Source of the DNA: Flavobacterium ginsengisoli
Lineage (GTDB): Bacteria > Bacteroidota > Bacteroidia > Flavobacteriales > Flavobacteriaceae
Length of the DNA stretch: 64,000 nucleotides
Assembly: GCF_029625315.1 (NCBI RefSeq)
Contig: NZ_CP121110.1
Span: 1,665,501-1,729,500 of the forward strand
Direction: 5' to 3'
Under the pieces are notes generated by a model. The model was not told where the DNA came from, searched no databases, and was given only the letters and a program-made list of their open reading frames with translations. The position numbers were made by a program, and so were the translations under genes. Below are positions 1 through 64,000 of the stretch, piece by piece (positions within the stretch are counted from its first letter, which is position 1; every line of letters begins with the position of its first letter).

Positions 1-500
1 GTTTGCCAATTGAACATTTTGTTGCGTCTACAAACGTAAACGATACCGTGCCAAGATTCTTAGAAAACGGAAAATACGACCCGAAACCTTCTCAAGCAAC
101 AATCTCTAACGCCATGGACGTTGGAAACCCAAGTAACTTTATTAGAATTCAGGAACTGTACAATAACGACTTAAAAGCTTTCGAAAAAGACTTTTCTTCT
201 TATAGTTATACTGACGAAGAAACGCTTGAAGCTTTAAAGAAAATCTACAACACAGACGGTTATATCGCAGAACCTCACGGTGCTGTTGGGTATTTAGGTT
301 TGAAAAAAGAACTTGAAAAACACCCTAATGCAATTGGTATTTTCTTAGAAACGGCGCATCCTATTAAATTTTTAGATGTTGTTGAACCTGCTTTAGGAAT
401 TACGCTTCCTCTTCCTGCTCAAATTGAGAGTGTTATTAATGAGGAAAAAGTTAGTGTGAAGATTGGGACTTATGAGGAGTTGAAGGCTTTTTTGGGGTAA
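1..500 (+). CDS. thrC: Threonine synthase, C-terminal part (partial at left edge)
   Basis: The open frame runs in from the left edge and ends at TAA 498-500, giving about 165 C-terminal residues of a PLP enzyme that converts O-phosphohomoserine to threonine. The stretch AEPHGAVGYLGLKK followed by a short alpha/beta tail ending in EELKAFLG is typical of the C-terminus of the longer (about 430-residue) threonine synthases. The catalytic lysine and phosphate-binding region are outside the window. The TTG at 3 is only the first possible start codon inside the window, not a real start. A strong terminator follows at 521. Confidence 0.85.
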   Translation, partial: LPIEHFVASTNVNDTVPRFLENGKYDPKPSQATISNAMDVGNPSNFIRIQELYNNDLKAFEKDFSSYSYTDEETLEALKKIYNTDGYIAEPHGAVGYLGLKKELEKHPNAIGIFLETAHPIKFLDVVEPALGITLPLPAQIESVINEEKVSVKIGTYEELKAFLG

Positions 501-520
501 ACAGTTTCTTATAAAAAATT

Positions 521-563
521 AAAAGCCAAGAACTAGTGAACATAATTCTTGGCTTTTTTTTTT
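521..563. terminator. Rho-independent terminator between convergent thrC and rloB
   Basis: A 12-bp stem (AAAAGCCAAGAA pairing with TTCTTGGCTTTT) is followed by a T tract on the + strand. An A-rich flank on the other side gives a T tract on the - strand too, so it can serve both converging genes. Confidence 0.8.
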
Positions 564-582
564 ATAAAAAGACTAAAGAAAA

Positions 583-1304
583 TTAAGCATCTCTATCTTT
601 AATTTCTTTTATTAATTCTTCCGATTCCCCTATTAATTCCTTAACTAAAAGATGAATTAAAGTGCAAGGATTATGAATAGCATAATTTTCACAGGTATGT
701 GTTGCTATCAACTTTTCAGCCCATTTTATCGCTTGAGTTTGATTACCATATTTTTCCAAAATATTATACATTTCTGTACTATTCTTTTTGTACTCAAACT
801 TTTTTGGCTTCTTGCTTTTTGATTCTTTTGCGATTCTAGCATTTATCTCATCTTCAATCGCTTTTCTATAATCTTCTCTTGACATTGAAGTATTTCTATA
901 TTGAAAATGCAATAAATACCAAAGCTCGAAAGCTTCATTAGACCATCCTACTTTAATATCTTGACTATTTGCTAATTGAATTGCTCCGTTAAAATTATCC
1001 GGACTAAAACTATCTCGATCAAAAACAGTCCAAACTCTATCATATTTTTGACTTGAGTTTTCTCTTGCCTTAATAGTTCTTTTGACTAAATCTTTTGTAT
1101 TTGATCCTTCACCTTGTGTATCTATTGTATAAACAAATGACTTTACATTTGATTTGAATGATTTAAAATAATTCGGCTCAGTCTTTTCTCCTTCACAAAC
1201 TATTAAAAAATAGACCCGTACTTCTTTAGTGTTCTGTTTTCGTTTTTTTCTGTTCTTTTTTGCCTCTTAAGAACAGCATTGTCAATTTTAATAATATTTG
1301 CCAT
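583..1304 (-). CDS. RloB/AbiLii-like defence protein, frameshifted
   Basis: Reading from ATG at 1304 gives MANIIKIDNAVLKRQKRTEK and then hits a stop. Adding one base in the T7 run at 1243-1249 joins this to a continuous frame that ends at 583, for about 240 residues. That frame carries VYFLIVCEGEKTEPNYF near the N-terminus and WTVFDRDSF further on, the signature of RloB-like proteins (partner of RloA, and AbiLii in the lactococcal AbiL phage-abortive system). The glutamate in CEGE and the acidic DRD pair recall a Toprim-type nuclease centre, which is an inference. It follows the ATPase gene by one base, so the two are co-transcribed. The break in a homopolymer may be a sequence error. Confidence 0.75.
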
Positions 1305-1305
1305 A

Positions 1306-2516
1306 TTATATCTCTTGAAAGTTTGAAATATAAGGAATACCGCCGTAACGCCCCATTATATAATCTTTTTCAAAGCTTCTATCTTTTCTTATTGTATTTC
1401 CATCTTCATCTTTAAATTCCAATAAAGAATACAAATCAGTAGCTTCACAATTATCTTTTTCCGTAAACCAAATTTGATCTCTTCTAAAAAGTTTTGCACC
1501 AAGCAAATTGGTATCATGAGTAGTAAAAACTAGTTGAGCATCATTAGGATTTGTTTCTGGATTATTGAATAATTTAATAATTTCTTGAGTTAAAATGGGG
1601 TGCAATTTTGCATCTAATTCATCAATAAACAAATGCAATCCAAGCGAAAGTGCAAAAGCAATATGACCCGAAATATCAAATACCTTATTAGTTCCAGAAG
1701 ATTCATGTTCAACTAATTTAAATTCACGTTCCCCAACTATTTTTCCATTATCATCAAAAATATTATGAATAGTCTTAATTCGTTTTTTAAAAGTTTCATT
1801 AGAGCCCGTTTCAAGATGAAAAGATCGAAAACCTAAATTTAAACTATTTATTAGTTTTTCCACTGTTTCTTGATAAGTGTCAGTCTGATGCATCAAAGAG
1901 GTCATAGTAATAGACTTTTCATGCTCTACACCAGATTGTATAAAAATATAAGAGAAAGATCCCATTATTTGCTTACCTATTTCAATATTTAACTGATCTA
2001 ACAAAGATATAAACAAGCTATTCTCTTTTGTATTTTCAATAAACATTTTTGCCTCCTCGAAAACATCAGCGACCCCGATTCCATCAATATTTCTAATAAA
2101 ATATAGAGTTTCTTTTTTTGACTTCTCATTTAATATATATAGCCATTCTTCATGAATTCTTTCATTATCAAGCTCGAAACCATACCTATATCTTTTTCCG
2201 TATTTAGTGAATAAAATTTCAAAATGACTTGGTAAATTAACTGTTTTATCACTGAGTAAAAAAGGTTTCGCATTTAATTTATCCGTTGAATTTAATTTTG
2301 AGGAGTTTCTAACTGTTTCAACCATAAACTCTAGAGCTTTAATAAAATTACTTTTACCACTAGAATTCGCTCCATAAATAACAGCTGAACGTAGTATTTT
2401 ATATTTCCCTTTTTGTACAACATTATCTTTATATTCCGTAATACTGGAAGCTTCTAAAGTAAATGTTTTTTTTCTTTAAATGACAAAAAATTCCCAACTG
2501 TGAATTCTAACAACAT
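1306..2516 (-). CDS. RloA/AbiLi-like AAA ATPase, frameshifted near N-terminus
   Basis: The N-terminus starts at ATG 2516 (MLLEFTVGNFLSF), then loses frame in the T8 run at 2466-2473. With one more base it continues through a Walker A motif, GANSSGKSNF, to a long frame ending at 1306, for about 403 residues. Near the C-terminus are Walker B (LHLFIDELDAKLHP) and the switch sequence FTTHDTNLL, as in ABC/RecF-type AAA ATPases of the RloA/AbiLi group. These proteins are encoded next to RloB and act in phage defence. The gene lies directly upstream of rloB with a one-base gap. The first in-frame ATG after the break (2325) would remove Walker A and is not a credible start. Confidence 0.8.
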
Positions 2517-2746
2517 AATAGAGGTTTTAATTTGAGAAAATTTCTCAATTTTAAAACAAATGTAATTATTATGATTTAATTACAAACTTATTTTAACAAA
2601 ACATTCTTCCGATCATTTAAAGAAAGACTTATAATAATGATTGTAACAAATTAGTTCTTTTATCATCTCTCCAAAAACAAATAAAATTTATAGTAGATTT
2701 AGATTTTATTGTTCCTAACACAAACATCTCTCTTGTAAACACAAAC

Positions 2747-2777
2747 AAAAAGAGACCTCATTCAAAAGGTCTCTTCT
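2747..2777 (-). terminator. Terminator of the XRE regulator gene
   Basis: AAGAGACC pairs with GGTCTCTT around a short loop, with a run of T on the - strand side (AAACAAAAA on the + strand). It lies 25 bp past the stop of the XRE gene. The rest of the 2517-2801 gap is AT-rich and presumably holds the rloAB promoter, which I could not locate. Confidence 0.7.
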
Positions 2778-2801
2778 CAATTTAATATATCTTAAAAACG
2801 G

Positions 2802-3197
2802 TTATTTCCCATTCAATAATTTCTCCAAATACTCAACTTTATCTTTTTCAGCTTGCACCAAACGTTCGTAAAGTTCAACCACTTTATCTAAAGGATTAAA
2901 AGTACAGTTAGAATTGTAATCACCTGAAGCAATTGCACTATGATCTTGAAAAGTATTTCCAATAATATTAAAAACAGCTTCTTCCGAAAAGTTTTTAATT
3001 GCTTCAACAGAAACTCCAAGGGCTTTTGCAATCTCAATTAATCTTTGCTCGTCAACCGTTTCGCTGTTTTCAATATTCGAAACCATCTGCTGACTTATTC
3101 CTAAAGCCAATGCTAGTGCATCCTGCTTCATATCTTTAAGCTCTCTGATACGGCTTATATTTCTGCCGATATGTTTTGGTTTTGTTGCTGTACTCAT
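2802..3197 (-). CDS. XRE-family helix-turn-helix regulator
   Basis: 131 residues. Residues 10-65 form a Cro/C1-type HTH (KQDALALALGISQQMVSNIE is the helix-turn-helix). A middle segment follows (AIASGDYNSNCTFNP), and then a short coiled-coil-like C-terminus ending in YLEKLLNGK. This layout is common among small Bacteroidetes regulators next to accessory genes. It lies upstream of and in the same direction as rloAB but is separated by its own terminator, so control of the defence pair is possible but not shown. A candidate -7 element TATTTTTG sits upstream on the - strand, with a TTG only 15 bp before it. Confidence 0.8.
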   Translation of the reverse strand: MSTATKPKHIGRNISRIRELKDMKQDALALALGISQQMVSNIENSETVDEQRLIEIAKALGVSVEAIKNFSEEAVFNIIGNTFQDHSAIASGDYNSNCTFNPLDKVVELYERLVQAEKDKVEYLEKLLNGK

Positions 3198-3333
3198 AAT
3201 TCAAAGATATTTAAAATTCTTAAACAAAAATAAATTCCTGTAAAAAACAAAGTTGTTTTTGTAAGATACTTTTTTCATAATTTATATATTAGCAATCTCG
3301 AGAGTAATTACCAATTATTAATCTTATCGTAAA

Positions 3334-3858
3334 ATGGCAGTTTGGCAATATCTTTTAATCGTAGTTCCTAAAAATTCAATCGATAATAATTACGAATGCA
3401 TTTTTAAAAACAACAAAACAAAATATTTACCAGAGACTGATTCTTTTTGGAAAAATTTTGGTGGTGATATTCCTTCAATCATTTCTGAAATGGATCAAAT
3501 TATTCCGAAAGCGAATTGGGGAAATGACACTTGTCTAAACTGGAAAGGAAATGGAAATACAGACGAAGATAATGACGCTTGTATTTGTTTAAGCGATAAT
3601 AAATCGAAAATTGAAAGTTTTCAATTTCGAATTGATTTAAGAAAAGCTTGCAATATTACAGCAGTTTTACAATCAATTCTAAATCTCTGCGAAAAAAATC
3701 AATTGGTTTTAATTGATTTAAAAGGTGAAATTTTTCAACCAAATTTAGAGGATATTTTAAAAAGTATTAAAGCCTCAAATGCTACACGATTTTTAAGTGA
3801 TCCAATACAATTTTTCGAAGATTTAAGTAAAAATAGTTCAGATGAAACCAGAGCATAA
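3334..3858 (+). CDS. Hypothetical protein, first gene of a two-gene unit
   Basis: 174 residues, soluble, no signal peptide, starting at the ATG in GTAAAATGGCAGTTTGG. I do not recognise a named family. The sequence (MAVWQYLLIVVPKNS, then WGNDTCLNWKGNGN and an FRIDLRK stretch) looks like a compact alpha/beta protein of the immunity or SMI1-like size class. Its last 17 bp overlap the start of the next gene, which suggests translational coupling. Function unknown. Confidence 0.6.
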   Translation: MAVWQYLLIVVPKNSIDNNYECIFKNNKTKYLPETDSFWKNFGGDIPSIISEMDQIIPKANWGNDTCLNWKGNGNTDEDNDACICLSDNKSKIESFQFRIDLRKACNITAVLQSILNLCEKNQLVLIDLKGEIFQPNLEDILKSIKASNATRFLSDPIQFFEDLSKNSSDETRA

Positions 3859-4075
3859 ACTTATCCTTGAGTTAATAGAATCTTATTTGGAAAAGTATCC
3901 AAGTGAGAGATTTGGACAGGCATTGTTCAATCTTAATATTAATGAATTTCAGAAAACAACTGACCCAAGAAATCCAAATTATAATATAAGAGATATTCAT
4001 GGTGACAATGATTTAGATATTATTGAACGAATTCAAAATCGTTTAGATTTGATTCAATCACGGAAAAACAATTAG
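3842..4075 (+). CDS. Small conserved hypothetical protein
   Basis: 77 residues, overlapping the previous gene by 17 bp in another frame. It carries the pattern RFGQALFNLNINEF, then NYNIRDIHGD, then IIERI. I associate this pattern with a widespread family of about 70-90-residue proteins found next to toxin or immunity genes. No membrane segment or catalytic motif is visible. Probably translated together with the preceding gene. Confidence 0.6.
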   Translation: MKPEHKLILELIESYLEKYPSERFGQALFNLNINEFQKTTDPRNPNYNIRDIHGDNDLDIIERIQNRLDLIQSRKNN

Positions 4076-4137
4076 TTTCCCCTTCTAGCGCAAGCGTCCC
4101 GTTCGTGAACACAAAGAAAAATCAAAAGCCAATCAAA

Positions 4138-4962
4138 ATGAAAAAAAATGTTTATTATGTTTTAGTGTTATTTACAATTAGTTTTTCGAGTATTGCTCAA
4201 CATTCTTTAAATAGAATTTGGATAACCGATAGTATTTTGCCCGTTCCTGAATCGGTATTATTAGATAAAACAGATCAGATTTTATATACCTCTTTAATGG
4301 ATGGTTCGCCGGCTGAACGTGACGGAAAAGGAAGCATAGGAAAATTAACTGTCGATGGAAAAATCATTAATTTAAATTGGATATCAGGTTTAAATGCCCC
4401 AAAAGGAATGGCAAAATTCAAGAATAAGTTATTTGTAGCCGACCTTACAGAAATTGTAATTATAGATATCAAACAACAAAAAATACTGAAAAAAATAACC
4501 GTTGATGCGACCAAAATATTAAACGATGTAACTGTAGATAAAAAAGGAGTTGTTTATGTTTCTGATCCAAAAGTGGGTAAGATTTTCAAATTAGAAAATG
4601 ATATTGCGACTGTTTACTTAGAAAACCTAAACAAACCTAATGGCCTAAAAGCTATTGATACTGATTTGTATTTTTTAGACAGTGGATCATTATACAAAAT
4701 GGATCCTAAAAAGAATAAACAACTTTTGGCAGAAGGCATGGATGAAAATACAGATGGAATTGAGCCAATAACAGACAATGCTTTTATTGTGAGCTGTTGG
4801 ACTGGAATTATTTATTATGTAAATAAAGATGGCTCAAAAGAAATCCTTTCAGATACCAGAAAAGAAGAATATTACACAGCCGATATAGGACTCGACAAGG
4901 AGAAAAAAATAATCTATGTCCCTTCTCTTTTCAAGAAAACCATAGCAAGCATATTCGCTTAA
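4138..4962 (+). CDS. Exported SMP-30/gluconolactonase-like beta-propeller protein
   Basis: 274 residues from the ATG at 4138, chosen because it gives a clear signal peptide (MKKNVYYVLVLFTISF...SIAQ). A GTG at 4105 would put a charged extension in front. The mature protein has repeated strands of NHL/SMP-30 type: LPVPESVLLD, GLNAPKGMAKFKNKLFVAD, LNDVTVDKKGVVYVSDP, LNKPNGLKAI, DGIEPI. This fits a six-bladed propeller in the periplasm or at the cell surface. Some members are lactonases, but I see no diagnostic set of metal ligands, so the reaction is unknown. Probably monocistronic. Confidence 0.75.
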   Translation: MKKNVYYVLVLFTISFSSIAQHSLNRIWITDSILPVPESVLLDKTDQILYTSLMDGSPAERDGKGSIGKLTVDGKIINLNWISGLNAPKGMAKFKNKLFVADLTEIVIIDIKQQKILKKITVDATKILNDVTVDKKGVVYVSDPKVGKIFKLENDIATVYLENLNKPNGLKAIDTDLYFLDSGSLYKMDPKKNKQLLAEGMDENTDGIEPITDNAFIVSCWTGIIYYVNKDGSKEILSDTRKEEYYTADIGLDKEKKIIYVPSLFKKTIASIFA

Positions 4963-5271
4963 ATAAAACAATAATAAAAGGCTGTATTTCCTTTTTAAAT
5001 TATCAATTTTAGAAGCCCAATGAATAATTGAACATGTTTATGACTAATAAACTTTAAAATATTACAAAAAATCTAAATTTTCAATTGCCTCCAGCTTTAG
5101 CTGGAGGTTTACTTTTTGAACAAGCTTCGGCTTTAGCCAAAAAACTCAAAAGATTAGGCTAAAGCCATTTTCTAATGTAATTTTGCTTCTCCAGCTAAAG
5201 CTGGAGGCAATTCAAATATTTTTCCATTTAAAACTGGAAACCATTTATATTCATAATACGATCAGCTTAAC
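4963..5271. other. Intergenic region dominated by a palindromic repeat
   Basis: The 309-bp gap between the propeller gene and the GNAT gene holds the palindromic element listed at 5082-5211. The flanks are AT-rich and contain no convincing open frame. Confidence 0.6.
5082..5211. repeat. Composite palindromic (REP-like) element with CTCCAGCT arms
   Basis: The outer ends are inverted copies (AATTGCCTCCAGC at 5083 and GCTGGAGGCAATT at about 5200). Each end is itself a palindrome: CTCCAGCT-TT-AGCTGGAG on the left and CTCCAGCT-AA-AGCTGGAG on the right. A smaller inverted pair, GGCTTTAGCC / GGCTAAAGCC, lies in the middle at about 5129 and 5157. This nested structure resembles REP/BIME-type units mobilised by IS200-like RAYT transposases. 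No transposase is present here. Confidence 0.7.
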
Positions 5272-5778
5272 ATGATTACAAAAGCAACAATAGAAGACAT
5301 TCCAGCATTAACTATCTTAATAAACTCAGCATATAGAGGTGAAACTTCTAAAAAAGGCTGGACAACCGAAGCGCATTTACTAGAAGGAAAAAGAACCGAC
5401 GAACAAGAAATGACCGAAATCTTTCTTGATCCAAAAAATACAATTCTGAAATTTACAGAAAATGACAAAATCATCGGTTCGGTTTTATTGGTTGAAAAAG
5501 CTCATCAATTGTATTTAGGAATGCTAACCGTTTCGCCAGAACTTCAAAACAGCGGAATCGGGAAAAAGCTTTTGGCTGAAGCCGAAAATCATGCAAAATC
5601 TCTAGGATTGTCAAGTATTATTATGACAGTAATTTCAGTTCGTGAAGAGCTTGTCGCGTGGTATAAACGTCATGGTTATGTAGATACAGGAAAACGTGAA
5701 GCTTTCCCTGAGAGTGAAATTCATACGACAGTTTCTGCTGAACCTTTGGAGTTTATTTATTTGGAGAAAAGTATTTAA
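5272..5778 (+). CDS. GNAT-family N-acetyltransferase
   Basis: 168 residues, the size of a single GNAT domain. The acetyl-CoA site is visible as LGMLTVSPELQNSGIGKKLL (strand beta-4, then the V-x-P-x-x-Q-x-x-G-I-G-x-x-L loop), followed by AENHAKSLG and the C-terminal ELVAWYKRHGY typical of the fold. The N-terminal MITKATIEDIPALTILINSAYRG also fits. The substrate cannot be told from the sequence. Single gene between repeat-rich spacers. Confidence 0.85.
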   Translation: MITKATIEDIPALTILINSAYRGETSKKGWTTEAHLLEGKRTDEQEMTEIFLDPKNTILKFTENDKIIGSVLLVEKAHQLYLGMLTVSPELQNSGIGKKLLAEAENHAKSLGLSSIIMTVISVREELVAWYKRHGYVDTGKREAFPESEIHTTVSAEPLEFIYLEKSI

Positions 5779-5864
5779 GTTTTTTTTGCCACGAAGGCGC
5801 GAAGACACGAAGTTTTTTAATCTCGCAGAGCCGCAAAGTTTTTTCGATAAAGCTCTCCATACAG

Positions 5865-5967
5865 TTTGTCTTCCTGAGCGGAGTCGAAGGACCGCCAAGC
5901 TATTCAGCAAAGTTTTTCTTCTTTGTCGAGCTACTTATGATCCTTCGACTTCGCTCAGGAGGACAAA
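5865..5967. repeat. Inverted-repeat element (TCCTGAGC/GTCGAAGGA arms)
   Basis: The left arm (TTGTCTTCCTGAGC...GTCGAAGGA, 5865-5891) and the right arm (TCCTTCGAC...GCTCAGGAGGACAA, 5941-5967) are imperfect inverted copies around a core of about 50 bp. It has the same plan as the elements at 6612 and 8863, with different arms. The flanking stretch (CACGAAGGCGCGAAGACACGAAG) belongs to a second, GCGAAG-type, low-complexity family. Open frames across this element are not believed to be genes. Confidence 0.7.
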
Positions 5968-6000
5968 AAAAGAGAATAAAATTATTAAAATATTCAATAA

Positions 6001-6549
6001 ATGAACATACAGCTTTTCTCTAAAAAAAACACGAAACCCTCTATTTGGAGTGGCGGATTGACATATGAATATATGATCTATCCAAAAACCGCAATTTATG
6101 CCCATAGAGATTTCGCATTTAGAATAAGCAGTGCTACAATTGAAGAAGTACCTTCAGAGTTTACCAAATTTAAAGGCTATCACCGATACTTAGTTATGCT
6201 TGATAACATCTTAGAGGTTGAGGTAAACAAAGAAAAAAAGGAATATGGGAAGTATGAAATCATGGAATTTAATTCGAATGATGAGGTAACTTCTTTCACC
6301 AAAGGCTCTGATTTTAATTGGATGGTTTCTGAAAAAATATCCTATCATAAACTGGAAATAGCCAATAATAATCAGAATTATAATGCTGAAGTAGCGATTG
6401 TATTTTCTTTAGATACAACCGTTATTACAATCAATGAGAAGCCGTACCATTTAGAACCTTATGATTTATTGGTTATTGAAAATCAAAAAAAGGAAAATAT
6501 AAGCTTTCATTTTTCTAATGAATGCCTTTTTGGGATGTTGGATTTTTAA
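6001..6549 (+). CDS. HutD/Ves family protein
   Basis: 182 residues of cupin-like fold. The diagnostic start IWSGGLTYEYMIYP corresponds to the W-x-G-G-x-T conserved patch of HutD/Ves. FRISSATIEEVPSEFTKFKGYHRYLVMLD follows, and then alternating strands to the end. Ves is cold-shock-related and HutD lies in histidine-utilisation operons, but the biochemical role of the family is unclear. No hut genes are nearby. The start follows a repeat element at a short AT-rich distance. Confidence 0.75.
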   Translation: MNIQLFSKKNTKPSIWSGGLTYEYMIYPKTAIYAHRDFAFRISSATIEEVPSEFTKFKGYHRYLVMLDNILEVEVNKEKKEYGKYEIMEFNSNDEVTSFTKGSDFNWMVSEKISYHKLEIANNNQNYNAEVAIVFSLDTTVITINEKPYHLEPYDLLVIENQKKENISFHFSNECLFGMLDF

Positions 6550-6611
6550 TCGAGTTTTTTTGCCGCGAAGACGCGAAGACTCGAAGTTTTTATATAAAGT
6601 TCCCATGCAGT

Positions 6612-6715
6612 TTGTCATTTCGACGAAGGAGAAATCTTCGCAAGTGGCTCCGCAAAGTATTTCGCCAATCTTTGTAGAGCTTCTCGCGAAGATTTCTCCT
6701 TCGTCGAAATGACAA
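6612..6715. repeat. MITE-like element with 30-bp perfect inverted arms, copy 1
   Basis: Bases 6612-6641 (beginning TTGTCATTTCGACGAAGGAG) and 6686-6715 are perfect 30-bp inverted copies around a 44-bp core. The element is preceded by a GCGAAGACGCGAAGACTCGAAG stretch. A second copy at 8863-8966 shares the arms and carries the core in the opposite orientation. No coding capacity is believed. Confidence 0.85.
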
Positions 6716-6763
6716 AAATGAGATTAGTGTATTAATCTCTATAAAATCTGCGTGAAATAAAAA

Positions 6764-6797
6764 CTTAGAATCTCAGAATCTTAGCACCTTAGCATCT
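6764..6797. repeat. 10-bp-phased CTTAGAATCT repeat
   Basis: Imperfect tandem copies of a 10-bp unit close to CTTAGAATCT (CTTAGAATCT, CAGAATCTTAG, CACCTTAGCATC) run into the 3' end of the Crp/Fnr gene. Related tracts occur at 9064, 14852 and 26922, always at gene ends. Confidence 0.55.
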
Positions 6798-7358
6798 CCT
6801 TTTTATCTTCGATAAAAACTCATGCGAAACACCCAAATACGAAGACAAATTCTTGTTGTTTATCGAAGTTACTTTTTGTGGATAACGTTCTTTAAAATCC
6901 AAATAACGTTGTTTTGAGGTTTTATGAAGAACATCCAGAAGTCTTTGCTGAATGGCAACATTGGCACGTTCAATCATGAGAACATGAAACTTAATGAGTT
7001 TTGGGATAACGGCAAACAAATACGCTTTTTGCATTTTATTAATGACCACTACTTCGCTGTCTTCAATGGCTTTAATGTTGTACGTGGTCGGCTTTTGATG
7101 GTAAAAACTTTCCAGATCGCAAATCCATTCGTTTTCGAACGAGAAGAAAATTACGGTTTCTGTTCCATTTTCATTTACAATGTAGGTTTTGAACGATCCT
7201 TTTAAAATAAATCCTTCGTAACTGCTGTTTGAATTCTGGATTTGCAGAAATTGATTCTTTTTGAGTTTGATAATCTCTGCTTTCGAAACAATTATGTCCC
7301 ATTCTTCATCTGTGAGCGGAATTTTCCTTTCAATGTTTTTTCTTAGTAGGTTGTACAT
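6789..7358 (-). CDS. Crp/Fnr-family transcription regulator
   Basis: 189 residues. A cyclic-nucleotide-binding-type beta barrel spans about residues 25-115 (LKKNQFLQIQNSNSSYEGFILKGSFKTYI, then FENEWICDLESFYHQKPTTYNI). A dimerisation helix follows, then a short winged HTH whose recognition helix lies in LSSYLGVSHEFLSKIKRR. No cysteine cluster is present, so it is not an Fe-S FNR. Homologues often lie beside the genes they control, and the divergent neighbour here is the pectate lyase. The 237-bp divergent gap contains the palindromes described at 7426 and 7517. Confidence 0.8.
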   Translation of the reverse strand: MYNLLRKNIERKIPLTDEEWDIIVSKAEIIKLKKNQFLQIQNSNSSYEGFILKGSFKTYIVNENGTETVIFFSFENEWICDLESFYHQKPTTYNIKAIEDSEVVVINKMQKAYLFAVIPKLIKFHVLMIERANVAIQQRLLDVLHKTSKQRYLDFKERYPQKVTSINNKNLSSYLGVSHEFLSKIKRRC

Positions 7359-7425
7359 TTTTGTGGTTTTTGTTTAAGGAATAAGTTTGTTTATCGATTC
7401 ATCATTAATTAGGGGCTTAACCAAT

Positions 7426-7437
7426 GTAATCGATTAC
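7426..7437. promoter_or_regulatory. Palindromic operator candidate GTAATCGATTAC
   Basis: A perfect 12-bp palindrome, GTAATCGATTAC, with a central CG, of the kind used by LacI-family regulators in carbohydrate loci. It lies 68 bp upstream of the Crp/Fnr start and about 160 bp upstream of the pectate lyase. A second palindrome, TTGAAC-TT-GTTCAA, is at 7517-7530. The assignment to either gene is inference. Confidence 0.4.
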
Positions 7438-7595
7438 GTAAAAATAAGCTATTTGTGCATTTTTGTAAATTTACAAGTGTTAAAAAAATACATTTCGTAG
7501 ATTTTTTTGTAAAAGTTTGAACTTGTTCAACTTTTTTCCTACAAATAATATTGAGTTTTGCGTTGTCAAACTTTTATAAATAACCAAACTTAATT

Positions 7596-8716
7596 ATGAA
7601 CTTAAAATCAAAACTTTCAATGTTCGCAGCAAGCATTGATTCTCGGATTTACGGCATGTAATTCTGAAGAAATCGCTTCAAACACAGAAGCAAGTATTCA
7701 ACCAACAAACGAAACAGCGATTGATGCTTCAGCAACCAATACTACGGCAAAAGTTGGAAATTGCGCTGAGGTTCCAGGATGGGCCTCGCAAAATGGTGGA
7801 ACAACTGGTGGCGGGTCTTCTGCCGAAACTACAGTTACCACTTACGCTCAGCTGAAATCGGCGATTGAAAACACTTCTGTAAAAGTGATTAAAGTTTCTG
7901 GAACAATTACCATTACTACTAGATTGTCTTTTCAAGATCAAACCGGAAAAACAATTTATGGTGCTAGCGGTGCAAAATTGGTTTCAACGAATCAAACTAA
8001 AGACGGTTCTGGAATCATAAACATTAAAAGATGTAAAAACATCATTATTAGAAACTTGATTTTTGAAGGTCCAGGTGCTTACGATACAGATGGTTGGGAT
8101 AATGCAATTTTAGATGACTGCCAAAACGTTTGGGTAGACCATTGCGAATTTAGAGACGGTGTTGACGGAAACTTCGACATCAAAAACAAATCAGATTATA
8201 TTTCTGTTACATACACTAAATTCCACTATCTAAAAGCGCCAAAAGCCGGAGGTTCTGGCGGAACTGATGATCACCGTTTCTCTAACTTAATTGGTTCTAG
8301 CGATGGTGCAACTGCCGACCGCGGTAAATTAAGAATCACTTTTGCAAGATGCTGGTGGGCTCCTGGATGTAAAGAAAGAATGCCTAGAGTTCGTTTTGGA
8401 CAAGTGCATATTGTAAACAGTTTCTTTAATAGCACTGTAAGCAATAAATGTATTGCGGCGAGGATTTGAAGCAAATATTCGCGTAGAAAGCAATGTTTTT
8501 GAAGGGGTAAAAAATCCAATCGATTTAATGACGGGTTATACTGCTGTTACAGCTACTGATAACGTATTTACAAGTGTAACGGGAACTCAGGCTGGAAGCG
8601 GTACTGCTTTTACTCCGCCATACTCTATCGTAAAATTGGCTAAAACTGCGGTTAAAGCTGATATTTCTGCAAATGCAGGACCTACTTTAGGAGGTAATGT
8701 TTGCGGTTCTTTTTAA
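7596..8716 (+). CDS. Pectate lyase, polysaccharide lyase family 1, lipoprotein; two frame breaks
   Basis: With two extra bases removed the gene codes for about 372 residues. It starts at ATG 7596 with a lipoprotein signal (MNLKSKLSMFAA, then LILGFTAC; the cysteine is the lipid site). PL1 features follow: WASQNGGTTGGG, GTITI, IIIRNLIF, the Ca-binding and active-site WVDHCEFRDGVDGNFDIK, TKFHY, DHRFSNLIGSS and RARWAP-like FARCWWAPG. The enzyme would cleave polygalacturonate by beta-elimination at the cell surface. Break 1 is an extra A at 7630-7632 (GCAGCAAGC for GCAGCAGC). Break 2 is one extra base at about 8457-8461 (GCGGCGAGG). No SusC/D or other pectin genes are adjacent. Confidence 0.85.
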
Positions 8717-9099
8717 TTGAATTAGAATAAATAGTAAGTTAGTTTTTAGTTAGAACCACGGATTGCAGTAAATGCAGTTCGTGGTTTTTTATTTTTTATT
8801 TTTTATTTTGCCTCGAAAACGCAAAGGCGCAAAGTTTTTCATTTCATATAGTATACCCAAAATTGTCATTTCGACGAAGGAGAAATCTTCTCGAGAAGCT
8901 CGACAAAGATTGGCGATATACTTTGTGGAGTTACTTGTGAAGATTTCTCCTTCGTCGAAATGACAAAGTGTATGGAAACTTTATCAAAAAATTTTGCGCC
9001 TCTGCGCCTTTGCGATATTTCTTAAAGAATGTCAAACGCACTGCTATGCGCCTCAACAAAAAACTTAGAATCTTAGCATCTTAGAACCTTAGCTACTTT
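8717..9099. other. Repeat-filled spacer after the pectate lyase
   Basis: This 383-bp gap contains no believable gene. It holds, in order, a possible weak hairpin (AACCACGGATTGCAG...CTGCAGTTCGTGGTT type) after the lyase, a GCGCAAAG stretch at 8821, the MITE-like element at 8863-8966, an inverted GCGCCTTTGCG stretch at 8995-9013 that pairs with the one at 8821, and a CTTAGAATCT tract at 9064-9093. Confidence 0.6.
8863..8966. repeat. MITE-like element, copy 2 (core inverted relative to copy 1)
   Basis: Arms of 28 bp (8863-8890 and 8939-8966) are perfect inverted copies and match the arms of 6612-6715. The 48-bp core (GAGAAGCTCGACAAAGATTGG...) matches the reverse complement of the copy-1 core with a few changes. 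The element is nested between inverted GCGCAAAGG-type sequences. Confidence 0.85.
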
Positions 9100-9483
9100 T
9101 TAAAGCACCAACTCCTCAAACAATCTCTGAATCGTTTTCTCCAAATCCTGGCTAAAACCTGGATGAGGTCTCGAGGTTTGAATTGCTGAACTTCTAATGG
9201 CTGTTAACCATCTAAAACGTTCTGGAATTTCAAATTCGGCGATTGGACCGCCGTCTTTGGCTCCTTTGGCGATTTTTTCTAATGAAGTTAAATTACATTC
9301 TAACTGTTCGATGTCGAAATCGGCAGAAAGGGCTTGTATTTTTTCTTTATTTAAATGAAAAAGAACCTTTATAAATCTAGCTTTTTTGCAAAACAAAATG
9401 ATTCCGATATTCAGGAATTCTTCGCGCTCTACCCTTGGCACAACACGAATCACAGCATATTCGTATAAGTGATTATCTTGCAT
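9100..9483 (-). CDS. DUF3037 family protein
   Basis: 127 residues. The N-terminal YEYAVIRVVPRVEREEFLNIGIILFC is the conserved core of DUF3037, and FRWLTAIRSSAIQTSRPHPG follows in the second half. Function unknown. It overlaps the upstream HipA-like gene by 11 bp and is surely in one operon with it. DUF3037 and HipA-like genes are commonly paired, which suggests a joint function, perhaps substrate or partner. Confidence 0.85.
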   Translation of the reverse strand: MQDNHLYEYAVIRVVPRVEREEFLNIGIILFCKKARFIKVLFHLNKEKIQALSADFDIEQLECNLTSLEKIAKGAKDGGPIAEFEIPERFRWLTAIRSSAIQTSRPHPGFSQDLEKTIQRLFEELVL

Positions 9484-10252
9484 TTTGCGCCTGATTTACA
9501 AATATTTCTGAATTCTCTATTCTTGTCTTTAAAAACTGCAAATAAACATTTCGCAATCCTTCTGGAGTTTCGTCTGCATCTTCCCACTGCAACCAGTCTA
9601 GCGGAATCGTATTGACAATTTCTTCTAAAATTTCTGGTGTAAGAATCGCTTTAAACTCAGTATCAACTTCTTTTAACATTGAAGCCTGAGGCAGTAAAAC
9701 GTGATCTTTAATTAATGCAAACGGACTTTTAGCATGTTGTTCCCAATTGCTCCAAGAATGATGAAAGTACAAACACGCACCATGATCAATCAGCCATAAT
9801 TCTTTATGCCAAATCAACATATTGGTGTTTCTGAAAGTTCGGTCGACATTGGTTATATAAGCATCTAGCCAAACAATTTGTGATGCTAATTTAGCATCGA
9901 CAGTTGTTACAACTGGATCAAAAGTAATTGCGCCAGATAAAAAGTGAAGTGCTAAGTTTAAGCCCTGACTTCCTTGCAGTAAATCTTGGATTTCTTCGTC
10001 GCCTTCTGTTCTTCCGAAAGCTTCGTCGAGATTTGCGAATACTAATTCTGGCAATTGCAATTTTAAAGCTTTTGCGATTTGTCCGCCAACTAATTCGGCT
10101 ATTAAAGCTTTTACGCCGTGTCCGGCTCCTCTAAATTTTAATACGTATTTAAAATCGTCATCAGCTTCTGCTAATGCGGGTAAAGAACCGCCTTCGCGCA
10201 GTGGCGTGATATAACGCATGACGTTTACTGTTCTAAGATCGAAGTTTTTCAT
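9473..10252 (-). CDS. HipA-like kinase family protein
   Basis: 259 residues, similar to the short HipA-type kinases that lack the HipA N-terminal domain. Visible motifs are YVLKFRGAGHGVKALIAE (ATP-binding strand and lysine), VWLDAYITNVDRTFRNTNML (catalytic loop D-x-x-x-x-N-x-D-R-x-x-x-N) and LWLIDHGACLYFH (metal-binding D in the I-D-H-G position). A protein or small-molecule kinase activity is likely and the target is unknown. No HipB antitoxin is present, so it is not a classic toxin-antitoxin pair. Overlaps the DUF3037 gene. Confidence 0.8.
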   Translation of the reverse strand: MKNFDLRTVNVMRYITPLREGGSLPALAEADDDFKYVLKFRGAGHGVKALIAELVGGQIAKALKLQLPELVFANLDEAFGRTEGDEEIQDLLQGSQGLNLALHFLSGAITFDPVVTTVDAKLASQIVWLDAYITNVDRTFRNTNMLIWHKELWLIDHGACLYFHHSWSNWEQHAKSPFALIKDHVLLPQASMLKEVDTEFKAILTPEILEEIVNTIPLDWLQWEDADETPEGLRNVYLQFLKTRIENSEIFVNQAQNAR

Positions 10253-10270
10253 GTTACAAACTTAATGATT

Positions 10271-10448
10271 TTAACCGCAAAGAGCGCAAAGGTTTACGCA
10301 AGGTTCGTAGAGTTTTTTTAATCTCGCAAAGGCGCGAAGTCGCAAAGAATATAAAAACTTTACGGCTTCGCGCCTTTACGAGCAAATTCTTTATCATGTA
10401 AAACAATCCTCGCGTTCTTTGCGTAAACCTTTGCGAACTTTGCGGTTA
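10271..10448. repeat. Nested inverted repeat with AACCGCAAAG / TTTGCGGTT ends
   Basis: The outer arms of about 30 bp (AACCGCAAAGAGCGCAAAGG and TTACGCAA on the left, the complement on the right at 10418-10448) differ at two positions. A second inverted pair (CTCGCAAAGGCGCGAAG / CTTCGCGCCTTTACGAG) sits inside at about 10322 and 10367. The right end touches the last codons of nnrD. The same GCGCAAAG words appear at 5800, 8821 and 8995. Confidence 0.7.
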
Positions 10449-11290
10449 AACTAAACTCAAAAAAGCTTTCCCTAAATACTTAATAATCGTAGAAGCCGTA
10501 AAAGATTCATAACCTGTTTTTGGCAAAGCCAGATCTGCTGTTAATCCGTGGAGGTAAACGCCCATTTTGGAAGCATATTTGGGTTCGTAACCTTGTGCTA
10601 AAAGACTTGTGAGAATTCGGTTAAGACATCTCCGCTTCCTGCGGTCGCAAGTGCGGCGTTTCCGCTTGTATTTTCGTAAACAGAAGTTCTGTTTATAATG
10701 AATGTTGGTGCGCCTTTCATGACGATAATCACTTTGTATTTTTCTGAAAAAGCAATTGTTTTCTGGAATTTCTCGGCTTCTGAATTCCACTTTCCTATCA
10801 AACGTTCTAATTCTTTTGGATGAGGTGTTAGAATTGTGTCTTCTGGAACCAATTCTAGCCATGATAAATTTTCTGAGATAATATTTAATGCGTCTGCATC
10901 GATAACTAAAGGCGCTTTATTTATTCGCAGAAATTCAAATAAGGCTTTTTGTGTTCCTAGCTCCTTTCCTATTCCTGGACCTATTCCAACGGCTTGCGGG
11001 ATTAGCGGTAAATGAATGTTGGTAATAAAATTTGTGTTTTCGTCGGTTACGGTCATGACTTCTGGAATAGAGATCTGAAGGATTTGATAACCGCACTTTG
11101 GTATAAAAGTCGTTACGAGTCCGCAGCCAGATTTTAGACAAGATTTTGAAGCTAAAACTCCTGCTCCTATTTTGCCATAACTTCCGGCAATAATCACCGC
11201 ATGACCTTGTGTTCCTTTATGAGTTTTAGGATTTATAGGTTTGTATAATTTTAGAATTTCTTCTTTTGTAATTAAATACGATGATTTCAT
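10446..11290 (-). CDS. nnrD: ADP-dependent (S)-NAD(P)H-hydrate dehydratase, frameshifted
   Basis: Repairs hydrated NAD(P)H. The frame from 11290 has the ribokinase-like CARKD features: [55 protein letters not shown], and [15 protein letters not shown], the catalytic G-x-G-D. One base, probably a C at about 10618, is missing after GDVLT. Beyond it the other frame supplies [31 protein letters not shown] and the C-terminus to 10446, giving 281 residues. Only the dehydratase half is encoded, without the NnrE epimerase domain. The break lies at the catalytic loop, so either it is an error or the enzyme is dead. Confidence 0.85.
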
Positions 11291-11351
11291 CTAGACGATT
11301 TTATACAATAAAATTACATAAAAAATTGAAATCAAAACTCGTCTTTTGAAA

Positions 11352-11441
11352 CTGATAGTCCTAGCCCTGATAGTAGCGGCATCCTTTTTGTTTTTTCTTT
11401 AAAAACAAAAAGATATAGCGGATAGCAGGAAATAGCTCCAA
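11352..11441. repeat. Structured intergenic element with 12-bp A/T stem and AGCGG words
   Basis: CTTTTTGTTTTT (11384-11395) pairs perfectly with AAAAACAAAAAG (11401-11412) over a 5-base loop. The stem is flanked by CCTAGCCCTGATAGTAGCGG on one side and ATAGCGGATAGCAGGAAATA on the other. I recall closely similar intergenic sequences in other Flavobacterium genomes but cannot confirm this here. It lies between divergent nnrD and gcvT. Role unknown; it could be a terminator-like or mobile structured repeat. Confidence 0.5.
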
Positions 11442-11491
11442 ATTATTGCGAAATTTATAATTTAAGGTATTCGAAATCGATATTTTTTGAA

Positions 11492-11499
11492 TAGATTTG
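11492..11499 (+). promoter_or_regulatory. Probable -7 element of gcvT (TAGATTTG)
   Basis: TAGATTTG fits the Bacteroidetes sigma-A consensus TAnnTTTG and ends 25 bp before the gcvT start. I saw no clear -33 TTG at the usual distance. Confidence 0.5.
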
Positions 11500-11524
11500 C
11501 AAAACAATTTTATAAAACAACACA

Positions 11525-12607
11525 ATGAAAAATACTGCGCTTACGCACATACACGAAGGTTTAGGAGCAAAAATGCTTCCTTTTGCTGGTTATAATATGC
11601 CTATTACTTATGAAGGGGTTAATGCTGAACACGAAACAGTTCGTAACGGCGTGGGAGTTTTTGACGTTTCGCACATGGGTGAATTTTTGTTAACGGGTCC
11701 AAATGCTTTGGCTCTGATTCAAAAAGTGACTTCAAATGATGCTTCTACTTTGACAATTGGAAGAGCGCAATATTCTTGTCTTCCAAATAACGAAGGCGGA
11801 ATTGTTGACGATTTGATTATTTATAAAATGAAAGAAGAAGAGTATTTACTAGTTGTAAATGCTTCGAATATTGAAAAAGACTGGAACTGGATTTCATCTC
11901 ACAATGATTTAGGAGTTGACATGAAGAATCTTTCTGATGAATATTCTTTACTAGCGATTCAAGGACCAAAAGCAGTTGAAGCTATGCAGTCTTTGACTTC
12001 TGTTGATTTGTCAGCGATTACATATTATCATTTTGAAGTAGCTGATTTTGCTGGATTTAGTGACGTAATTATTTCTGCTACTGGTTATACTGGTTCTGGC
12101 GGATTTGAAATCTACTGCAAAAATGCAGATGCTGAAGCAATCTGGAATAAAGTTTTTGAAGCAGGAGCTTCTTTTGGCATTAAGCCGATTGGTCTTGCTG
12201 CGCGCGATACTTTACGTTTAGAAATGGGATTCTGCCTTTACGGAAATGATATCAACGACACTACTTCTCCTCTTGAAGCTGGTTTAGGATGGATTACAAA
12301 ATTTACTAAAGATTTTACGAATTCTGAAGCGCTTAAAAAACAAAAAGAAGCTGGTGTTGCAAGAAAATTAGTTGCTTTTGAAATGCAGGAGCGCGCGGTA
12401 CCAAGACACGATTATGAAATTGTTGATGGTTCTGGAGCGGTAATCGGAATTGTAACTTCTGGAACAATGTCTCCTTCTATGAATAAAGGAATTGGTTTAG
12501 GTTACGTTACAACTGCTAATAGCGCAGTTGACAGCGATATTTTTATTAGAATTAGAAAAAATGATGTTCCTGCTAAAGTGGTAAAATTGCCATTCTACAA
12601 GAAATAA
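11525..12607 (+). CDS. gcvT: Aminomethyltransferase (glycine cleavage T protein)
   Basis: 360 residues, full length for GcvT. It moves the methylene group from the aminomethyl-lipoyl H protein to tetrahydrofolate, releasing ammonia. Motifs: [67 protein letters not shown] (substrate and folate contacts) and the C-terminal barrel with [19 protein letters not shown]. Single gene with its own -7 element and a strong terminator. Confidence 0.95.
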
Positions 12608-12624
12608 TTTTTATAGAAATAAAT

Positions 12625-12658
12625 TAAAAAATGCGTTACCAATGTAACGCATTTTTTG
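12625..12658 (+). terminator. Terminator of gcvT
   Basis: AAAAAATGCGTTA pairs with TAACGCATTTTTT over a short loop, 20 bp past the gcvT stop. Confidence 0.9.
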
Positions 12659-12805
12659 TTTGTATAAAAGACTGTTTTAGCCAATGTTCTTCTACTGTTT
12701 GTTCGTTTAACGGTTAAATACTTTTAGTTGTCGATATTTCGAAAAAAATACTACAATTTGTAAAAAAATTAGTGTAACTTTAATGATGAACCATGAATTT
12801 CATTT

Positions 12806-14842
12806 ATGAAAAAAATTTCACTACTCCTTTTTTTGCTAACATCAACTATATCTATTGGTCAGAACAGCGCAGAAACTTGTGAAATATTAAACAAAATAAA
12901 TGCGCTCATTCAAGCGGAACATTTAAGACCTAAACCTGTTGATGACAGCCTCTCTGTGTTTGTTTTTGACAATCTTATTAACGAACTGGATCCTTCTCGC
13001 AATATTTTTTATAAGAGCGAATACGACGAATTGGCTCAAAAATATCGCTACAATCTTGACGATTTAATCTTAAAAAACGATTGCAGTTTTCTTACTGATA
13101 TAAAAGCTACTTACATAAATGGTCTTATACGCACTAAGAAAGTTTTAGAAAAAATTCAGACCATGCCAATTGATTATTCTAAAAAAGATACTATACGTTT
13201 TTATAAAAAATCTTTTGCTTTTTATTTAAAGAAAGAAGACTTAGAAAAGGTTTGGGTAAAAAAACTGCGTTATCAAATCTTAGACGATATTGCCGAAACA
13301 AGTGATAATCTGGATTCTTTAAGAACCAATTTCAAATCGATTGAACAAATTTCTAAAAATCAAATTCTTACAAATGAAATTTGCCGTTTTAGCACCCTAA
13401 TAGAATCTAATACCAAACAGGAAGAAAAACTATATAATTTCTTCTGCACATACTTTGATCCGCATACGGCTTATTTTAGCGATGATTCTAAAACAAGTTT
13501 TGTTGCTTCCTTATCAAAAGAACATTTGTCGCTTGGAATGACAGTAAACCTCAACGAGAAAAACGAAATCATTATTGATGAGGTAGATCCAAACGGTCCT
13601 GCGTATCAAACTGGGCAGATAAAAAAAGGCGATCAGATTATTTCTATTTCCAACCAAAAAGAAACGCTTCAGGTTTCTTGCGCTTCATTAGAGTCTATTT
13701 CTTCAATGATTTTATCAGAAAACAACAAACAGATTACACTTACTTTAAAACGCAATTCTGGTAAAAGTTTTGATGTTTATATTGAAAAGAAAATGATGAA
13801 AGATGAAGAAAATTCTGTTTTTAGTTTCATCATTGGCAAAGACAGCAAAATTGGATATGTTAAAATTCCAAGCTTTTATGCCGACCTTGATGGCACTAGC
13901 AGAAAAGGATGTGCAGATGATGTTGCCCGCGAAGTTATAAAACTGCGGCGAGACGACATAAAAGGGCTTGTTATTGATCTTATCGATAATGGCGGCGGTT
14001 CTATGGAAGAAGCCATAAAACTTGCTGGAATGTTTGTAGATTATGGTCCGCTTTCGATAGTCGTTGACAATAAAAAAGAGAAATCTGTAATTAATGATCC
14101 TTTCAAAGGTGTTATTTACAGAGGACCAATTGTAGTACTAGTTAATAGTAACACGGCTTCGGCAAGCGAATTCTTTTCTTCTATTATGCAAGATTATAAT
14201 CGAGCTCTTTTGTTAGGAAGCTCTACGCTAGGAAAAGCTACAATGCAGACTATTCTTCCGCTTGACGAGGAAAAAAATACCGATTTCTTAAAAATTACTA
14301 TTAATAAGTTTTACAGAATTACAGGTAAAAGCCACCAATATATAGGCGTAAAACCAGATGTTGTACTTCCTGAATTTTACGAAGACATCTATCAAAAAGA
14401 AAGCGATTTTCCGACCGCTATGAAAAACGATAGTATCGAGCCTTTCTTAAAATACAAAACTTACGTAAAGCGAAATCTAATAGATAAAATTGCAAAAAAC
14501 AGCGCGCAGAGATTATCTGATAATTACTTTTTTAACAATATCAAAAAGATCAATATTAAAATAGATCAGCTTGTAAATGCTCCAAAATCTGAAATTCCGT
14601 TGACATTGGATGCGGTTTTTACACAAAAAAAGACATTAGGTGCACTTTGGACAGAGATCAATACTTTTAATGACGAAAATAATCCGCTTGATGTTTACAA
14701 TTCTAGTGTTAATCAGTTTCTTTTAGGCGCTTATCCAAATGATAAAACGATTAATCAAGATCAAATGGATAACCTTAAAATAAATCCATACCTCAACGAA
14801 GCTGTAAACATCATTAACGAATTTAACGGAGGCATGAAATAG
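12806..14842 (+). CDS. Exported S41 carboxy-terminal processing protease with PDZ domain
   Basis: 678 residues with a signal peptide (MKKISLLLFLLTSTISIGQ). The N-terminal helical region (LINELDPSRNIFYKSEYDEL) is as in tail-specific proteases. A PDZ domain lies at about 225-310 (DPHTAYFSDDSK, GMTVNLNEKNEIIIDEV, GPAYQTGQIKKGDQIISI). The S41 core has IGYVKIPSFY, GLVIDLIDNGGGSMEEAI, VLVNSNTASASEFFSS (nucleophile serine) and STLGKATMQ (general-base lysine). A C-terminal DUF3340-like helical tail ends the protein. Acts in the periplasm on protein C-termini. Compared with Prc-type homologues in the phylum it is a normal length. Monocistronic. Confidence 0.9.
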   Translation: MKKISLLLFLLTSTISIGQNSAETCEILNKINALIQAEHLRPKPVDDSLSVFVFDNLINELDPSRNIFYKSEYDELAQKYRYNLDDLILKNDCSFLTDIKATYINGLIRTKKVLEKIQTMPIDYSKKDTIRFYKKSFAFYLKKEDLEKVWVKKLRYQILDDIAETSDNLDSLRTNFKSIEQISKNQILTNEICRFSTLIESNTKQEEKLYNFFCTYFDPHTAYFSDDSKTSFVASLSKEHLSLGMTVNLNEKNEIIIDEVDPNGPAYQTGQIKKGDQIISISNQKETLQVSCASLESISSMILSENNKQITLTLKRNSGKSFDVYIEKKMMKDEENSVFSFIIGKDSKIGYVKIPSFYADLDGTSRKGCADDVAREVIKLRRDDIKGLVIDLIDNGGGSMEEAIKLAGMFVDYGPLSIVVDNKKEKSVINDPFKGVIYRGPIVVLVNSNTASASEFFSSIMQDYNRALLLGSSTLGKATMQTILPLDEEKNTDFLKITINKFYRITGKSHQYIGVKPDVVLPEFYEDIYQKESDFPTAMKNDSIEPFLKYKTYVKRNLIDKIAKNSAQRLSDNYFFNNIKKINIKIDQLVNAPKSEIPLTLDAVFTQKKTLGALWTEINTFNDENNPLDVYNSSVNQFLLGAYPNDKTINQDQMDNLKINPYLNEAVNIINEFNGGMK

Positions 14843-15095
14843 TTTTTTTTTAGATTCTAAGATACTAAGTCTGCTAAGGTTCTAAGTTTTTTTTTACTGC
14901 AATCCCGATTGCTATTGTTTATGCGGGATTCACAAAGTTTTTTATATAAAGCTTTGCGTTTTGCAAACCTCACTTTAAAAATAATGTCTTTGCGCATTTT
15001 GCGGTTACATTCTACTTAAGCCATTCAACTTGAAATCTGAAACTTGAATCTTAAAAAATCTCAAAAACATTCTATAAAAAAGAATTGTTTTGTTT
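14843..15095. other. Repeat-containing spacer before yebC
   Basis: It starts with a T8 run and a CTTAGAATCT-family tract (14852-14887). An AT-rich stretch follows with GCAATCCCGATTGC-like and TTTGCGCATTTTGCGGTTA words from the intergenic repeat families. No gene seen. The yebC promoter is at the right end. Confidence 0.5.
14852..14887. repeat. 10-bp-phased CTTAGAATCT repeat, inverted orientation
   Basis: AGATTCTAAGATACTAAG and AAGGTTCTAAG are reverse-complement copies of the unit seen at 6764 and 9064, here directly after the protease stop codon. Confidence 0.5.
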
Positions 15096-15124
15096 TTGTA
15101 AAAATTTGGAAAACCTTATTTTTG
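15096..15124 (+). promoter_or_regulatory. Promoter of yebC (TTG-N18-TATTTTTG)
   Basis: TTG at 15096-15098, an 18-bp spacer, then TATTTTTG at 15117-15124: a full match to the Bacteroidetes -33/-7 pattern. The start codon is 24 bp after the -7 box. Confidence 0.75.
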
Positions 15125-15147
15125 CATCACAAAACTAAAAATTAGAA

Positions 15148-15861
15148 ATGGGAAGAGCGTTCGAATTTAGAAAAGGAAGAAAAATGAAACGTTGGTCTGC
15201 AATGGCCAAAACATTTACCAGAATTGGTAAAGATATCGTAATGGCTGTTAAAGAAGGTGGACCAAACCCAGATGCCAATTCTAGATTAAGAGCCGTTATA
15301 CAAAATGCGAAAGCTGCAAACATGCCTAAAGACAATGTTGAGCGCGCTATTAAAAATGCAAGTAATAAAGACACTGCTAACTATAAAGAAATTTTGTTTG
15401 AAGGATACGCTCCTCACGGAATTGCAATCTTAATTGAAACTGCTTCTGATAACAATAACAGAACTGTAGCTAACATTCGTAGTTATTTCAACAAATGCAA
15501 CGGTACTATGGGAACTCAAGGTTCTGTTGAGTTTATGTTTGACCACACTTGCAACTTCAGAATTGCGAAAGATGGTATCGATGCTGAAGAGTTAGAATTA
15601 GAATTAATTGATTTTGGTGCTGAGGAAGTTTTTGAAGACGAAGACGGAATCTTAATCTACGCTCCTTTTGGAAGTTTTGGTGCTTTACAAAAAGAATTAG
15701 AAAACAGAGGTCTTGAAATCCTTTCTTCTGGTTTTGAGCGTATTCCGCAAATCACTAAAGAATTAACTGAAGCTCAAATCGCTGACGTTGAGAAATTAAT
15801 CGAAAAAATAGAAGAAGATGATGACGTAATGAACGTTTATCATACAATGAAAGAAGAATAG
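15148..15861 (+). CDS. YebC/PmpR-family DNA-binding regulator / TACO1-like translation factor
   Basis: 237 residues. The N-terminal MGRAFEFRKGRKMKRWSAMAKTF is the flavobacterial variant of the usual start of YebC. Next come AVKEGGPNPDANSRLRAVIQNAKAANMPKDNVERAIK and the acidic C-terminal domain ending in DDVMNVYHTM. Members act as transcription regulators or as ribosome-associated factors that help polyproline translation. Single gene with a clear promoter and terminator. Confidence 0.92.
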   Translation: MGRAFEFRKGRKMKRWSAMAKTFTRIGKDIVMAVKEGGPNPDANSRLRAVIQNAKAANMPKDNVERAIKNASNKDTANYKEILFEGYAPHGIAILIETASDNNNRTVANIRSYFNKCNGTMGTQGSVEFMFDHTCNFRIAKDGIDAEELELELIDFGAEEVFEDEDGILIYAPFGSFGALQKELENRGLEILSSGFERIPQITKELTEAQIADVEKLIEKIEEDDDVMNVYHTMKEE

Positions 15862-15882
15862 TCTTTCTATAAAATATATTTT

Positions 15883-15912
15883 AAAGCTCTGGATTCTTCG
15901 GAGCTTTTTTTT
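15883..15912 (+). terminator. Terminator of yebC
   Basis: AAAGCTC pairs with GAGCTTT, then T8. Confidence 0.85.
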
Positions 15913-15938
15913 ACCATAAACACAAATTCTTAGAAATA

Positions 15939-16331
15939 ATGAATTCTTATTTTAGCAAATTTCAGAATGGAATATTCGCTGTCGTAAAATTAGATGGCAA
16001 ACTATCTCTTTATTTTGGAGAAAACTCATGGTGGCTTTTAGACGATTGGGAAAATGACATTCTTAATGATAATTATTTTCAAGAAATAGAATCTTTAAAA
16101 ATTGAATTTGAAAGTATACACAATGCATTTAAAACTGAATATTCCGATTTAGATAAAAGCACTTATCTTCCTAGTTTGTATATCGACTTTGACCATAAGG
16201 AACTTTATAATAACTTTTTTGACCAAGCTTTAGAAAATAGAATTATTGAAGGCTGGAAAGGTATTTTTATAGAAAATCAGAATCAATTTTTAGAAATGAT
16301 TCCTGAAAATTGCAGGTACTGGAAAATATAA
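15939..16331 (+). CDS. Hypothetical small acidic protein (immunity-like cargo)
   Basis: 130 residues, rich in D, E and aromatic residues (ENSWWLLDDWENDILND, LPSLYIDFDHKELY, EGWKGIF). No signal peptide or membrane helix. I do not recognise a family. The size, acidity and company of similar small genes to 20619 suggest contact-toxin immunity-type cargo, which is inference. Confidence 0.6.
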   Translation: MNSYFSKFQNGIFAVVKLDGKLSLYFGENSWWLLDDWENDILNDNYFQEIESLKIEFESIHNAFKTEYSDLDKSTYLPSLYIDFDHKELYNNFFDQALENRIIEGWKGIFIENQNQFLEMIPENCRYWKI

Positions 16332-16394
16332 AAATTGGAGTTTTTAAAACTTTTTTGTTTCAATTTATTTTGGTTTTAGTTTCAAATAAAAAAT

Positions 16395-16402
16395 TATATT
16401 TG
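16395..16402 (+). promoter_or_regulatory. -7 element TATATTTG of the micro-ORF at 16438
   Basis: TATATTTG fits TAnnTTTG, and a TTG stands 22 bp upstream. The same TATATTTG is found before the related gene at 19848. Confidence 0.55.
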
Positions 16403-16437
16403 CTAATATCAGATGTAAAACCACTTAAATCTTCATT

Positions 16438-16515
16438 ATGCAATCATCAAAATTTATGAAATTTGCTGTAATAGCGCTTGTAATCTTATTTATTGTCATT
16501 AGTATTATTAGCTAA
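16438..16515 (+). CDS. 25-residue hydrophobic peptide, truncated relative of the 19848 lipoprotein
   Basis: The sequence starts MQSSKFMKFAVIALVILF and ends ISIIS. It aligns position by position with the first 25 residues of the lipoprotein at 19848 (MQTSKITRIAVVALVLLF...LSIIS). There the next codon is TGC, the lipobox cysteine; here it is TAA. The gene keeps its own TAnnTTTG box and its own terminator, so it looks like a complete transcription unit rather than debris. It may make a small membrane peptide, or it may be a dead copy. Confidence 0.55.
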   Translation: MQSSKFMKFAVIALVILFIVISIIS

Positions 16516-16523
16516 AAAAATAT

Positions 16524-16552
16524 AAGTCTTTTGGTTTTCAAAAGACTTTTTT
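16524..16552 (+). terminator. Terminator after the micro-ORF
   Basis: AAGTCTTTTG pairs with CAAAAGACTT across a 5-base loop, with a T tract, 8 bp past the micro-ORF stop. Confidence 0.85.
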
Positions 16553-16571
16553 ATTTAAACAAATTCTCTAA

Positions 16572-17099
16572 ATGAAACTAATAGAAAACTTCTATTGCAT
16601 ACAATCTGTAAATTTCGCCGACGATACTGAAGGAATAAGTTCAATCAAAACAGAATTAGTAAGACCTTCTATAAAATTATTAGATGTAGAATATTCTGAA
16701 AAAAAGACCTCTACAAAAAATTTAGTTGCTAAATCATGTGGAGCTTCTGATGAAGATTTTACTTTAGATGAATTATTGTTTTTATCAAAAACATACGGAT
16801 TCGAAATTGAAGAAGACGATAATTTAAAAGGATATTATAAAAGCGTTTTAAAAATTCATAAACTGTATGACTGCCCTGGCTATATCACTTTAATGGAACT
16901 AGACGGAAAAGAATATTTAAAGATTGAATTCCTTCGTTGGCAATTTGACTGTCAACCTAGAGGCGCGGGAGAAGATATGCTGGGAGAAGATATGCTGGGA
17001 GAAGATATGCTGGGAGAAGATATCACCTACATTCTTGGCATTTGGGAATCGCCATTACTGACAGATGAAATAGTTTCTAAAATTAAAGCAAGTAACTAA
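16572..17099 (+). CDS. Hypothetical protein with internal GEDML repeats
   Basis: 175 residues, acidic, no export signal, family not recognised. Between residues 132 and 150 it has a perfect amino-acid repeat, GEDML three times plus GED, encoded by a 15-bp DNA repeat. The flanking sequence (YDCPGYITLMELDGKEYLKIEFLRWQFDCQPRG before, YILGIWESPLLTDEI after) looks like a normal folded domain, so the repeat probably expands a surface loop. First gene of a tight pair with 17102. Confidence 0.6.
   Translation: MKLIENFYCIQSVNFADDTEGISSIKTELVRPSIKLLDVEYSEKKTSTKNLVAKSCGASDEDFTLDELLFLSKTYGFEIEEDDNLKGYYKSVLKIHKLYDCPGYITLMELDGKEYLKIEFLRWQFDCQPRGAGEDMLGEDMLGEDMLGEDITYILGIWESPLLTDEIVSKIKASN
16967..17023 (+). 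repeat. 15-bp tandem repeat inside a coding region, 3.8 copies
   Basis: GGGAGAAGATATGCT is repeated at 16967, 16982 and 16997, with a partial copy at 17012. All copies are identical. The period is a multiple of three, so copy-number change keeps the frame. Confidence 0.95.
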
Positions 17100-17101
17100 A
17101 A

Positions 17102-17647
17102 ATGATAAAAGTATTAGAAAAAGATTGGGAAATTTTACATAAAAACTTCAGAATAAGGAGAGAAGAATTGTTTCTCATTTTTCCTTACAGAGCAAATTTT
17201 GAAGAGATGAAACAGTTACTTCTGGAATCAAAAACAGATTCTGTATTCAATAATCGATTTAATGCAATATTATGGAGATTTCCAATTTCTATGTCTGATA
17301 ATGAATTTATGAAATTATTGCAATTCTTTTTATTAGAGAATTGGCATCATGATCATGAATTCATAATTAGTTCTTTTCAGGATACTTTTTATGACGATAA
17401 AGAGAACATCAAAATTTTAATGCAAGCCTTTTCTTCGCTTCCTGAGTTTTATAAATATGACGAGGCTCTTAAATATCCCTACATCCGTAAAATCATATAC
17501 GCTATTGGTGCACAACCTGAGCCATACAATATTGAAGCATTAGAAACTATTTCGCAATCTGAAGACGAAGAAATAAAAGCATTAGCATTGCATCAAATTG
17601 AAAAGAGAAAACGATTGGGCAGATGGGAAGCAGAAAATGATCAATAA
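17102..17647 (+). CDS. Hypothetical helical protein
   Basis: 181 residues, starting 2 bp after the previous stop, so probably co-translated. The sequence is mostly helical, with an ending (YNIEALETISQSEDEEIKALALHQIEKRKRLGRW) that resembles a HEAT-like repeat, as seen in several immunity-type proteins. No export signal. Family not recognised. Confidence 0.6.
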   Translation: MIKVLEKDWEILHKNFRIRREELFLIFPYRANFEEMKQLLLESKTDSVFNNRFNAILWRFPISMSDNEFMKLLQFFLLENWHHDHEFIISSFQDTFYDDKENIKILMQAFSSLPEFYKYDEALKYPYIRKIIYAIGAQPEPYNIEALETISQSEDEEIKALALHQIEKRKRLGRWEAENDQ

Positions 17648-17689
17648 TTTTTCATTAGAATTTCAATTGACCTTTTTTAGAATTAAATC

Positions 17690-18415
17690 ATGATGCAGCT
17701 CAAAAAGATTACTAGTTTAAACGACTTCAAAATAGAAAACAAAAAAATTGAATTTGTTTATAAAGGCTGGGAAGAACCTAATAGAGGTCAGGAACTTGTC
17801 TATTATGCTTTACTGATTGATGGAATAGATAAAACCAAAGAGTTGTTTTCATCAGATACAATTCGATGTGTCTTCAATAAAAAAATTGAAACAGAACATC
17901 CTACAAAAAATTTTGCATTTATTCCAAACAACGATTTTCTTTTATTGAATACTTTGGACCTTACTAAAACTAACTTAAAAGTATATTTTAGAGAAAACAG
18001 AAACACATTTCAGGACAGTTTGGTCGGAAGTTTCTTTTACCCAGAAAATCATTTATTAATCAATAAAAGAAGTTTGGTTTTGACTGATCTTAGCACTTTA
18101 GAAAGTAAAAAAATAAAGTTTAAAGAAGATATAAGTATCGAATGGGCTTTTTTGATTAATGCTACTCAAATTCAAATCATTGAGGCTTTTTCAAACAACT
18201 GTTTTGTTTATGATTTAAAAGAAGAGAAAATTATTATGAAAAGAAATATTGTGAATGGATCTCTTTATCCTAATATCTTTAGATGGATTTACAGAGGACA
18301 AGAATACCAATCCAATCAATTACAAATGGAACTGATTCAAAAAAAGAGGATAAATCTATTAGTACTTATTTCAAAAATGAATGATATATTAGACAAAATA
18401 ACATTTCATTACTGA
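17690..18415 (+). CDS. Hypothetical protein, C-terminus possibly frameshifted
   Basis: 241 residues from ATG 17690 as read. Residues 1-210 look like a beta-rich soluble protein (FVYKGWEEPNRGQELVYYALLIDG, FAFIPNNDFLLLNTLDL, WAFLINATQIQIIEAF). After the A7 run at about 18342 the frame reads oddly. Adding one A would give IQKKEDKSISTYFKNE and a stop. Bases 18419-18495 in the same alternative frame also look coding (NNISLLKIDEELL, ending IEFGIVG). The true C-terminus is therefore uncertain. Family not recognised. Confidence 0.5.
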   Translation: MMQLKKITSLNDFKIENKKIEFVYKGWEEPNRGQELVYYALLIDGIDKTKELFSSDTIRCVFNKKIETEHPTKNFAFIPNNDFLLLNTLDLTKTNLKVYFRENRNTFQDSLVGSFFYPENHLLINKRSLVLTDLSTLESKKIKFKEDISIEWAFLINATQIQIIEAFSNNCFVYDLKEEKIIMKRNIVNGSLYPNIFRWIYRGQEYQSNQLQMELIQKKRINLLVLISKMNDILDKITFHY

Positions 18416-18506
18416 AAATAGATGAAGAATTATTAAAAAAGGACGGATTGTGGACGTCATTAATAGAAGATATTGAGTTTGGTATTGTTGGCTAAAAAAT
18501 CAAATA

Positions 18507-19004
18507 ATGGGAATATATGCGCATATAATTAAAGATTGGCAGAAACATGATCCTGAAAAAGTTTTTATGGACGCAACAAAAGTGTGTTACACTATAAATG
18601 CAATGTTCAATTTTGGCAATGTAAAGATGTTTTTTCCTGATGGAAAACTAAAACACACCTCTGTAGGCATAATTGATGATAAAGTTTCAAGCTCGAAGGC
18701 CAATGAAAATCAATTTATATTTAATATTCAAGGTGTTAATGATGAAGATATCGAACTTGGATTAGACAAAGATCTCGATTATTTAGTGCCTAATAAAAGA
18801 TTATGCAGTCTTGCTTATATTGAAAAAGTAAGAGACAGTAATACAGAATTGATTTTCCGTTTTGCTTATGAATATCTAAAATTAAATCAAGACGAATATT
18901 TTTGGTTCGAATGGGATTATGCTTTTAGTTGGAACGATATGATAAAGCTTAAAAAACTTCCTTTCAATAAAAATTGGTGCTTTATAAATCCTGATACTCT
19001 TTGA
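18507..19004 (+). CDS. Hypothetical protein (immunity-like cargo)
   Basis: 165 residues, soluble, acidic and aromatic (YFWFEWDYAFSWNDMIKLKKLPFNKNW at the end). ATG 18507 follows the previous unit by a short gap. No recognisable motif. Part of the same-strand run of small genes. Confidence 0.55.
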   Translation: MGIYAHIIKDWQKHDPEKVFMDATKVCYTINAMFNFGNVKMFFPDGKLKHTSVGIIDDKVSSSKANENQFIFNIQGVNDEDIELGLDKDLDYLVPNKRLCSLAYIEKVRDSNTELIFRFAYEYLKLNQDEYFWFEWDYAFSWNDMIKLKKLPFNKNWCFINPDTL

Positions 19005-19037
19005 TTTAAATTGTATCTTAACAAACACAGAATTATA

Positions 19038-19340
19038 ATGGCACTAAATAATATTGAATTTGAACAATTTAAACAAACTCTGAAAAAAGCAAGTGAGGAG
19101 TTGGGAACAAAAGAAATAGTATATTTTTCTGAATGGGCTTATTTTCTTCCAAGTCACACGCTTAAAATGAACGAGGTATCTCTTCCTGAAAAATATGATA
19201 TTCCAACTGCCTGGGACGGCTTTGGAATTGATGATCTTGATAAATTAGAAAAAATCGGATTTCTAGTAAAGACCTTTGAATGGGAAGAAGAGTCGTTTAC
19301 GTTCGAAAAAATTATAAAATACCTCATCATAGCACAATGA
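19038..19340 (+). CDS. Hypothetical small protein
   Basis: 100 residues from ATG 19038; a TTG at 19011 is further upstream but poor. Acidic (EIVYFSEWAYFLPSHTL, IPTAWDGFGIDDLDKLEKIGF). Overlaps the next gene by 4 bp (CACAATGA), which indicates translational coupling. Family unknown. Confidence 0.55.
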   Translation: MALNNIEFEQFKQTLKKASEELGTKEIVYFSEWAYFLPSHTLKMNEVSLPEKYDIPTAWDGFGIDDLDKLEKIGFLVKTFEWEEESFTFEKIIKYLIIAQ

Positions 19341-19737
19341 ATTTTAAAAACGAATTAGAAAACTTCAAGTATCTTTTTTTGACGGTTTAAAATTGCATAA
19401 AGTAAACGATCAATATAATGATTGGTTAAGTTCTGATGATTATGCTATTTGGAGTAATTCGTATGTCGAATTAAATAATAAAAGAATTTATCTTATTCAG
19501 GAAAATGTGAAGGTATTATCTAGCTTAAGATTCTATACTAAGGAAGAGCTCGAATTATTATCTTCAAAATACAATTTTCAAATAAAAGAAAAAGATGGTG
19601 TTTATTATGCTTTTACAGAAACTCAAAATTTGAGACAATTTGAAATTTCAGAAAACGATGATCTAATTGTTATTTACTGCACTCATGGAAGTTATGGCCC
19701 TGAAAGCATTTTTATTTATGGTGTTTACGAAAAATAG
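19337..19737 (+). CDS. Hypothetical small protein, frameshifted
   Basis: The gene starts at ATG 19337 (MNFKNELENFKYLF) and loses frame in the T7 run at 19374-19380. One more T gives KYLFFDGLKLHKVNDQ and a continuous frame to 19737, for 133 residues. YCTHGSYGPESIFIYGVYE near the end is the clearest feature. Function unknown. Either the homopolymer is one base short or the gene is inactive. Confidence 0.6.
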
Positions 19738-19809
19738 AAAACATCTTATGCATTTTATTTGAACTCATTTTAAACTAAACTTAAATAGCTTAAAAAATCA
19801 CATTTCGAT

Positions 19810-19817
19810 TATATTTG
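19810..19817 (+). promoter_or_regulatory. -7 element TATATTTG of the lipoprotein gene at 19848
   Basis: TATATTTG matches TAnnTTTG 30 bp before the ATG, as in the related unit at 16395. Confidence 0.55.
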
Positions 19818-19847
19818 CAACACCTCAAATTTAAATTAAAATTAAAA

Positions 19848-20051
19848 ATGCAAACATCAAAAATTACCCGAATTGCTGTCGTAGCACTCGTTCTTTTGTT
19901 CTTGGTATTGAGTATAATTAGCTGCAGTACACATACTCAAACTTATACACCTGCGCCATCTGGCAAAAAAATACCACCAGGACAAGCTAAAAAAATGAAT
20001 GGAGATAAAAGTGCCAAAGCTTATGCTCCAGGACAGCAGAAAAAGAGATAA
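19848..20051 (+). CDS. Small lipoprotein with PGQ-K repeats
   Basis: 67 residues. MQTSKITRIAVVALVLLF is the signal and LSIISC the lipobox, with the cysteine at residue 26. A basic tail follows with two copies of a PGQ-x-K-K motif (PPGQAKKMNGDKSAK and APGQQKKR). Very similar tiny proteins in this group are sometimes labelled quinol oxidase subunit 4, a label I do not trust. Own TAnnTTTG box and terminator. A truncated relative lies at 16438. Confidence 0.7.
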   Translation: MQTSKITRIAVVALVLLFLVLSIISCSTHTQTYTPAPSGKKIPPGQAKKMNGDKSAKAYAPGQQKKR

Positions 20052-20057
20052 AAACAG

Positions 20058-20084
20058 ACCTTCTGAATTTCAGAAGGTTTTTTT
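20058..20084 (+). terminator. Terminator of the small lipoprotein gene
   Basis: ACCTTCTGAA pairs with TTCAGAAGGT, followed by T7. Confidence 0.9.
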
Positions 20085-20112
20085 ATATGAAAATAATTTT
20101 AACTTAGCATTA

Positions 20113-20619
20113 ATGAGAAAACTGTTAGCCTACATTACATTAGTCTTTGCTATTGGTGGATTAATTTCTGAATTAACACATAATTTCAGGGATCTCAAAT
20201 TAATATATTATAATTTGGATCCAGCCAAATATTATGAAGAAGATAAATTATACATTTATAAGATAGAGAATAATAATTCTTCCAATTCTAGCGGATCTAA
20301 TTCTTGGTATTATGGTGTTTTAGAAAAGCAAAAAATAAATGAAAATATATACTATTCTAGTTCTTATTTAATGGAAAATACCCTATTAGATAAAAAGGGA
20401 CAATATTTAAAAGTGTGGTATTGCAAAAATGCAAACAAAACTATATTACGAGACACAAATAAACTACAACCTACAATTTATGTTAATGGCATAATTATTT
20501 ACATACTGATTTTACTTATAATTCCATGTATGATCTCTGTGCTAAAAAAAAAAGTAAAAATTAATTTTTTCACTCTTGCTTCTGTTTTTTCAATAGCGAA
20601 ATTCTCAAAACGAAAATGA
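20113..20619 (+). CDS. Hypothetical protein with two membrane helices
   Basis: 168 residues from ATG 20113; an earlier ATG at 19999 would overlap the lipoprotein gene. An N-terminal membrane helix (LLAYITLVFAIGGLISEL) is followed by an external or periplasmic Asn/Ser-rich domain (ENNNSSNSSGSNSWYYGVLEKQ). A second helix lies near the end (GIIIYILILLIIPCMISVL) with a basic tail. No family recognised. Last gene of the small-gene run. Confidence 0.55.
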   Translation: MRKLLAYITLVFAIGGLISELTHNFRDLKLIYYNLDPAKYYEEDKLYIYKIENNNSSNSSGSNSWYYGVLEKQKINENIYYSSSYLMENTLLDKKGQYLKVWYCKNANKTILRDTNKLQPTIYVNGIIIYILILLIIPCMISVLKKKVKINFFTLASVFSIAKFSKRK

Positions 20620-20664
20620 AGGTACTTCATTAACTATAACAAGATATTTATGCAAACGTGATGA

Positions 20665-21561
20665 TTATTTTTTAGAACCATTTGTAACTTTAATCAAATA
20701 CGTTCCTTCGGGTAAATCAGTGATATTTGAGCCGTTTGAATCCATTATTTTTCTTCCCTGAGAAAAAACCTCAATATTCTTCCCTCCTCTAGTGTCTATA
20801 GATGAAACAGCAACAGGAGACGTAGTTTTTGCAGAAGCACTACCAGTCTTTTTCACAGCACTCGAAACTGGCATTGTTTCAGTTACAGGAGGCGTCGCTG
20901 CAGAAGCTTTAGAACTATTATAGGCTTCCAAAACCTGTTCGTCTGTCATGGCTACACTATACAATCTTAAATCATCAATATCTGCATTAATGCTTGTTGA
21001 GGTATTTAATCTCCCAAGATTCAAAATATATCCTTTTGCCGAGCGTTGAATTCCTTCAACAGATTTTAATAGCTCACCGTTTCGGTAAATTTTCGAAACA
21101 TTTCCGTCATATGTAATACTATAAAAATACCAAGTTTCTTTTGCTAATGGCACCGAAACGACAATATTATTTGTATCTCCCCAACCAACCAGACTCACAT
21201 CTGAATTACCAGAAACTACAGGTTGCTGTATTAACCCAAAATATTGTCCATTTGCCGCTGTACCATACCCAAAAATATAATGAGGAATATTTACTGCATT
21301 AAATTTTACCCAAACCGACATTGTTTTTGGTTTATTATCCTGAGGAAGATCTCCTACTACTGTTTGATAAGCTTTATTTGTAAGTCGTAAAGCACTTTTA
21401 GGACTTCCCATTCTATCATTTACAAAAAGCGGTGCTCCTAAGAATGAAATAGTATTATCGGTACTGTATAAATTTCCGTTGAAATTAAACTCTTGCACCG
21501 GATTTTGTGCATTCGCAGTTAAAAAATTTACAAACATTAAAGTGAGTAATATTTTTTTCAT
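20665..21561 (-). CDS. Exported LamG-domain protein with T9SS-like C-terminus, copy A
   Basis: 298 residues from the ATG at 21561, which gives the signal peptide MKKILLTLMFVNFLTANAQ; longer frames upstream lack one. Residues 20-225 form a LamG/concanavalin-like domain (MSVWVKFNAVNIPHYIFGYG, WYFYSITYDGNVSKIYRNGELL, ADIDDLRLYSVAMTDEQVLEAY). A Pro/Ser/Thr linker follows. The last 40 residues (IEVFSQGRKIMDSN...LPEGTYLIKV) resemble a type A type-IX secretion sorting domain, so surface delivery is likely. Close paralogue of 22031-22930. Confidence 0.75.
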   Translation of the reverse strand: MKKILLTLMFVNFLTANAQNPVQEFNFNGNLYSTDNTISFLGAPLFVNDRMGSPKSALRLTNKAYQTVVGDLPQDNKPKTMSVWVKFNAVNIPHYIFGYGTAANGQYFGLIQQPVVSGNSDVSLVGWGDTNNIVVSVPLAKETWYFYSITYDGNVSKIYRNGELLKSVEGIQRSAKGYILNLGRLNTSTSINADIDDLRLYSVAMTDEQVLEAYNSSKASAATPPVTETMPVSSAVKKTGSASAKTTSPVAVSSIDTRGGKNIEVFSQGRKIMDSNGSNITDLPEGTYLIKVTNGSKK

Positions 21562-22030
21562 AGTCGTAGCTTTTATCAGAATAGTTTTTAAGGCAAATAG
21601 TAAGTACTTGTAAAATCTAAATGTTTTGATTTCACTAGTTTGAAACTTTAGTTTATTATTTTTACAAATTTTGTTAAAACTATAATTAAAATTCAGCATA
21701 TCCAAACAATTCCTACATACAAATATATAATTCTCACAAAAACACTTTTAAATTTCAAACAGGATATGCTTTTAGAATATTTCATGTTTAAGCCAGTTCA
21801 AATTTTTCTGTAGATACCAAATATGACTTGTCATTGAACTTTTTTCATTGAACTGTCATTTGTTTAAAATTATGATAATAAGCAAAAAAAAGTAGCTTTT
21901 AAAGATGAGTATGTTTTCCATTAAAAAAAGCCTTCTGAACACAGAAAGCCTTTCTTACTATTCCAAAAACCCAATTGCTTGCGCAATAAAAAACTAACTA
22001 ACATTTAAAAATAAAGTAAAAAACTATTTA
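21562..22030. other. AT-rich spacer between the LamG paralogues
   Basis: 469 bp. It contains upstream sequence of copy A and, at 21923-21953, the terminator of copy B. I see no further gene or strong motif. Confidence 0.5.
21923..21953 (-). terminator. Terminator of LamG copy B
   Basis: On the - strand GCTTTCTG pairs (one G-T) with CAGAAGGC, then T7. It sits about 80 bp past the stop of the gene at 22031. Confidence 0.75.
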
Positions 22031-22930
22031 TTATTTTGAAGTAATTTTTTTTGACGGAGTACTGGTAATTTTTAATAAATAAGTTCCTTCTGGAAGATCG
22101 CTAATATTAGCTGCATTACTTCCTGCAATTTTTTGTCCTTGCGAGTATACTTCAACTGTCTTGATTGCCCCATTAATATCGCTTGAAGTAATAATCGTTT
22201 CATTACCTGCTTTTGTTTTTACGGCAGGTTTTATCGTTTTAACTTCTGTAGGTTTTACAACCAATAAATTAACCGCTTTTTCATTCTCATACAATTCTTT
22301 TACTTGATCTGGAGATAATGCTACATTATAAATCTTTAAATCGTCTATATCTGCATTGATGCCTATCATAGTATTAATTTCACCTAATCTGAAAATATTA
22401 CCATTAGTAGATCTTGTCATGCCCTCTAGATACTTCAATAATTTACCATCGCGATACATCTTAGAAGTAGCTCCTTCATAAGTAATAGTGTAATTGTACC
22501 AAACGCTCTTTTCAAGAGGTGTAGATACTATAATATCATTAGAAGCGCCCCAAGCCGCCAAACTCAAATCTGAGTTAGAAGTTGTTGTACCTTGCTGTAA
22601 TAAGCCACAATATTGTGCATTAAAAGCATTTCCGTAACCCCAAATATAATTTGCGTTTGAAATATCATTGAATTTTACCCAAATACTAATTGTTCTAGCA
22701 CTTTTTCCTTGAGGAAGATTATCAATTACAGCTTCCAAAGCTTTATTATTTAATCGTTGAGCTCCTTTTATAACTCCTGCTCTATCAGTCACAAAATTAT
22801 CTGAACCAATAAATGAAGTTGTATTTGCGGTATTGTTTAAAGTGCCATTAAAGTTAAATTCCTGAATCGGTGTTTGAGCATTCACATTCAAATAACTTAC
22901 AAACAACACTGTTAGTAGTAATTTTTTCAT
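22031..22930 (-). CDS. Exported LamG-domain protein with T9SS-like C-terminus, copy B
   Basis: 299 residues with the same plan as copy A. Signal peptide MKKLLLTVLFVSYLNVNAQ, LamG domain (ISIWVKFNDISNANYIWGYG, YNYTITYEGATSKMYRDGKLL, ADIDDLKIYNVALSPDQVKELYE), a Lys/Thr linker, and the tail VEVYSQGQKIAGSN...LPEGTYLLKI. The two genes are tandem, same strand, each with its own signals, so they arose by duplication. LamG domains bind or cap carbohydrates and proteins; the ligand is unknown. Confidence 0.75.
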   Translation of the reverse strand: MKKLLLTVLFVSYLNVNAQTPIQEFNFNGTLNNTANTTSFIGSDNFVTDRAGVIKGAQRLNNKALEAVIDNLPQGKSARTISIWVKFNDISNANYIWGYGNAFNAQYCGLLQQGTTTSNSDLSLAAWGASNDIIVSTPLEKSVWYNYTITYEGATSKMYRDGKLLKYLEGMTRSTNGNIFRLGEINTMIGINADIDDLKIYNVALSPDQVKELYENEKAVNLLVVKPTEVKTIKPAVKTKAGNETIITSSDINGAIKTVEVYSQGQKIAGSNAANISDLPEGTYLLKITSTPSKKITSK

Positions 22931-23228
22931 AATAGTAGATTTTAGGGATTAAACAACTAGGTTATTTTAATACCGCTAAACTATATTATTACCATATGGA
23001 GCTAAAATATTTCCGACAACTTACCTAAATACTCGTTAAAATAACGTTTTTTATGCATTTTGTAGACGAAAAGCATTTTTTAAAATTCATAAATACTCCT
23101 AAAAAAATAAAATAAAATCATTACAACCACTAATTTCTTACGTATAAATACGGTATTTTTAATAAAATTAAAAAATTTAACTTTTAAAACAAAGCTCTTA
23201 AATACAATGAAAAAAAATGGATATAAAA

Positions 23229-23262
23229 AAAACTCCATTCGTAAATTTCGAATGGAGTTTCT
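23229..23262 (-). terminator. Terminator of the cysteine synthase-like gene
   Basis: AAACTCCATTCG pairs with CGAATGGAGTTT over a 7-base loop, with T-rich flank on the - strand, 20 bp past the stop. Confidence 0.85.
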
Positions 23263-23282
23263 ATATTTTGAAAAGTATTATA

Positions 23283-24323
23283 TTACTTTACGAATTCAAT
23301 TTTTTGTGCTTCTTCTTCATTAACACTATCAAAGAAACCTTGCTCGTTCATCCAGTCATCGCTGAATACTTTACTCATGTAACGAGAACCATGATCTGGG
23401 AAAATAGCAATAATATTACTGTCTTTTGTAAATTCGCCTTCTTCTGCATATTGTTTAATAGCTTGCATTACTGCTCCAGAAGTATATCCAACAAATAAAC
23501 CTTCTTTTCTAGTGATTTCTCTCGCTGAGTGAGCACTTTCTTCGTCGGTTACTTTCATGAATTTATCAATAATATCAAAATCTGTAGCAGAAGGGATTAA
23601 GTTTTTACCAAGACCTTCTATACGATAAGGATAAATTTCTTTGCTATCGAATTCTTTTGTCTCATGGTATTTTTTCAATACAGATCCAAAAGCATCAACT
23701 CCTAAGATTCTAATATTTGGATTTTTTTCTTTTAAGAATTTTGCAGTTCCAGAGATAGTTCCTCCTGTTCCGCTGCAAGCAACTAAGTGCGTAATTTGTC
23801 CTTTTGTTTGTTCCCAAATCTCTGGACCTGTAGTGTTGTAGTGAGCATCAATATTTAACTGGTTGAAATATTGATTAATGTAGACTGAGCCTTTTGTCTC
23901 TTCATGCAAACGTTTTGCTACATTATAATAAGATCTTTCATCATCTGCTGAAACGTGAGCCGGACACACATACACTTTGGCGCCTAAACTTCTCAACATG
24001 TCAATTTTATCTTTAGATGATTTTGAGCTCACAGCCAAAATACAATTGTAACCTTTAATAATGCTTACCATTGCTAAACTAAATCCTGTATTACCAGATG
24101 TTGTTTCGATAATGGTATCTCCTGGAGATAGAATTCCTTTTCTTTCGGCTTCTTCAATAATATATAGTGCTATTCTATCTTTTGAGGAATGACCTGGGTT
24201 GAAAGCTTCTACCTTTGCGTAGAAATTTCCTTCTAACTCTTCGGTAATTTTATTTAGCTTAATAAGAGGGGTGTTTCCTATTAATTCTAAAACATTATTA
24301 TAAGCAGTTATTTCTTCTTTCAT
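23283..24323 (-). CDS. PLP-dependent cysteine synthase / cystathionine beta-synthase-like enzyme
   Basis: 346 residues from ATG 24323 ([20 protein letters not shown]); six residues further upstream are possible. Fold-type II PLP enzyme: [15 protein letters not shown] carries the PLP lysine, [10 protein letters not shown] binds the substrate carboxylate, and [10 protein letters not shown] holds the PLP phosphate. The sequence [12 protein letters not shown] and the length without CBS regulatory domains fit a CBS-like catalytic core as well as O-acetylserine sulfhydrylase. It therefore makes cysteine or cystathionine. A TAAATTTG box is at 24373-24380 on the - strand. Confidence 0.85.
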
Positions 24324-24372
24324 AAAAAAATAGTTAATCAAAGGTCTTTTTTAAATTAACCTTGATAGGTTG

Positions 24373-24380
24373 CAAATTTA
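24373..24380 (-). promoter_or_regulatory. -7 element TAAATTTG of the cysteine synthase-like gene
   Basis: On the - strand TAAATTTG fits TAnnTTTG about 50 bp upstream of the chosen start. No good -33 TTG was found. Confidence 0.45.
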
Positions 24381-24395
24381 ACAAAAAATTTCTAA

Positions 24396-26456
24396 TTAGC
24401 TTTTAATTTTTTCTAAATCTAATAAAAAACTAAATTCTTTTGCTAAGTCTTTTAAAGCTTCAAAACGTCCTGAAGCCCCGCCATGACCTGCATCCATGTT
24501 TGTATCTAAAAACAAAAGTTTATTATTTGTTTTTAAATCTCGCAATTTTGCTACCCATTTAGCTGGCTCCCAATATTGTACCTGCGAATCGTGCAGACCA
24601 GTAGATACATACATGTTTGGATATTCCTGTGCTTTTACGTTATCATAAGGCGAATACGATAACATATAATCGTAATATTTTTTATTGTTTGGGTTCCCCC
24701 ATTCGTCATATTCTCCAGTTGTAAGCGGAATACTGTCATCCAACATCGTGGTAATTACGTCTACAAAAGGCACCTGAGCGATAACGCCATTATACAATTC
24801 AGGAGCTTCATTTACAATCACTCCCATTAAAAGTCCTCCAGCAGATCCTCCCTCCGCATAAAGATGCTCTGGAGAAGTATACTTTTGGTCAATTACAAAT
24901 TTAGAGCAATCGATGAAATCTGTAAAGGTATTTTTCTTTTTTAACAGTTTTCCATCTTCATACCATTGTCTTCCTAGATCCTCTCCTCCTCTAATATGGG
25001 CGATTGCGTAAACAAATCCGCGATCTAAGAGCGATAATCTTGTCGAAGAAAAATAAGTATCCATTGTAATTCCGTACGAACCATATGCGTATAATAACAA
25101 AGGATTTTTACCATTTTTCTCTAATCCCTTTCTATAAACCATAGAAATAGGCACTTTTACGCCATCTCTTGCTGTTGCCCAAACTCGTTCTTCTACATAA
25201 TTGTTTTTATCAAACTTTCCGCCCAAAACCTCTTGCTCTTTTAATATTTCTTTGGTTTTAGTCTTCATATTAAAATCAATTACAGAGGAAGGTGTTGCCA
25301 ATGATTGGTAACTGTAACGTAAAATATCGGTATCAAAATCAACATTTGTTGTTGTGTACGCATTATACGTTTCACTGCCAAAAGGAAGATAATAATCTGG
25401 CTCATCATTCCAAGGCATAATTCTAATATGATTTAATCCGTTTGAGCGCTCTTCAATAACTAAATAGTTTTTAAAAATCTCAATATCTTCCAACAAAACA
25501 TCTTCTCTGTGCGGAATAAGATCTACCCAATTTTTCTTTCCTGTCTTGTCTTCTGGCGTTTTCATTAACTTAAAATTCGTCGCCTTGTCTTTATTGGTTA
25601 AAATATAAAATGAATCTTCATAATGAGAAATACTATATTCTAATCCGCGAACACGTGGCTGAAAAACAGCAAATTCTCCATCTGGATTATTAGAATTCAG
25701 AATTCTATATTCGGTAGTTAATGTACTTCCAGAACCAATAACAATATATTTTCTTGATTTTTCTTTACTGATCGATACATTAAAAGTGTCATCTGTTTCA
25801 TCATAAACCAAAACATCATTTTCTGAACTGGTATTTAATTTATGTCTAAAAACTTTATCTGCTCTTAATGTCACTTCATCCTGTCTCACATAAAATATAG
25901 TATTGTTATCGTTTGCCCAAACAGAAGCTCCCGTAACATTTTCTATTTTATCAGCCAAAATTTCTCCGGTTTCTAAGTTTTTAATCTGAATAGTGTAAAT
26001 TCTTCTTCCTACAATATCTACTCCAAAGCTGGCAAATTTATTATCTGGACTAATGCTTAAACCTCCTAATTTAAAATAAGCATGTCCTTTTGCCATTTCA
26101 TTACAGTTAAAAAGGATTTCTTCTTCAGCAGAAAGACTTCCTTTTTTTCTTGCAAAAATTGGATAATCCTGACCCGTTTCAAAACGTGTAATATAAAAAT
26201 AGCCATTGTAGAAATAAGGAACAGAAGAGTCATCTTCCTTAATTCTCCCTTTCATTTCTTCAAATAGACTATCTTTTAAATTTTGTGTATGAGAAGTCAT
26301 GCTTTCGTAATAAGCATTCTCCTTATTTAAGTAATCGATAACCTCAGAATCTTCTCTGTTGTTAAGCCAGAAATAGTTGTCAATTCTGGTTTCTTTATGT
26401 TTTTTTAATGTCTTTGGTATTATTTTAGCCTTTGGGGCCGATATATCATTTTGCAT
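24396..26456 (-). CDS. S9 family peptidase, oligopeptidase B type
   Basis: 686 residues, full length for oligopeptidase B, without a signal peptide. The N-terminal propeller begins PKAKIIPKTLKKHKETRIDNYFWL. The alpha/beta-hydrolase C-terminal half has PLLLYAYGSYG, RGGEDLGRQWYEDGK, YAEGGSAGGLLMG (nucleophile serine), STGLHDSQVQYWEPAKW (aspartate) and MDAGHGGASGR (histidine). Cleaves short peptides after basic residues. Stop codon only about 70 bp upstream of the next gene start; separate promoter likely (TATTTTTG at about 26489-26496). Confidence 0.92.
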   Translation of the reverse strand: MQNDISAPKAKIIPKTLKKHKETRIDNYFWLNNREDSEVIDYLNKENAYYESMTSHTQNLKDSLFEEMKGRIKEDDSSVPYFYNGYFYITRFETGQDYPIFARKKGSLSAEEEILFNCNEMAKGHAYFKLGGLSISPDNKFASFGVDIVGRRIYTIQIKNLETGEILADKIENVTGASVWANDNNTIFYVRQDEVTLRADKVFRHKLNTSSENDVLVYDETDDTFNVSISKEKSRKYIVIGSGSTLTTEYRILNSNNPDGEFAVFQPRVRGLEYSISHYEDSFYILTNKDKATNFKLMKTPEDKTGKKNWVDLIPHREDVLLEDIEIFKNYLVIEERSNGLNHIRIMPWNDEPDYYLPFGSETYNAYTTTNVDFDTDILRYSYQSLATPSSVIDFNMKTKTKEILKEQEVLGGKFDKNNYVEERVWATARDGVKVPISMVYRKGLEKNGKNPLLLYAYGSYGITMDTYFSSTRLSLLDRGFVYAIAHIRGGEDLGRQWYEDGKLLKKKNTFTDFIDCSKFVIDQKYTSPEHLYAEGGSAGGLLMGVIVNEAPELYNGVIAQVPFVDVITTMLDDSIPLTTGEYDEWGNPNNKKYYDYMLSYSPYDNVKAQEYPNMYVSTGLHDSQVQYWEPAKWVAKLRDLKTNNKLLFLDTNMDAGHGGASGRFEALKDLAKEFSFLLDLEKIKS

Positions 26457-26542
26457 TTATTAAGCATTAATTTTTAAATATGAAGACGCAAAAATAGCAC
26501 AAACCCAACAGAAGAGAATTAATTTTTTCTTAAATTATTCTA

Positions 26543-26572
26543 TTGAATTAACACAGCAATATACTAATTTTG
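26543..26572 (+). promoter_or_regulatory. Promoter of ybaB (TTG-N19-TAATTTTG)
   Basis: TTG at 26543-26545, a 19-bp spacer and TAATTTTG at 26565-26572, 29 bp before the start codon. Confidence 0.7.
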
Positions 26573-26600
26573 TCTGGAATAATTTAAAAAATCAAGAAAA

Positions 26601-26921
26601 ATGGACTTAATGGGAATGATGGGCAAACTTAAAGAAACCCAGCAAAAAATTGAAGATACAAAAAAGCGTTTAGATACTGTTTTGATTGATGAACAAAGCG
26701 CTGACGGATTATTAAAAGTTACGATTACTGCAAGCAGAAAAATAAAATCACTTTCTATTGATGATTCTCTATTAGAAGACAAAGAACAATTAGAAGATTA
26801 CTTAATTGTAACATTAAATAAAGCAATAGAAAAAGCCACAAGTGTAAACGAAAGAGAATTAGATGCCGTAGCTAGAATGGATATGCCTTCTATTCCTGGA
26901 ATGGATAATTTGTTTAAATAA
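26601..26921 (+). CDS. YbaB/EbfC nucleoid-associated DNA-binding protein
   Basis: 106 residues. A start of the form [20 protein letters not shown], the central [16 protein letters not shown] strands and the C-terminal helix [19 protein letters not shown] are the YbaB fold, which forms a tweezer-like dimer on DNA. Often next to dnaX/recR in other phyla but alone here. Divergent from the S9 peptidase gene. Confidence 0.9.
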
Positions 26922-27005
26922 GATTCTAAGATACTAAGGTTCTAAGTTTCTGAGTTTTCTTCTATTGTGAAGGCTTAGAATCTTAGAATCTTAGTTCCTT
27001 AGCAA
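26922..27005. repeat. Inverted pair of CTTAGAATCT-type tracts
   Basis: A forward-oriented tract (AGATTCTAAGATACTAAGG) and a reverse-oriented tract (CTTAGAATCTTAGAATCTTAG) face each other between the ends of ybaB and the threonine aldolase gene, so the RNA can fold into a long hairpin. It might act as a terminator for both genes. Confidence 0.55.
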
Positions 27006-27011
27006 CTTTCT

Positions 27012-28031
27012 CTAAAACTTCGAAAGTGTCTCCAACACATAAGTATGCATCACTTCTTTATAATCTAGATGCGTTACAATTCTGAGCTTATTATGCCCTA
27101 AAGAGCTTATTAGTATATTTTTCTGTTTTAATTTCTCAATCAATAATTGATCGCTATAACCTTCTGCCAGCGAAAAAATTAAAATATTAGTTTCTACAGG
27201 TTCAATAGCCGCAATCCAAGGTTTTGTGCTTAAGATTTTTGCTATTTCCTTTGCGCGGCGATGATCTTCTGCTAATCTTTCGATATTATGAGCCAAAGCA
27301 TACAATCCCGCAGCGGCTAAATATCCAACTTGACGCATTCCTCCACCCAATATCTTCCTGATTCTCAACGCTCTGTGAATATCAGCTTTACTTCCAAGCA
27401 GTACAGAACCAATTGGGGCGCCTAATCCTTTAGACAAACAAACCGAAATAGTATCGAAAATAGCCCCAAATTCTCTGGGATTCTGTCTTTTAGCTACTAA
27501 TGCATTCCAAATTCTAGCGCCATCTAAATGAAACTTTAAATTATGAGCATCGCAAACTTTTTTTATTTCTCTTAAATCGTCTAATTCATAACAGGCTCCG
27601 CCACCTTTATTGGTTGTATTTTCAACACAAACTAAACTCGTTAACGGGCTATGATAAAACTCTGGATCATTTATTGCCGCTTTTACTTGCGCAGCAGTTA
27701 TCATTCCGCGGTTTCCGTCTACTAAACAGCAAGAAACACCGCTGTTAAAAGAAACCCCTCCTCCTTCATAATGATAAACGTGTGCATATTTATCAGCAAT
27801 CAACTGTTCTCCAGGTTGCGTGTGCAGTTTAATTGCAGTCTGATTTGCCATAGTTCCAGACGGAAAGAAAAGACCAGCTTCCATACCAAAAAACTCTGCT
27901 GTCCTGTTTTCCAATTCAATCACCGTTGGGTCCTGTTTGTATACATCATCGCCAACATGGGCGTTAAACATATACTGCAGCATTTCATAAGTAGGCTTTG
28001 TTATGGTATCGCTGATTAAATTTATTTCCAT
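27012..28031 (-). CDS. ltaE: Low-specificity L-threonine aldolase
   Basis: 339 residues, fold-type I PLP enzyme that splits threonine into glycine and acetaldehyde. Motifs: NLISDTITKPTYEMLQYMFNAHVGDDVYKQDPTVIELE at the start (aldolase-family beginning), FFPSGTMANQ, NTTNKGGG, FHLDGARIWNA (PLP-interacting aspartate) and SVCLSKGLGAPIGSVLLG (Schiff-base lysine). Full length. Convergent with ybaB across the repeat pair. Confidence 0.9.
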   Translation of the reverse strand: MEINLISDTITKPTYEMLQYMFNAHVGDDVYKQDPTVIELENRTAEFFGMEAGLFFPSGTMANQTAIKLHTQPGEQLIADKYAHVYHYEGGGVSFNSGVSCCLVDGNRGMITAAQVKAAINDPEFYHSPLTSLVCVENTTNKGGGACYELDDLREIKKVCDAHNLKFHLDGARIWNALVAKRQNPREFGAIFDTISVCLSKGLGAPIGSVLLGSKADIHRALRIRKILGGGMRQVGYLAAAGLYALAHNIERLAEDHRRAKEIAKILSTKPWIAAIEPVETNILIFSLAEGYSDQLLIEKLKQKNILISSLGHNKLRIVTHLDYKEVMHTYVLETLSKF

Positions 28032-28183
28032 ATTCTAAAAACTATATCTTATTTTTGTATGCAAAATTACGTATTACTTATAGTTATTCTCAGCAAGTTT
28101 TGGTAAAATTTAACTCGCTGGTTTCTCTAGACCAAATTAACGTAATAATTCTAAAAAACATATAAAAACCTATTAATTAATTT

Positions 28184-29282
28184 ATGACAACAGCCGAACA
28201 AGTAAAAGGTATTGTGGAGCGCCTTGGTGCGTTGAGGAGGTATCTTTGACGTCGATGCTAAACTAATCGAGATTGCAAACGAAGAAGAAAAAACATTCGC
28301 TCCAGACTTTTGGAACAATCCAAAAGAAGCAGAAAACATTGTAAAAAATCTTCGAAATAAGAAAAAATGGATTGAAGATTATGATAAAGCAGTAGCACTT
28401 ACAGAAGAATTACAGCTTGCTTATGATTTTTACAAAGAAGGCGAACTTTCTGTAGATGAATTAGATGAACAATATGAAGCCGCACAAGCACATATTGAAA
28501 ATATCGAATTCAAAAACATGCTTTCTGACGAAGGTGACAGTTTAAGTGCTGTGGTTCAGATTACAGCAGGTGCTGGAGGAACAGAAAGCTGTGACTGGGC
28601 AGGAATGTTAATGCGTATGTACATGATGTGGGGAGAAAGTTATGGTTACAAAATCAAAGAACTTAACTTTCAAGAAGGTGACGTTGCCGGAATTAAAACC
28701 GTAACTTTAGAGTTCGAAGGAGATTATTCGTTCGGATATTTAAAAGGAGAAAACGGAGTTCACCGCTTGGTTCGTATTTCACCTTTCGACAGTAACGCTA
28801 AACGTCATACTTCTTTCGTGTCAGTTTACGTTTATCCATTAGTTGATGATAGTATCGAAATCGACATTAATCCTGCCGATATCGAAATCACAACCTCTCG
28901 TTCTAGTGGGGCGGGTGGACAAAACGTAAATAAAGTGGAGACGAAAGTTCAGTTAGTTCACAAACCTACTGGCATTCAGATTCAATGTTCTGAAACTCGT
29001 TCTCAACAAGACAACAGACAGCGTGCCATGCAAATGCTTCGTTCTCAATTGTACGAAATCGAATTAAAGAAACAGCAAGCGCAGCGTGCTGATATTGAGG
29101 CTGGAAAAATGAAAATCGAATGGGGTTCGCAAATTCGTAATTATGTAATGCAACCTTATAAATTAGTAAAAGACGTTCGTACAGGTTACGAAACCAGCGA
29201 TGTTGATGGTGTAATGAACGGAAATATCGATCCTTTCCTTAAAGCCTATCTAATGATGATGGGACAGAAAGAGGAAGAATAA
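28184..29282 (+). CDS. prfB: Peptide chain release factor 2, with programmed +1 frameshift
   Basis: 365 residues made from 28184-28246 joined to 28248-29282. The first 21 codons end TAT CTT and then TGA (28247-28249); skipping the first base of TGA continues in frame with GAC GTC GAT. The site AGGAGG-TAT-CTT-TGA-C is the standard RF2 autoregulation element, where low RF2 delays termination and permits the shift. RF2 identity is shown by the SPF anticodon-mimic motif ([10 protein letters not shown]) and the GGQ catalytic loop ([11 protein letters not shown]). This break is natural, unlike others in the window. Confidence 0.97.
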
Positions 29283-29376
29283 TATCAAGTCTCCAGTTTT
29301 TTTTTAGTGTCCAGTTTTCTTTCTCAGTCACAATAAACTTGAAACCTGATACTTTAAACTTTAAAACAAAAAAGTT

Positions 29377-29823
29377 ATGATAAAATGGGCAGATGTAATT
29401 CATTTTACAAATAAAGGAAATCCAACTCCAGATAAAAGAGTGGAAAAAACGGAAGAAGAATGGAAACAAATTCTAACTCCGGAAGAATTTCAGGTAACAC
29501 GTTTAAAAGGAACTGAAAGGTCTTTTAGCTCAGAAATGTGCAGTTTATTTGAACCAGGAATTTACGAATGTAAATGTTGTGGCACTTTGTTATTTGATGC
29601 CAGCGAAAAGTTCGAATCTGGAACAGGATGGCCATCTTTTACACAACCTGTAAAAGAAAATGCAGTCGGATACCACGCGGATAGATCTCACGGAATGATC
29701 CGTGTTGAAGTAACCTGCAATGTCTGCGATTCGCATTTAGGTCACATTTTTCCTGATGGCCCACCTCCTAGTGGGTTACGTTACTGCATTAACGCAGTTT
29801 CTTTATCAAAAATTAAAGAATAA
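29377..29823 (+). CDS. msrB: Peptide-methionine (R)-S-oxide reductase
   Basis: 148 residues. Zinc pairs CKCCG and CNVCDSHLGHIF, with the core FESGTGWPSFTQPV and the active-site end GLRYCINAVSL containing the catalytic cysteine. No signal peptide, so cytoplasmic. The beginning (MIKWADVIHFTNKGNPTPDKRVEKTEEEWK) is normal for the free-standing enzyme. Followed by a terminator. Confidence 0.95.
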   Translation: MIKWADVIHFTNKGNPTPDKRVEKTEEEWKQILTPEEFQVTRLKGTERSFSSEMCSLFEPGIYECKCCGTLLFDASEKFESGTGWPSFTQPVKENAVGYHADRSHGMIRVEVTCNVCDSHLGHIFPDGPPPSGLRYCINAVSLSKIKE

Positions 29824-29828
29824 AACAT

Positions 29829-29863
29829 AAAAAAGCGGTTCATTAAAATGAATCGCTTTTTTT
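29829..29863 (+). terminator. Terminator of msrB
   Basis: AAAAAAGCGGTTCATT pairs, with one G-T, with AATGAATCGCTTTTTT. Confidence 0.9.
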
Positions 29864-30152
29864 AAAACCCTAACTATAAATGATTTAACAAAAAAAATGT
29901 AAGCTATAACCTAACAATTAAATTATTTGTTTTCTCCACTTAATTTTCAATTATTACAGACAAAAACCCAAGCCATTATTACTCAATTTATTAAAAAACT
30001 ATCATTAAATTAATACAGTGAGTGTTAATTTTGTAAAAATCAACACCTTATTTTAAATATTTATTAAGAAATGTAAAAAAATAATTAGGTAATTAAAATC
30101 TAATTCATTTTATTTGGCAAAAAATAACCTTTTAGTCGATTAAAATTTGTCA
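29864..30152. other. Very AT-rich spacer before lpxD
   Basis: No open frame of note. It presumably contains the lpxD promoter; TTTTATTTGGC at about 30110 is a weak candidate only. Nothing else recognised. Confidence 0.4.
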
Positions 30153-31169
30153 ATGAGATCCTATTCAATTCAAGAAATTAGTGAAGTTATTAATGGCGTA
30201 ATTTACGGCAGTACTTCACAAAGCGTAACTGCTACAGAACAATTAGAAAAAGCAACAACTTCGGAAATCTCATTTATCGGAAATAAAAAATACGAAAAAT
30301 ACTGGTCGACATCTAATGCTTCCATTGCAGTTGTAAACGAAGATATTTCAATAGAGCCTGGAGAGAATCGCGCTTTTATAAAAGTAAAAAATGCCGATTT
30401 GGCAATGTCACAAATCCTTGCCCTTTTTGCTCCCCCTGCCCCAATCTTTCATAACAATATTCATAAAACAGCCACTATAGACGAAACCGCTATAATTGGT
30501 GAAGGTGCTAAAATTGGTGCTGGTCGCTACATTGGCCCAAAAGTAGAAATTGGCGCTAATACCGTAGTTTATCCTAACGTGACCATTTTAGACGAATGCA
30601 CAATTGGAAGAAACACGATTATCTGGTCTGGAACTGTTATTCGCGAACGTTGTCATATTGGAAGCGAATGCATCATTCATCCAAACGCCACAATTGGTGC
30701 AGATGGTTTTGGATTTCGTCCTTGTACAGAAAAAGGATTGGTAAAGATTCCGCAAATTGGAAATGTTATCATAGGAAATGGAGTTGAAATTGGCGCAAAT
30801 TCTTGTGTTGACCGAGGAAAATTCAGCTCTACAATTCTGGGAGATGGTTGTAAAATTGACAATTTGGTCCAAATTGGACATAATAGCAAATTAGGTAAAT
30901 TCTGTATTATGGCCGGAAACAGTGGTTTAGCAGGTTCTGTAACCCTAGGAAACGGAGTTATTATTGGCGGAAGCGCTTCTATAAAAGACCACACTACAAT
31001 TGGAGATGGTGCAATAATTGGTGCCGGATCTGGCGTTACTGGAGATGTTCCTGCAGGAAAAACAATGCTTGGGTACCCTGCCGTTGAAGCTCGTGATGCT
31101 TTAAAACAATGGGCTTTGCTTAAACAAATGGTTTGTATTCCTAAAAAAATAATTCAATTCTATTTATAA
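30153..31169 (+). CDS. lpxD: UDP-3-O-acylglucosamine N-acyltransferase (LpxD-like)
   Basis: 338 residues from ATG 30153. An N-terminal uridine-binding domain (YSIQEISEVINGVIYG, ISFIGNKKY) is followed by a left-handed beta-helix of hexapeptide repeats from about residue 100 (TAIIGEGAKIGAGRYIGP onward), GADGFGF, and the catalytic-region VQIGHNSKLGKFCIMAG, then a short C-terminal helix. It adds the second acyl chain in lipid A synthesis. It stands alone here, not next to lpxC/lpxA as in the usual Bacteroidetes cluster, so it may be a second copy with another sugar substrate. Confidence 0.85.
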   Translation: MRSYSIQEISEVINGVIYGSTSQSVTATEQLEKATTSEISFIGNKKYEKYWSTSNASIAVVNEDISIEPGENRAFIKVKNADLAMSQILALFAPPAPIFHNNIHKTATIDETAIIGEGAKIGAGRYIGPKVEIGANTVVYPNVTILDECTIGRNTIIWSGTVIRERCHIGSECIIHPNATIGADGFGFRPCTEKGLVKIPQIGNVIIGNGVEIGANSCVDRGKFSSTILGDGCKIDNLVQIGHNSKLGKFCIMAGNSGLAGSVTLGNGVIIGGSASIKDHTTIGDGAIIGAGSGVTGDVPAGKTMLGYPAVEARDALKQWALLKQMVCIPKKIIQFYL

Positions 31170-31170
31170 A

Positions 31171-31200
31171 AAAACATCCGCTTTTGCGGATGTTTTTTGT
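31171..31200 (+). terminator. Terminator of lpxD
   Basis: AAAACATCCGC pairs with GCGGATGTTTT around TTTT, followed by T's. Confidence 0.9.
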
Positions 31201-31201
31201 T

Positions 31202-31408
31202 TTATAAAGCTTCACATTCAAAGCCAATAACTTTCATCAGGAAAATTACTTTTTCGATAATACCATCTTTACATTCAAATCTGAGAATATTATCGCAATC
31301 TTCAAGATCAAAATTCCATTTTGAATCTGGAAACAAGCGATTCAGTTTTGGCGTAACTTTCTTCACTTTCGAAATGCTGTTAACATTTGTTTTGAATACA
31401 AAAATCAT
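31202..31408 (-). CDS. Small hypothetical protein, ferredoxin-like/HMA-like without CxxC
   Basis: 68 residues (MIFVFKTNVNSISKVKKVTPKL, FPDSKWNFDLEDCDNILRFE, MKVIGFECEAL). The strand-helix-strand pattern resembles small heavy-metal-associated domains, but the CxxC metal site is missing. Last gene of the TetR-linked group on the - strand, 8 bp after the DUF3817 gene. Confidence 0.6.
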   Translation of the reverse strand: MIFVFKTNVNSISKVKKVTPKLNRLFPDSKWNFDLEDCDNILRFECKDGIIEKVIFLMKVIGFECEAL

Positions 31409-31415
31409 GATTTTA

Positions 31416-31724
31416 CTAGTTTTTAATCTTACTTAAAATTTTAGAATCAATATAAAAAGTACCAAAGGGAATTATACAAGCTAAAAGCACTTTCCATGTT
31501 GTAGTTGCAAACTTCCAATTCTGCTCTACTCCAACGCTTATTGTATTAAATATAAAAAGTAGAAATAATGCTCCATGAATGGTTCCTATTGGCCTAGTCA
31601 GAAATGGCATTTCAAAAATATATTTCATGGGCATTGCTATAAAAAGCAAAATCAAAAGTGAAGTTCCTTCGAGAAATCCAATAATTCGTAAACGTCCAGT
31701 ATTGGTCTGAAATAAATTTTTCAT
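31416..31724 (-). CDS. DUF3817 membrane protein
   Basis: 102 residues with three membrane helices (IIGFLEGTSLLILLFIAMPM, GTIHGALFLLFIFNTISVG, WKVLLACIIPFGTFYID). The GFLEG and H-G-x-L-F patches are those of DUF3817. Function unknown. Three bases before the preceding gene end, so one operon. Confidence 0.8.
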   Translation of the reverse strand: MKNLFQTNTGRLRIIGFLEGTSLLILLFIAMPMKYIFEMPFLTRPIGTIHGALFLLFIFNTISVGVEQNWKFATTTWKVLLACIIPFGTFYIDSKILSKIKN

Positions 31725-31726
31725 AA

Positions 31727-32185
31727 TTATCTAAAATAAGGTCGGTTAGCAAGAGGTGAAAATGGCCACGGAATGGCAATAAAAATGATTGTTAAAGCGA
31801 TAGAAAACCAAATAAGCATGGTTTTAAACTTCTCTTTGTCAGAAAGTTTTCTTTTGGCTAGAGCAGATCCAATTGTTATAAAAATGATCGCTATAAGCAT
31901 TAATGTAATATGAATAATCCCGAAGAAAGAAGCATCCATATTTTGAACAGCCTCTTTATAATTTCTCCAGAAATATTTCACAATCGGACTTTGCACATAT
32001 ACCAATATGCCGAAAAGAAGCTGAATATGAGCAATTGTGGCCGTCCAGTGCCTGAGGAGATTATCCTTTTTTGTAAAAGGAAGTTTCTGAGAATAGCCTT
32101 TGTAAGCAGTAAAAATAGAATACAACAAGCTTACTAATACAAGCCATCTCACAAATGAATGGCCTTCTAAAAGTGTTTGATACAT
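31727..32185 (-). CDS. Four-helix membrane protein, cytochrome b561-like or unknown
   Basis: 152 residues from ATG 32185 (MYQTLLEGHSFVRWLVL). Four hydrophobic helices with histidines at HSFVRW, HWTATIAHIQLLFG and GIIHITLMLIA, spaced as in small b-type cytochromes. Heme binding is only suggested. First gene of an operon with DUF3817 and the 68-residue protein. A TetR-type palindrome lies 35 bp upstream. Confidence 0.65.
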   Translation of the reverse strand: MYQTLLEGHSFVRWLVLVSLLYSIFTAYKGYSQKLPFTKKDNLLRHWTATIAHIQLLFGILVYVQSPIVKYFWRNYKEAVQNMDASFFGIIHITLMLIAIIFITIGSALAKRKLSDKEKFKTMLIWFSIALTIIFIAIPWPFSPLANRPYFR

Positions 32186-32219
32186 TGTTTTTTGATTTAG
32201 ACAATGCAAATATATTTAA

Positions 32220-32241
32220 AAACATACTAACTAGTATGTTT
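32220..32241. promoter_or_regulatory. TetR operator candidate 1
   Basis: AAACATACTA and TAGTATGTTT are perfect 10-bp inverted arms with a 2-bp spacer, just upstream of the 32185 membrane operon. The core ATACTA-NN-TAGTAT recurs at 32850 before the tetR gene. Confidence 0.7.
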
Positions 32242-32248
32242 TTAAGAA

Positions 32249-32845
32249 TTAATTTTCTTTCAACCCATTTAAATAACCTTTAAGTCCTTTTAAATAAACC
32301 ATATATGGAGAACTATCGTTCTGAAGTTTTCCGAAATTTCGTATTCCCCAGTAACCAGATAAGATAAAAAATGCTACTTGTTCGCCAACAACATCTTTAC
32401 GAATCAAACCTGATTCTTTTCCTTTTTCAATTGAATTGATAATGGTTGCCTTCCACAAATCAACCAATTCAGCTAAAGCCTCACTGAATTTAGTATTCCA
32501 TGGTGTCATTTCCTGGGTAAGATTTCCGACAGGACAGCCATACTTTACTTGCAGAAAAGGATCTTCGAGCAACAAATACGAAATCATATTATAAAAATCT
32601 TCAATTGGATTTTGCGAAACTTCAGTTGGTTTTATAAAGTACTCCTGCATAGTTGGCTTCAGAATTTCTTCAATAATTGCAACTCCCATTTCGTCCTTGG
32701 TTTTAAAATGGTAGTAGAAAGCCCCTTTTGTTACTTGAGTTGTCGCAATAATTTCATCAATACTAGTGGTCTGATACCCTTTGGTATAAATCAATTCAAA
32801 TGCTTTATGTAGAATTGTAAGTCGTGTATTTGTCGCTTTTGACAT
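32249..32845 (-). CDS. TetR/AcrR-family repressor
   Basis: 198 residues. The N-terminal HTH is visible as TRLTILHKAFELIYTKGYQTTSIDEIIATTQVTKGAFYYHFKTKDE in register with the family. The C-terminal ligand domain has no identified ligand. It sits between two copies of ATACTA-NN-TAGTAT, one at its own start and one at the downstream membrane operon, so it probably represses itself and that operon. Confidence 0.9.
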   Translation of the reverse strand: MSKATNTRLTILHKAFELIYTKGYQTTSIDEIIATTQVTKGAFYYHFKTKDEMGVAIIEEILKPTMQEYFIKPTEVSQNPIEDFYNMISYLLLEDPFLQVKYGCPVGNLTQEMTPWNTKFSEALAELVDLWKATIINSIEKGKESGLIRKDVVGEQVAFFILSGYWGIRNFGKLQNDSSPYMVYLKGLKGYLNGLKEN

Positions 32846-32849
32846 AAAA

Positions 32850-32863
32850 ATACTAATTAGTAT
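32850..32863. promoter_or_regulatory. TetR operator candidate 2 (autoregulation)
   Basis: ATACTA-AT-TAGTAT ends just before the tetR start codon and has the same core as the site at 32220. Confidence 0.65.
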
Positions 32864-33153
32864 GAAATAGCAAATTAAAGAAAAATAATTGGTGTAAATT
32901 AATTTTACAACATAGAAACATAGGGTGGCAAGATTAAAAAAGGCGTTTAATTGTTTAAAACAAAAATAGTTAGGTCATGTGTGAGAAAGGAGTTCCTTTT
33001 TACTATTTTTTATTGTATATCATATCCCATATTTCTATTTATTTAAATAAAAAATCAGAATTATAAACTTTTTCTTAATTCACAAAGCAATCGGTTTATT
33101 TCAATTGATTTTGTAAATTAGCCAACACTATTTTACAAAATCAATACTATATC
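32864..33153. other. Spacer before the carboxylase gene
   Basis: About 290 bp, AT-rich. TTGATTTTGTAAATTAG at about 33106-33121 is a possible promoter. No gene seen. Confidence 0.4.
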
Positions 33154-34783
33154 ATGGATTTAAACTTCAATAAAAACGAAGATCACAATAAATTACTTCT
33201 TTCAGAACTAAAACAAAAATTTGCCAAAGTAAAATTAGGCGGAGGCGAAAAGAGAATCGAAAAACTGCATTCGGAAGGAAAAATGACAGCTCGTGAAAGA
33301 ATTGCTTATTTATTGGATGAAAATTCAAAAAGTATTGAAATTGGAGGTTTTGCTGGCGAAGGAATGTATCCAGAACACGGCGGATGCCCTTCGGGAGGTG
33401 TTGTGGTGAAAATTGGCTACATCAAAGGAAAACAATGCATTGTTGTTGCTAATGATGCAACAGTAAAAGCTGGAGCATGGTTTCCTATAACAGGAAAGAA
33501 AAATCTTCGCGCGCAAGAAATTGCGATGGAAAACAGGCTTCCAATTATTTATCTTGTAGACAGTGCAGGAGTTTATCTACCAATGCAAGATGAAATTTTT
33601 CCAGATAAAGAGCATTTCGGACGTATTTTTAGAAATAATGCGCAAATGAGCAGTATGGGAATTACTCAAATCGCGGCCGTTATGGGAAGCTGTGTTGCCG
33701 GCGGCGCTTATCTTCCCATTATGAGTGACGAAGCCTTAATCGTTGATAAAACAGGAAGTATTTTCCTTGCTGGAAGCTATTTAGTAAAAGCTCGCTATTG
33801 GAGAAACAATAGACAATGAAACTTTAGGTGGCGCAACAACACATTGTGAAATTTCAGGCGTGACCGATTATAAAGCGAAAGATGATAAAGACGCTTTAGA
33901 TAAAATAAAAAATATTGTAGATAAAATTGGTGATTTTGATAAAGCTGGTTACAGCCGAATCAAAACAGAAAAACCTGCTTTAGAACCAAATGATATTTAC
34001 GGAATCCTTCCAAAAGCGAGAAGCGAACAATACGATATGATGGAAATCATCAAACGTTTGGTTGATAATTCAGAATTTGAAGCTTATAAAGAAGGTTACG
34101 GACAATCTCTAATTACAGGTTATGCTAGAATTGATGGTTGGGCTGTCGGAATTATTGCCAACCAAAGGAAAGTTGTTAAAACCAAAAAGGGTGAAATGCA
34201 GTTTGGCGGTGTTATTTATTCTGATAGTGCAGATAAGGCAACTCGTTTTATTGCCAATTGCAACCAGAAAAAAATTCCGTTGGTATTTTTGCAGGATGTT
34301 ACTGGTTTTATGGTAGGTTCAAAATCTGAACATGGCGGAATTATTAAAGACGGAGCTAAAATGGTAAATGCGGTAAGTAATTCAGTTGTTCCTAAATTTA
34401 CTGTTATAGTCGGAAATTCATACGGAGCAGGAAATTATGCTATGTGTGGAAAAGCTTATGATCCTCGATTAATATTTGCTTGGCCAAGTGCAGAACTCGC
34501 TGTAATGGGCGGAACTCAAGCCGCAAAAGTCTTATCTCAAATTGAAGCTTCTTCGCTTAAAGCGAAAGGAGAAAAAGTTGATGAAGCAAAAGAAACAGAA
34601 TTATTCAATAAAATAAAAGCGCGTTATGATGAGCAGACTTCTCCTTATTATGTTGCTTCAAGATTATGGACAGATGCAATCATTGATCCATTAGAAACTC
34701 GTAATTGGATTTCGATGGGAATCGAAGTCGCAAACCACGCTCCTATTCAAAAACCATTTAATCTAGGAGTCATTCAGGTCTAA
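33154..34783 (+). CDS. Acyl-CoA carboxylase carboxyltransferase (beta) subunit, frameshifted
   Basis: 542 residues once one extra base (the C at 33793 in GCTCGCT) is removed; the read then passes LVKAAIGETIDNETLGGATTH without a break. Crotonase-type carboxyltransferase: GGEKRIEKLHSEGKMTARERI, GGFAGEGMYPEHGGCPSGG, VDSAGVYLP, GSCVAGGAYLPIMSDEA, and in the second half VFLQDVTGFMVG, GNSYGAGNYAMCGKAYDPR, FAWPSAELAVMG. It is closest in appearance to methylcrotonyl-CoA carboxylase beta, but propionyl-CoA carboxylase is possible. No biotin-carboxylase partner is in the window. Confidence 0.85.
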
Positions 34784-34905
34784 CGATTTAAGAATTCTCA
34801 ACAATACGTTAAATAAAAAGCAAAAAACTTATTTTCAAGGAGTTAAAAATAAATATCTGATTAAAAATTAGTAACTTAGTATATAATTTTTAATCACACA
34901 ACATC

Positions 34906-35329
34906 ATGGAAAATGTAAAAAGTTTGAATAAATGGGCAAATTCGCACACTTATTTACCAGTTGATTTAGTACGTATTGTTTTGGGTGGATTCTTATTTAT
35001 GAAAGGTGTCTCTTTCGTCACCAATATTCAATACCTGCATGATTTGATTTCCCCTATTGATAAGTATGGCGGAGGTATGTTTATGCTACATTACATTGCT
35101 CCAGCCCATATGATTGGTGGTATAATGATTATTTTTGGACTTTTAACCAGATGGGCTATTGCAAGCACAATTACCAATCTTATTTGGTGCAGTTCTCATT
35201 AACTTTATGGGAAAAATGCACTCTGAAAGTTTAGTTTTAGCATTAATCGTTTTATTTGTCTGCATCTTTTTCCTATTCTACGGAAGCGGTAAACACTCGG
35301 CAGATTACTATTTTAAAATGCAACAATAA
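34906..35329 (+). CDS. DoxX-family membrane protein, frameshifted
   Basis: 140 residues once one extra T at about 35181-35184 (CTTATTTGG for CTTATTGG) is removed. The frame then runs ITNLIGAVLINFMGKMHSES to a stop at 35329. It has four membrane helices (VDLVRIVLGGFLFMKGVSF, AHMIGGIMIIFGLL, then LVLALIVLFVCIFFLFYG). DoxX proteins are small membrane partners of quinone or thiol redox systems. Ends KHSADYYFKMQQ. Terminator follows. Confidence 0.75.
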
Positions 35330-35335
35330 CGCCTT

Positions 35336-35364
35336 AAGTCCTCATTTTATTGAGGACTTTTTTT
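35336..35364 (+). terminator. Terminator of the DoxX gene
   Basis: AAGTCCTCA pairs with TGAGGACTT, then T's. Confidence 0.9.
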
Positions 35365-35424
35365 GAGTGTTAATTAATTCTATAAAATTTCTTTAATTGC
35401 GTTTTATGACTTAAATTCGCCGAC

Positions 35425-35772
35425 ATGAATTGGATTCGTAAAACCATTGTTTTAATTACGCTTTTGTTAGCAGGATTGTTTGCCTATCAAGCAGACCAAG
35501 CTTCTACGCGTATAATTGAAACAGAAAAATCCGATACCAACTTCTGTAAAGACATTCCCGATTCGTCAGCATTTATTCAGCCTCAGGGGAGTTACCAGTT
35601 TGCGGCAAATATCAAAACAAATCCTACCGGAATAATTAAATGTTTTGACACGCTTTTACCGCTAATACCACAACATCAAACCGTTACTTATACTACAGCA
35701 TACACTAAACTCTTTACTACTCAATGTAAAAAGGTTTCAGTCATACTCTATGCTTTCCATTTTTTCTGGTAA
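35425..35772 (+). CDS. Hypothetical protein with N-terminal membrane anchor
   Basis: 115 residues. A hydrophobic N-terminal segment (IVLITLLLAGLFAY) could be a signal or anchor. The rest (NFCKDIPDSSAFIQPQGSYQF, two further cysteines) looks extracytoplasmic. No family recognised. The C-terminus (VSVILYAFHFFW) is unusually hydrophobic. Confidence 0.5.
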   Translation: MNWIRKTIVLITLLLAGLFAYQADQASTRIIETEKSDTNFCKDIPDSSAFIQPQGSYQFAANIKTNPTGIIKCFDTLLPLIPQHQTVTYTTAYTKLFTTQCKKVSVILYAFHFFW

Positions 35773-35880
35773 ATAAATATTTGATTTTCCCTTAGAGAAT
35801 TTATTCTTCAAGCACTTACGTAGCTGTTTTCAAACCGAAAACTGCTTTGAATATCATTTATTTATTTCATTAAAAACATT

Positions 35881-36357
35881 ATGGAAACTACTACCACAAT
35901 AATGGGTATTGTGATTTTAATTATTGTTGCAATCCCTGTATATTTTTCTGCACGTTCATCTGCGGCAAGTAAATCAAGAATTTTAAATATCAAGAAACGA
36001 TTCAACCCAAATCATCCAGAAGATTTTGATTTGACAGAATCAATCAATAATAAGACTTTGACAATTGATCAAAAAAACAATAAGTTCATTTTAATGAATT
36101 TCAATCCAAATCAGCAAGAATCAACATATGTCGATTTAAATACAATTGCCTCAAGCAAATTAATTCCGACAACAGACGCTGGTTCAGATACAATTATCAA
36201 AATTGATTTTGAATTTCAAGAAAAAGAAACATCTAAAAAAATATTAATTCCATTCTATGATTTTGATGATGACCGCATCAAACAAATTAGCGTCTATCAA
36301 GATCATCAGTTTGCGAAAAAATGGCTTAAAATCATCCAAGATTCTATATCACGTTAA
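35881..36357 (+). CDS. Hypothetical membrane-anchored protein
   Basis: 158 residues. One N-terminal membrane helix (IMGIVILIIVAIPVYFSA) is followed by a cytoplasmic or periplasmic beta-rich domain (LTIDQKNNKFILMNFNPN, TIIKIDFEFQEKE, YQDHQFAKKWLKIIQ) of a pleckstrin-like pattern. Function unknown. Single gene with terminator. Confidence 0.6.
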   Translation: METTTTIMGIVILIIVAIPVYFSARSSAASKSRILNIKKRFNPNHPEDFDLTESINNKTLTIDQKNNKFILMNFNPNQQESTYVDLNTIASSKLIPTTDAGSDTIIKIDFEFQEKETSKKILIPFYDFDDDRIKQISVYQDHQFAKKWLKIIQDSISR

Positions 36358-36371
36358 TTATTTAATTCAAT

Positions 36372-36402
36372 AAAGAGGCTCAATTTTGAGTCTCTTTTTT
36401 TT
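36372..36402 (+). terminator. Terminator before hemN
   Basis: AAAGAGGCTCA pairs (one G-T) with TGAGTCTCTTT, then T7. Confidence 0.8.
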
Positions 36403-36411
36403 ACAGTTTTT

Positions 36412-36455
36412 ATGATATTTGTCATTTTATGTCTTCGCCTTAATCTTTAATTTTG
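36412..36455 (+). promoter_or_regulatory. FNR-like operator and promoter of hemN
   Basis: ATGATA-TT-TGTCAT at 36412-36425 fits ATGAYA-NN-TRTCAT. TAATTTTG at 36448-36455 fits the -7 consensus TAnnTTTG. The centre-to-centre distance is 33 bp, the same as before ccoS and ccoI. With transcription starting about 7 bp after the -7 centre, the operator centre is near -40, the class-II activator position. Confidence 0.75.
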
Positions 36456-36476
36456 ATATAAACTAAATCCGTTATT

Positions 36477-37843
36477 ATGAAAATTTCTTTGACTCAAAAG
36501 TACAATGTCCCAGGTCCAAGATATACTAGTTATCCAACGGTTCCATATTGGAATGAATCTGATTTTACTTCAGAAAAATGGATTACTACTTTACAAAAAT
36601 CATTCATAGAAAGCAATTCAAAGAACGGAATCAGTTTATATATCCACCTACCATTTTGCGAAAGCATGTGCACTTTCTGCGGATGCAACAAACGTATTAC
36701 CAAAAATCATTCAGTAGAAGAAAAATACATTCAGGCAGTTCTTAAAGAATGGAAAATGTATTGTGATTTACTTCCTGAAAAACCTGTAATTAAAGAAATA
36801 CATTTAGGCGGAGGAACGCCAACATTCTTCTCAAAAGAAAACCTGGAGAGCCTTATAAATGGGATTTTTAAGAATGCTGTAAAAGCAGACAAATCATGAA
36901 TTTAGTTTTGAAGGGCATCCAAATAACACAACATACGAACAGCTTAAAAAATTATATGATTTAGGCTTCCGCCGAGTAAGTTTTGGAGTTCAAGATTACT
37001 CTGCCACTGTTCAAAAAGCTATAAATAGAATTCAGCCATTTCACAATGTTGCTAAAGTGACTTTTTGGGCAAAAGAAATTGGTTATACTTCAATCGGACA
37101 TGATATTATCTTTGGACTTCCGTTTCAAACCATCGAAGATGTGATTGATACAGTAGAAAAAACAAATTCATTAAAACCTGATAGACTAGCATTTTACAGC
37201 TATGCACATGTGCCTTGGATAAAAGGAAACGGACAACGTGGTTTTAATGATGAAAATCTTCCAAAAGATTCTGAAAAGAGAAAATTATATGAAATAGGAA
37301 AAAAACTTCTAATTCAAAATGGTTATCATGAAATTGGCATGGATCATTTTGCATTAGAAGACGATAGTTTGTACAAAGTCAGCTCATAATAGAAAACTTC
37401 ATCGAAACTTTATGGGCTATAGCGCTTCTAAAACACAAGTTATGATTGGACTTGGCGTATCTTCTATTAGCGATAGCTGGTACAGTTTTGCACAAAATAC
37501 TAAAAGCCTTGAAGAATATTATGAAATTATAGAATCTGATAGACTTCCTGTTGTAAAAGGTCATATTTTGAACAATGAAGACCTTATCATTAGAAAACAT
37601 ATTCTGAACTTAACCTGCGAATTGGAAACATCCTGGACTGCAGAATCTTTAAACTTTGCTGAACTTCCTGAGGTTTTAATTGCTTTAAAAGAAATCGAAA
37701 ATGATAATTTAATTGTTATTAAAAACAACAAAATCAAAATTACAGAAGAAGGAAGACCTTTTGTACGTAATATTTGTATGGCTTTCGATTTGCATCTAAA
37801 AAGAAAGTCACCGGAAACAAATCTGTTTTCGATGACTGTATAA
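36477..37843 (+). CDS. hemN: Oxygen-independent coproporphyrinogen III oxidase, two frame breaks
   Basis: 454 residues after removing two extra bases: one A at about 36893-36895 (giving ADNHEFSFEGHP) and one T at about 37380 (giving LYKAAHNRKLHRNFMGY). Radical-SAM cluster motif CESMCTFCGC near residue 65, EIHLGGGTPTFF, FEGHPNN, RVSFGVQD, HDIIFGLPFQT, then the HemN C-terminal domain ending in MTV. It decarboxylates coproporphyrinogen III without oxygen in heme synthesis. Its length matches the usual 450-460. It faces the cbb3 operon and carries the FNR-like site upstream, consistent with heme supply at low oxygen. Confidence 0.9.
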
Positions 37844-37864
37844 AATCTTTTAAATATATTTCTC

Positions 37865-38567
37865 TTAGTGGCAGTTTGGAGTCTGCTGCACAAATAAACT
37901 CATGTTTGAAGGAGAAATATACGGAATTCCTAATCCTAGTCCTCTAAGGATAAATAAAACTCCAATGATAACTGCAACATAAGGAATTGCCTTTTGAATT
38001 TTATTTCGAAATGGCAATTTCAATAATGTATTGACATAAACCACAATAGTCATTAACGGAATTGTTCCTATTCCAAACAAAAGCATGTAAAGAACGCCAT
38101 AAGTGGCACTTTGCATAGCAATTGCCCCAAATAAAGCAACATAAACCATTCCGCATGGTAAAAATCCATTTAGAAGACCAATTGTAAAAAGAGATTTGTA
38201 GCTCTTATTTTTAAACTGACTTCCAAGATTGGCTTTAACTTTTGAAATGATTTTATAAACTGGTTTAGAAAAGTTGTATTGAGCAAATTTTTTCTCAGGA
38301 ATACAAACTACAATAATCATTATTACACCAATAATAATTGACATTTTCTGCTTGCAATCCTGCTAAGAAAAAGCCTCTTCCCAGTAATCCAAAAATCAAT
38401 CCGATTGTGGCGTAAGCTGTTAATCGACCAAAATGATAGGTCATAATCTGCGTTACCTTTTTAGCTTCATTTTGCCTGTCTACGGGAAGCATCATGGCAA
38501 TTGGCCCGCACATTCCAACACAATGCAGGCTGCTGATCAAACCTAAAAAGAAAGCTGAGAATAACAT
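37865..38567 (-). CDS. Sulfite exporter TauE/SafE-family (cbb3-associated) membrane protein, frameshifted
   Basis: 233 residues after one extra base at about 38351 is removed (giving AGLQQKMSIII). Six membrane helices. GLISSLHCVGMCGPIAMMLP at the start and NGFLPCGMVYVALFGAI in the second half are paired cysteine-containing helices, as in the small DsbD/CcdA-like SafE proteins that follow ccoGH. A role in copper or redox delivery to the oxidase is inferred from position. Last gene of the cbb3 operon; its end lies 21 bp from the converging hemN end. Confidence 0.8.
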
Positions 38568-38574
38568 TTTTGAT

Positions 38575-39025
38575 TTAGTTTACGTAAATAACTTCTTTAG
38601 TGAGATATTTTTTGCCTTCATACTGCCATTCCATATTCACATCCCAGCGTCCTTTTATTAATTTTTTCTGCGGAATAATGATTTCTGAATTAGTTAAGGC
38701 AATTTGAGTATTAAAGTCGAATTTTTTGTTTGAAGGTCTATATAATTGAATATTTCCTTTCACTTTACTGCTTTCAAATCCTACTGGAAAAATAACAGCG
38801 ACACCGTCTCCAGTATATTTTATTGATGGCTTATCGCTGCAAATCATGCGCATTTTGAATTCTCGCCATTTCTTCCTGAAAATGTGTATCATGTTTGTAA
38901 TATTCTTCGACAACCAAATCATTATCGTACTTAGAATTTGACTGCACTTCAAACACAAAATATAAAATAAAGGTCATAAACAATGCGAATGCAATGACGA
39001 TTCCAGTTCCCCAATTTAATTTCAT
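38575..39025 (-). CDS. FixH/CcoH family cbb3 oxidase assembly protein, frameshifted
   Basis: 149 residues if one extra base at 38836 is dropped (HDLQDKPSIKYT); a two-base loss is the alternative. One N-terminal membrane helix (WGTGIVIAFALFMTFILYFVF) precedes the conserved region EVQSNSKYDNDLVVEEYYKHDTHF and a periplasmic beta domain (VAVIFPVGF, NIQLYRPSNKKFD, ALTNSEIIIPQ, WDVNMEWQYEGK). FixH stabilises or assembles cbb3 oxidase. 12 bp downstream of ccoG and 7 bp before the SafE-type gene. Confidence 0.8.
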
Positions 39026-39037
39026 AATAGTATATTT

Positions 39038-40456
39038 TTAATTAAAACTTCGTGGTCCTAAGAAATTTGTAGTTGTTGTTTCCAGGAGTTCAGAACCATT
39101 GTAAACCCCTATTTTTACTTTTGTTTTATCACTTTCCAATAAAACTTCATCAATTTCAATGAATAATGTTCCTTGAGAAATTCCTTCTTTTGCAACTTTA
39201 AAATGTCTTTTTCCAACATTCTTAATTTCTCCTTTTTGATCGATTAATTCGAAATGAATATCATTGTAATCTTTCATTGTTTTGTTTACAATTTTATACG
39301 TGTAAACATTACTGATTTTTTCTCCATTATGCTGGAATAACTGACCTGGTAAACGTAAAACTACTGCTTGTACATCTGTTCTTAAAAACAGCATTCCAAC
39401 AAAAATACTCAATAAAATAAAGAGGACAGCTGTGTATCCTTTCATTCTTGAAGTAAATTTAAAAGGTTCTTTTTTGGCAATTTCATCTTCAGAAGCATAA
39501 CGAATAAGACCTTTTGGCAATCCTACTGATTCCATAATATGATCACATTCATCTATACAAGCTGTACAGTTGGTACATTCTAACTGTGTACCGTTTCGGA
39601 TGTCAATTCCCATAGGGCAAACGTGAACACATTGAAGACAATCTATACAATCTCCTTTTCCCGTTAATGCTCTATCTTCATTTTTTTTGAATTTTGCGCG
39701 TCCTTCTTCTTTTTCACCTCTAACAAAATCGTAGGCAACATTAATAGATTTATTGTCTAAAAGTACACCTTGCAATCTTCCATAAGGGCAAGCAATGATA
39801 CAAACCTGTTCACGAAACCATACAAAAACGAAATAGAAAATACCCGTAAATATAAGCAACGCGATAAAATTGCTAGCTTGTACAACTGGTCCTTGCTCAA
39901 TCATTAAGAATAAAGTATCACTACCTACTAGATAAGCCAAGAATATATTTGCTATAAGGAAAGAGATTAAAAAGAAAATAGTCCATTTGATTAGTCTTTT
40001 TCTAATTTTTTCACTATTCCATTCTTGCTTTGCTAAACGAGATTGTGCACCACGATCTCCATCAATCCAATATTCAATTCGACGGAAAACCATTTCAAGG
40101 AAAATAGTTTGCGGGCAGATCCAGCCACAAAATATTCTTCCGAAAACAACGGTAAATAAAATTATAAATACAACGCCAACAAGCATTGAGATTACGAAGA
40201 GATAAAAATCCTGTGGCCAAAAAGGAAATCCAAAAATATTAAAACGACGTTCCAAGATATTGAACATCATAAACTGGTTTCCATTTATTTTGATAAACGG
40301 ATTTATGAATAAAATTGCCAATAAAACGTAGCTGACAATTTTTCTATAATCATAAAATTTACCAGACGGTTTTTTAGGAAATATAAATTTTCGTTTGCCA
40401 CCTTCATCTATTGTTCCAATGGTATCTCTAAAAGCTTCGTCTGGTAAATTTGACAT
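39038..40456 (-). CDS. ccoG: Cytochrome c oxidase accessory protein CcoG
   Basis: 472 residues, intact. N-terminal membrane helices (YVLLAILFINPFIKINGN, then FGRIFCGWICPQTIFLEMVF with the conserved CGWICPQ). Two 4Fe-4S binding runs, GDCIDCLQCVHVCPMGIDI and CTNCTACIDECD. One more helix and a C-terminal immunoglobulin-like domain (FixG C-terminal). It reduces copper for cbb3 assembly. In the cbb3 operon between ccoP and fixH. Confidence 0.95.
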   Translation of the reverse strand: MSNLPDEAFRDTIGTIDEGGKRKFIFPKKPSGKFYDYRKIVSYVLLAILFINPFIKINGNQFMMFNILERRFNIFGFPFWPQDFYLFVISMLVGVVFIILFTVVFGRIFCGWICPQTIFLEMVFRRIEYWIDGDRGAQSRLAKQEWNSEKIRKRLIKWTIFFLISFLIANIFLAYLVGSDTLFLMIEQGPVVQASNFIALLIFTGIFYFVFVWFREQVCIIACPYGRLQGVLLDNKSINVAYDFVRGEKEEGRAKFKKNEDRALTGKGDCIDCLQCVHVCPMGIDIRNGTQLECTNCTACIDECDHIMESVGLPKGLIRYASEDEIAKKEPFKFTSRMKGYTAVLFILLSIFVGMLFLRTDVQAVVLRLPGQLFQHNGEKISNVYTYKIVNKTMKDYNDIHFELIDQKGEIKNVGKRHFKVAKEGISQGTLFIEIDEVLLESDKTKVKIGVYNGSELLETTTTNFLGPRSFN

Positions 40457-40466
40457 GATATTCTAA

Positions 40467-41404
40467 TTATTTTTTAACTTCTGTGGTATCTTTTGCAGTT
40501 GCAGCTGCATCGGTTTTAGGAGCGCTATCGTCTACCCAAACTTCTCCTTCTGGTTCTTTTGGATCTTTAGGATTGCTTCCTTGCAAAGACAAGATATAAC
40601 TTGCAACTTTTTGTATTTCTTTTGGTTTAAGGGTTCCTTTCCAGGCAATCATCCCTTTACCATCTCTACCTCCATTTGTAATGGTATGGAATAAGTTTTT
40701 AATTCCTCCTCCTAAAATCCATTTATCATCTGTAAGGTTTGGTCCAATCTGACCTCCTGCATCGGCACGGTGACAAGCTGCACAGTTTGTTGTAAAGATT
40801 TCTTTTCCTGCTTGCTAAACTTGGTTCGTCAGTTAATAAAACAACCGTTTTTTCGTCCATCAAATCTGGAGCAGTTTTCATATATTCTTCAACGTCAATT
40901 TTTGCCTGCGCCATTTCTTTCTTCAATTCCATTTCCTGATCATCCGCTCCTAAAACATCGTAACGAACTACATAAATAACTCCGAAAATGATACAGATGT
41001 AGAATAAATACACCCACCATGGTGGCAAATTATTATCCAACTCTTTGATTCCGTCATAATCATGATCCATCAATAAGTCGGCTTCTTTTTCAATTGGTTC
41101 TGTTTTAGTCAATTTGTGCATTAGGTTTTTTAAACCAAGTGCTTTCTTTGAAACTTAAACTTTCTTCAAGTTCTTTTTGCGCTTTTTCTTCTGGCGATAG
41201 CAATTGATACATCACTCTATTTACAGCACTAAGTGTAATTTCGATGGCAATCAGAATAAACAAAAAGACAAATAAAAAGAGCGAAACCATAGGGAATTTT
41301 ACAAAAGCTGGCTTATCGCCTGAGTCTATAAAATATTCCATCAAAGCAAATACGATGAAGAAAATCAACGGTACTCTAACATATACTGGGAAAAACTTTT
41401 TCAT
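40467..41404 (-). CDS. ccoP: cbb3 oxidase subunit CcoP (membrane-anchored cytochrome c), two frame breaks
   Basis: About 311 residues after two extra bases are removed. One is in the T6 run at 41126-41131, which joins STWFKNLMHKLTKTEPIEKE. The other is at about 40809, which restores EPSLAAGKEIFTTNCAACH. Two N-terminal helices (PVYVRVPLIFFIVFALMEYF and VSLFLFVFLFILIAIEITL) are followed by the FixP_N region DYDGIKELDNNLPPWWVYLFY with one helix, and one heme-c motif CAACH with the methionine side in the C-terminal half. Many Bacteroidetes CcoP proteins have this extended N-terminus. Ends in an Ala/Lys/Asp-rich tail. Confidence 0.85.
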
Positions 41405-41406
41405 TT

Positions 41407-41601
41407 TTATCTATCTTTTGTGATTACACTAAGTCCTTCATCTAAAGGTATATTACTCATTTCTTGAATTTTTTCTTTTCTATAAGAGAATACCCAAATA
41501 CCTAATCCTACAAAAAAGAAGAAGAAAATCAAGAGGGAAATAATCGGGTATAATTCTACACCCGATATTGTTTCCATATTGTGTTTTATTTGTTCAAACA
41601 T
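41407..41601 (-). CDS. ccoQ: Small cbb3 oxidase subunit CcoQ/FixQ-like
   Basis: 64 residues, one membrane helix (YPIISLLIFFFFFVGLGIWVF) followed by a basic stretch YRKEKIQEM, as in CcoQ. Located between ccoNO and ccoP with gaps of a few bases. Stabilises the complex in other bacteria. Confidence 0.8.
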   Translation of the reverse strand: MFEQIKHNMETISGVELYPIISLLIFFFFFVGLGIWVFSYRKEKIQEMSNIPLDEGLSVITKDR

Positions 41602-41608
41602 AATGCTG

Positions 41609-43792
41609 TTATTTAGTTTCTTTTACTTTAATATCAGTACCAAGTCTTTGAATATAAGCAATCAAAGCAACGATTTCTCTTTCATCCATCGGAATGAATT
41701 TCTCACCTTTTGCGACAGCTTTTTTGCGGCTGTCTTCATAACTCTTAACAAAATCAGGATCGCTTTCTAAGCTTTTTTCTATCTTAACTGCCTGCTCTCT
41801 TAAAGTTTTTTGTGCATTAGCAACTTCTTCTGGAGAATATGGCACACCTAATGAAATCATTGCCTGCATTTTCTTTTGCGTCAATGAAATGTCCATTGGT
41901 TTATTATCAAATAACCACTTATATCCTGGCATAATTGATCCTGCAGATGTACTTTGCGGGTTCCACATGTGGTTAAAGTGCCAATTGTCATTATACTTAC
42001 CACCTACTCTTAATAAATCTGGACCTGTACGTTTTGATCCCCATAAGAATGGATGGTCGTAAACAAACTCTCCTGCTTTTGATTGAACTCCGTAACGTTC
42101 AACCTCACTTCTAAATGGACGAACTGACTGTGAATGACATCCAACACAACCTTCTCTGATATATAAATCACGTCCTTCAAGCTCTAAAGGTGTGTATGGT
42201 TTTACACTTGAAATAGTTGGTATATTTGATTTTACCATTATTGTTGGCACAATCTGAATAATACCTCCAATTAAAATTGCAATAGTTGCTAAAATGGTTA
42301 ACTGAATTGGTTTTCTTTCTAACCATGAGTGGAATTTCTCTCCACTTAATCTACTGCTTTTTATTGTTTGTAAAGCTGGAGCCTGAGCCAATTCATCTTC
42401 AATTGCATTACCCGCTTTTACTGTCATGATAATGTTGTAAACTAATGTCAACATACCTATTAAGTAAAGAGACCCTCCGATAGCTCTCATCCAATACATT
42501 GGCATAATCGCTGTAACTGTTTCTAGGAAGTTACCATAAGTTAAAGTTCCGTCTGGGTTAAATTGTTTCCACATAGACGCTTGTTGGAAACCAGCCACAT
42601 ATAATGGAATTGTATAAACGATAATACCTAAAGTTCCAATCCAGAAATGGAAATTTGCCAATTTCTTAGAGAATAATTCTGATTTTGTCATTCTTGGAAT
42701 TAACCAATAAATAATACCAAATGACATGAAACCATTCCAAGCTAAAGCTCCTACGTGTACGTGTGCTACGATCCAGTCTGTGTAGTGCGCAATAGCATTT
42801 ACATTTTTTAAAGATAACATCGGACCTTCAAAAGTCGCCATACCGTAACCAGTAATCGCTACAACGAAGAATTTTAAAACTGGTTCTTCACGAACTTTAT
42901 CCCAAGCTCCTCTTAATGTTAAAAGACCATTGATCATACCTCCCCAAGATGGCGCAATTAACATTACTGAGAATGCAACCCCAAGATTCTGAGCCCAGTT
43001 TGGCAATGCAGAATATAATAAGTGGTGTGGTCCTGCCCAGATATAGATAAAGATTAAAGACCAAAAGTGAATAATAGATAATCTATATGAGTAAACAGGT
43101 CTGTTTGCAATTTTTGGAACGAAATAATACATTAATCCCAAGAATGGAGTTGTAAGGAAGAATGCCACCGCATTGTGTCCATACCACCATTGCACTAGGG
43201 CATCCTGAACACCTGCATACACAGAGTAGCTTTTTAAAGCAGAAACCGGAATTTCGATGTTGTTAAAGATATGCAGTACGGCTACCGTTACAAATGTTGC
43301 TAAGTAAAACCAGATTGCAACATATAAGTGACGCTCTCTACGACGGAGCATTGTACCAATCATATTGATACCCATAACAACCCAAATTAAAGCAATTGCA
43401 ATGTCAATTGGCCACTCTAGCTCTGCATATTCTTTAGAAGAAGTATAACCTAACGGAAGTGTAATTGCTGCGGCTACAATAATTAACTGCCATCCCCAGA
43501 AATGAAGGTTACTTAAAAAATCACTAAACATTCTGGCTTTTAGCAATCTTTGCAGCGAGTAGTACATACCGGCGAAAAATGCATTACCCACAAAGGCAAA
43601 AATAACTGCATTAGTGTGCAATGGTCTTAATCGGCCGTAACTCAGCCACGAAATCCCATCTGTCATGTTGGGAAAAAGGTACATTACCGCTAAGGTAAGT
43701 CCCACTAACATACCCACAACTCCAAAAAGTATTGTGGCGTAAATGAATTTTTTTACAATTTTGTTGTCGTAATAAAACTGTTCCATTTCCAT
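41609..43792 (-). CDS. ccoN: Fused cbb3 oxidase subunit CcoN-CcoO
   Basis: 727 residues, intact. Residues 1-480 are CcoN with 12 or more helices: RPLHTNAVIFAF (heme b ligand), WWYGHNAVAFFLTTPFLG (CuB histidines), GPHHLLYSALP, and HVHVGALAWNGF (histidines of the binuclear centre). A linker then leads to CcoO from about residue 500: one helix, PLELEGRDLYIREGCVGCHSQ (heme c), RTGPDLLRVGG, and SIMPGYKWLF (methionine ligand). The C-terminus is VALIAYIQRLGTD. The fusion of N and O is usual in Bacteroidetes. Catalyses oxygen reduction at low oxygen tension. Confidence 0.95.
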   Translation of the reverse strand: MEMEQFYYDNKIVKKFIYATILFGVVGMLVGLTLAVMYLFPNMTDGISWLSYGRLRPLHTNAVIFAFVGNAFFAGMYYSLQRLLKARMFSDFLSNLHFWGWQLIIVAAAITLPLGYTSSKEYAELEWPIDIAIALIWVVMGINMIGTMLRRRERHLYVAIWFYLATFVTVAVLHIFNNIEIPVSALKSYSVYAGVQDALVQWWYGHNAVAFFLTTPFLGLMYYFVPKIANRPVYSYRLSIIHFWSLIFIYIWAGPHHLLYSALPNWAQNLGVAFSVMLIAPSWGGMINGLLTLRGAWDKVREEPVLKFFVVAITGYGMATFEGPMLSLKNVNAIAHYTDWIVAHVHVGALAWNGFMSFGIIYWLIPRMTKSELFSKKLANFHFWIGTLGIIVYTIPLYVAGFQQASMWKQFNPDGTLTYGNFLETVTAIMPMYWMRAIGGSLYLIGMLTLVYNIIMTVKAGNAIEDELAQAPALQTIKSSRLSGEKFHSWLERKPIQLTILATIAILIGGIIQIVPTIMVKSNIPTISSVKPYTPLELEGRDLYIREGCVGCHSQSVRPFRSEVERYGVQSKAGEFVYDHPFLWGSKRTGPDLLRVGGKYNDNWHFNHMWNPQSTSAGSIMPGYKWLFDNKPMDISLTQKKMQAMISLGVPYSPEEVANAQKTLREQAVKIEKSLESDPDFVKSYEDSRKKAVAKGEKFIPMDEREIVALIAYIQRLGTDIKVKETK

Positions 43793-43794
43793 AA

Positions 43795-43986
43795 TTATAC
43801 TTGTTTTTCTTCGATTGGTGAATTATTATTTTGGGAATTAATTTTGGTTTCGTCATCAAAAAGAATTCTGACTGAGGGGGTATAATCATCATCGTATTGC
43901 CCAGTTTTGACAGCCACGATAAAGGCAATAAAGAAACAGATTGCCACAAAAATACTTACTGAAATTAATAGATAAATAACACTCAT
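43795..43986 (-). CDS. ccoS: cbb3 oxidase assembly protein CcoS
   Basis: 63 residues. A start of the form MSVIYLLISVSIFVAICFF gives one membrane helix, then VKTGQYDDDYTPSVRILFDDE, the conserved CcoS patch (Q-Y-D-D-x-x-x-P). Needed for cofactor insertion in the oxidase. First gene of the operon, 2 bp before ccoNO. An FNR-like site and a TAATTTTG box are upstream. Confidence 0.92.
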   Translation of the reverse strand: MSVIYLLISVSIFVAICFFIAFIVAVKTGQYDDDYTPSVRILFDDETKINSQNNNSPIEEKQV

Positions 43987-44004
43987 ACCTTAGATTTATA
44001 TTAA

Positions 44005-44049
44005 CAAAATTACTTCGTTAAGGGCGCATAAAATATGATAATTATCATA
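44005..44049 (-). promoter_or_regulatory. FNR-like operator and promoter of the ccoS-ccoNO operon
   Basis: The perfect 16-bp palindrome TATGATAATTATCATA at 44034-44049 contains ATGATA-AT-TATCAT. On the - strand TAATTTTG at 44005-44012 matches the -7 consensus. Centre distance 33 bp; the ccoS start is 19 bp further. Same geometry as hemN and ccoI. Confidence 0.8.
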
Positions 44050-44101
44050 GAGAAAAAGAATATGTTAAATTTAATAAAATATATTCTTTAATAATTTATA
44101 A

Positions 44102-46489
44102 TCATTCTAAATTTCTGTTACTGAAATAGTTAGACATAAAAGTAACAAAACTTACAATCGTAATCGTGCTCAATGGCATGATGATAGCGACAACTAACGG
44201 AAGCAGGTTTCCTGTGACCGCAAATGCAAGTCCAATAACGTTGTACAGCAATGACAAGCCAAAACTCATTTTTATAATCGAAATTGCTTTATGTGAAAGC
44301 TTCAAAAAGTAATTGAGACGTGAAAACTCCGATGCATCAAGAATTGCATCACATGCAGGAGAAAAAACGTTCACATTTTCAGAAATAGAAATCCCGACAT
44401 TACTTTGTGCCAATGCTCCCGCATCATTTAACCCATCACCAACCATCATTACATTTTGTCCTTTTTCTTGAAGTTTCTTTATGTATTCAAGTTTTTGCTC
44501 TGGTTTTTGATTGAATATCAACTCAGTACCTTTTGGCAGAATGGCTTCTAAGTTTGCCCTTTCGCCATCATTGTCACCAGAAAGTACTTTAATTTGATAC
44601 TCTTTACTCAAGTTTGCAAAAAGTTTTTCTAGGCCTTCGCGATATTGATTCTGGAAAGTATATTTTCCAAAATAGATCTCTCCTATTTTAATATGTAATG
44701 CCGTTTTTTCAATTTCTGAACCATCTGCAACTATATCATTTACAAATTGTCCAGAACCAATTTTAATTTCTTTTCCCTCAATAGTTGCTAAAATCCCCTT
44801 ACCTGTAATTTCCTGAAATTCTTCTATAGCAATACGCTTGGCATCTGGCAGAAAATCGTAAAGCATTCGGCTTAATGGGTGGTTTGAACCACGCAATACG
44901 CTCTTAATCAATACAACATCTGAATCTAAAATAGGTTTTCCTTCATATACTATATTCGATTTTTTGTTGGTAGTAATTGTTCCTGTTTTATCAAAAACAA
45001 TCGTATCAACTTTTGCGAGCTGCTCGATTACAATGGCATTTTTTAAATAAAATTTCTTTTTACCTAAAATTCGCAATACGTTTCCAAAAGTAAACGGAGC
45101 AGTAAGCGCCAACGCGCAAGGACAAGCTACGATTAGCACCGCCGTAAAAACATTAAAAGCTGTATTAGCATCTATAAAAATCCAATAACCAAAACCAGCA
45201 AATGCAATGAGCAATAATATGGGGGTAAAATATCGGCTTATTGCATCTGTTATGGTTTTGTGTTTCTGATCTACTTTTTTCTGAAAAATTTCGTTACTCC
45301 ATAACTGCGTCAAATAACTCTGTGAAACTGAATGCAATACTTCCATTTCTATTACTTTCCCAATCTGTTTTCCTCCCGCAAATACTTTATCACCAGATTT
45401 TTTAGTAATTGGAACAGCTTCTCCTGTAACGAAACTATAATCTATCTCTGCACTTTCACTAATTAAAATTCCATCTACAGGAATAAGTTCTTGATTTCTA
45501 ATCAACAATCGATCTCCTTTCAAAACATCATAAATAGCAACATTATCTTCAGATGCATCTTTATTAATTTTAGTAACAGCAATCGGGAAATAGGATTTAA
45601 AATCTCTTTCAAAGCTTAGGAAACTATAGGTTTTAGTTTGAAACATTTTACCAAGAAGCATAAAAAATACTAAACTCGCTAAACTGTCAAAAAAACCGGG
45701 ACCGTGATCCATTAGCATATCATAAGTACTGCGAATAAACATCACGATAATACCTAATGCAATCGGAATATCAATGTTAAGCATTCTGGTTCTAATACTG
45801 TGGTGAGCAGAAATATAATATCCGCTTGCTGAATATAAGAAACTTGGCAATGCTAAAAGAAAAATCAGTAATCTGAAAAACGGTTTGTAACTATCCAACC
45901 AGAATTCTTTCATTTCGAAATATTCTGGAAATGAAAGCAACATAATATTTCCGAAACAAAAGAATGCAACGCCTAATTTATAGGTTAAACTTCGGTCTAC
46001 TTTTACTTCTGCTGTTCCATAATTTTCTAAACTAATATAAGGCTCATAACCTATTGAGTTTAAAAGATATGCAATTTCTTTTAAAGAAACCACATCAGAA
46101 TTGAAGGTAATTCTAACCTTTTTTTCGTGGAAATTAACTTGAGATATACTTATTCCAGGCTGAAGACGATTTAGATTTTCTAGAATCCAGATACAAGAAC
46201 TGCAGTGAATATGTGGAATATTCAGCGAAACAATTGACGTGTTCCCTTCCTGAAATTCTAAAACCTTTGCGAGTATGGTTTCATTTTCTAAAAAATCATA
46301 TTTTCCTTTGATGTCTTGCGGTGTGGCTCCCGGAGACTTTTCAAAATCATAATAAGATGTTAGGTCATTGATGCTGAAAATTTCGTAAACTGTTTTACAG
46401 CCTGTGCAACAAAACTTCTTATCATCAAAATCAATTTCTTCATTTTGTTCAATAGTTAAACCACAATGAAAACAACTTTGCTCCCTCAT
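44102..46489 (-). CDS. ccoI: Copper-exporting P1B-type ATPase CcoI/FixI
   Basis: 795 residues from ATG 46489 (MREQSCFHCG); 14 more residues upstream are possible. N-terminal cysteine region CFHCG with CCTGCKTVYEIF, then an HMA domain with IHCSSCIWILENL. Eight helices with VACPCALALTAPF (copper-binding CPC), TGEAVPI, DKTGTIT (phosphorylated aspartate), GSNHPLSR (HP motif) and MVGDGLNDAGALAQSNVGI. Delivers copper out of the cytoplasm for cbb3 assembly. It lies just upstream of ccoS but is separated by the ccoS promoter, and shares the FNR-like signal at 46540. Confidence 0.93.
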   Translation of the reverse strand: MREQSCFHCGLTIEQNEEIDFDDKKFCCTGCKTVYEIFSINDLTSYYDFEKSPGATPQDIKGKYDFLENETILAKVLEFQEGNTSIVSLNIPHIHCSSCIWILENLNRLQPGISISQVNFHEKKVRITFNSDVVSLKEIAYLLNSIGYEPYISLENYGTAEVKVDRSLTYKLGVAFFCFGNIMLLSFPEYFEMKEFWLDSYKPFFRLLIFLLALPSFLYSASGYYISAHHSIRTRMLNIDIPIALGIIVMFIRSTYDMLMDHGPGFFDSLASLVFFMLLGKMFQTKTYSFLSFERDFKSYFPIAVTKINKDASEDNVAIYDVLKGDRLLIRNQELIPVDGILISESAEIDYSFVTGEAVPITKKSGDKVFAGGKQIGKVIEMEVLHSVSQSYLTQLWSNEIFQKKVDQKHKTITDAISRYFTPILLLIAFAGFGYWIFIDANTAFNVFTAVLIVACPCALALTAPFTFGNVLRILGKKKFYLKNAIVIEQLAKVDTIVFDKTGTITTNKKSNIVYEGKPILDSDVVLIKSVLRGSNHPLSRMLYDFLPDAKRIAIEEFQEITGKGILATIEGKEIKIGSGQFVNDIVADGSEIEKTALHIKIGEIYFGKYTFQNQYREGLEKLFANLSKEYQIKVLSGDNDGERANLEAILPKGTELIFNQKPEQKLEYIKKLQEKGQNVMMVGDGLNDAGALAQSNVGISISENVNVFSPACDAILDASEFSRLNYFLKLSHKAISIIKMSFGLSLLYNVIGLAFAVTGNLLPLVVAIIMPLSTITIVSFVTFMSNYFSNRNLE

Positions 46490-46509
46490 AAACTTGTTTT
46501 TATATGCCA

Positions 46510-46553
46510 CAAATTTCCAATTAAAGCACAATTATTAAGATGATAATTGTCAT
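46510..46553 (-). promoter_or_regulatory. FNR-like operator and promoter of ccoI
   Basis: ATGATA-AT-TGTCAT at 46540-46553 fits ATGAYA-NN-TRTCAT (read on either strand). On the - strand GAAATTTG at 46510-46517, a one-mismatch TAnnTTTG, has its centre 33 bp away. The ccoI start is about 21 bp past the box. The divergent Crp/Fnr gene begins 139 bp on the other side. Confidence 0.75.
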
Positions 46554-46665
46554 GTAATCTTGAAATTGAATTCTAATTTAATAAAATAAAACAGTCTAAA
46601 TTAAGCTCTACCGTAATTTATTATATTTTTACCATATAATAGTCAATTATACCCTTAAATATCCT

Positions 46666-46673
46666 TATTTTTG
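46666..46673 (+). promoter_or_regulatory. -7 element TATTTTTG of the Crp/Fnr gene
   Basis: TATTTTTG fits TAnnTTTG 18 bp before the ATG at 46692. Confidence 0.5.
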
Positions 46674-46691
46674 CTGCAAACAAATATTGTC

Positions 46692-47375
46692 ATGAATAAA
46701 TGTGATCAATGCATTGTACGCCAGCTAAGCTCATTAAAAGCCCTTAACAAAGAAGAAGTTATAAAATTAGCCAGCAGTAAAACCTCTTACAAGATTAAAA
46801 AAGGTGAAGCCATTTTTGAAGAAGGCGAAGTAACCAATGGGGTTTTTTGTATAAAAGATGGTGTTGGTAAACTTTCAAAATTGAGTGCAAACGGAAAAGA
46901 TCAAATTGTAAAATTGGTAAAATCTGGAGAACTTCTTGGACAACGCTCTATGATTAGTAATGAGCCGGCAAACTTGACTGCAAAAGCAATTGCCGACATG
47001 GAAGTTTGTTTTATTCCTAAAACCGAAATCATCAATTTTTTTAATAATAACAATCAGTTTTCTTTAAATCTGATGCAATCTGTATGTGAAGATTTGAAAG
47101 AATCTGAGAATGAAAAAATTGCCTTAGTTCAAAAAACAGTTAAGCAGAGACTTGCTGAAACTTTATTGCAACTGCATGATGAATTTGGAGAAGATACCGA
47201 CAAAACCCTTAAAGTTCAACTAACAAGAGAAGAACTTGCGGGCATCATTGGTACCGCAACAGAAAGCTGCATTCGTTTATTATCTGATTTTAATAAATTA
47301 GGATTAATAGAATTAGTCGGCAAAAAAATTATGCTTAAAGATGTTCGTGCTTTAAAAAAATTAGCCGATAACTAA
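46692..47375 (+). CDS. Crp/Fnr-family regulator, probable oxygen/redox regulator of cbb3 genes
   Basis: 227 residues from ATG 46692 (MNKCDQCIVRQLSSL). The N-terminal cysteines in NKCDQC, with another at CIKDG, recall FNR but are not the exact four-cysteine pattern of enteric FNR. The effector barrel spans 35-120 (IFEEGEVTNGVFCIKDGVGKLSK, GELLGQRSMISNEPANLTAKAI). A dimer helix and an Fnr-type HTH follow (LTREELAGIIGTATESCIRLLSDFNKLGLIEL, with E..SC.R in the recognition helix). Divergent from ccoI. I infer that it binds ATGAYA-NN-TRTCAT. Its end overlaps the converging mazG end by 4 bp. Confidence 0.85.
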   Translation: MNKCDQCIVRQLSSLKALNKEEVIKLASSKTSYKIKKGEAIFEEGEVTNGVFCIKDGVGKLSKLSANGKDQIVKLVKSGELLGQRSMISNEPANLTAKAIADMEVCFIPKTEIINFFNNNNQFSLNLMQSVCEDLKESENEKIALVQKTVKQRLAETLLQLHDEFGEDTDKTLKVQLTREELAGIIGTATESCIRLLSDFNKLGLIELVGKKIMLKDVRALKKLADN

Positions 47376-48142
47376 AGTTTTTTAGCTTCATTCCAGAAAA
47401 CATCCATTTCTGTAAGCGTCATATCCATTAATGGTTTGCCTAATTCGTTTGCTTTACTTTCTAAGTATTGAAAACGCTTTATAAACTTTTTATTGGTTCT
47501 TTCTAAAGCATCTTCTGGATTTACATTTAAGAATCTTGCATAATTAATCATAGAAAACAAAACGTCGCCAAACTCGTCTTCAATTTTATCTTGATTTCCA
47601 GTTTTTACTTCGTCTTGTAATTCTTGTAATTCCTCTTGCACTTTATCCCAAACTTGATGCGGCTCTTCCCAGTCAAAACCTACACCTTTTACTTTATCTT
47701 GAATTCTACTTGCTTTAACCAGTGCAGGAAGGCTTCTTGGCACGCCCTCTAAAACTGATTTTTTTCCTTCTTTCAGTTTCAGTTTTTCCCAATTCTGTTT
47801 TACTTCTTCTTCATTTTTTACTTTCACATCTCCATAAATATGCGGATGACGATGAATTAGTTTCTCGCAGATTTCATTACAGACATCAGCAATATCAAAA
47901 TCATTGGTTTCACTACCTATTTTAGCGTAAAAAACAATATGAAGCATCAAATCTCCCAATTCCTTTTTGACTTCATTTAAATCGTTGTCCAAAATAGCAT
48001 CTCCCAACTCATACGTTTCTTCGATTGTTAGATGTCTTAATGTTTGCAGGGTTTGTTTTTTATCCCACGGACATTGTTCACGAAGTTCATCCATGATATT
48101 TAATAATCTTTCAAATGCTTTTAACTGATTTTCTCTGCTCAT
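47372..48142 (-). CDS. mazG: Nucleoside triphosphate pyrophosphohydrolase MazG
   Basis: 256 residues from ATG 48142 (MSRENQLKAFERLLNIMDELR); longer starts add an unrelated extension. Two MazG folds: CPWDKKQTLQTLRHLTIEETYELGDAI with EELGDLMLH-type metal ligands (KKELGDLMLHIVFYA), and a second with DEFGDVLFSMINYARFL. Removes abnormal or excess NTPs. Converges on the Crp/Fnr gene. Confidence 0.93.
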   Translation of the reverse strand: MSRENQLKAFERLLNIMDELREQCPWDKKQTLQTLRHLTIEETYELGDAILDNDLNEVKKELGDLMLHIVFYAKIGSETNDFDIADVCNEICEKLIHRHPHIYGDVKVKNEEEVKQNWEKLKLKEGKKSVLEGVPRSLPALVKASRIQDKVKGVGFDWEEPHQVWDKVQEELQELQDEVKTGNQDKIEDEFGDVLFSMINYARFLNVNPEDALERTNKKFIKRFQYLESKANELGKPLMDMTLTEMDVFWNEAKKL

Positions 48143-48182
48143 TTTGAAGTTTTCTATTGATTTAAACTCGATTTCTGTAAAA

Positions 48183-48221
48183 TTAAAAAATCCTGTCAAG
48201 AAAACATCTTAACAGGATTAT
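48183..48221 (-). terminator. Terminator after the def-DUF5606 unit
   Basis: On the - strand AATCCTGT pairs with ACAGGATT across a partly paired loop, then T6. It lies 20 bp past the DUF5606 stop. Confidence 0.7.
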
Positions 48222-48242
48222 TTTATGATTAAAGAAAAACTA

Positions 48243-48729
48243 CTATTCTTCTTTTTTAGCTTTTGCTTTTTTTGCTGCTGGAGCTTTTTTTGGTTTTTCT
48301 TCAGCAACTGGAGCTTCTTCTTTTGGTTCTTCAGCTGCAGGAGCCAAATCTGTAACCAAACCTTTAGCTTGAAGCGTGTTGTACCAGTTTAATACTTTTT
48401 TGATATCTGATGGATAAACTCTCTCTTCGTCATAATCTGGAAGAATTTGTTTGAAATAAGCAGACAAAGTAGCATTGTCTTCTTTATGAGAAATCGCTTG
48501 TCCTTTATTTTCTTTAACGGCAATCTGCTTGCATTACTTCAGTTAACGGTTTTTCGCCTTCATAAGTATAAATCGAAATTTCAGACAATAAACTTACATT
48601 GCTTTTTAGATTTACAGTAATCTTCTTCCCATCAATTAATGATTCCGCCACAAAACCTGTACGAGTTTGTACTTTTAATTCGTATAAACCTGGTTTTCCT
48701 GAAATGGCTAAAATTTTCGTTAAATTCAT
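48243..48729 (-). CDS. DUF5606 family protein, frameshifted
   Basis: 161 residues after removing one extra base at about 48521-48528 (restoring EVMQQIAVKENKGQAISHKED). Starts MNLTKILAISGKPGLYELKVQTR, a strong DUF5606 signature found across Bacteroidetes. Next is the helical part SAYFKQILPDYDEERVYPSDIKKVLNWYN, and a low-complexity Ala/Lys/Glu tail (EEKPKKAPAAKKAKAKKEE) that may contact nucleic acid or ribosome. Function unknown. Downstream of def, as is usual in the group. Confidence 0.85.
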
Positions 48730-48790
48730 TTTTATTAAAATTAGTATTAAGAATTTGATTTATTTTTTTGTTTCCAATTATTTAGAAAAC

Positions 48791-49381
48791 TTATCTTGCT
48801 TTTTTAGCTGCAAAAAATTTCATTCTATATTCCTGAGACGTTTTTCCCTCAGTAATATTTTTCAATTTCTTTTGGATTAAACGTTTCTTTAGAGATGAGA
48901 TTTTATCTGTAAACAATATTCCTTCAATATGGTCGTATTCGTGTTGAATAACTCTTGCGATTAATCCGTCGAATACTTCCGTTTTCATAACGAAATCTTC
49001 TTCACAATATTCGATTGTAACAGTTGGTTTTCTGTAAACGTCTTCACGCACATCAGGAATACTCAAACAACCTTCATTAAATCCCCACTCTTCTCCTTCT
49101 TCTTTAACGATTTTAGCGTTGATAAAAGTCTTTTTAAAACCTTTCAAATCTTTTTGTTCCTCTGAAGGAAGATCCTCATCATCACTAAAAGGCGTTGTGT
49201 CAATGACAAACAAACGAATTGGCAGTCCAACTTGCGGTGCTGCAAGTCCAACCCCATACGCATTGTACATGGTCTCGTACATATTTGCGATCGTTTCTTT
49301 TAGATTTGGATATTCTGATGTAATATCCTGCCCTACTTTTCTTAAAACAGGATCACCGTATCCTACAATTGGTAAAATCAT
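48791..49381 (-). CDS. def: Peptide deformylase
   Basis: 196 residues. The three motifs are GVGLAAPQVG, EGCLSIP and QHEYDHIEG (metal and catalytic residues). Removes the N-terminal formyl group of new proteins. Upstream of DUF5606 with a 60-bp gap; ruvX, often the next neighbour, is about 4 kb away here because the FUSC and mqo genes lie between. Confidence 0.95.
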   Translation of the reverse strand: MILPIVGYGDPVLRKVGQDITSEYPNLKETIANMYETMYNAYGVGLAAPQVGLPIRLFVIDTTPFSDDEDLPSEEQKDLKGFKKTFINAKIVKEEGEEWGFNEGCLSIPDVREDVYRKPTVTIEYCEEDFVMKTEVFDGLIARVIQHEYDHIEGILFTDKISSLKKRLIQKKLKNITEGKTSQEYRMKFFAAKKAR

Positions 49382-49582
49382 TTGTTTTTATTTATGTTTT
49401 TATGTCTTTGCAAAAACAGAATTAAAGTTCTGATATTTCAGCTGGCAAAAATAGTAAAAAATAGTCAAGAATGATTCTAATAATCTATTATATCGTATTT
49501 TTTACAAGCTGTTAAAAATCTCATCCATAATTATGCCAAAATCACTACTACAATTCTTACCTTTGCTAGTAAACCTCTCTTT

Positions 49583-51805
49583 ATGATTGATAAGATTTCG
49601 AAATTTACAAACAGCACTTCCTTTCTCAATGCCTCTAAAGTAACTATCGCTTCTGTTGTTCCTGTTTTGGTTTTAAATTTTCTAGGTCATTTTGAAATTG
49701 GTTTCACGATTGCATTAGGTGCTTTCTATACTTATCCCAGCGATATTCCGAGTTCACTTGGTCATAAAATAAAAGGGTTAATTCTTGCTTCTTTTATTGT
49801 TTCGGGCGTTAATCTACTGGTAAATCTCGTTTATCCGTATCCGCTTCTTTTTTATATATTTTTAGGCTTCCTGTTGTTTTTATGTTCTATGATTTCGGTT
49901 TATGGACAGCGAGCAACGTTAATTTCTTTCTCTGCCTTATTATCTATTTCTCTTTCTTTTGGGCATTTGCATGAAGGTTGGGCTGCTTTTGAATATTCTG
50001 GTTTTATTTTTATTGGAGGAATTTTATACCTTATAGTTTCTCTTGTTTTTCATTTTGTACAGCCATATAAATATGTCGAATTACAAATTGCAGAAGGAAT
50101 AAAACTTACTGCTAAATATCTAAAATTAAGAGGTGATTTATGGAGCCCAGAAGCTAACAGGCAAGCAATTATTGAAAAACAGTTGGCAGTTCAAGTAGAA
50201 CTAAATCTAATTCATGAAGATTTAAGAAAAATGCTAATCGGAAACCAGAATGCATCTGGAATAACGAGCCAGAACCGAAAAATGCTTTTGGTTTTTATCA
50301 CTTTAGTCGAAATTCAAGAATTGGCGCTTTACACTTCTTTTGACCATAGTAAACTTCATCAGAAATTTGCCAAACATCCTGATGTTTTAAGGACCTATCA
50401 AAATGTGGCTTATAAACTGGCTTCAACCCTCAAAAAACTCTCCAAAAATGTCAATCATATCAGTGTTTATGTCGATAAGCATGATTTGAAAAATGAATTG
50501 GATGCACTTGAATTTGCCATTTTTGACTATGAAAAAACATTAGGAAAAGAAGAAGTCGCAGAAGGTGTTTTAATGCTGACCAATATGCTGAAATATGCTA
50601 AAAATCAGGTTGGAAAAATTAAAACTATTCAGCGTGCGCTTTCTTTGGCAATGCAATCTTATAAACTGAAAGATCAAGACAAAGAGCTAGAAAAATTCTT
50701 AACTCCGCAATATTATCCGTTACGAACTTTAATTGAGAATTTAAGTTATTCTTCTTCGATTTTCAGGCATTCGATAAGATTAACGATCACTATTTTGATT
50801 GGTTTTTTCCTCGGACAAGTTTTGCCTTTTCAAAACGTCTATTGGATTCTGCTGACCATTGTAGTAATCATGCGCCCAGGCTATGGTTTAACAAAAGAAC
50901 GATCATACAACAGAATATTCGGAACTGTTTTAGGAGGAATTTTAGCTTTCGGAATTGTATCTGTTATTCAGAATCACGTTGCACTGAGCATTTTTTCAAT
51001 TGTATGTATGCTTCTCGGAATTTCATTTACGCAAATCAACTATAAAATAAGCGCAACATTTGTTACAATGTATGTAGTTTTCATCTACGGAATTTTAACA
51101 CCTGACATTAACGAAGTAATTCAATACAGAATATTAGATTCACTTGCGGGAGCAATTTTAGCTTTCATTGCCAATCAGTTTTTATGGCCAGCTTGGGAAT
51201 TCATCAATACGCCAATTCATATTGAAAACACAATTCGGGCGAATAGGAATTATCTAAAAGAAATTGCTGATTTTTATAATAAAAAAGGAGAAGTTCCAAC
51301 TTCGTATCGTTTAGCACGAAAAAATGCTTTTGTTGAAATAGGAAATTTAATGACTTCTTTTCAACGTATGATGCAGGAACCTAAATCAAAACAAAAAACA
51401 ATGCCTTTGGTAAATAAATTAGTGGTTTTAAATCATTCTTTATTATCTGCTTTAGCGTCATTGTCAACTTATATTCAATCGCATCAAACGACTTCTGCTT
51501 CTGACTCTTTTAATTATATCATCAAGACTATTCTAGCCAATTTAGATCACTCGATTTCTATTTTACGAAATGAAGTTATAATACAAGATACTTTTTTTGA
51601 AAAAGAAGATGTGACATTACAGTTTGAGGAATTAAAACGAAAACATTTTACACGCTTAGCTGAAGATGATGATTTGGATAAAGAAACGCGTCAAGCAAAA
51701 ATGCAAGAAGCCCAAATGGTAATCGAGCAACTGATTTGGATGAGCAATCTAGCAGAAAAAATTCTAAAAAACACAACCGACCTAAAAGCAACAAATCCAG
51801 ATTAA
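49583..51805 (+). CDS. FUSC-family (YccS/YhfK-like) membrane transporter
   Basis: 740 residues. Two membrane blocks of about five helices each (residues 20-160 and 395-535) alternate with helical cytoplasmic domains. Characteristic runs are IGFTIALGAFYTYPSDIPSS in the first half and VYWILLTIVVIMRPGYGLTKERSYNRIFGTVLGG in the second, the FUSC signature. Family members are proton-driven exporters of aromatic acids and similar compounds; substrate unknown. Divergent from def, terminator at the stop codon. Confidence 0.88.
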   Translation: MIDKISKFTNSTSFLNASKVTIASVVPVLVLNFLGHFEIGFTIALGAFYTYPSDIPSSLGHKIKGLILASFIVSGVNLLVNLVYPYPLLFYIFLGFLLFLCSMISVYGQRATLISFSALLSISLSFGHLHEGWAAFEYSGFIFIGGILYLIVSLVFHFVQPYKYVELQIAEGIKLTAKYLKLRGDLWSPEANRQAIIEKQLAVQVELNLIHEDLRKMLIGNQNASGITSQNRKMLLVFITLVEIQELALYTSFDHSKLHQKFAKHPDVLRTYQNVAYKLASTLKKLSKNVNHISVYVDKHDLKNELDALEFAIFDYEKTLGKEEVAEGVLMLTNMLKYAKNQVGKIKTIQRALSLAMQSYKLKDQDKELEKFLTPQYYPLRTLIENLSYSSSIFRHSIRLTITILIGFFLGQVLPFQNVYWILLTIVVIMRPGYGLTKERSYNRIFGTVLGGILAFGIVSVIQNHVALSIFSIVCMLLGISFTQINYKISATFVTMYVVFIYGILTPDINEVIQYRILDSLAGAILAFIANQFLWPAWEFINTPIHIENTIRANRNYLKEIADFYNKKGEVPTSYRLARKNAFVEIGNLMTSFQRMMQEPKSKQKTMPLVNKLVVLNHSLLSALASLSTYIQSHQTTSASDSFNYIIKTILANLDHSISILRNEVIIQDTFFEKEDVTLQFEELKRKHFTRLAEDDDLDKETRQAKMQEAQMVIEQLIWMSNLAEKILKNTTDLKATNPD

Positions 51806-51826
51806 TTCATCTGGATTTGTTTTTTA
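51790..51826 (+). terminator. Terminator overlapping the FUSC stop codon
   Basis: AACAAATCCAGAT pairs with ATCTGGATTTGTT around the TAA stop, then T's. Confidence 0.85.
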
Positions 51827-51846
51827 TATTTCAATAATGAGAAGCT

Positions 51847-53341
51847 TTAATTTAATTTTAAAACTTCTGCAGTTTGTTTTCTAAGCTGTTCTAAAAGTTC
51901 TGGCTTATCATTTAAAGTCTGACCGTAAGAAGGAATCATTGTTTTTAATTTTGCTTGCCATTCTGGTGTTTTAATTTGATGCGTAAAACATCTGCTAACC
52001 AAATCAACCATAATTGCTACGGCAGTAGAAGCTCCTGGAGAAGCACCTAATAAAACTGCCAAACTTCCGTCGTGCGTATTAATTACTTCAGTACCAAATT
52101 CTAAAACCCCACCTTCTTTTTCATCTTTTTTGATAACCTGAACACGTTGTCCCGCTTTTTCCAATTTCCAATCTTTAGAACGTGCTGTTGGCAGATATTC
52201 GCGTAAAGCTTTCATTCTGTCTTTTGGAGACTGACGAACTTGCTCAATCAAATATTTCGTTAATGGAATATTATGATATCCCGCGGCCAACATCGGGATT
52301 AAATTGTTAGACTTAATAGATAACGGCAAATCTAAATAAGAACCATTTTTCAAGAAACGAGTCGAGAATCCTGCAAATGGTCCAAAAAGAAGTGCTTTCT
52401 CTCCGTCAATTACACGAGTATCGATATGAGGAACAGACATTGGAGGAGCTCCAACACTTGCTTTTCCATAAACTTTTGCTTGATGTTTAGCAATTACCTC
52501 AGGATTTGTACATTTTAACCATTGTCCGCTTACAGGAAAACCCCCATATCCGTTTCCTTCTGGCACATTTGCTTTTTCTAATAAAGGAAGAGAACCTCCT
52601 CCTGCACCGATAAATACAAATTTAGTATAAGCTTTACGAGTGTTTCCGGTAGACAAATCTTTAATTTTAATTCTCCAAGATTTATCTTCACGCTGTCTTA
52701 GTTTTTTAACTTCATGATTGAAATACAAAGAAACACCGTCTAATTTTTCTAAGTAATTGAACATACTTCTTGTTAAAGCACCAAAGTTAACATCGGTACC
52801 AATTTCCATATGTGTTGCTGCCAATTTTTCATCAGCATTTCTGCCTTCCATTACCAATGGCATCCATTTTTGAAGTTGTTCAAAATCGGTGCTAAAAGTC
52901 ATATCGGCAAAGATTGGGTTGCTTTGAAGCGCTTCGAATCTCTTTTTTAAATAATCTACGTTTTTATCTCCCCACACAAAACTCATATGAGGTACGCTTT
53001 TAATAAAATTATCCGGAGACGGCACTTTATTTTGCTGCACTAGGTAAGACCAAAACTGGCGAGAAATCTCAAACGATTCTGCAATGCTTATTGCTTTTTT
53101 AGGATCTATGCTTCCGTCTGCCTTTTCTGGAGTATAATTTAATTCACAAAAAGCAGAGTGTCCTGTTCCAGCATTATTCCAAGCATCAGAGCTTTCAGCA
53201 AGAAGCAACATCTAATCTTTCGTAAATTTCAATTTTTATATCTGGTTGTAATTCTTTCAAAATTACCCCAAGAGTGGCACTCATTATTCCAGCGCCAATG
53301 AGTACTACATCACTATTTGAACGTATGGTTTCGTCAGGCAT
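51847..53341 (-). CDS. mqo: Malate:quinone oxidoreductase, frameshifted near the N-terminus
   Basis: 497 residues from ATG 53341 ([25 protein letters not shown], an FAD-binding Rossmann start). After ERLDVAS one extra base at about 53203 breaks the frame; without it the sequence continues [25 protein letters not shown], the typical Mqo block. Later motifs include [30 protein letters not shown] and [19 protein letters not shown] membrane-associated FAD enzyme that feeds malate electrons to quinone. Confidence 0.92.
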
Positions 53342-53467
53342 AACAGTATTTTTATTTAAAGTGCAAAGGTACTTTTTTAATTGCAAAAAAAAACTAATTT
53401 TTAGATGATAAAAGTTAGGATTTTCTAAAAACCTTTAAATTATAAATAAAAAATACGACGAACAGCG

Positions 53468-53881
53468 TTATTTTTTTGCGGAAAGATAATCTTGAAGCAT
53501 AATTGTAGCAGAAATTTCGTCTATTAATCCTTTATTCTGACGTTGTTTTTTACTTAAACCACTGTCGATCATGGTTTGAAATGCCATTTTTGAAGTAAAA
53601 CGTTCATCGACACGAATCACTTTCATCTCTGGAAAAATATTCGAAAAATGAGTTGCAAAACCATTAATCACAGAAGCACTCTCAGAAGGCATTCCATTCA
53701 TTTGTTTTGGTTCGCCAATTAAAACCGCTTCGACTTTTTCTTTCGCAAAATAATCTTTCAGAAAGTCGATCAAAGTATGTGTTGGAATCGTTGTTAAACC
53801 CGAAGCAATAATTTGCATTTCGTCTGTAACAGCAATCCCTGTACGCTTTTGTCCGTAATCTATCGAAAGAATTCTTGGCAT
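53468..53881 (-). CDS. ruvX: Putative Holliday junction resolvase / pre-16S rRNA nuclease
   Basis: 137 residues of the YqgF fold. RILSIDYGQKRTGIAVTD at the start gives the RNase H-like aspartate, VEAVLIGEPKQMNG the middle, and VDERFTSKMA and KGLIDEISATIMLQDYL carry the remaining acidic residues. Likely works in 16S rRNA 5'-end processing as in E. coli. Full length. Confidence 0.92.
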   Translation of the reverse strand: MPRILSIDYGQKRTGIAVTDEMQIIASGLTTIPTHTLIDFLKDYFAKEKVEAVLIGEPKQMNGMPSESASVINGFATHFSNIFPEMKVIRVDERFTSKMAFQTMIDSGLSKKQRQNKGLIDEISATIMLQDYLSAKK

Positions 53882-54052
53882 GTTTTATTTTTTCAGCAAA
53901 AGTAAATATTTTTCCTATCCTTTCCCACAATAACCAGAAAATGCAATTTATATTTTTTTTTGTCAGAAAAAAACTTTTATTTTCATTAAAAAAATACTTT
54001 TGCGCAAAAAAAAATTTACTAAAAAAACAAGGCTTTTATTCTATCAGTACAA

Positions 54053-55924
54053 ATGAGTAATTACAAAACGAATTTAATTTTATTTATAAATAGATTTATC
54101 CTAATTGTTGCGGTTTATCAAATCTGCAGAATTCTTTTTTACTGCGTCAATCTCGAATTATTTAATAACTTAAGCATAAGAGTTTTTTCTGGTGGTTTAC
54201 TTTTTGACCTAGCTGCGGTTGCTTATATCAACATACCTTTTTTAATTGCACATCTTTTTCCTGGTAATTTTAAATACAGTCCGAAATACCAAAAGATTTT
54301 GCTTGTATCATTTTACGTAGTTAATCTTGCTTTTATTGCAACCAATTTTATTGATATTATTTACTATCGTTTTACTGGCCGAAGAAGCACCTACGCAATG
54401 ATTACCGCAGACGGAATGGAGCATGATGTAATCCGATTAATTCCTTCTTTTTTAAAAGAGTTTTGGTATATCGCGATTCTCTTTATAATTACAGGTTTTG
54501 TTTTATGGAAACTACTTCCTAAAGCAAAAAGCCCTATTACGCCTAAAGAATTGAATAGACGAGATTATGTACAAAAAGCCATTTATACTGTTATTTCAAT
54601 TTTTGTAGTTCTATTAATGATACGCGGAGGTGTACAAAAAAAACCTATTAAGATTGTTGACGGAATGCGATATGGAAATTTAAATACCTCTGCTTTGGTT
54701 TTAAATACTCCTTTCACTATTCTAAAAACCGCTTTTAAGAAAAAAGAACTTGAAAAAGTTCATTATTATAGCGATTCTGAATTAAAATCAATCTATAATC
54801 CTGTTCTTTCTATAAACCCTAAACTTCCTGCTGATAAAAAAAATGTAGTTGTAATTATTCTAGAAAGTTTTGGAAACGAAAACATTCATTGTGGTCAAAC
54901 TCCTTTTTTAGATTCGTTAATTACAAAAGCTCATTATTTTAAAAACGGATTTGCTAACGGAAAAGTGTCTATCGATGCGGTTCCATCAACTATATCAAGC
55001 ATTCCTAGTTTAATGAATAATTCTTTTATAACCTCAGGTTATGCTTTAAACAAAACAAAAAGTCTTCCGCAAATCTTGAAAAAGGAAGGTTATAATACTT
55101 CTTTTTTTCACGGCGCTTTTAACGGAAGTCAAAATTTTGATCAATATTGTAAAGTGGCAGGTTTTGATGAATATTATGGTAAAGACCAATATGTAGGAAG
55201 TCCAGCATTTGATGGAAAATGGGGGATTTTTGATGAAGAGTTTTTACAATTTTTCGCCGCAAAACTTACTTCTTTCAAACAGCCTTTCTTTAGTTCTATA
55301 TTCACGATTTCATCACACAATCCTTACATAATTCCTGAAAAGTATAAAGGTAAATTCCCAAAAGGAAATACAGAAATCCAAGAAAGTATTGCCTATACAG
55401 ATTTTGCGCTTCGAAAATTTTTCAAAAGTGCTAAAAAAGAAAAATGGTACAACAATACTCTTTTTGTAATAACAGCCGATCATACATCTTCTAGCGGAAC
55501 TTCAGAAGCAGATAAGACAAATGTTGGTAAATTTAGAATTCCAATATTGTTCTTTGATCCTTCAAATCCAAGTTTCAATGTTGCTGATGAGAAGAACTTT
55601 CAACAAATCGATATTATGCCTAGCATACTTGATTACTTAAATATAAAAGCAGAAATAATATCTTTTGGAAAAAGCTTCAAATCTCAACAAAATTTTGCGG
55701 TTTATTACCTTCAAGACACTTACCACTGCATTGTCGATGACTATTATCTTGCTTTTGCAAACAATCGTACTATCGGTTTATACAATTGGAAAAAAGATAC
55801 TTTATTGAAACATAATTTAATTGAAACGAATAAACCAAAAGCAAACGAGCTTGAACGTTTTTTAAAAGGTTACATTCAATCTTTCAACAATCGAGTAATA
55901 GACAATCAACTAAGTTTTGATTAA
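54053..55924 (+). CDS. LTA synthase-like membrane sulfatase/phosphotransferase
   Basis: 623 residues. Five membrane helices cover residues 1-200. An extracytoplasmic sulfatase-fold domain follows: VVVIILESFGNENIHCGQTPFLDSL (metal and nucleophile region), GVSIDAVPST-like, FFHGAFNGSQNFDQY, SHNPYIIPEKYKGKF and FVITADHTSSSG. The family includes LtaS, MdoB/OpgB and EptA-like enzymes that transfer phosphoglycerol or phosphoethanolamine to cell-surface polymers. In Gram-negative Bacteroidetes the acceptor is unknown. Terminator follows. Confidence 0.85.
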   Translation: MSNYKTNLILFINRFILIVAVYQICRILFYCVNLELFNNLSIRVFSGGLLFDLAAVAYINIPFLIAHLFPGNFKYSPKYQKILLVSFYVVNLAFIATNFIDIIYYRFTGRRSTYAMITADGMEHDVIRLIPSFLKEFWYIAILFIITGFVLWKLLPKAKSPITPKELNRRDYVQKAIYTVISIFVVLLMIRGGVQKKPIKIVDGMRYGNLNTSALVLNTPFTILKTAFKKKELEKVHYYSDSELKSIYNPVLSINPKLPADKKNVVVIILESFGNENIHCGQTPFLDSLITKAHYFKNGFANGKVSIDAVPSTISSIPSLMNNSFITSGYALNKTKSLPQILKKEGYNTSFFHGAFNGSQNFDQYCKVAGFDEYYGKDQYVGSPAFDGKWGIFDEEFLQFFAAKLTSFKQPFFSSIFTISSHNPYIIPEKYKGKFPKGNTEIQESIAYTDFALRKFFKSAKKEKWYNNTLFVITADHTSSSGTSEADKTNVGKFRIPILFFDPSNPSFNVADEKNFQQIDIMPSILDYLNIKAEIISFGKSFKSQQNFAVYYLQDTYHCIVDDYYLAFANNRTIGLYNWKKDTLLKHNLIETNKPKANELERFLKGYIQSFNNRVIDNQLSFD

Positions 55925-55946
55925 TAATTAATAATTGATAAATAAA

Positions 55947-55985
55947 AAATCCGCCTTGAAAATATTTCAAGACGGATTTTTATCC
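55947..55985. terminator. Bidirectional terminator between LTA-like and PAS genes
   Basis: AAAAAATCCGCCTTGAAA pairs, with one mismatch, with TTTCAAGACGGATTTTT. Runs of A and T on both sides serve both converging genes. Confidence 0.85.
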
Positions 55986-56014
55986 AAATATTCAAACCTA
56001 AAAAATAACTCAAT

Positions 56015-56647
56015 TTATCTTCCGAACAATCGGCCGAAAAAACCTCTGTGTTCTTCCTCTTCTCCTGCATCCTCTTCTTCTGAGTAATTAGCAAACTTAG
56101 ATTGCGATTTTTCATGTTCGTAAATCAACTCCTTAATATATTCAACGTAAGTTCTCTTTTTCTCTTCTAAGAAACCAATTAAGTACTTTTCGCTAAATTC
56201 TACTCCACTTGCTGCTTCAATCTGCAACAACTTTTTGTACAAAGGCTCAATATGCATCGCAATTACTTCTTGCGGTACAGCCTGTCTTCTTCCGAAATAA
56301 TTTACAATAACATCGTTTTCGTCGCGGGCAATTTCAAAATCTGTAATTACCCAATAGTATCTTCCAGACTTTGCAAGGTTTTTTACAATAGCATGAAAGT
56401 TTTTCCCGTTTTTAAGATTCTCCCAAAGCACTTTAAAAATAACTTTTGGCATATCCGGGTGGCGTATGATATTATGAGGCTGGCCCATTAATTCATAATC
56501 TTCGTAACCACAAACGTCTACAAATACTTCGTTGGCGTATTCTATAATTCCGTATGCGTTTGTTTTACTCATAATAACCTGAGTTTTATCCCAGCTTACT
56601 TCTTTGTCAATGATTACTCTGTTTTGAAGGTGATTTTCTTGATTCAT
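56015..56647 (-). CDS. PAS-domain sensor protein (Aer-type PAS)
   Basis: 210 residues. Residues 20-125 form a PAS domain of the Aer type: MSKTNAYGIIEYANEVFVDVCGY, then LMGQPHNIIRHPDMPKVIFKVLWENLKNGKNFHAIVKNL and RYYWVITDFEI. In Aer-like proteins the H-N-I-I-R-H-P-D-M-P run contacts FAD, so redox sensing is likely. A helical region follows, and an acidic tail ending GFFGRLFGR. There is no HAMP, kinase or MCP domain, so the output is unknown. Confidence 0.8.
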   Translation of the reverse strand: MNQENHLQNRVIIDKEVSWDKTQVIMSKTNAYGIIEYANEVFVDVCGYEDYELMGQPHNIIRHPDMPKVIFKVLWENLKNGKNFHAIVKNLAKSGRYYWVITDFEIARDENDVIVNYFGRRQAVPQEVIAMHIEPLYKKLLQIEAASGVEFSEKYLIGFLEEKKRTYVEYIKELIYEHEKSQSKFANYSEEEDAGEEEEHRGFFGRLFGR

Positions 56648-56864
56648 ATTTTACTGCTTATATGATTATTTATGGAATGGAATGTTGATCAACACTGCGA
56701 AATTAAAGCGAAGAAAAAGTACAAATCCTGACTTTTGTCATATTTTGATATAAAAAAAACTTTTAGCAGTAACGGTATTAATTAAAAACATATACAGCCT
56801 TTCTGATTTTACAAATAAGAAACAAAAAGTTAAATATGTAACATTTTCAAACCGTTTTGCTTTT

Positions 56865-56892
56865 TTGCATTTCTACAAATACTGTATCTTTG
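56865..56892 (+). promoter_or_regulatory. Promoter of dapD (TTG-N17-TATCTTTG)
   Basis: TTG at 56865-56867, a 17-bp spacer and TATCTTTG at 56885-56892; the ATG follows 16 bp later, so the leader is very short. Confidence 0.75.
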
Positions 56893-56908
56893 CCAAAAAA
56901 TTAAACGT

Positions 56909-57724
56909 ATGAATTCTTTACAGACTATAATTGAACAAGCTTGGGAAAACAGAGCTTTATTGCAAGAAACTACAACTACTGACGCCATTAGAGAAGTAAT
57001 CGAATTGGTAGACGCAGGAAAATTACGTGTTGCTGAACCAGTTGGTGACAAATGGCAGGTAAACGAATGGGTTAAAAAAGCAGTTGTAATGTATTTCCCG
57101 ATTCAAAAAATGGAAACATGGGAATCTGGTATTTTTGAATACCACGATAAAATGTTGCTAAAGAGAAATTATGCTGAAAAAGGAATTCGTGTGGTACCAA
57201 ACGCTGTAGCTCGTTACGGTGCTTACATTTCAAGCGGTGTAATCTTAATGCCAAGTTACGTAAACATTGGAGCTTATGTAGACGAAGGAACAATGGTTGA
57301 TACTTGGGCAACTGTAGGAAGCTGTGCTCAAATTGGTAAAAACGTACACTTAAGTGGTGGTGTTGGTATTGGTGGTGTTCTTGAGCCATTGCAAGCTGCT
57401 CCAGTTATTATCGAAGATGGCGCTTTTATTGGTTCTCGTTGTATCGTTGTTGAAGGTGTTCATGTTGGAAAAGAAGCAGTTCTTGGAGCTAACGTATGCT
57501 TAACAGCATCTACAAAAATTATCGATGTTACAGGTGATGAGCCAGTTGAAATGAAAGGTTATGTACCAGCTCGTTCTGTGGTTATTCCTGGAAGCTACAC
57601 TAAGAAATTTGTTGCTGGCGAATTTCAAGTTCCTTGTGCCTTAATTATCGGAACTCGTAAACCATCTACAGATTTAAAAACTTCTTTAAACAATGCACTT
57701 CGCGAATACGATGTTGCGGTATAG
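56909..57724 (+). CDS. dapD: Tetrahydrodipicolinate N-succinyltransferase
   Basis: 271 residues, full length. Starts MNSLQTIIEQAWENRALLQE. Hexapeptide-repeat beta-helix between 100 and 230 (ISSGVILMPSYVNIGAYVDEGTMVDTWATVGSCAQIGKN, then GGVGIGGVLEPLQAAPVIIEDGAFIGSRCIVVEG). C-terminal PCALIIGTRKPSTD. Fourth step of the succinylase pathway to lysine and meso-diaminopimelate. Confidence 0.95.
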   Translation: MNSLQTIIEQAWENRALLQETTTTDAIREVIELVDAGKLRVAEPVGDKWQVNEWVKKAVVMYFPIQKMETWESGIFEYHDKMLLKRNYAEKGIRVVPNAVARYGAYISSGVILMPSYVNIGAYVDEGTMVDTWATVGSCAQIGKNVHLSGGVGIGGVLEPLQAAPVIIEDGAFIGSRCIVVEGVHVGKEAVLGANVCLTASTKIIDVTGDEPVEMKGYVPARSVVIPGSYTKKFVAGEFQVPCALIIGTRKPSTDLKTSLNNALREYDVAV

Positions 57725-57745
57725 GTTTTAAAAGATCTTAATATT

Positions 57746-57791
57746 AAAAATCCAAATTCCATTTTATTATTGGAATTTGGATTTTTTTTTG
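57746..57791. terminator. Terminator between dapD and the converging glycosyltransferase
   Basis: AAAATCCAAATTCCA pairs with TGGAATTTGGATTTT over ATTATT-rich sequence, then a long T run. Confidence 0.9.
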
Positions 57792-58538
57792 TCACTTCCT
57801 TTTTTGAAGTTTTATAAGCTTAGCATATTTCATATAAGAAAAAAAGGCCTGAATCATTGCAATTGTCAATCCATCAAGACCGTTAAAAATTCCTTTTTTA
57901 AAGAAATAGCAACGGATAAAGGCTACTGTTCCGTTCAAAACAGGCTTAAACGCATTTATTCTTTTTCCTTGATCAAATAATTGTTGGGCATGCCATCCTG
58001 AATATTGGTTCTTTTTTGCAATAATCTGATCAAAAGAATTCCATCCATAATGTAAAATATGCACTGCAACCTTTTTCTCATTTTGAGCAACAATTTTCTG
58101 ATGTACTTTAGAATCTGAAGGATGAGCTGTTTGTTTATTAAAGAAACGAACTTTATGATCTGGATACCATCCAGAAAAATCTATTAATTTATCTGCCAGA
58201 AAGTTTTTTACTCTAAAACTTAAAGCATCATAGTTTCCTTCTAGATATTTTTTCTCCAGAATAAATTCCTCTGCATCCTTATCTAAAAATTCGTCTGCAT
58301 CCAGATTTAAAATCCAGTCATTTTTACAAAAAGGCAATCCGTGCGTACGCTGCGGTCCATCTCCTAAAAATACTTGCTGAATAACCTGTGCTCCTTTTTC
58401 TTTAGCTATTTCTACTGTACGATCTTTACTAAAAGAGTCTACAATAATAACTTCATCACAAACTTTAAATAAGGCATCTATACATTTTCCAATGTTTTTC
58501 TCTTCATTGAAAGTAATAACCAAACCGCTAATTCCCAT
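57792..58538 (-). CDS. Glycosyltransferase family 2, lipopolysaccharide core type
   Basis: 248 residues from ATG 58538 (MGISGLVITFNEEKNIGKCID); eight more residues are possible. GT2 motifs: VITFNEE, EVIIVDSFSKDRTVEIA, WILNLDADEFLD (DxD). The middle FSGWYPDHKVRFF and C-terminal IFNGLDGLTIAMIQAFFSYMKYAKL match the WaaE/KdtX-like group that adds a sugar to the inner core. It shares this plan with the GT2 at 59747. One amphipathic C-terminal helix. Part of the LOS gene group. Confidence 0.85.
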   Translation of the reverse strand: MGISGLVITFNEEKNIGKCIDALFKVCDEVIIVDSFSKDRTVEIAKEKGAQVIQQVFLGDGPQRTHGLPFCKNDWILNLDADEFLDKDAEEFILEKKYLEGNYDALSFRVKNFLADKLIDFSGWYPDHKVRFFNKQTAHPSDSKVHQKIVAQNEKKVAVHILHYGWNSFDQIIAKKNQYSGWHAQQLFDQGKRINAFKPVLNGTVAFIRCYFFKKGIFNGLDGLTIAMIQAFFSYMKYAKLIKLQKRK

Positions 58539-58665
58539 TGTCAATTTTAATTTGTTGAGCACAAAAATATGACTTTTTAATTTAGTTTAATCTTATTACC
58601 GCCATCACTTGTTCACTTCACAAAATAGTTTGTACTTTAGCTTTCAAATTGAACATAAAAACCAA

Positions 58666-59730
58666 ATGAGAATATTAGTTATTCAGCAAAAAAGAATCGG
58701 AGACGTCTTAACAAGCACAATTATCTGCAACAATTTAAAAGCCAAGTTTCCAGATTCTACAATTGACTATATGTGTTATCCTAATTCGATTGATGTTCTT
58801 ACAGAAAATCCGAATATTGATAACATTATTCCAGTAACTAATAAAATCAGAAAATCTACTTTTGGCTTCATTAAATTCATTTTTGAAATTCGAAGAAAAA
58901 AATATGATGCGGTAATCGATGTATACAGCAAATTGGGAACGAATTTGATTACGTTTTTTTCTGGAGCAAAATTTAAAGTTTCCTATCATAAATGGTATTC
59001 TAACATTTTTTACAACTACAGTTACGAGCGTTTTGATGCCATAAAATCAGAATATGGTTTAGCAATCGAAAACAGATTATTGCTTCTTAAGCCTTTTTTC
59101 ACAGAAAAGATAACCAATGTAAAACCAAAGATTTATTTAAAAGAATCTGAAATTGCAGAAGCAAAAAATATTTTAAACAGCTACAATATTGATCCTGAAA
59201 AACCGCTAATTATGTTTGGAATTTTAGGAAGCGAGCACTACAAAACATATCCGCTAGACGGAATGGCAAAAATCATCGATTTTACAGTAGCCAAAACAAA
59301 CGCTACTATTCTTTTTAATTATATTCCGAACCAGAAAGAGCAAGCTTTGGAGGTTTATAATCATTGTTCTGACGAAACAAAAAAGCATATTATCTTCGAT
59401 TTGTACGCTACAGATTTACGTCAGTTTTTGGCAATACTTTCTCAATGCGAAATGCTTATTGGAAACGAAGGCGGCGCTGTAAATATGGCAAAAGCACTTG
59501 AAATTCCAACTTTCTCGATCTTTACTCCTTCTGTTAGAAAAGAAACTTGGCAGCTGTTTGAGAATGAAGCAAAAAATGTATCTGTTCATTTAAAAGACTT
59601 AAAACCTGAAATCTACGAGAAACATACAGAGCAATATATAAAAGAACATACTTTTGAATATTATGCTGAGTATCCATTAGAACTTATGCTGAAAAAATTA
59701 GAGACTTATTTTCAAGAATATAAAAATTGA
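58666..59730 (+). CDS. Glycosyltransferase family 9 (heptosyltransferase-like)
   Basis: 354 residues from ATG 58666 (MRILVIQQKRIGDVLTSTII), the canonical start of GT9; an upstream ATG at 58609 adds an unlikely extension. Second domain: PLIMFGILGSEHYKTYPLDGMAKII and MLIGNEGGAVNMAKALEIPTFSIFTPSVRKETW, the nucleotide-sugar site. Transfers heptose or a related sugar to the LOS core. Divergent from the GT2 at 57792, followed after 16 bp by another GT2, so co-transcribed with it. Confidence 0.88.
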   Translation: MRILVIQQKRIGDVLTSTIICNNLKAKFPDSTIDYMCYPNSIDVLTENPNIDNIIPVTNKIRKSTFGFIKFIFEIRRKKYDAVIDVYSKLGTNLITFFSGAKFKVSYHKWYSNIFYNYSYERFDAIKSEYGLAIENRLLLLKPFFTEKITNVKPKIYLKESEIAEAKNILNSYNIDPEKPLIMFGILGSEHYKTYPLDGMAKIIDFTVAKTNATILFNYIPNQKEQALEVYNHCSDETKKHIIFDLYATDLRQFLAILSQCEMLIGNEGGAVNMAKALEIPTFSIFTPSVRKETWQLFENEAKNVSVHLKDLKPEIYEKHTEQYIKEHTFEYYAEYPLELMLKKLETYFQEYKN

Positions 59731-59746
59731 AAAGTAAAGGATCAGC

Positions 59747-60517
59747 ATGAATAGTGAAGGGCAAAAATTATCAGTATTGATTATTACGCTTAATGAAGAA
59801 CAGCACATAAAATCGCTTCTTGAAGATATTGATTTTGCTGATGAAATAATTGTTGTTGATTCTTTTAGCACTGATAAAACAGTAAGCATTGTTGAGTCTT
59901 TTAACAATGTAAAATTAATTCAGAATGCATTTATTGATTATACTTCTCAACGAAATTTTGCGCTGGATCAAGCTCGAAATTCATGGGTTTTATTTATTGA
60001 TGCAGACGAAAGATTAACACCTGAATTAAAATCTGAAATCGTTACTAAAATTAATTCCCAAAATGCTGCAAGCGCTTATTTTATCTATCGCATTTTTATG
60101 TTTAAAAACAGTAGACTAAATTTCAGCGGCTGGCAGACTGATAAGATTTTCAGGCTTTTTGATAAATCGAAATGTCGATACGATTCAGAAAGAACTGTTC
60201 ACGAAAAGTTAATTGTAAATGGATCAATTTCTACTTTAAAACACAAACTCATACATTTTTCGTACTCTTCTTATGAAGATTACAAATCGAAAATGCACAA
60301 TTACGGGATTCTTAAAGCCAACGAAAAATTTGTAAAAGGGATAAAACCATATTTATTAATGCAGTTGTTCCATCCTTTATACACTTTTTTATACCAACTT
60401 ATTATCCGTTTTGGTTTTCTGGACGGACAAAAAGGCTTTACAATATGTTATTTGAATGCTTACAGCGTTTATATTCGCTACAAAGAATTAAGAAAGCTTA
60501 TTTCTTCCAGAATTTAA
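59747..60517 (+). CDS. Glycosyltransferase family 2
   Basis: 256 residues. KLSVLIITLNEEQHIKSLLEDI, DEIIVVDSFSTDKTV, WVLFIDADERLTPEL (DxD), FSGWQTDKIFRLF, and FGFLDGQKGFTICYLNAYSVYIRYKELR at the end. Same subgroup as 57792, so the two probably add sugars to the LOS core at different points. 16 bp after the GT9 gene. Its 3' end overlaps the converging Kdo-kinase-like gene by 20 bp. Confidence 0.87.
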   Translation: MNSEGQKLSVLIITLNEEQHIKSLLEDIDFADEIIVVDSFSTDKTVSIVESFNNVKLIQNAFIDYTSQRNFALDQARNSWVLFIDADERLTPELKSEIVTKINSQNAASAYFIYRIFMFKNSRLNFSGWQTDKIFRLFDKSKCRYDSERTVHEKLIVNGSISTLKHKLIHFSYSSYEDYKSKMHNYGILKANEKFVKGIKPYLLMQLFHPLYTFLYQLIIRFGFLDGQKGFTICYLNAYSVYIRYKELRKLISSRI

Positions 60518-61265
60518 GCTTCTTTTTCAGGCGTTTTTTTCTATAGAACTTCTCTTGAAAATCTGAAGTATCTTTCCATAGAGTTTCGAAAATCTTCTCT
60601 TCAGGCTGTTTAAGATAAAATTTAGCATATTCGTTACTCATCGTCGCCACCATTTCTTTTAACGGAGTTAAGCGGCATAAGTTTTTCATACGCATTTCAA
60701 AAGTCATTTCATTATGAAATTCCATTCTGTTCAAATCCACCAGAAAGAAATCATAATTTCCGCTTGCGTTCTTTTTTATTAAAGTATTTCCTGGCGAATG
60801 ATCTAAAAATTCAATGCCTTTTTCGTGAAGATCGAAGCTAAATTTAGTAAACTGTCTCAAAATATTGTCGCGGTCTGGAAAATCAGGAATTTCTACCAAT
60901 TCTCTATAGGTAAGATCACATTCAAGCTGTTCGCTTACATAAAAGCTTTTTTCTAAACCTATTATTGAAGAAAATTCAGCAAACGCAATAGGTTTTGGAG
61001 TTCCAACACCCAATTCCAACAATTTATTTGCAAACTCAAAAGAACGTTTAGCTTTTGATTTTCTGAAGTATTTGTAGGCGATTTTATTAATAAAGTGCGG
61101 AACTTTAAACGATTTTATGTTTATTTTTTTATCGTCTAAATCAAAAAGCTTTATCTGATTGCGCTGGCCAATTACAAAGTCTTCTCCTTTTGTATTAAAA
61201 AAACGAATATATTCAAGAAGAATATTTTCAAATTTTTCATATCCGCGATTTAATCTTAAAATCAT
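60498..61265 (-). CDS. Lipopolysaccharide (Kdo) kinase-like protein
   Basis: 255 residues from ATG 61265; 12 more residues upstream are possible. Kinase-like fold: SFKVPHFINKIAYKYFRKSKAKRSFEFANKLLELG (ATP-binding lysine region), SEQLECDLTYREL, KGIEFLDHSPGNTLI (catalytic loop, H-S-P-G-N) and FLVDLNRMEFH (metal-binding D). It resembles the KdkA/WaaP family that phosphorylates Kdo or heptose. Basic C-terminus (YRKKRLKKKLKFWKK) fits membrane contact. Convergent with the GT2. Confidence 0.82.
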   Translation of the reverse strand: MILRLNRGYEKFENILLEYIRFFNTKGEDFVIGQRNQIKLFDLDDKKINIKSFKVPHFINKIAYKYFRKSKAKRSFEFANKLLELGVGTPKPIAFAEFSSIIGLEKSFYVSEQLECDLTYRELVEIPDFPDRDNILRQFTKFSFDLHEKGIEFLDHSPGNTLIKKNASGNYDFFLVDLNRMEFHNEMTFEMRMKNLCRLTPLKEMVATMSNEYAKFYLKQPEEKIFETLWKDTSDFQEKFYRKKRLKKKLKFWKK

Positions 61266-61325
61266 AAAAATTGTTTCCGCAAATTTAGCTAGTTTTACCA
61301 ACTAATAAAAACTATTTCGAAGATA

Positions 61326-62288
61326 ATGTATATCACTCTTATAAGTTTAGACAACTGGGGACTTAACAAACATATAGCCGTAGACTTAGAAAAACAAGGA
61401 CACACAGTTCGCCATATCGACTTCAATGCTTTTAAATACAAATACCCTTCTGTATTTCATAAAGTGTACAATGTTATATTAAAAGCATTTTTCAAAACGA
61501 ATTTGAAGCATCAGCATTACGGAAAAGAAATTATCAATGAATTAAAAAAGAATAGCCAAACTCAAGATGTTATTTTGACCATAAAAGGTGACTTTATAAC
61601 TCCTGAAAGTATTTTAGAATTTAAAAAATACACGAAAAAATCTATCGGATTCTTTAATGACAATACGTATCGCTGTCCCAAAATCAAACGAGTTCTTCAT
61701 TGCTTTGATGATGTTTTTTCTTTTGAAAAAGAAGATTGTGCAAATTTCAATTTAAAATTTGCCTCAAATTGGATTTACAATTCAGAAAACGCAACAAATG
61801 AAAATCAATTTGAATATGATGTTTTCAATATCAGCTCAATTGACAAAAGGCTTCCAATATTAAAAAGAATTGCTGTCAATTTAGCTTCTCAGAATTCAAA
61901 ATTTAAATTTATCATTTACGATAAAAAGCAAAAAGACAATGACGAAAACATTACCTATATAAAAAGTCACATGCCTTTAAGTGAAGTAAATGATTATATT
62001 AATCGTTCGAAAGTACTTTTGGACATTAATCGAATTGGCCAAAGCGGACTTACTTTTAGAGTTTTTGAAAGTTTGGGTCTAGAAAAAAAACTTATAACCA
62101 CAAATGTCGATATTAAAAATTACGATTTTTATAATCCTAACAATATTTTAATAATCGACGAAAAGAATCCAATTATACCAATGGAATTTTTCGAAAATGA
62201 GTATGAAAAAATACCAGATTCAATTCTAGAAAAGTACACTCTAAAAGGTTGGACAAATCATGTAATTCTAAAAGACAACACATTATAA
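61326..62288 (+). CDS. Glycosyltransferase family 1-like (CgeB type)
   Basis: 320 residues. No classical family start, but the two-domain GT-B pattern is visible: MYITLISLDNWGLNKHIAVDLEKQGHTVRHI, KKSIGFFNDNTYRCPKIKRV, FDDVFSFEKEDC, and in the second half YIKSHMPLSEVNDYINRSKVLLDINRIGQSGLTFRVFESLGLEKKLITTN. The E-S-L-G near the nucleotide site is that of CgeB-like transferases. Sugar and acceptor unknown. Divergent from the Kdo-kinase-like gene. Confidence 0.72.
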   Translation: MYITLISLDNWGLNKHIAVDLEKQGHTVRHIDFNAFKYKYPSVFHKVYNVILKAFFKTNLKHQHYGKEIINELKKNSQTQDVILTIKGDFITPESILEFKKYTKKSIGFFNDNTYRCPKIKRVLHCFDDVFSFEKEDCANFNLKFASNWIYNSENATNENQFEYDVFNISSIDKRLPILKRIAVNLASQNSKFKFIIYDKKQKDNDENITYIKSHMPLSEVNDYINRSKVLLDINRIGQSGLTFRVFESLGLEKKLITTNVDIKNYDFYNPNNILIIDEKNPIIPMEFFENEYEKIPDSILEKYTLKGWTNHVILKDNTL

Positions 62289-62355
62289 CTTTTTGACTTT
62301 AAAAGTCAAACGTGTAGGATTCAATTTATTTAAGATAATTTTAACCGTAAAATTT

Positions 62356-62384
62356 TTGCATTCAAAACTCGTTTAGTATGTTTG
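62356..62384 (+). promoter_or_regulatory. Promoter of the acyltransferase gene (TTG-N18-TATGTTTG)
   Basis: TTG at 62356-62358, 18-bp spacer, TATGTTTG at 62377-62384; start codon 57 bp on. Confidence 0.7.
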
Positions 62385-62440
62385 CAAAAGTTTAAAAAAT
62401 TAGTTAAAAACACCACAACAAAAAATTGTTTCCTCAAAAA

Positions 62441-63604
62441 ATGATATTAACTTTTAGTATTTATTCAATCCTGATAGCGTTTGCTTTAATTTTTTCTGTA
62501 CTGCTAACAAATAAATTAGTAAAAATAGAGGTACTTGATGTTCGCTATCCAGAAATAGATGGCTTAAGAGGTTATCTAGCATTTTTTGTTTTCTTGCATC
62601 ATAGTTATATCTGGAGATTTTTTCTTCAAAGTGGCGAATGGAATGAACCTATTTCAAATCTATTTAACCATTTTGGACAAACAACAGTTGCTTTTTTCTT
62701 TGTAATTACTGCTTTTCTTTTTACTCTAAAATTAATAAATAGCAAAAACAAAGAAATTAACTGGTCAGCATATATCAGTGCTCGTTTATACAGACTTTTC
62801 CCAATGTATCTTTTTTCTGTTGGCATTATATTTTTTATTGCTGGTTATCTAACGAATTTTAAGTCAAAAGTTCCATTCTCAGAAAATATTGTGACCATAC
62901 TGTCATGGATATTTTTCAATGTAAAAAAAGGATTAAATATCAACGGACTAGAAGATAGTTTTTTGTTAAATGCCGGCATCACTTGGACGCTGCCGTACGA
63001 ATGGGTTTTCTACTTTTTATTGCCTCTTATTGCATTATTTTTCAAGATTAAAGTAAACTATAAAATCATTTTATCTTTTACTGTAGTAGCGGCTCTAATA
63101 ATGATTATTAATGGTTCTTCTTTAAGACATTTCTTTCCATTTCTTGGAGGTATTATTGCGGCTTTGGTAATCAAAAAAAATATTTTTGGAACTGTTTTAA
63201 AGCAAAAAAAATATACTTTTCTTGCTATTTCTTTACTTGTGTGCTCGGTTTATTTTTTCGATAGCGGAAGAAGACCAATCCCAATCATTATCACTTCAAT
63301 TGTATTTATAATAATTGCTTCCGGAAATAGCTTTTTTGGAATTTTATCAAGTGCCTTTTCAAGAAAATTTGGACAAATAACCTATAGCATTTACTTATTG
63401 CATGGCATTTTGTTATTTGTCATTTTCTATTTTGTTATCGGATTTGAAGAAGCAAAAAAAATGACTGATAATGAATTTTGGTCTGTTATTGCCTTATCCG
63501 TTTTTCCGTTAATTTTTATTAGTCAATTGACATTTAAGTACATCGAACATCCATTGATGGAATTAGCGAAAGTAAAATTAAAATCTTCTTCTGTAAAATC
63601 ATAA
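62441..63604 (+). CDS. Membrane acyltransferase, OafA/YrhL family
   Basis: 387 residues from ATG 62441. About ten membrane helices. Acyltransferase-3 motifs: EIDGLRGYLAFFVFLHHSYI (the helix-start R and catalytic H), FGQTTVAFFFVITAFLF, ARLYRLFPMYLFS (R-x-x-R-x-x-P), ITWTLPYEWVFYFLLPLIAL (W-x-L-x-x-E) and FGQITYSIYLLHGILLF. Adds acetyl or other acyl groups to surface polysaccharide. Own promoter, at the end of the LOS gene group. Confidence 0.9.
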   Translation: MILTFSIYSILIAFALIFSVLLTNKLVKIEVLDVRYPEIDGLRGYLAFFVFLHHSYIWRFFLQSGEWNEPISNLFNHFGQTTVAFFFVITAFLFTLKLINSKNKEINWSAYISARLYRLFPMYLFSVGIIFFIAGYLTNFKSKVPFSENIVTILSWIFFNVKKGLNINGLEDSFLLNAGITWTLPYEWVFYFLLPLIALFFKIKVNYKIILSFTVVAALIMIINGSSLRHFFPFLGGIIAALVIKKNIFGTVLKQKKYTFLAISLLVCSVYFFDSGRRPIPIIITSIVFIIIASGNSFFGILSSAFSRKFGQITYSIYLLHGILLFVIFYFVIGFEEAKKMTDNEFWSVIALSVFPLIFISQLTFKYIEHPLMELAKVKLKSSSVKS

Positions 63605-63689
63605 ACATTTAGCTTTTACAAAACGACTTCAAAACACAATAGATTTTCTATTTACAAATACTATAAAAAACAATTACAAGTAAAATTTA

Positions 63690-63697
63690 TAACTTTG
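63690..63697 (+). promoter_or_regulatory. -7 element TAACTTTG of the Sua5/YrdC gene
   Basis: TAACTTTG fits TAnnTTTG 25 bp before the ATG; no good -33 TTG was seen. Confidence 0.45.
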
Positions 63698-63721
63698 TAA
63701 TCTTAAAATATAATTTGTAAA

Positions 63722-64000
63722 ATGAACGAGGAAATCATCAACGCATACGAAGTAATTAAAAACGGTGGCATAATCTTATATCCAACAGATACTGTTTGGG
63801 GAATTGGCTGTGATGCTACAAATGCTGAAGCCGTTGCTAAAATATATAAATTAAAACAGCGCGCAGAAACACAAAGCATGATTGTTTTAATGAATGGCGA
63901 AAAGATGATGTATAACGTATTTAAAAACATTCCTGAAGTTGCTTGGCAAATCTGGGAGCTATCAGACAAACCAACTACTTTAATTCTTGATGACGCCAGA
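63722..64000 (+). CDS. Threonylcarbamoyl-AMP synthase (Sua5/YciO/YrdC), N-terminal part (partial at right edge)
   Basis: 93 residues from ATG 63722, cut by the window edge. The start (MNEEIINAYEVIKNGG) leads to ILYPTDTVWGIGCDATN, the nucleotide and bicarbonate pocket, and the YKLKQRAETQSMIVLM run that is the K-x-R-x-x-x-x-x-M equivalent. Forms threonylcarbamoyl-AMP for the t6A modification of tRNA. A long TsaC/Sua5 cannot be excluded. Confidence 0.88.
   Translation, partial: MNEEIINAYEVIKNGGIILYPTDTVWGIGCDATNAEAVAKIYKLKQRAETQSMIVLMNGEKMMYNVFKNIPEVAWQIWELSDKPTTLILDDAR

Follow-up and report, generated by a model that had tools for sequence, protein, structure and literature searches.

The window, by which we mean the whole 64-kb stretch of DNA analysed, belongs to a Flavobacterium-like genome and carries a hemN gene, a cbb3 oxidase operon, a ccoI-type ATPase gene and, divergent from the latter, a gene for a Crp/Fnr-family regulator, here called the 46692 protein (Table 1). 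In the assembly, hemN is split into three reading frames (36477-36899, 37057-37389 and 37412-37843), and the name ccoI is based on model matches together with the position beside ccoS. Exact matches to ATGAYANNTRTCAT occur three times in the window, before hemN, ccoS and ccoI, confirming the three operators that an earlier note on this DNA had read there. At ccoS the match (44035-44048) sits within a perfect, AT-rich palindrome that reads TATGATAATTATCATA in full. At all three promoters the -7 box starts 22 bp from the end of the operator, on the strand of the gene, so that the centres of the operator and of the sigma-A -7 box are 33 bp apart, exactly the distance stated in the earlier note.

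Table 1. Genes and predicted promoter elements in the window
Feature	Position	Strand	Basis or spacing
FNR-type operator ATGATATTTGTCAT upstream of hemN (predicted)	36412..36425	+	motif match
hemN promoter -7 box TAATTTTG	36448..36455	+	22 bp 3′ of operator
hemN, oxygen-independent coproporphyrinogen III oxidase	36477..37843	+	TIGR00538 on first and last piece
ccoNO fusion, cbb3 oxidase subunits I/II, 3′ of ccoS	41609..43792	-	PRK14485
ccoS, first gene of cbb3 oxidase operon	43795..43986	-	PF03597, TIGR00847
ccoS promoter -7 box TAATTTTG	44005..44012	-	22 bp 3′ of operator
ccoS operator (predicted), perfect 16-bp palindrome, core ATGATAATTATCAT	44034..44049	-	motif match
ccoI-type heavy-metal P-type ATPase of cbb3 assembly	44102..46489	-	PF12156 and heavy-metal P-type ATPase models
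ccoI promoter -7 box GAAATTTG	46510..46517	-	22 bp 3′ of operator
ccoI operator (predicted), in divergent ccoI / crp-fnr intergenic region	46540..46553	-	motif match
Crp/Fnr-family regulator, 227 aa, proposed activator	46692..47375	+	PF00027, PF13545
PAS-domain protein, 210 aa, 3′ of degenerate fourth site	56015..56647	-	
-7 box TAATTTCG of degenerate fourth site	56698..56705	-	22 bp from operator
Degenerate fourth operator ATGACAAAAGTCAG	56728..56741	-	mismatch-tolerant scan

Two publications place the Flavobacterium -7 box at -12 to -5 (PMC6847099; PMC9723704), and the operator centre therefore lies at -41.5, a figure derived from this published placement. The earlier estimate of 'near -40' is thereby refined, and its class II assignment stands: all three window promoters have the operator at this constant distance from the box, and relatives keep it.

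The operator motif by itself is not enriched in this genome, where 9 exact sites compare with 6 for a reversed-pattern control. Allowing up to one mismatch, the window holds three matches, all exact, against a mean of 0.96 in shuffled windows, and 9 of 100 shuffles reach three; counting operators was therefore rejected as proof, and the case rests on geometry and conservation. When triples of random positions upstream of window ORFs were drawn, a fraction of 1.5e-5 of 200,000 draws shared one gap between 8 and 38 and had two boxes matching 6/6 and one at least 5/6, bearing out the earlier judgement that the coincidence of spacing is hard to explain by chance. Across the genome, operator plus box with at most one mismatch occurs in eight places, three of them the window's own; two precede nirK-like and YceI-like genes, and the other three (L012, L016, L017) precede genes without an evident low-oxygen role. 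The statement of the earlier note that the window has no fourth site holds for up to one mismatch; a more degenerate site, with three mismatches in operator and box together, lies on the minus strand before the PAS-domain gene. The core of this operator is kept in 17/17 loci that have the gene (itself found in 17 of 80 named loci), which is weak evidence because these loci are close relatives.

Several lines of evidence show that the geometry is conserved. First, in 120 Flavobacteriaceae genomes (119 genera) scanned for the exact operator followed by TAnnTTTG, the pattern occurs at some gap from 8 to 38 in 84. The gap is exactly 22 in 117 of the 150 matches listed, out of a larger total, with 7 at the next commonest gap, and a reversed control gave 6 matches altogether.

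Second, promoters chosen by gene show the same spacing, ties between boxes in the hemN, ccoS and ccoI counts being resolved toward the gap nearest 22. Among 30 hemN genes found by protein, a set that includes one from the query itself, whose locus was retrieved because of its site, 27 have the operator, every one at gap 22. A TGA-N6-TCA core lies upstream of ccoS in 80/80 named loci and 43/44 loci of other genera, and in 42 of the latter 43 the best box is at gap 22. For ccoI, whose promoter count may contain fragments or other ATPases, 30 of 80 named-locus promoters with a core have their best box at gap 23 rather than 22, and 4 of 46 other-genus promoters have it at 21 or 23. The first T of the ccoI box is absent in 79/79 named-locus and 41/46 other-genus promoters; relatives share the peculiarity of GAAATTTG.

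Third, the operon-internal genes lack the operator (ccoNO, 0/43; ccoG, 0/36). In a control of neighbouring genes, a site at gap 22 precedes ccoS in 42/44 cases, ccoI in 39/49, the FNR gene itself in 9/46 and other genes in 66/509, with at most 7 of these others at any other gap. This control is not a clean background, because many loci were fetched for their sites and because the largest cluster among the site-bearing others is a universal-stress-protein-like group found near the cco genes, with 42 members from 33 loci.

Sites in other genera often read ATGACATATGTCAT or similar, keeping TGAY-N4-RTCA, and the outer operator base in relatives is mostly A or C. A T-tract follows the operator in gap-22 promoters. 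As for a -33 element, a TTG stands 17 to 19 bases from the TA in 4 of 239 distinct gap-22 promoters, and a further 21 have it at 16 or 20 bases; this is weak evidence because promoters of F. johnsoniae generally show little -33 motif (PMC6847099). In a sample of the phylum, own family included, the exact pattern occurs in 35 of 198 genomes, and five gap-22 matches fall outside the family among the matches listed. One other family (f21) has orthologues of the 46692 protein and gap-22 matches in 3/3 genomes, and another (f23) has orthologues and a single match at a different gap.

The regulon exceeds three promoters. For target assignment 80 further loci were fetched, six of them without a downstream ORF; representatives of each target group were scanned with models, and the remainder were sorted by visual inspection of their N-termini. 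Among the targets in relatives are phosphate acetyltransferase, pyruvate formate-lyase, PEP carboxykinase, pyruvate phosphate dikinase, glutamyl-tRNA reductase, citrate synthase, 2-oxoacid:acceptor oxidoreductase and copper nitrite reductase. In F. psychrophilum under oxygen limitation, the cbb3 oxidase is strongly up and heme-synthesis enzymes also rise (PMC9723704).

The pattern also follows the regulators. With cut-offs of our own setting (205 bits for an orthologue of the 46692 protein, 1e-50 for a fusion of a response regulator with a CRP-type output), 75 of the 120 genomes have an orthologue. Of 102 genomes that have the orthologue, the fusion or both, 82 show the pattern at any gap, versus 2 of 18 with neither (Fisher test, 2.4e-8, relatedness ignored); it occurs in 34 of 42 genomes with the orthologue only and in 19 of 27 with the fusion only. 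Twelve of the 75 genomes with an orthologue lack the exact pattern, and the eight of these with readable rows have a variant site at the same spacing before ccoS, one of the eight loci being identified from order and score. The gene of the 46692 protein adjoins ccoI divergently in the window and in most readable loci of other genera. Family-wide spacing, targets and regulator co-occurrence all support the link drawn in the earlier note between three low-oxygen targets and the Crp/Fnr gene beside ccoI. In many genera the fusion is present alongside the FNR-like protein or instead of it, and where that protein is missing, the same box may be read by the fusion. The kinase that partners the fusion seems, in a by-eye comparison with FixL, to lack the heme histidine, and no FixL-type heme PAS domain is claimed for it.

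The 46692 protein matches the cNMP-binding beta-roll and Crp-type helix-turn-helix models above cut-off. Its AlphaFold2 model (mean pLDDT 79.1, pTM 0.61; 65 and 59 for the first two ten-residue blocks) matches 5e44, a comparison that confirms the Crp/Fnr fold only, and the protein falls below the cut-offs of the NCBI Fnr (81.3 against 228 bits) and CRP (51.2 against 266 bits) models. Cys4, Cys7, Cys53 and Cys106 are invariant in 141/141 distinct orthologues, an alignment that left out orthologues below 195 bits, and are retained in 13 of 14 distant ones. The canonical ligand set, an N-terminal Cx2Cx5C plus a beta-roll Cys, is absent: C4, C7 and C106 align with FNR C20, C23 and C122, and the position of FNR C29 is Ser, Thr or Asn in all 141. 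The missing third canonical cysteine suggests a rewired iron-sulfur site. The recognition helix reads ESCIR, with Glu191 and Arg195 kept in at least 97% of the 141 and Ile at the Ser position; the helix of FNR, E..SR, reads TTGAT. A distant relative (L353) has a similar helix and none of the four cysteines.

We propose, at a probability of roughly 0.8, that the three window promoters belong to a class II Crp/Fnr-type low-oxygen regulon whose likeliest activator is the 46692 protein. A dimeric activator of this family, most likely the 46692-47375 product, would bind [AC]TGAYANNTRTCAT, a palindrome with its centre at -41.5, and contact RNA polymerase in the class II mode, thereby assisting initiation by the Bacteroidota sigma-A holoenzyme at TAnnTTTG. 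A drop in oxygen would then induce the cbb3 oxidase operon (ccoS-ccoNO...), ccoI for its copper ATPase and hemN for heme synthesis without oxygen. Binding, activation and oxygen sensing through an iron-sulfur cluster are roles that we infer for the 46692 protein. One paper predicts that a Flavobacteriales Crp/Fnr homologue, which may or may not correspond to the 46692 protein, senses carbon rather than oxygen.

The principal alternative, which we consider unlikely, keeps the regulon and changes its activator: another Crp/Fnr-type protein would do the work, with the 46692 protein secondary. This genome has seven HTH_Crp_2 matches, five of them over the cut-off, and one paralogue (L121, G000:C1:5200782) combines a clustered-cysteine N-terminus (Cx2Cx4C) with a similar helix ending in EQAIR; its type, however, occurs in 22 of 120 genomes (E<=1e-35, one being a weak match on an FNR orthologue), against 75 with an orthologue of the 46692 protein and 84 with the pattern. 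In other genera the candidate is the fusion, encoded after a PAS histidine kinase, whose helix ESLIR (L157) resembles ESCIR and whose sole presence goes with the pattern as often as counted above; no match to it occurs in this genome. The divergent position beside ccoI, shared by most readable loci of other genera, likewise favours the 46692 protein.

Two further readings dispense with a Crp/Fnr activator. A regulator of another kind, such as a Fur-like metal repressor, could read the palindrome, the fixed spacing then reflecting repression over the core promoter. The core ATGATAATTATCAT resembles part of a Fur box, the AT-rich ccoS palindrome looks Fur-like to the eye, and a FeoA gene lies 3′ of one site (L280); but many sites of other genera keep TGAY-N4-RTCA while being unlike a Fur box, a single placement at -41.5 is in keeping with activation, low-oxygen functions are frequent among the targets, and 16 of the 18 genomes without either Crp/Fnr regulator lack the pattern, leaving this reading very improbable. 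A mere coincidence in three AT-rich promoters would agree with operator counts near chance in window and genome, but the recurrence of the 22-bp gap at hemN promoters found by protein and at ccoS cores of other genera makes it the least credible of all.

Beyond the class II regulon itself, a broader picture to which we give slightly less than even odds is that of an ancient Bacteroidota FNR branch that senses oxygen through a rewired iron-sulfur site, with Cys4, Cys7, Cys106 and, instead of the third N-terminal cysteine of FNR, the beta-strand Cys53 as cluster ligands, and with one rigid -41.5 site driving a core cbb3, heme and fermentation regulon, its operator shared with or taken over by the two-component response-regulator/CRP fusion in many genera. 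Soil and water abound in flavobacteria, and our searches of an open-access library listed no promoter-level account of their switch to low-oxygen respiration. With its defined operator and exact spacing, the regulon can be predicted in other genera and tested in F. johnsoniae, and the four invariant cysteines make a different way of holding an oxygen-sensing cluster a concrete, checkable claim.

In its targets, hemN and the genes for cbb3 oxidase and its assembly, the proposed system resembles those of FixK/FixK2 and the FnrN/ANR-type proteins of Proteobacteria, which are Crp/Fnr activators of the same set. FixK is not known to have the cluster cysteines, and the 46692 protein scores 68 and 64 bits on the FixK and FnrL equivalog models, below 300 in each case. 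The fusion (Response_reg, cNMP_binding and HTH_Crp_2) has the cNMP and HTH_Crp_2 domains in common with it, resembles it in the recognition helix, adjoins cco genes in several loci and co-occurs with the same operator; it differs in having a receiver domain and a partner PAS histidine kinase instead of the cysteine N-terminus. In the Porphyromonas gingivalis Crp/Fnr protein 2gau, Tyr and Leu align with Cys53 and Cys106, and the CxxC region has no counterpart because the two sequences align from position 35 onward. Compared with FNR of E. coli and Aliivibrio fischeri (5e44), the orthologues of the 46692 protein have Ser, Asn or Thr in place of C29 and an extra invariant cysteine, Cys53, in the beta-roll, and the flavobacterial operator has an outer base that is mostly A or C, not T, and serves TAnnTTTG promoters.

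All three operators proposed in the earlier note were found in the window (table), the middle one within a 16-bp palindrome, and the equal geometry claimed for them holds: boxes TAATTTTG, TAATTTTG and GAAATTTG begin 22 bp downstream on the strand of the gene, with centres 33 bp apart. The gene names also stand, with TIGR00538 matching the first and last pieces of hemN, TIGR00847 matching ccoS, heavy-metal P-type ATPase models matching ccoI, and cNMP_binding and HTH_Crp_2 domains present in the product of the Crp/Fnr-family gene at 46692 (the 46692 gene); PRK14485 matches ccoNO. In this assembly hemN occupies three reading frames, relatives having one frame of about 453 aa, and other genes nearby seem split by eye. 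A relative's hemN gave no hit in the genome at E ≤ 1e-80, and assembly indels seem likelier than real gene loss as the source of the split frames.

Features in the window and at fetched loci (L-numbers)
Feature	Location	Strand	Detail
Operator, hemN	window 36412-36425
Operator, ccoS	window 44035-44048		palindrome 44034-44049
Operator, ccoI	window 46540-46553
hemN	window 36477-37843		three frames
46692 gene	window 46692-47375	+	Crp/Fnr family
Seemingly split genes	window 40467-41121, 34906-35329
PAS-protein gene	window 56015-56741	-	range includes the degenerate operator and box upstream
nirK-like multicopper oxidase/cytochrome c gene	L014, own genome		≤1 mismatch
YceI-like gene	L015, own genome		≤1 mismatch
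No evident low-oxygen role	L012, L016, L017, own genome		≤1 mismatch
Second YceI-like gene	L023, own genome		2 mismatches; by eye
Pyridine-nucleotide reductase	L024, own genome		2 mismatches; by eye
CBS protein	L025, own genome		2 mismatches
Ferrochelatase	L026, own genome		2 mismatches
Type II NADH dehydrogenase (NDH-2) operator	L001:1501-1514, own genome		exact
cydA operator	L008:1501-1514, own genome		exact
Second Fnr-like protein	L121:1036-1740, own genome		N-terminal Cx2Cx4C, cysteine at FNR C122 position
PAS histidine kinase, then fusion	L157:6810-9103		cco genes nearby

The operator sequence alone is little proof, since the genome (5,414,540 bases, one contig) holds 9 exact operators and 6 matches to the pattern written backwards, and three or more near-matches arose in 9 of 100 shuffled windows. 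The informative part is the common spacing, which the earlier note thought hard to obtain by chance: three random positions upstream of the window's ORFs were equally good in 1.5e-5 of 200,000 draws. With up to three mismatches in operator plus box, the genome gives 87 matches versus 44 in controls, so single near-matches are candidates only.

The spacing recurs across the Flavobacteriaceae. Within 1.64 Mb from 80 loci found through the regulator (named loci; Flavobacterium by title, apart from a few recorded as Flavobacteriaceae bacterium or [Flexibacter]), 157 exact operators occur, each in either the ccoS or the ccoI position of its locus, versus no reversed controls. A scan of 120 family genomes (119 genera) for an exact operator and, after a gap of 8-38, TAnnTTTG found matches in 84 genomes, against 6 reversed-control matches in total; among the 150 matches listed of a larger number, the gap is 22 in 117, the next commonest being 23 (7 matches). 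Starting from the proteins and settling ties in box score towards gap 22, we found the TGA-N6-TCA core with its best box at gap 22 before 27 of 30 hemN loci (6/6 box in 25 of the 27) and no core before the other three; hemN matches came from 44 genomes, and the 30 loci kept include that of the query genome, first fetched for its site. In other genera, with ties settled alike, the core precedes ccoS in 43/44 loci (gap 22 in 42/43) and ccoI in 46/49 (gap 22 in 42/46), the exceptions being gap 21 at three ccoI promoters and gap 23 at a single ccoI and a single ccoS; among named loci, the best box lies at gap 23 in 30 of 80 ccoI promoters with a core. Genes within the operon have no site (ccoNO 0/43, ccoG 0/36).

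In E. coli, −41.5 is the class II position of CRP and FNR. The earlier note had placed the operator near −40, in the class II position; the class stands and the centre is refined. Published −7 elements of F. johnsoniae run from T-12 to G-5 (PMC6847099) and sigma-A boxes of F. psychrophilum from −12 to −5 (PMC9723704), which puts the box centre at −8.5 and the operator centre at −41.5, provided that these starts carry over to the present strain. The observation is real, and its interpretation as an FNR-like class II regulon is supported.

The ccoI box is no oddity of a single strain. Among ccoI promoters whose best box has a gap of 21-23, the first base is T in 5/46 other-genus loci and 0/79 named-locus promoters; at ccoS it is T in 43/43 and 80/80. 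A −7 box minus its first T is retained at ccoI, and may set a weaker, activator-dependent level of the assembly ATPase.

In the window's own genome, operator plus box occurs at 8 places at up to one mismatch: the window's three, one before a nirK-like and one before a YceI-like gene, and three before genes with no evident low-oxygen role. The operators before NDH-2 and cydA are not followed by TAnnTTTG at gap 22; another mode, such as repression, is possible there. Upstream of the PAS-protein gene the gap is again 22 bp, and all 17 of the 80 named loci that yielded the gene have the operator core. Among 80 further loci chosen for gap-22 matches, with targets named from N-termini (6 lacked a downstream ORF), hemN lies downstream in 16. 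Representatives from these and from other loci were tested by profile. Nine of ten in a first set were named (phosphate acetyltransferase, pyruvate formate-lyase, PEP carboxykinase, methylmalonyl-CoA epimerase, pyruvate phosphate dikinase, glutamyl-tRNA reductase, citrate synthase, 2-oxoacid:acceptor oxidoreductase and copper nitrite reductase); the remaining one looks HPF-like by eye and gave no match at the cut-off used. A second set, with the window's PAS protein, had Pfam matches in 9/10, its targets being FeoA, molybdopterin oxidoreductase, universal stress protein, cytochrome c, pyridine-nucleotide reductase, thioredoxin, a 4Fe-4S protein and a rhodanese/metallo-beta-lactamase protein. 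L217, without a Pfam match, represents a protein of >500 aa (its frame still open where the fetched sequence stops) that lies behind a site in L217, L226, L288 and L291, four genera, and looks alike by eye. The largest further cluster with a site is a universal-stress-protein-like gene (42 genes, 33 loci among fetched neighbourhoods).

Orthologues of the 46692 protein (FNR orthologues; 205-bit cut-off set by us) occur in 75/120 genomes, and a response regulator fused to cNMP-binding and HTH_Crp domains in 60/120 (E ≤ 1e-50). The pattern (gap 8-38) is present in 34/42 genomes with the FNR orthologue only, 19/27 with the fusion only, 29/33 with both and 2/18 with neither (Fisher 2.4e-8, relatedness ignored). 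Twelve FNR-positive genomes lack the exact pattern; all eight examined keep a ccoS variant, for example CTGACAAAAGTCAT, with the gap unchanged. In the loci examined, a PAS histidine kinase gene precedes that of the fusion, whose helix ESLIR (L157) resembles ESCIR of the FNR orthologue; the fusion has no match in the present genome. The second Fnr-like protein, L121, has its type in 22/120 genomes, one of these hits being weak and falling on the FNR orthologue. Given these distributions and its position divergent from ccoI, the 46692 gene is the best candidate regulator.

Cys4, Cys7, Cys53 and Cys106 are invariant in 141/141 distinct orthologues (74 from the query and named loci, 67 from family-scan genomes, at least one of the same genus; scores below 195 bits excluded). 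C20, C23 and C122 of FNR align with Cys4, Cys7 and Cys106, and Ser, Thr or Asn stands in place of C29. Other families of the order, class and phylum supplied 14 distant relatives: all four cysteines are conserved in 13, none of the 14 has a cysteine in the place of C29, and L353, the remaining protein, lacks all four yet has a similar helix. Four invariant cysteines, one relocated, suggest a cluster that would be held by a different third ligand.

Under oxygen limitation, F. psychrophilum strongly raises cbb3 oxidase and also raises heme-synthesis enzymes (PMC9723704, whose main text does not contain the term 'crp'), and a Flavobacteriales Crp/Fnr homologue, not necessarily a 46692 orthologue, has been predicted to be a carbon sensor (PMC8510549). 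We found no description of the regulon or the cysteine arrangement in the open-access literature covered, most subscription journals lying outside the search. The kind of system, an FNR-like class II regulon, is already known; the features that set this variant apart, and that appear undescribed in the searchable literature, are its Bacteroidota sigma-A, the −41.5 spacing across genera, the relocated cysteine and the exchange with a response-regulator fusion.
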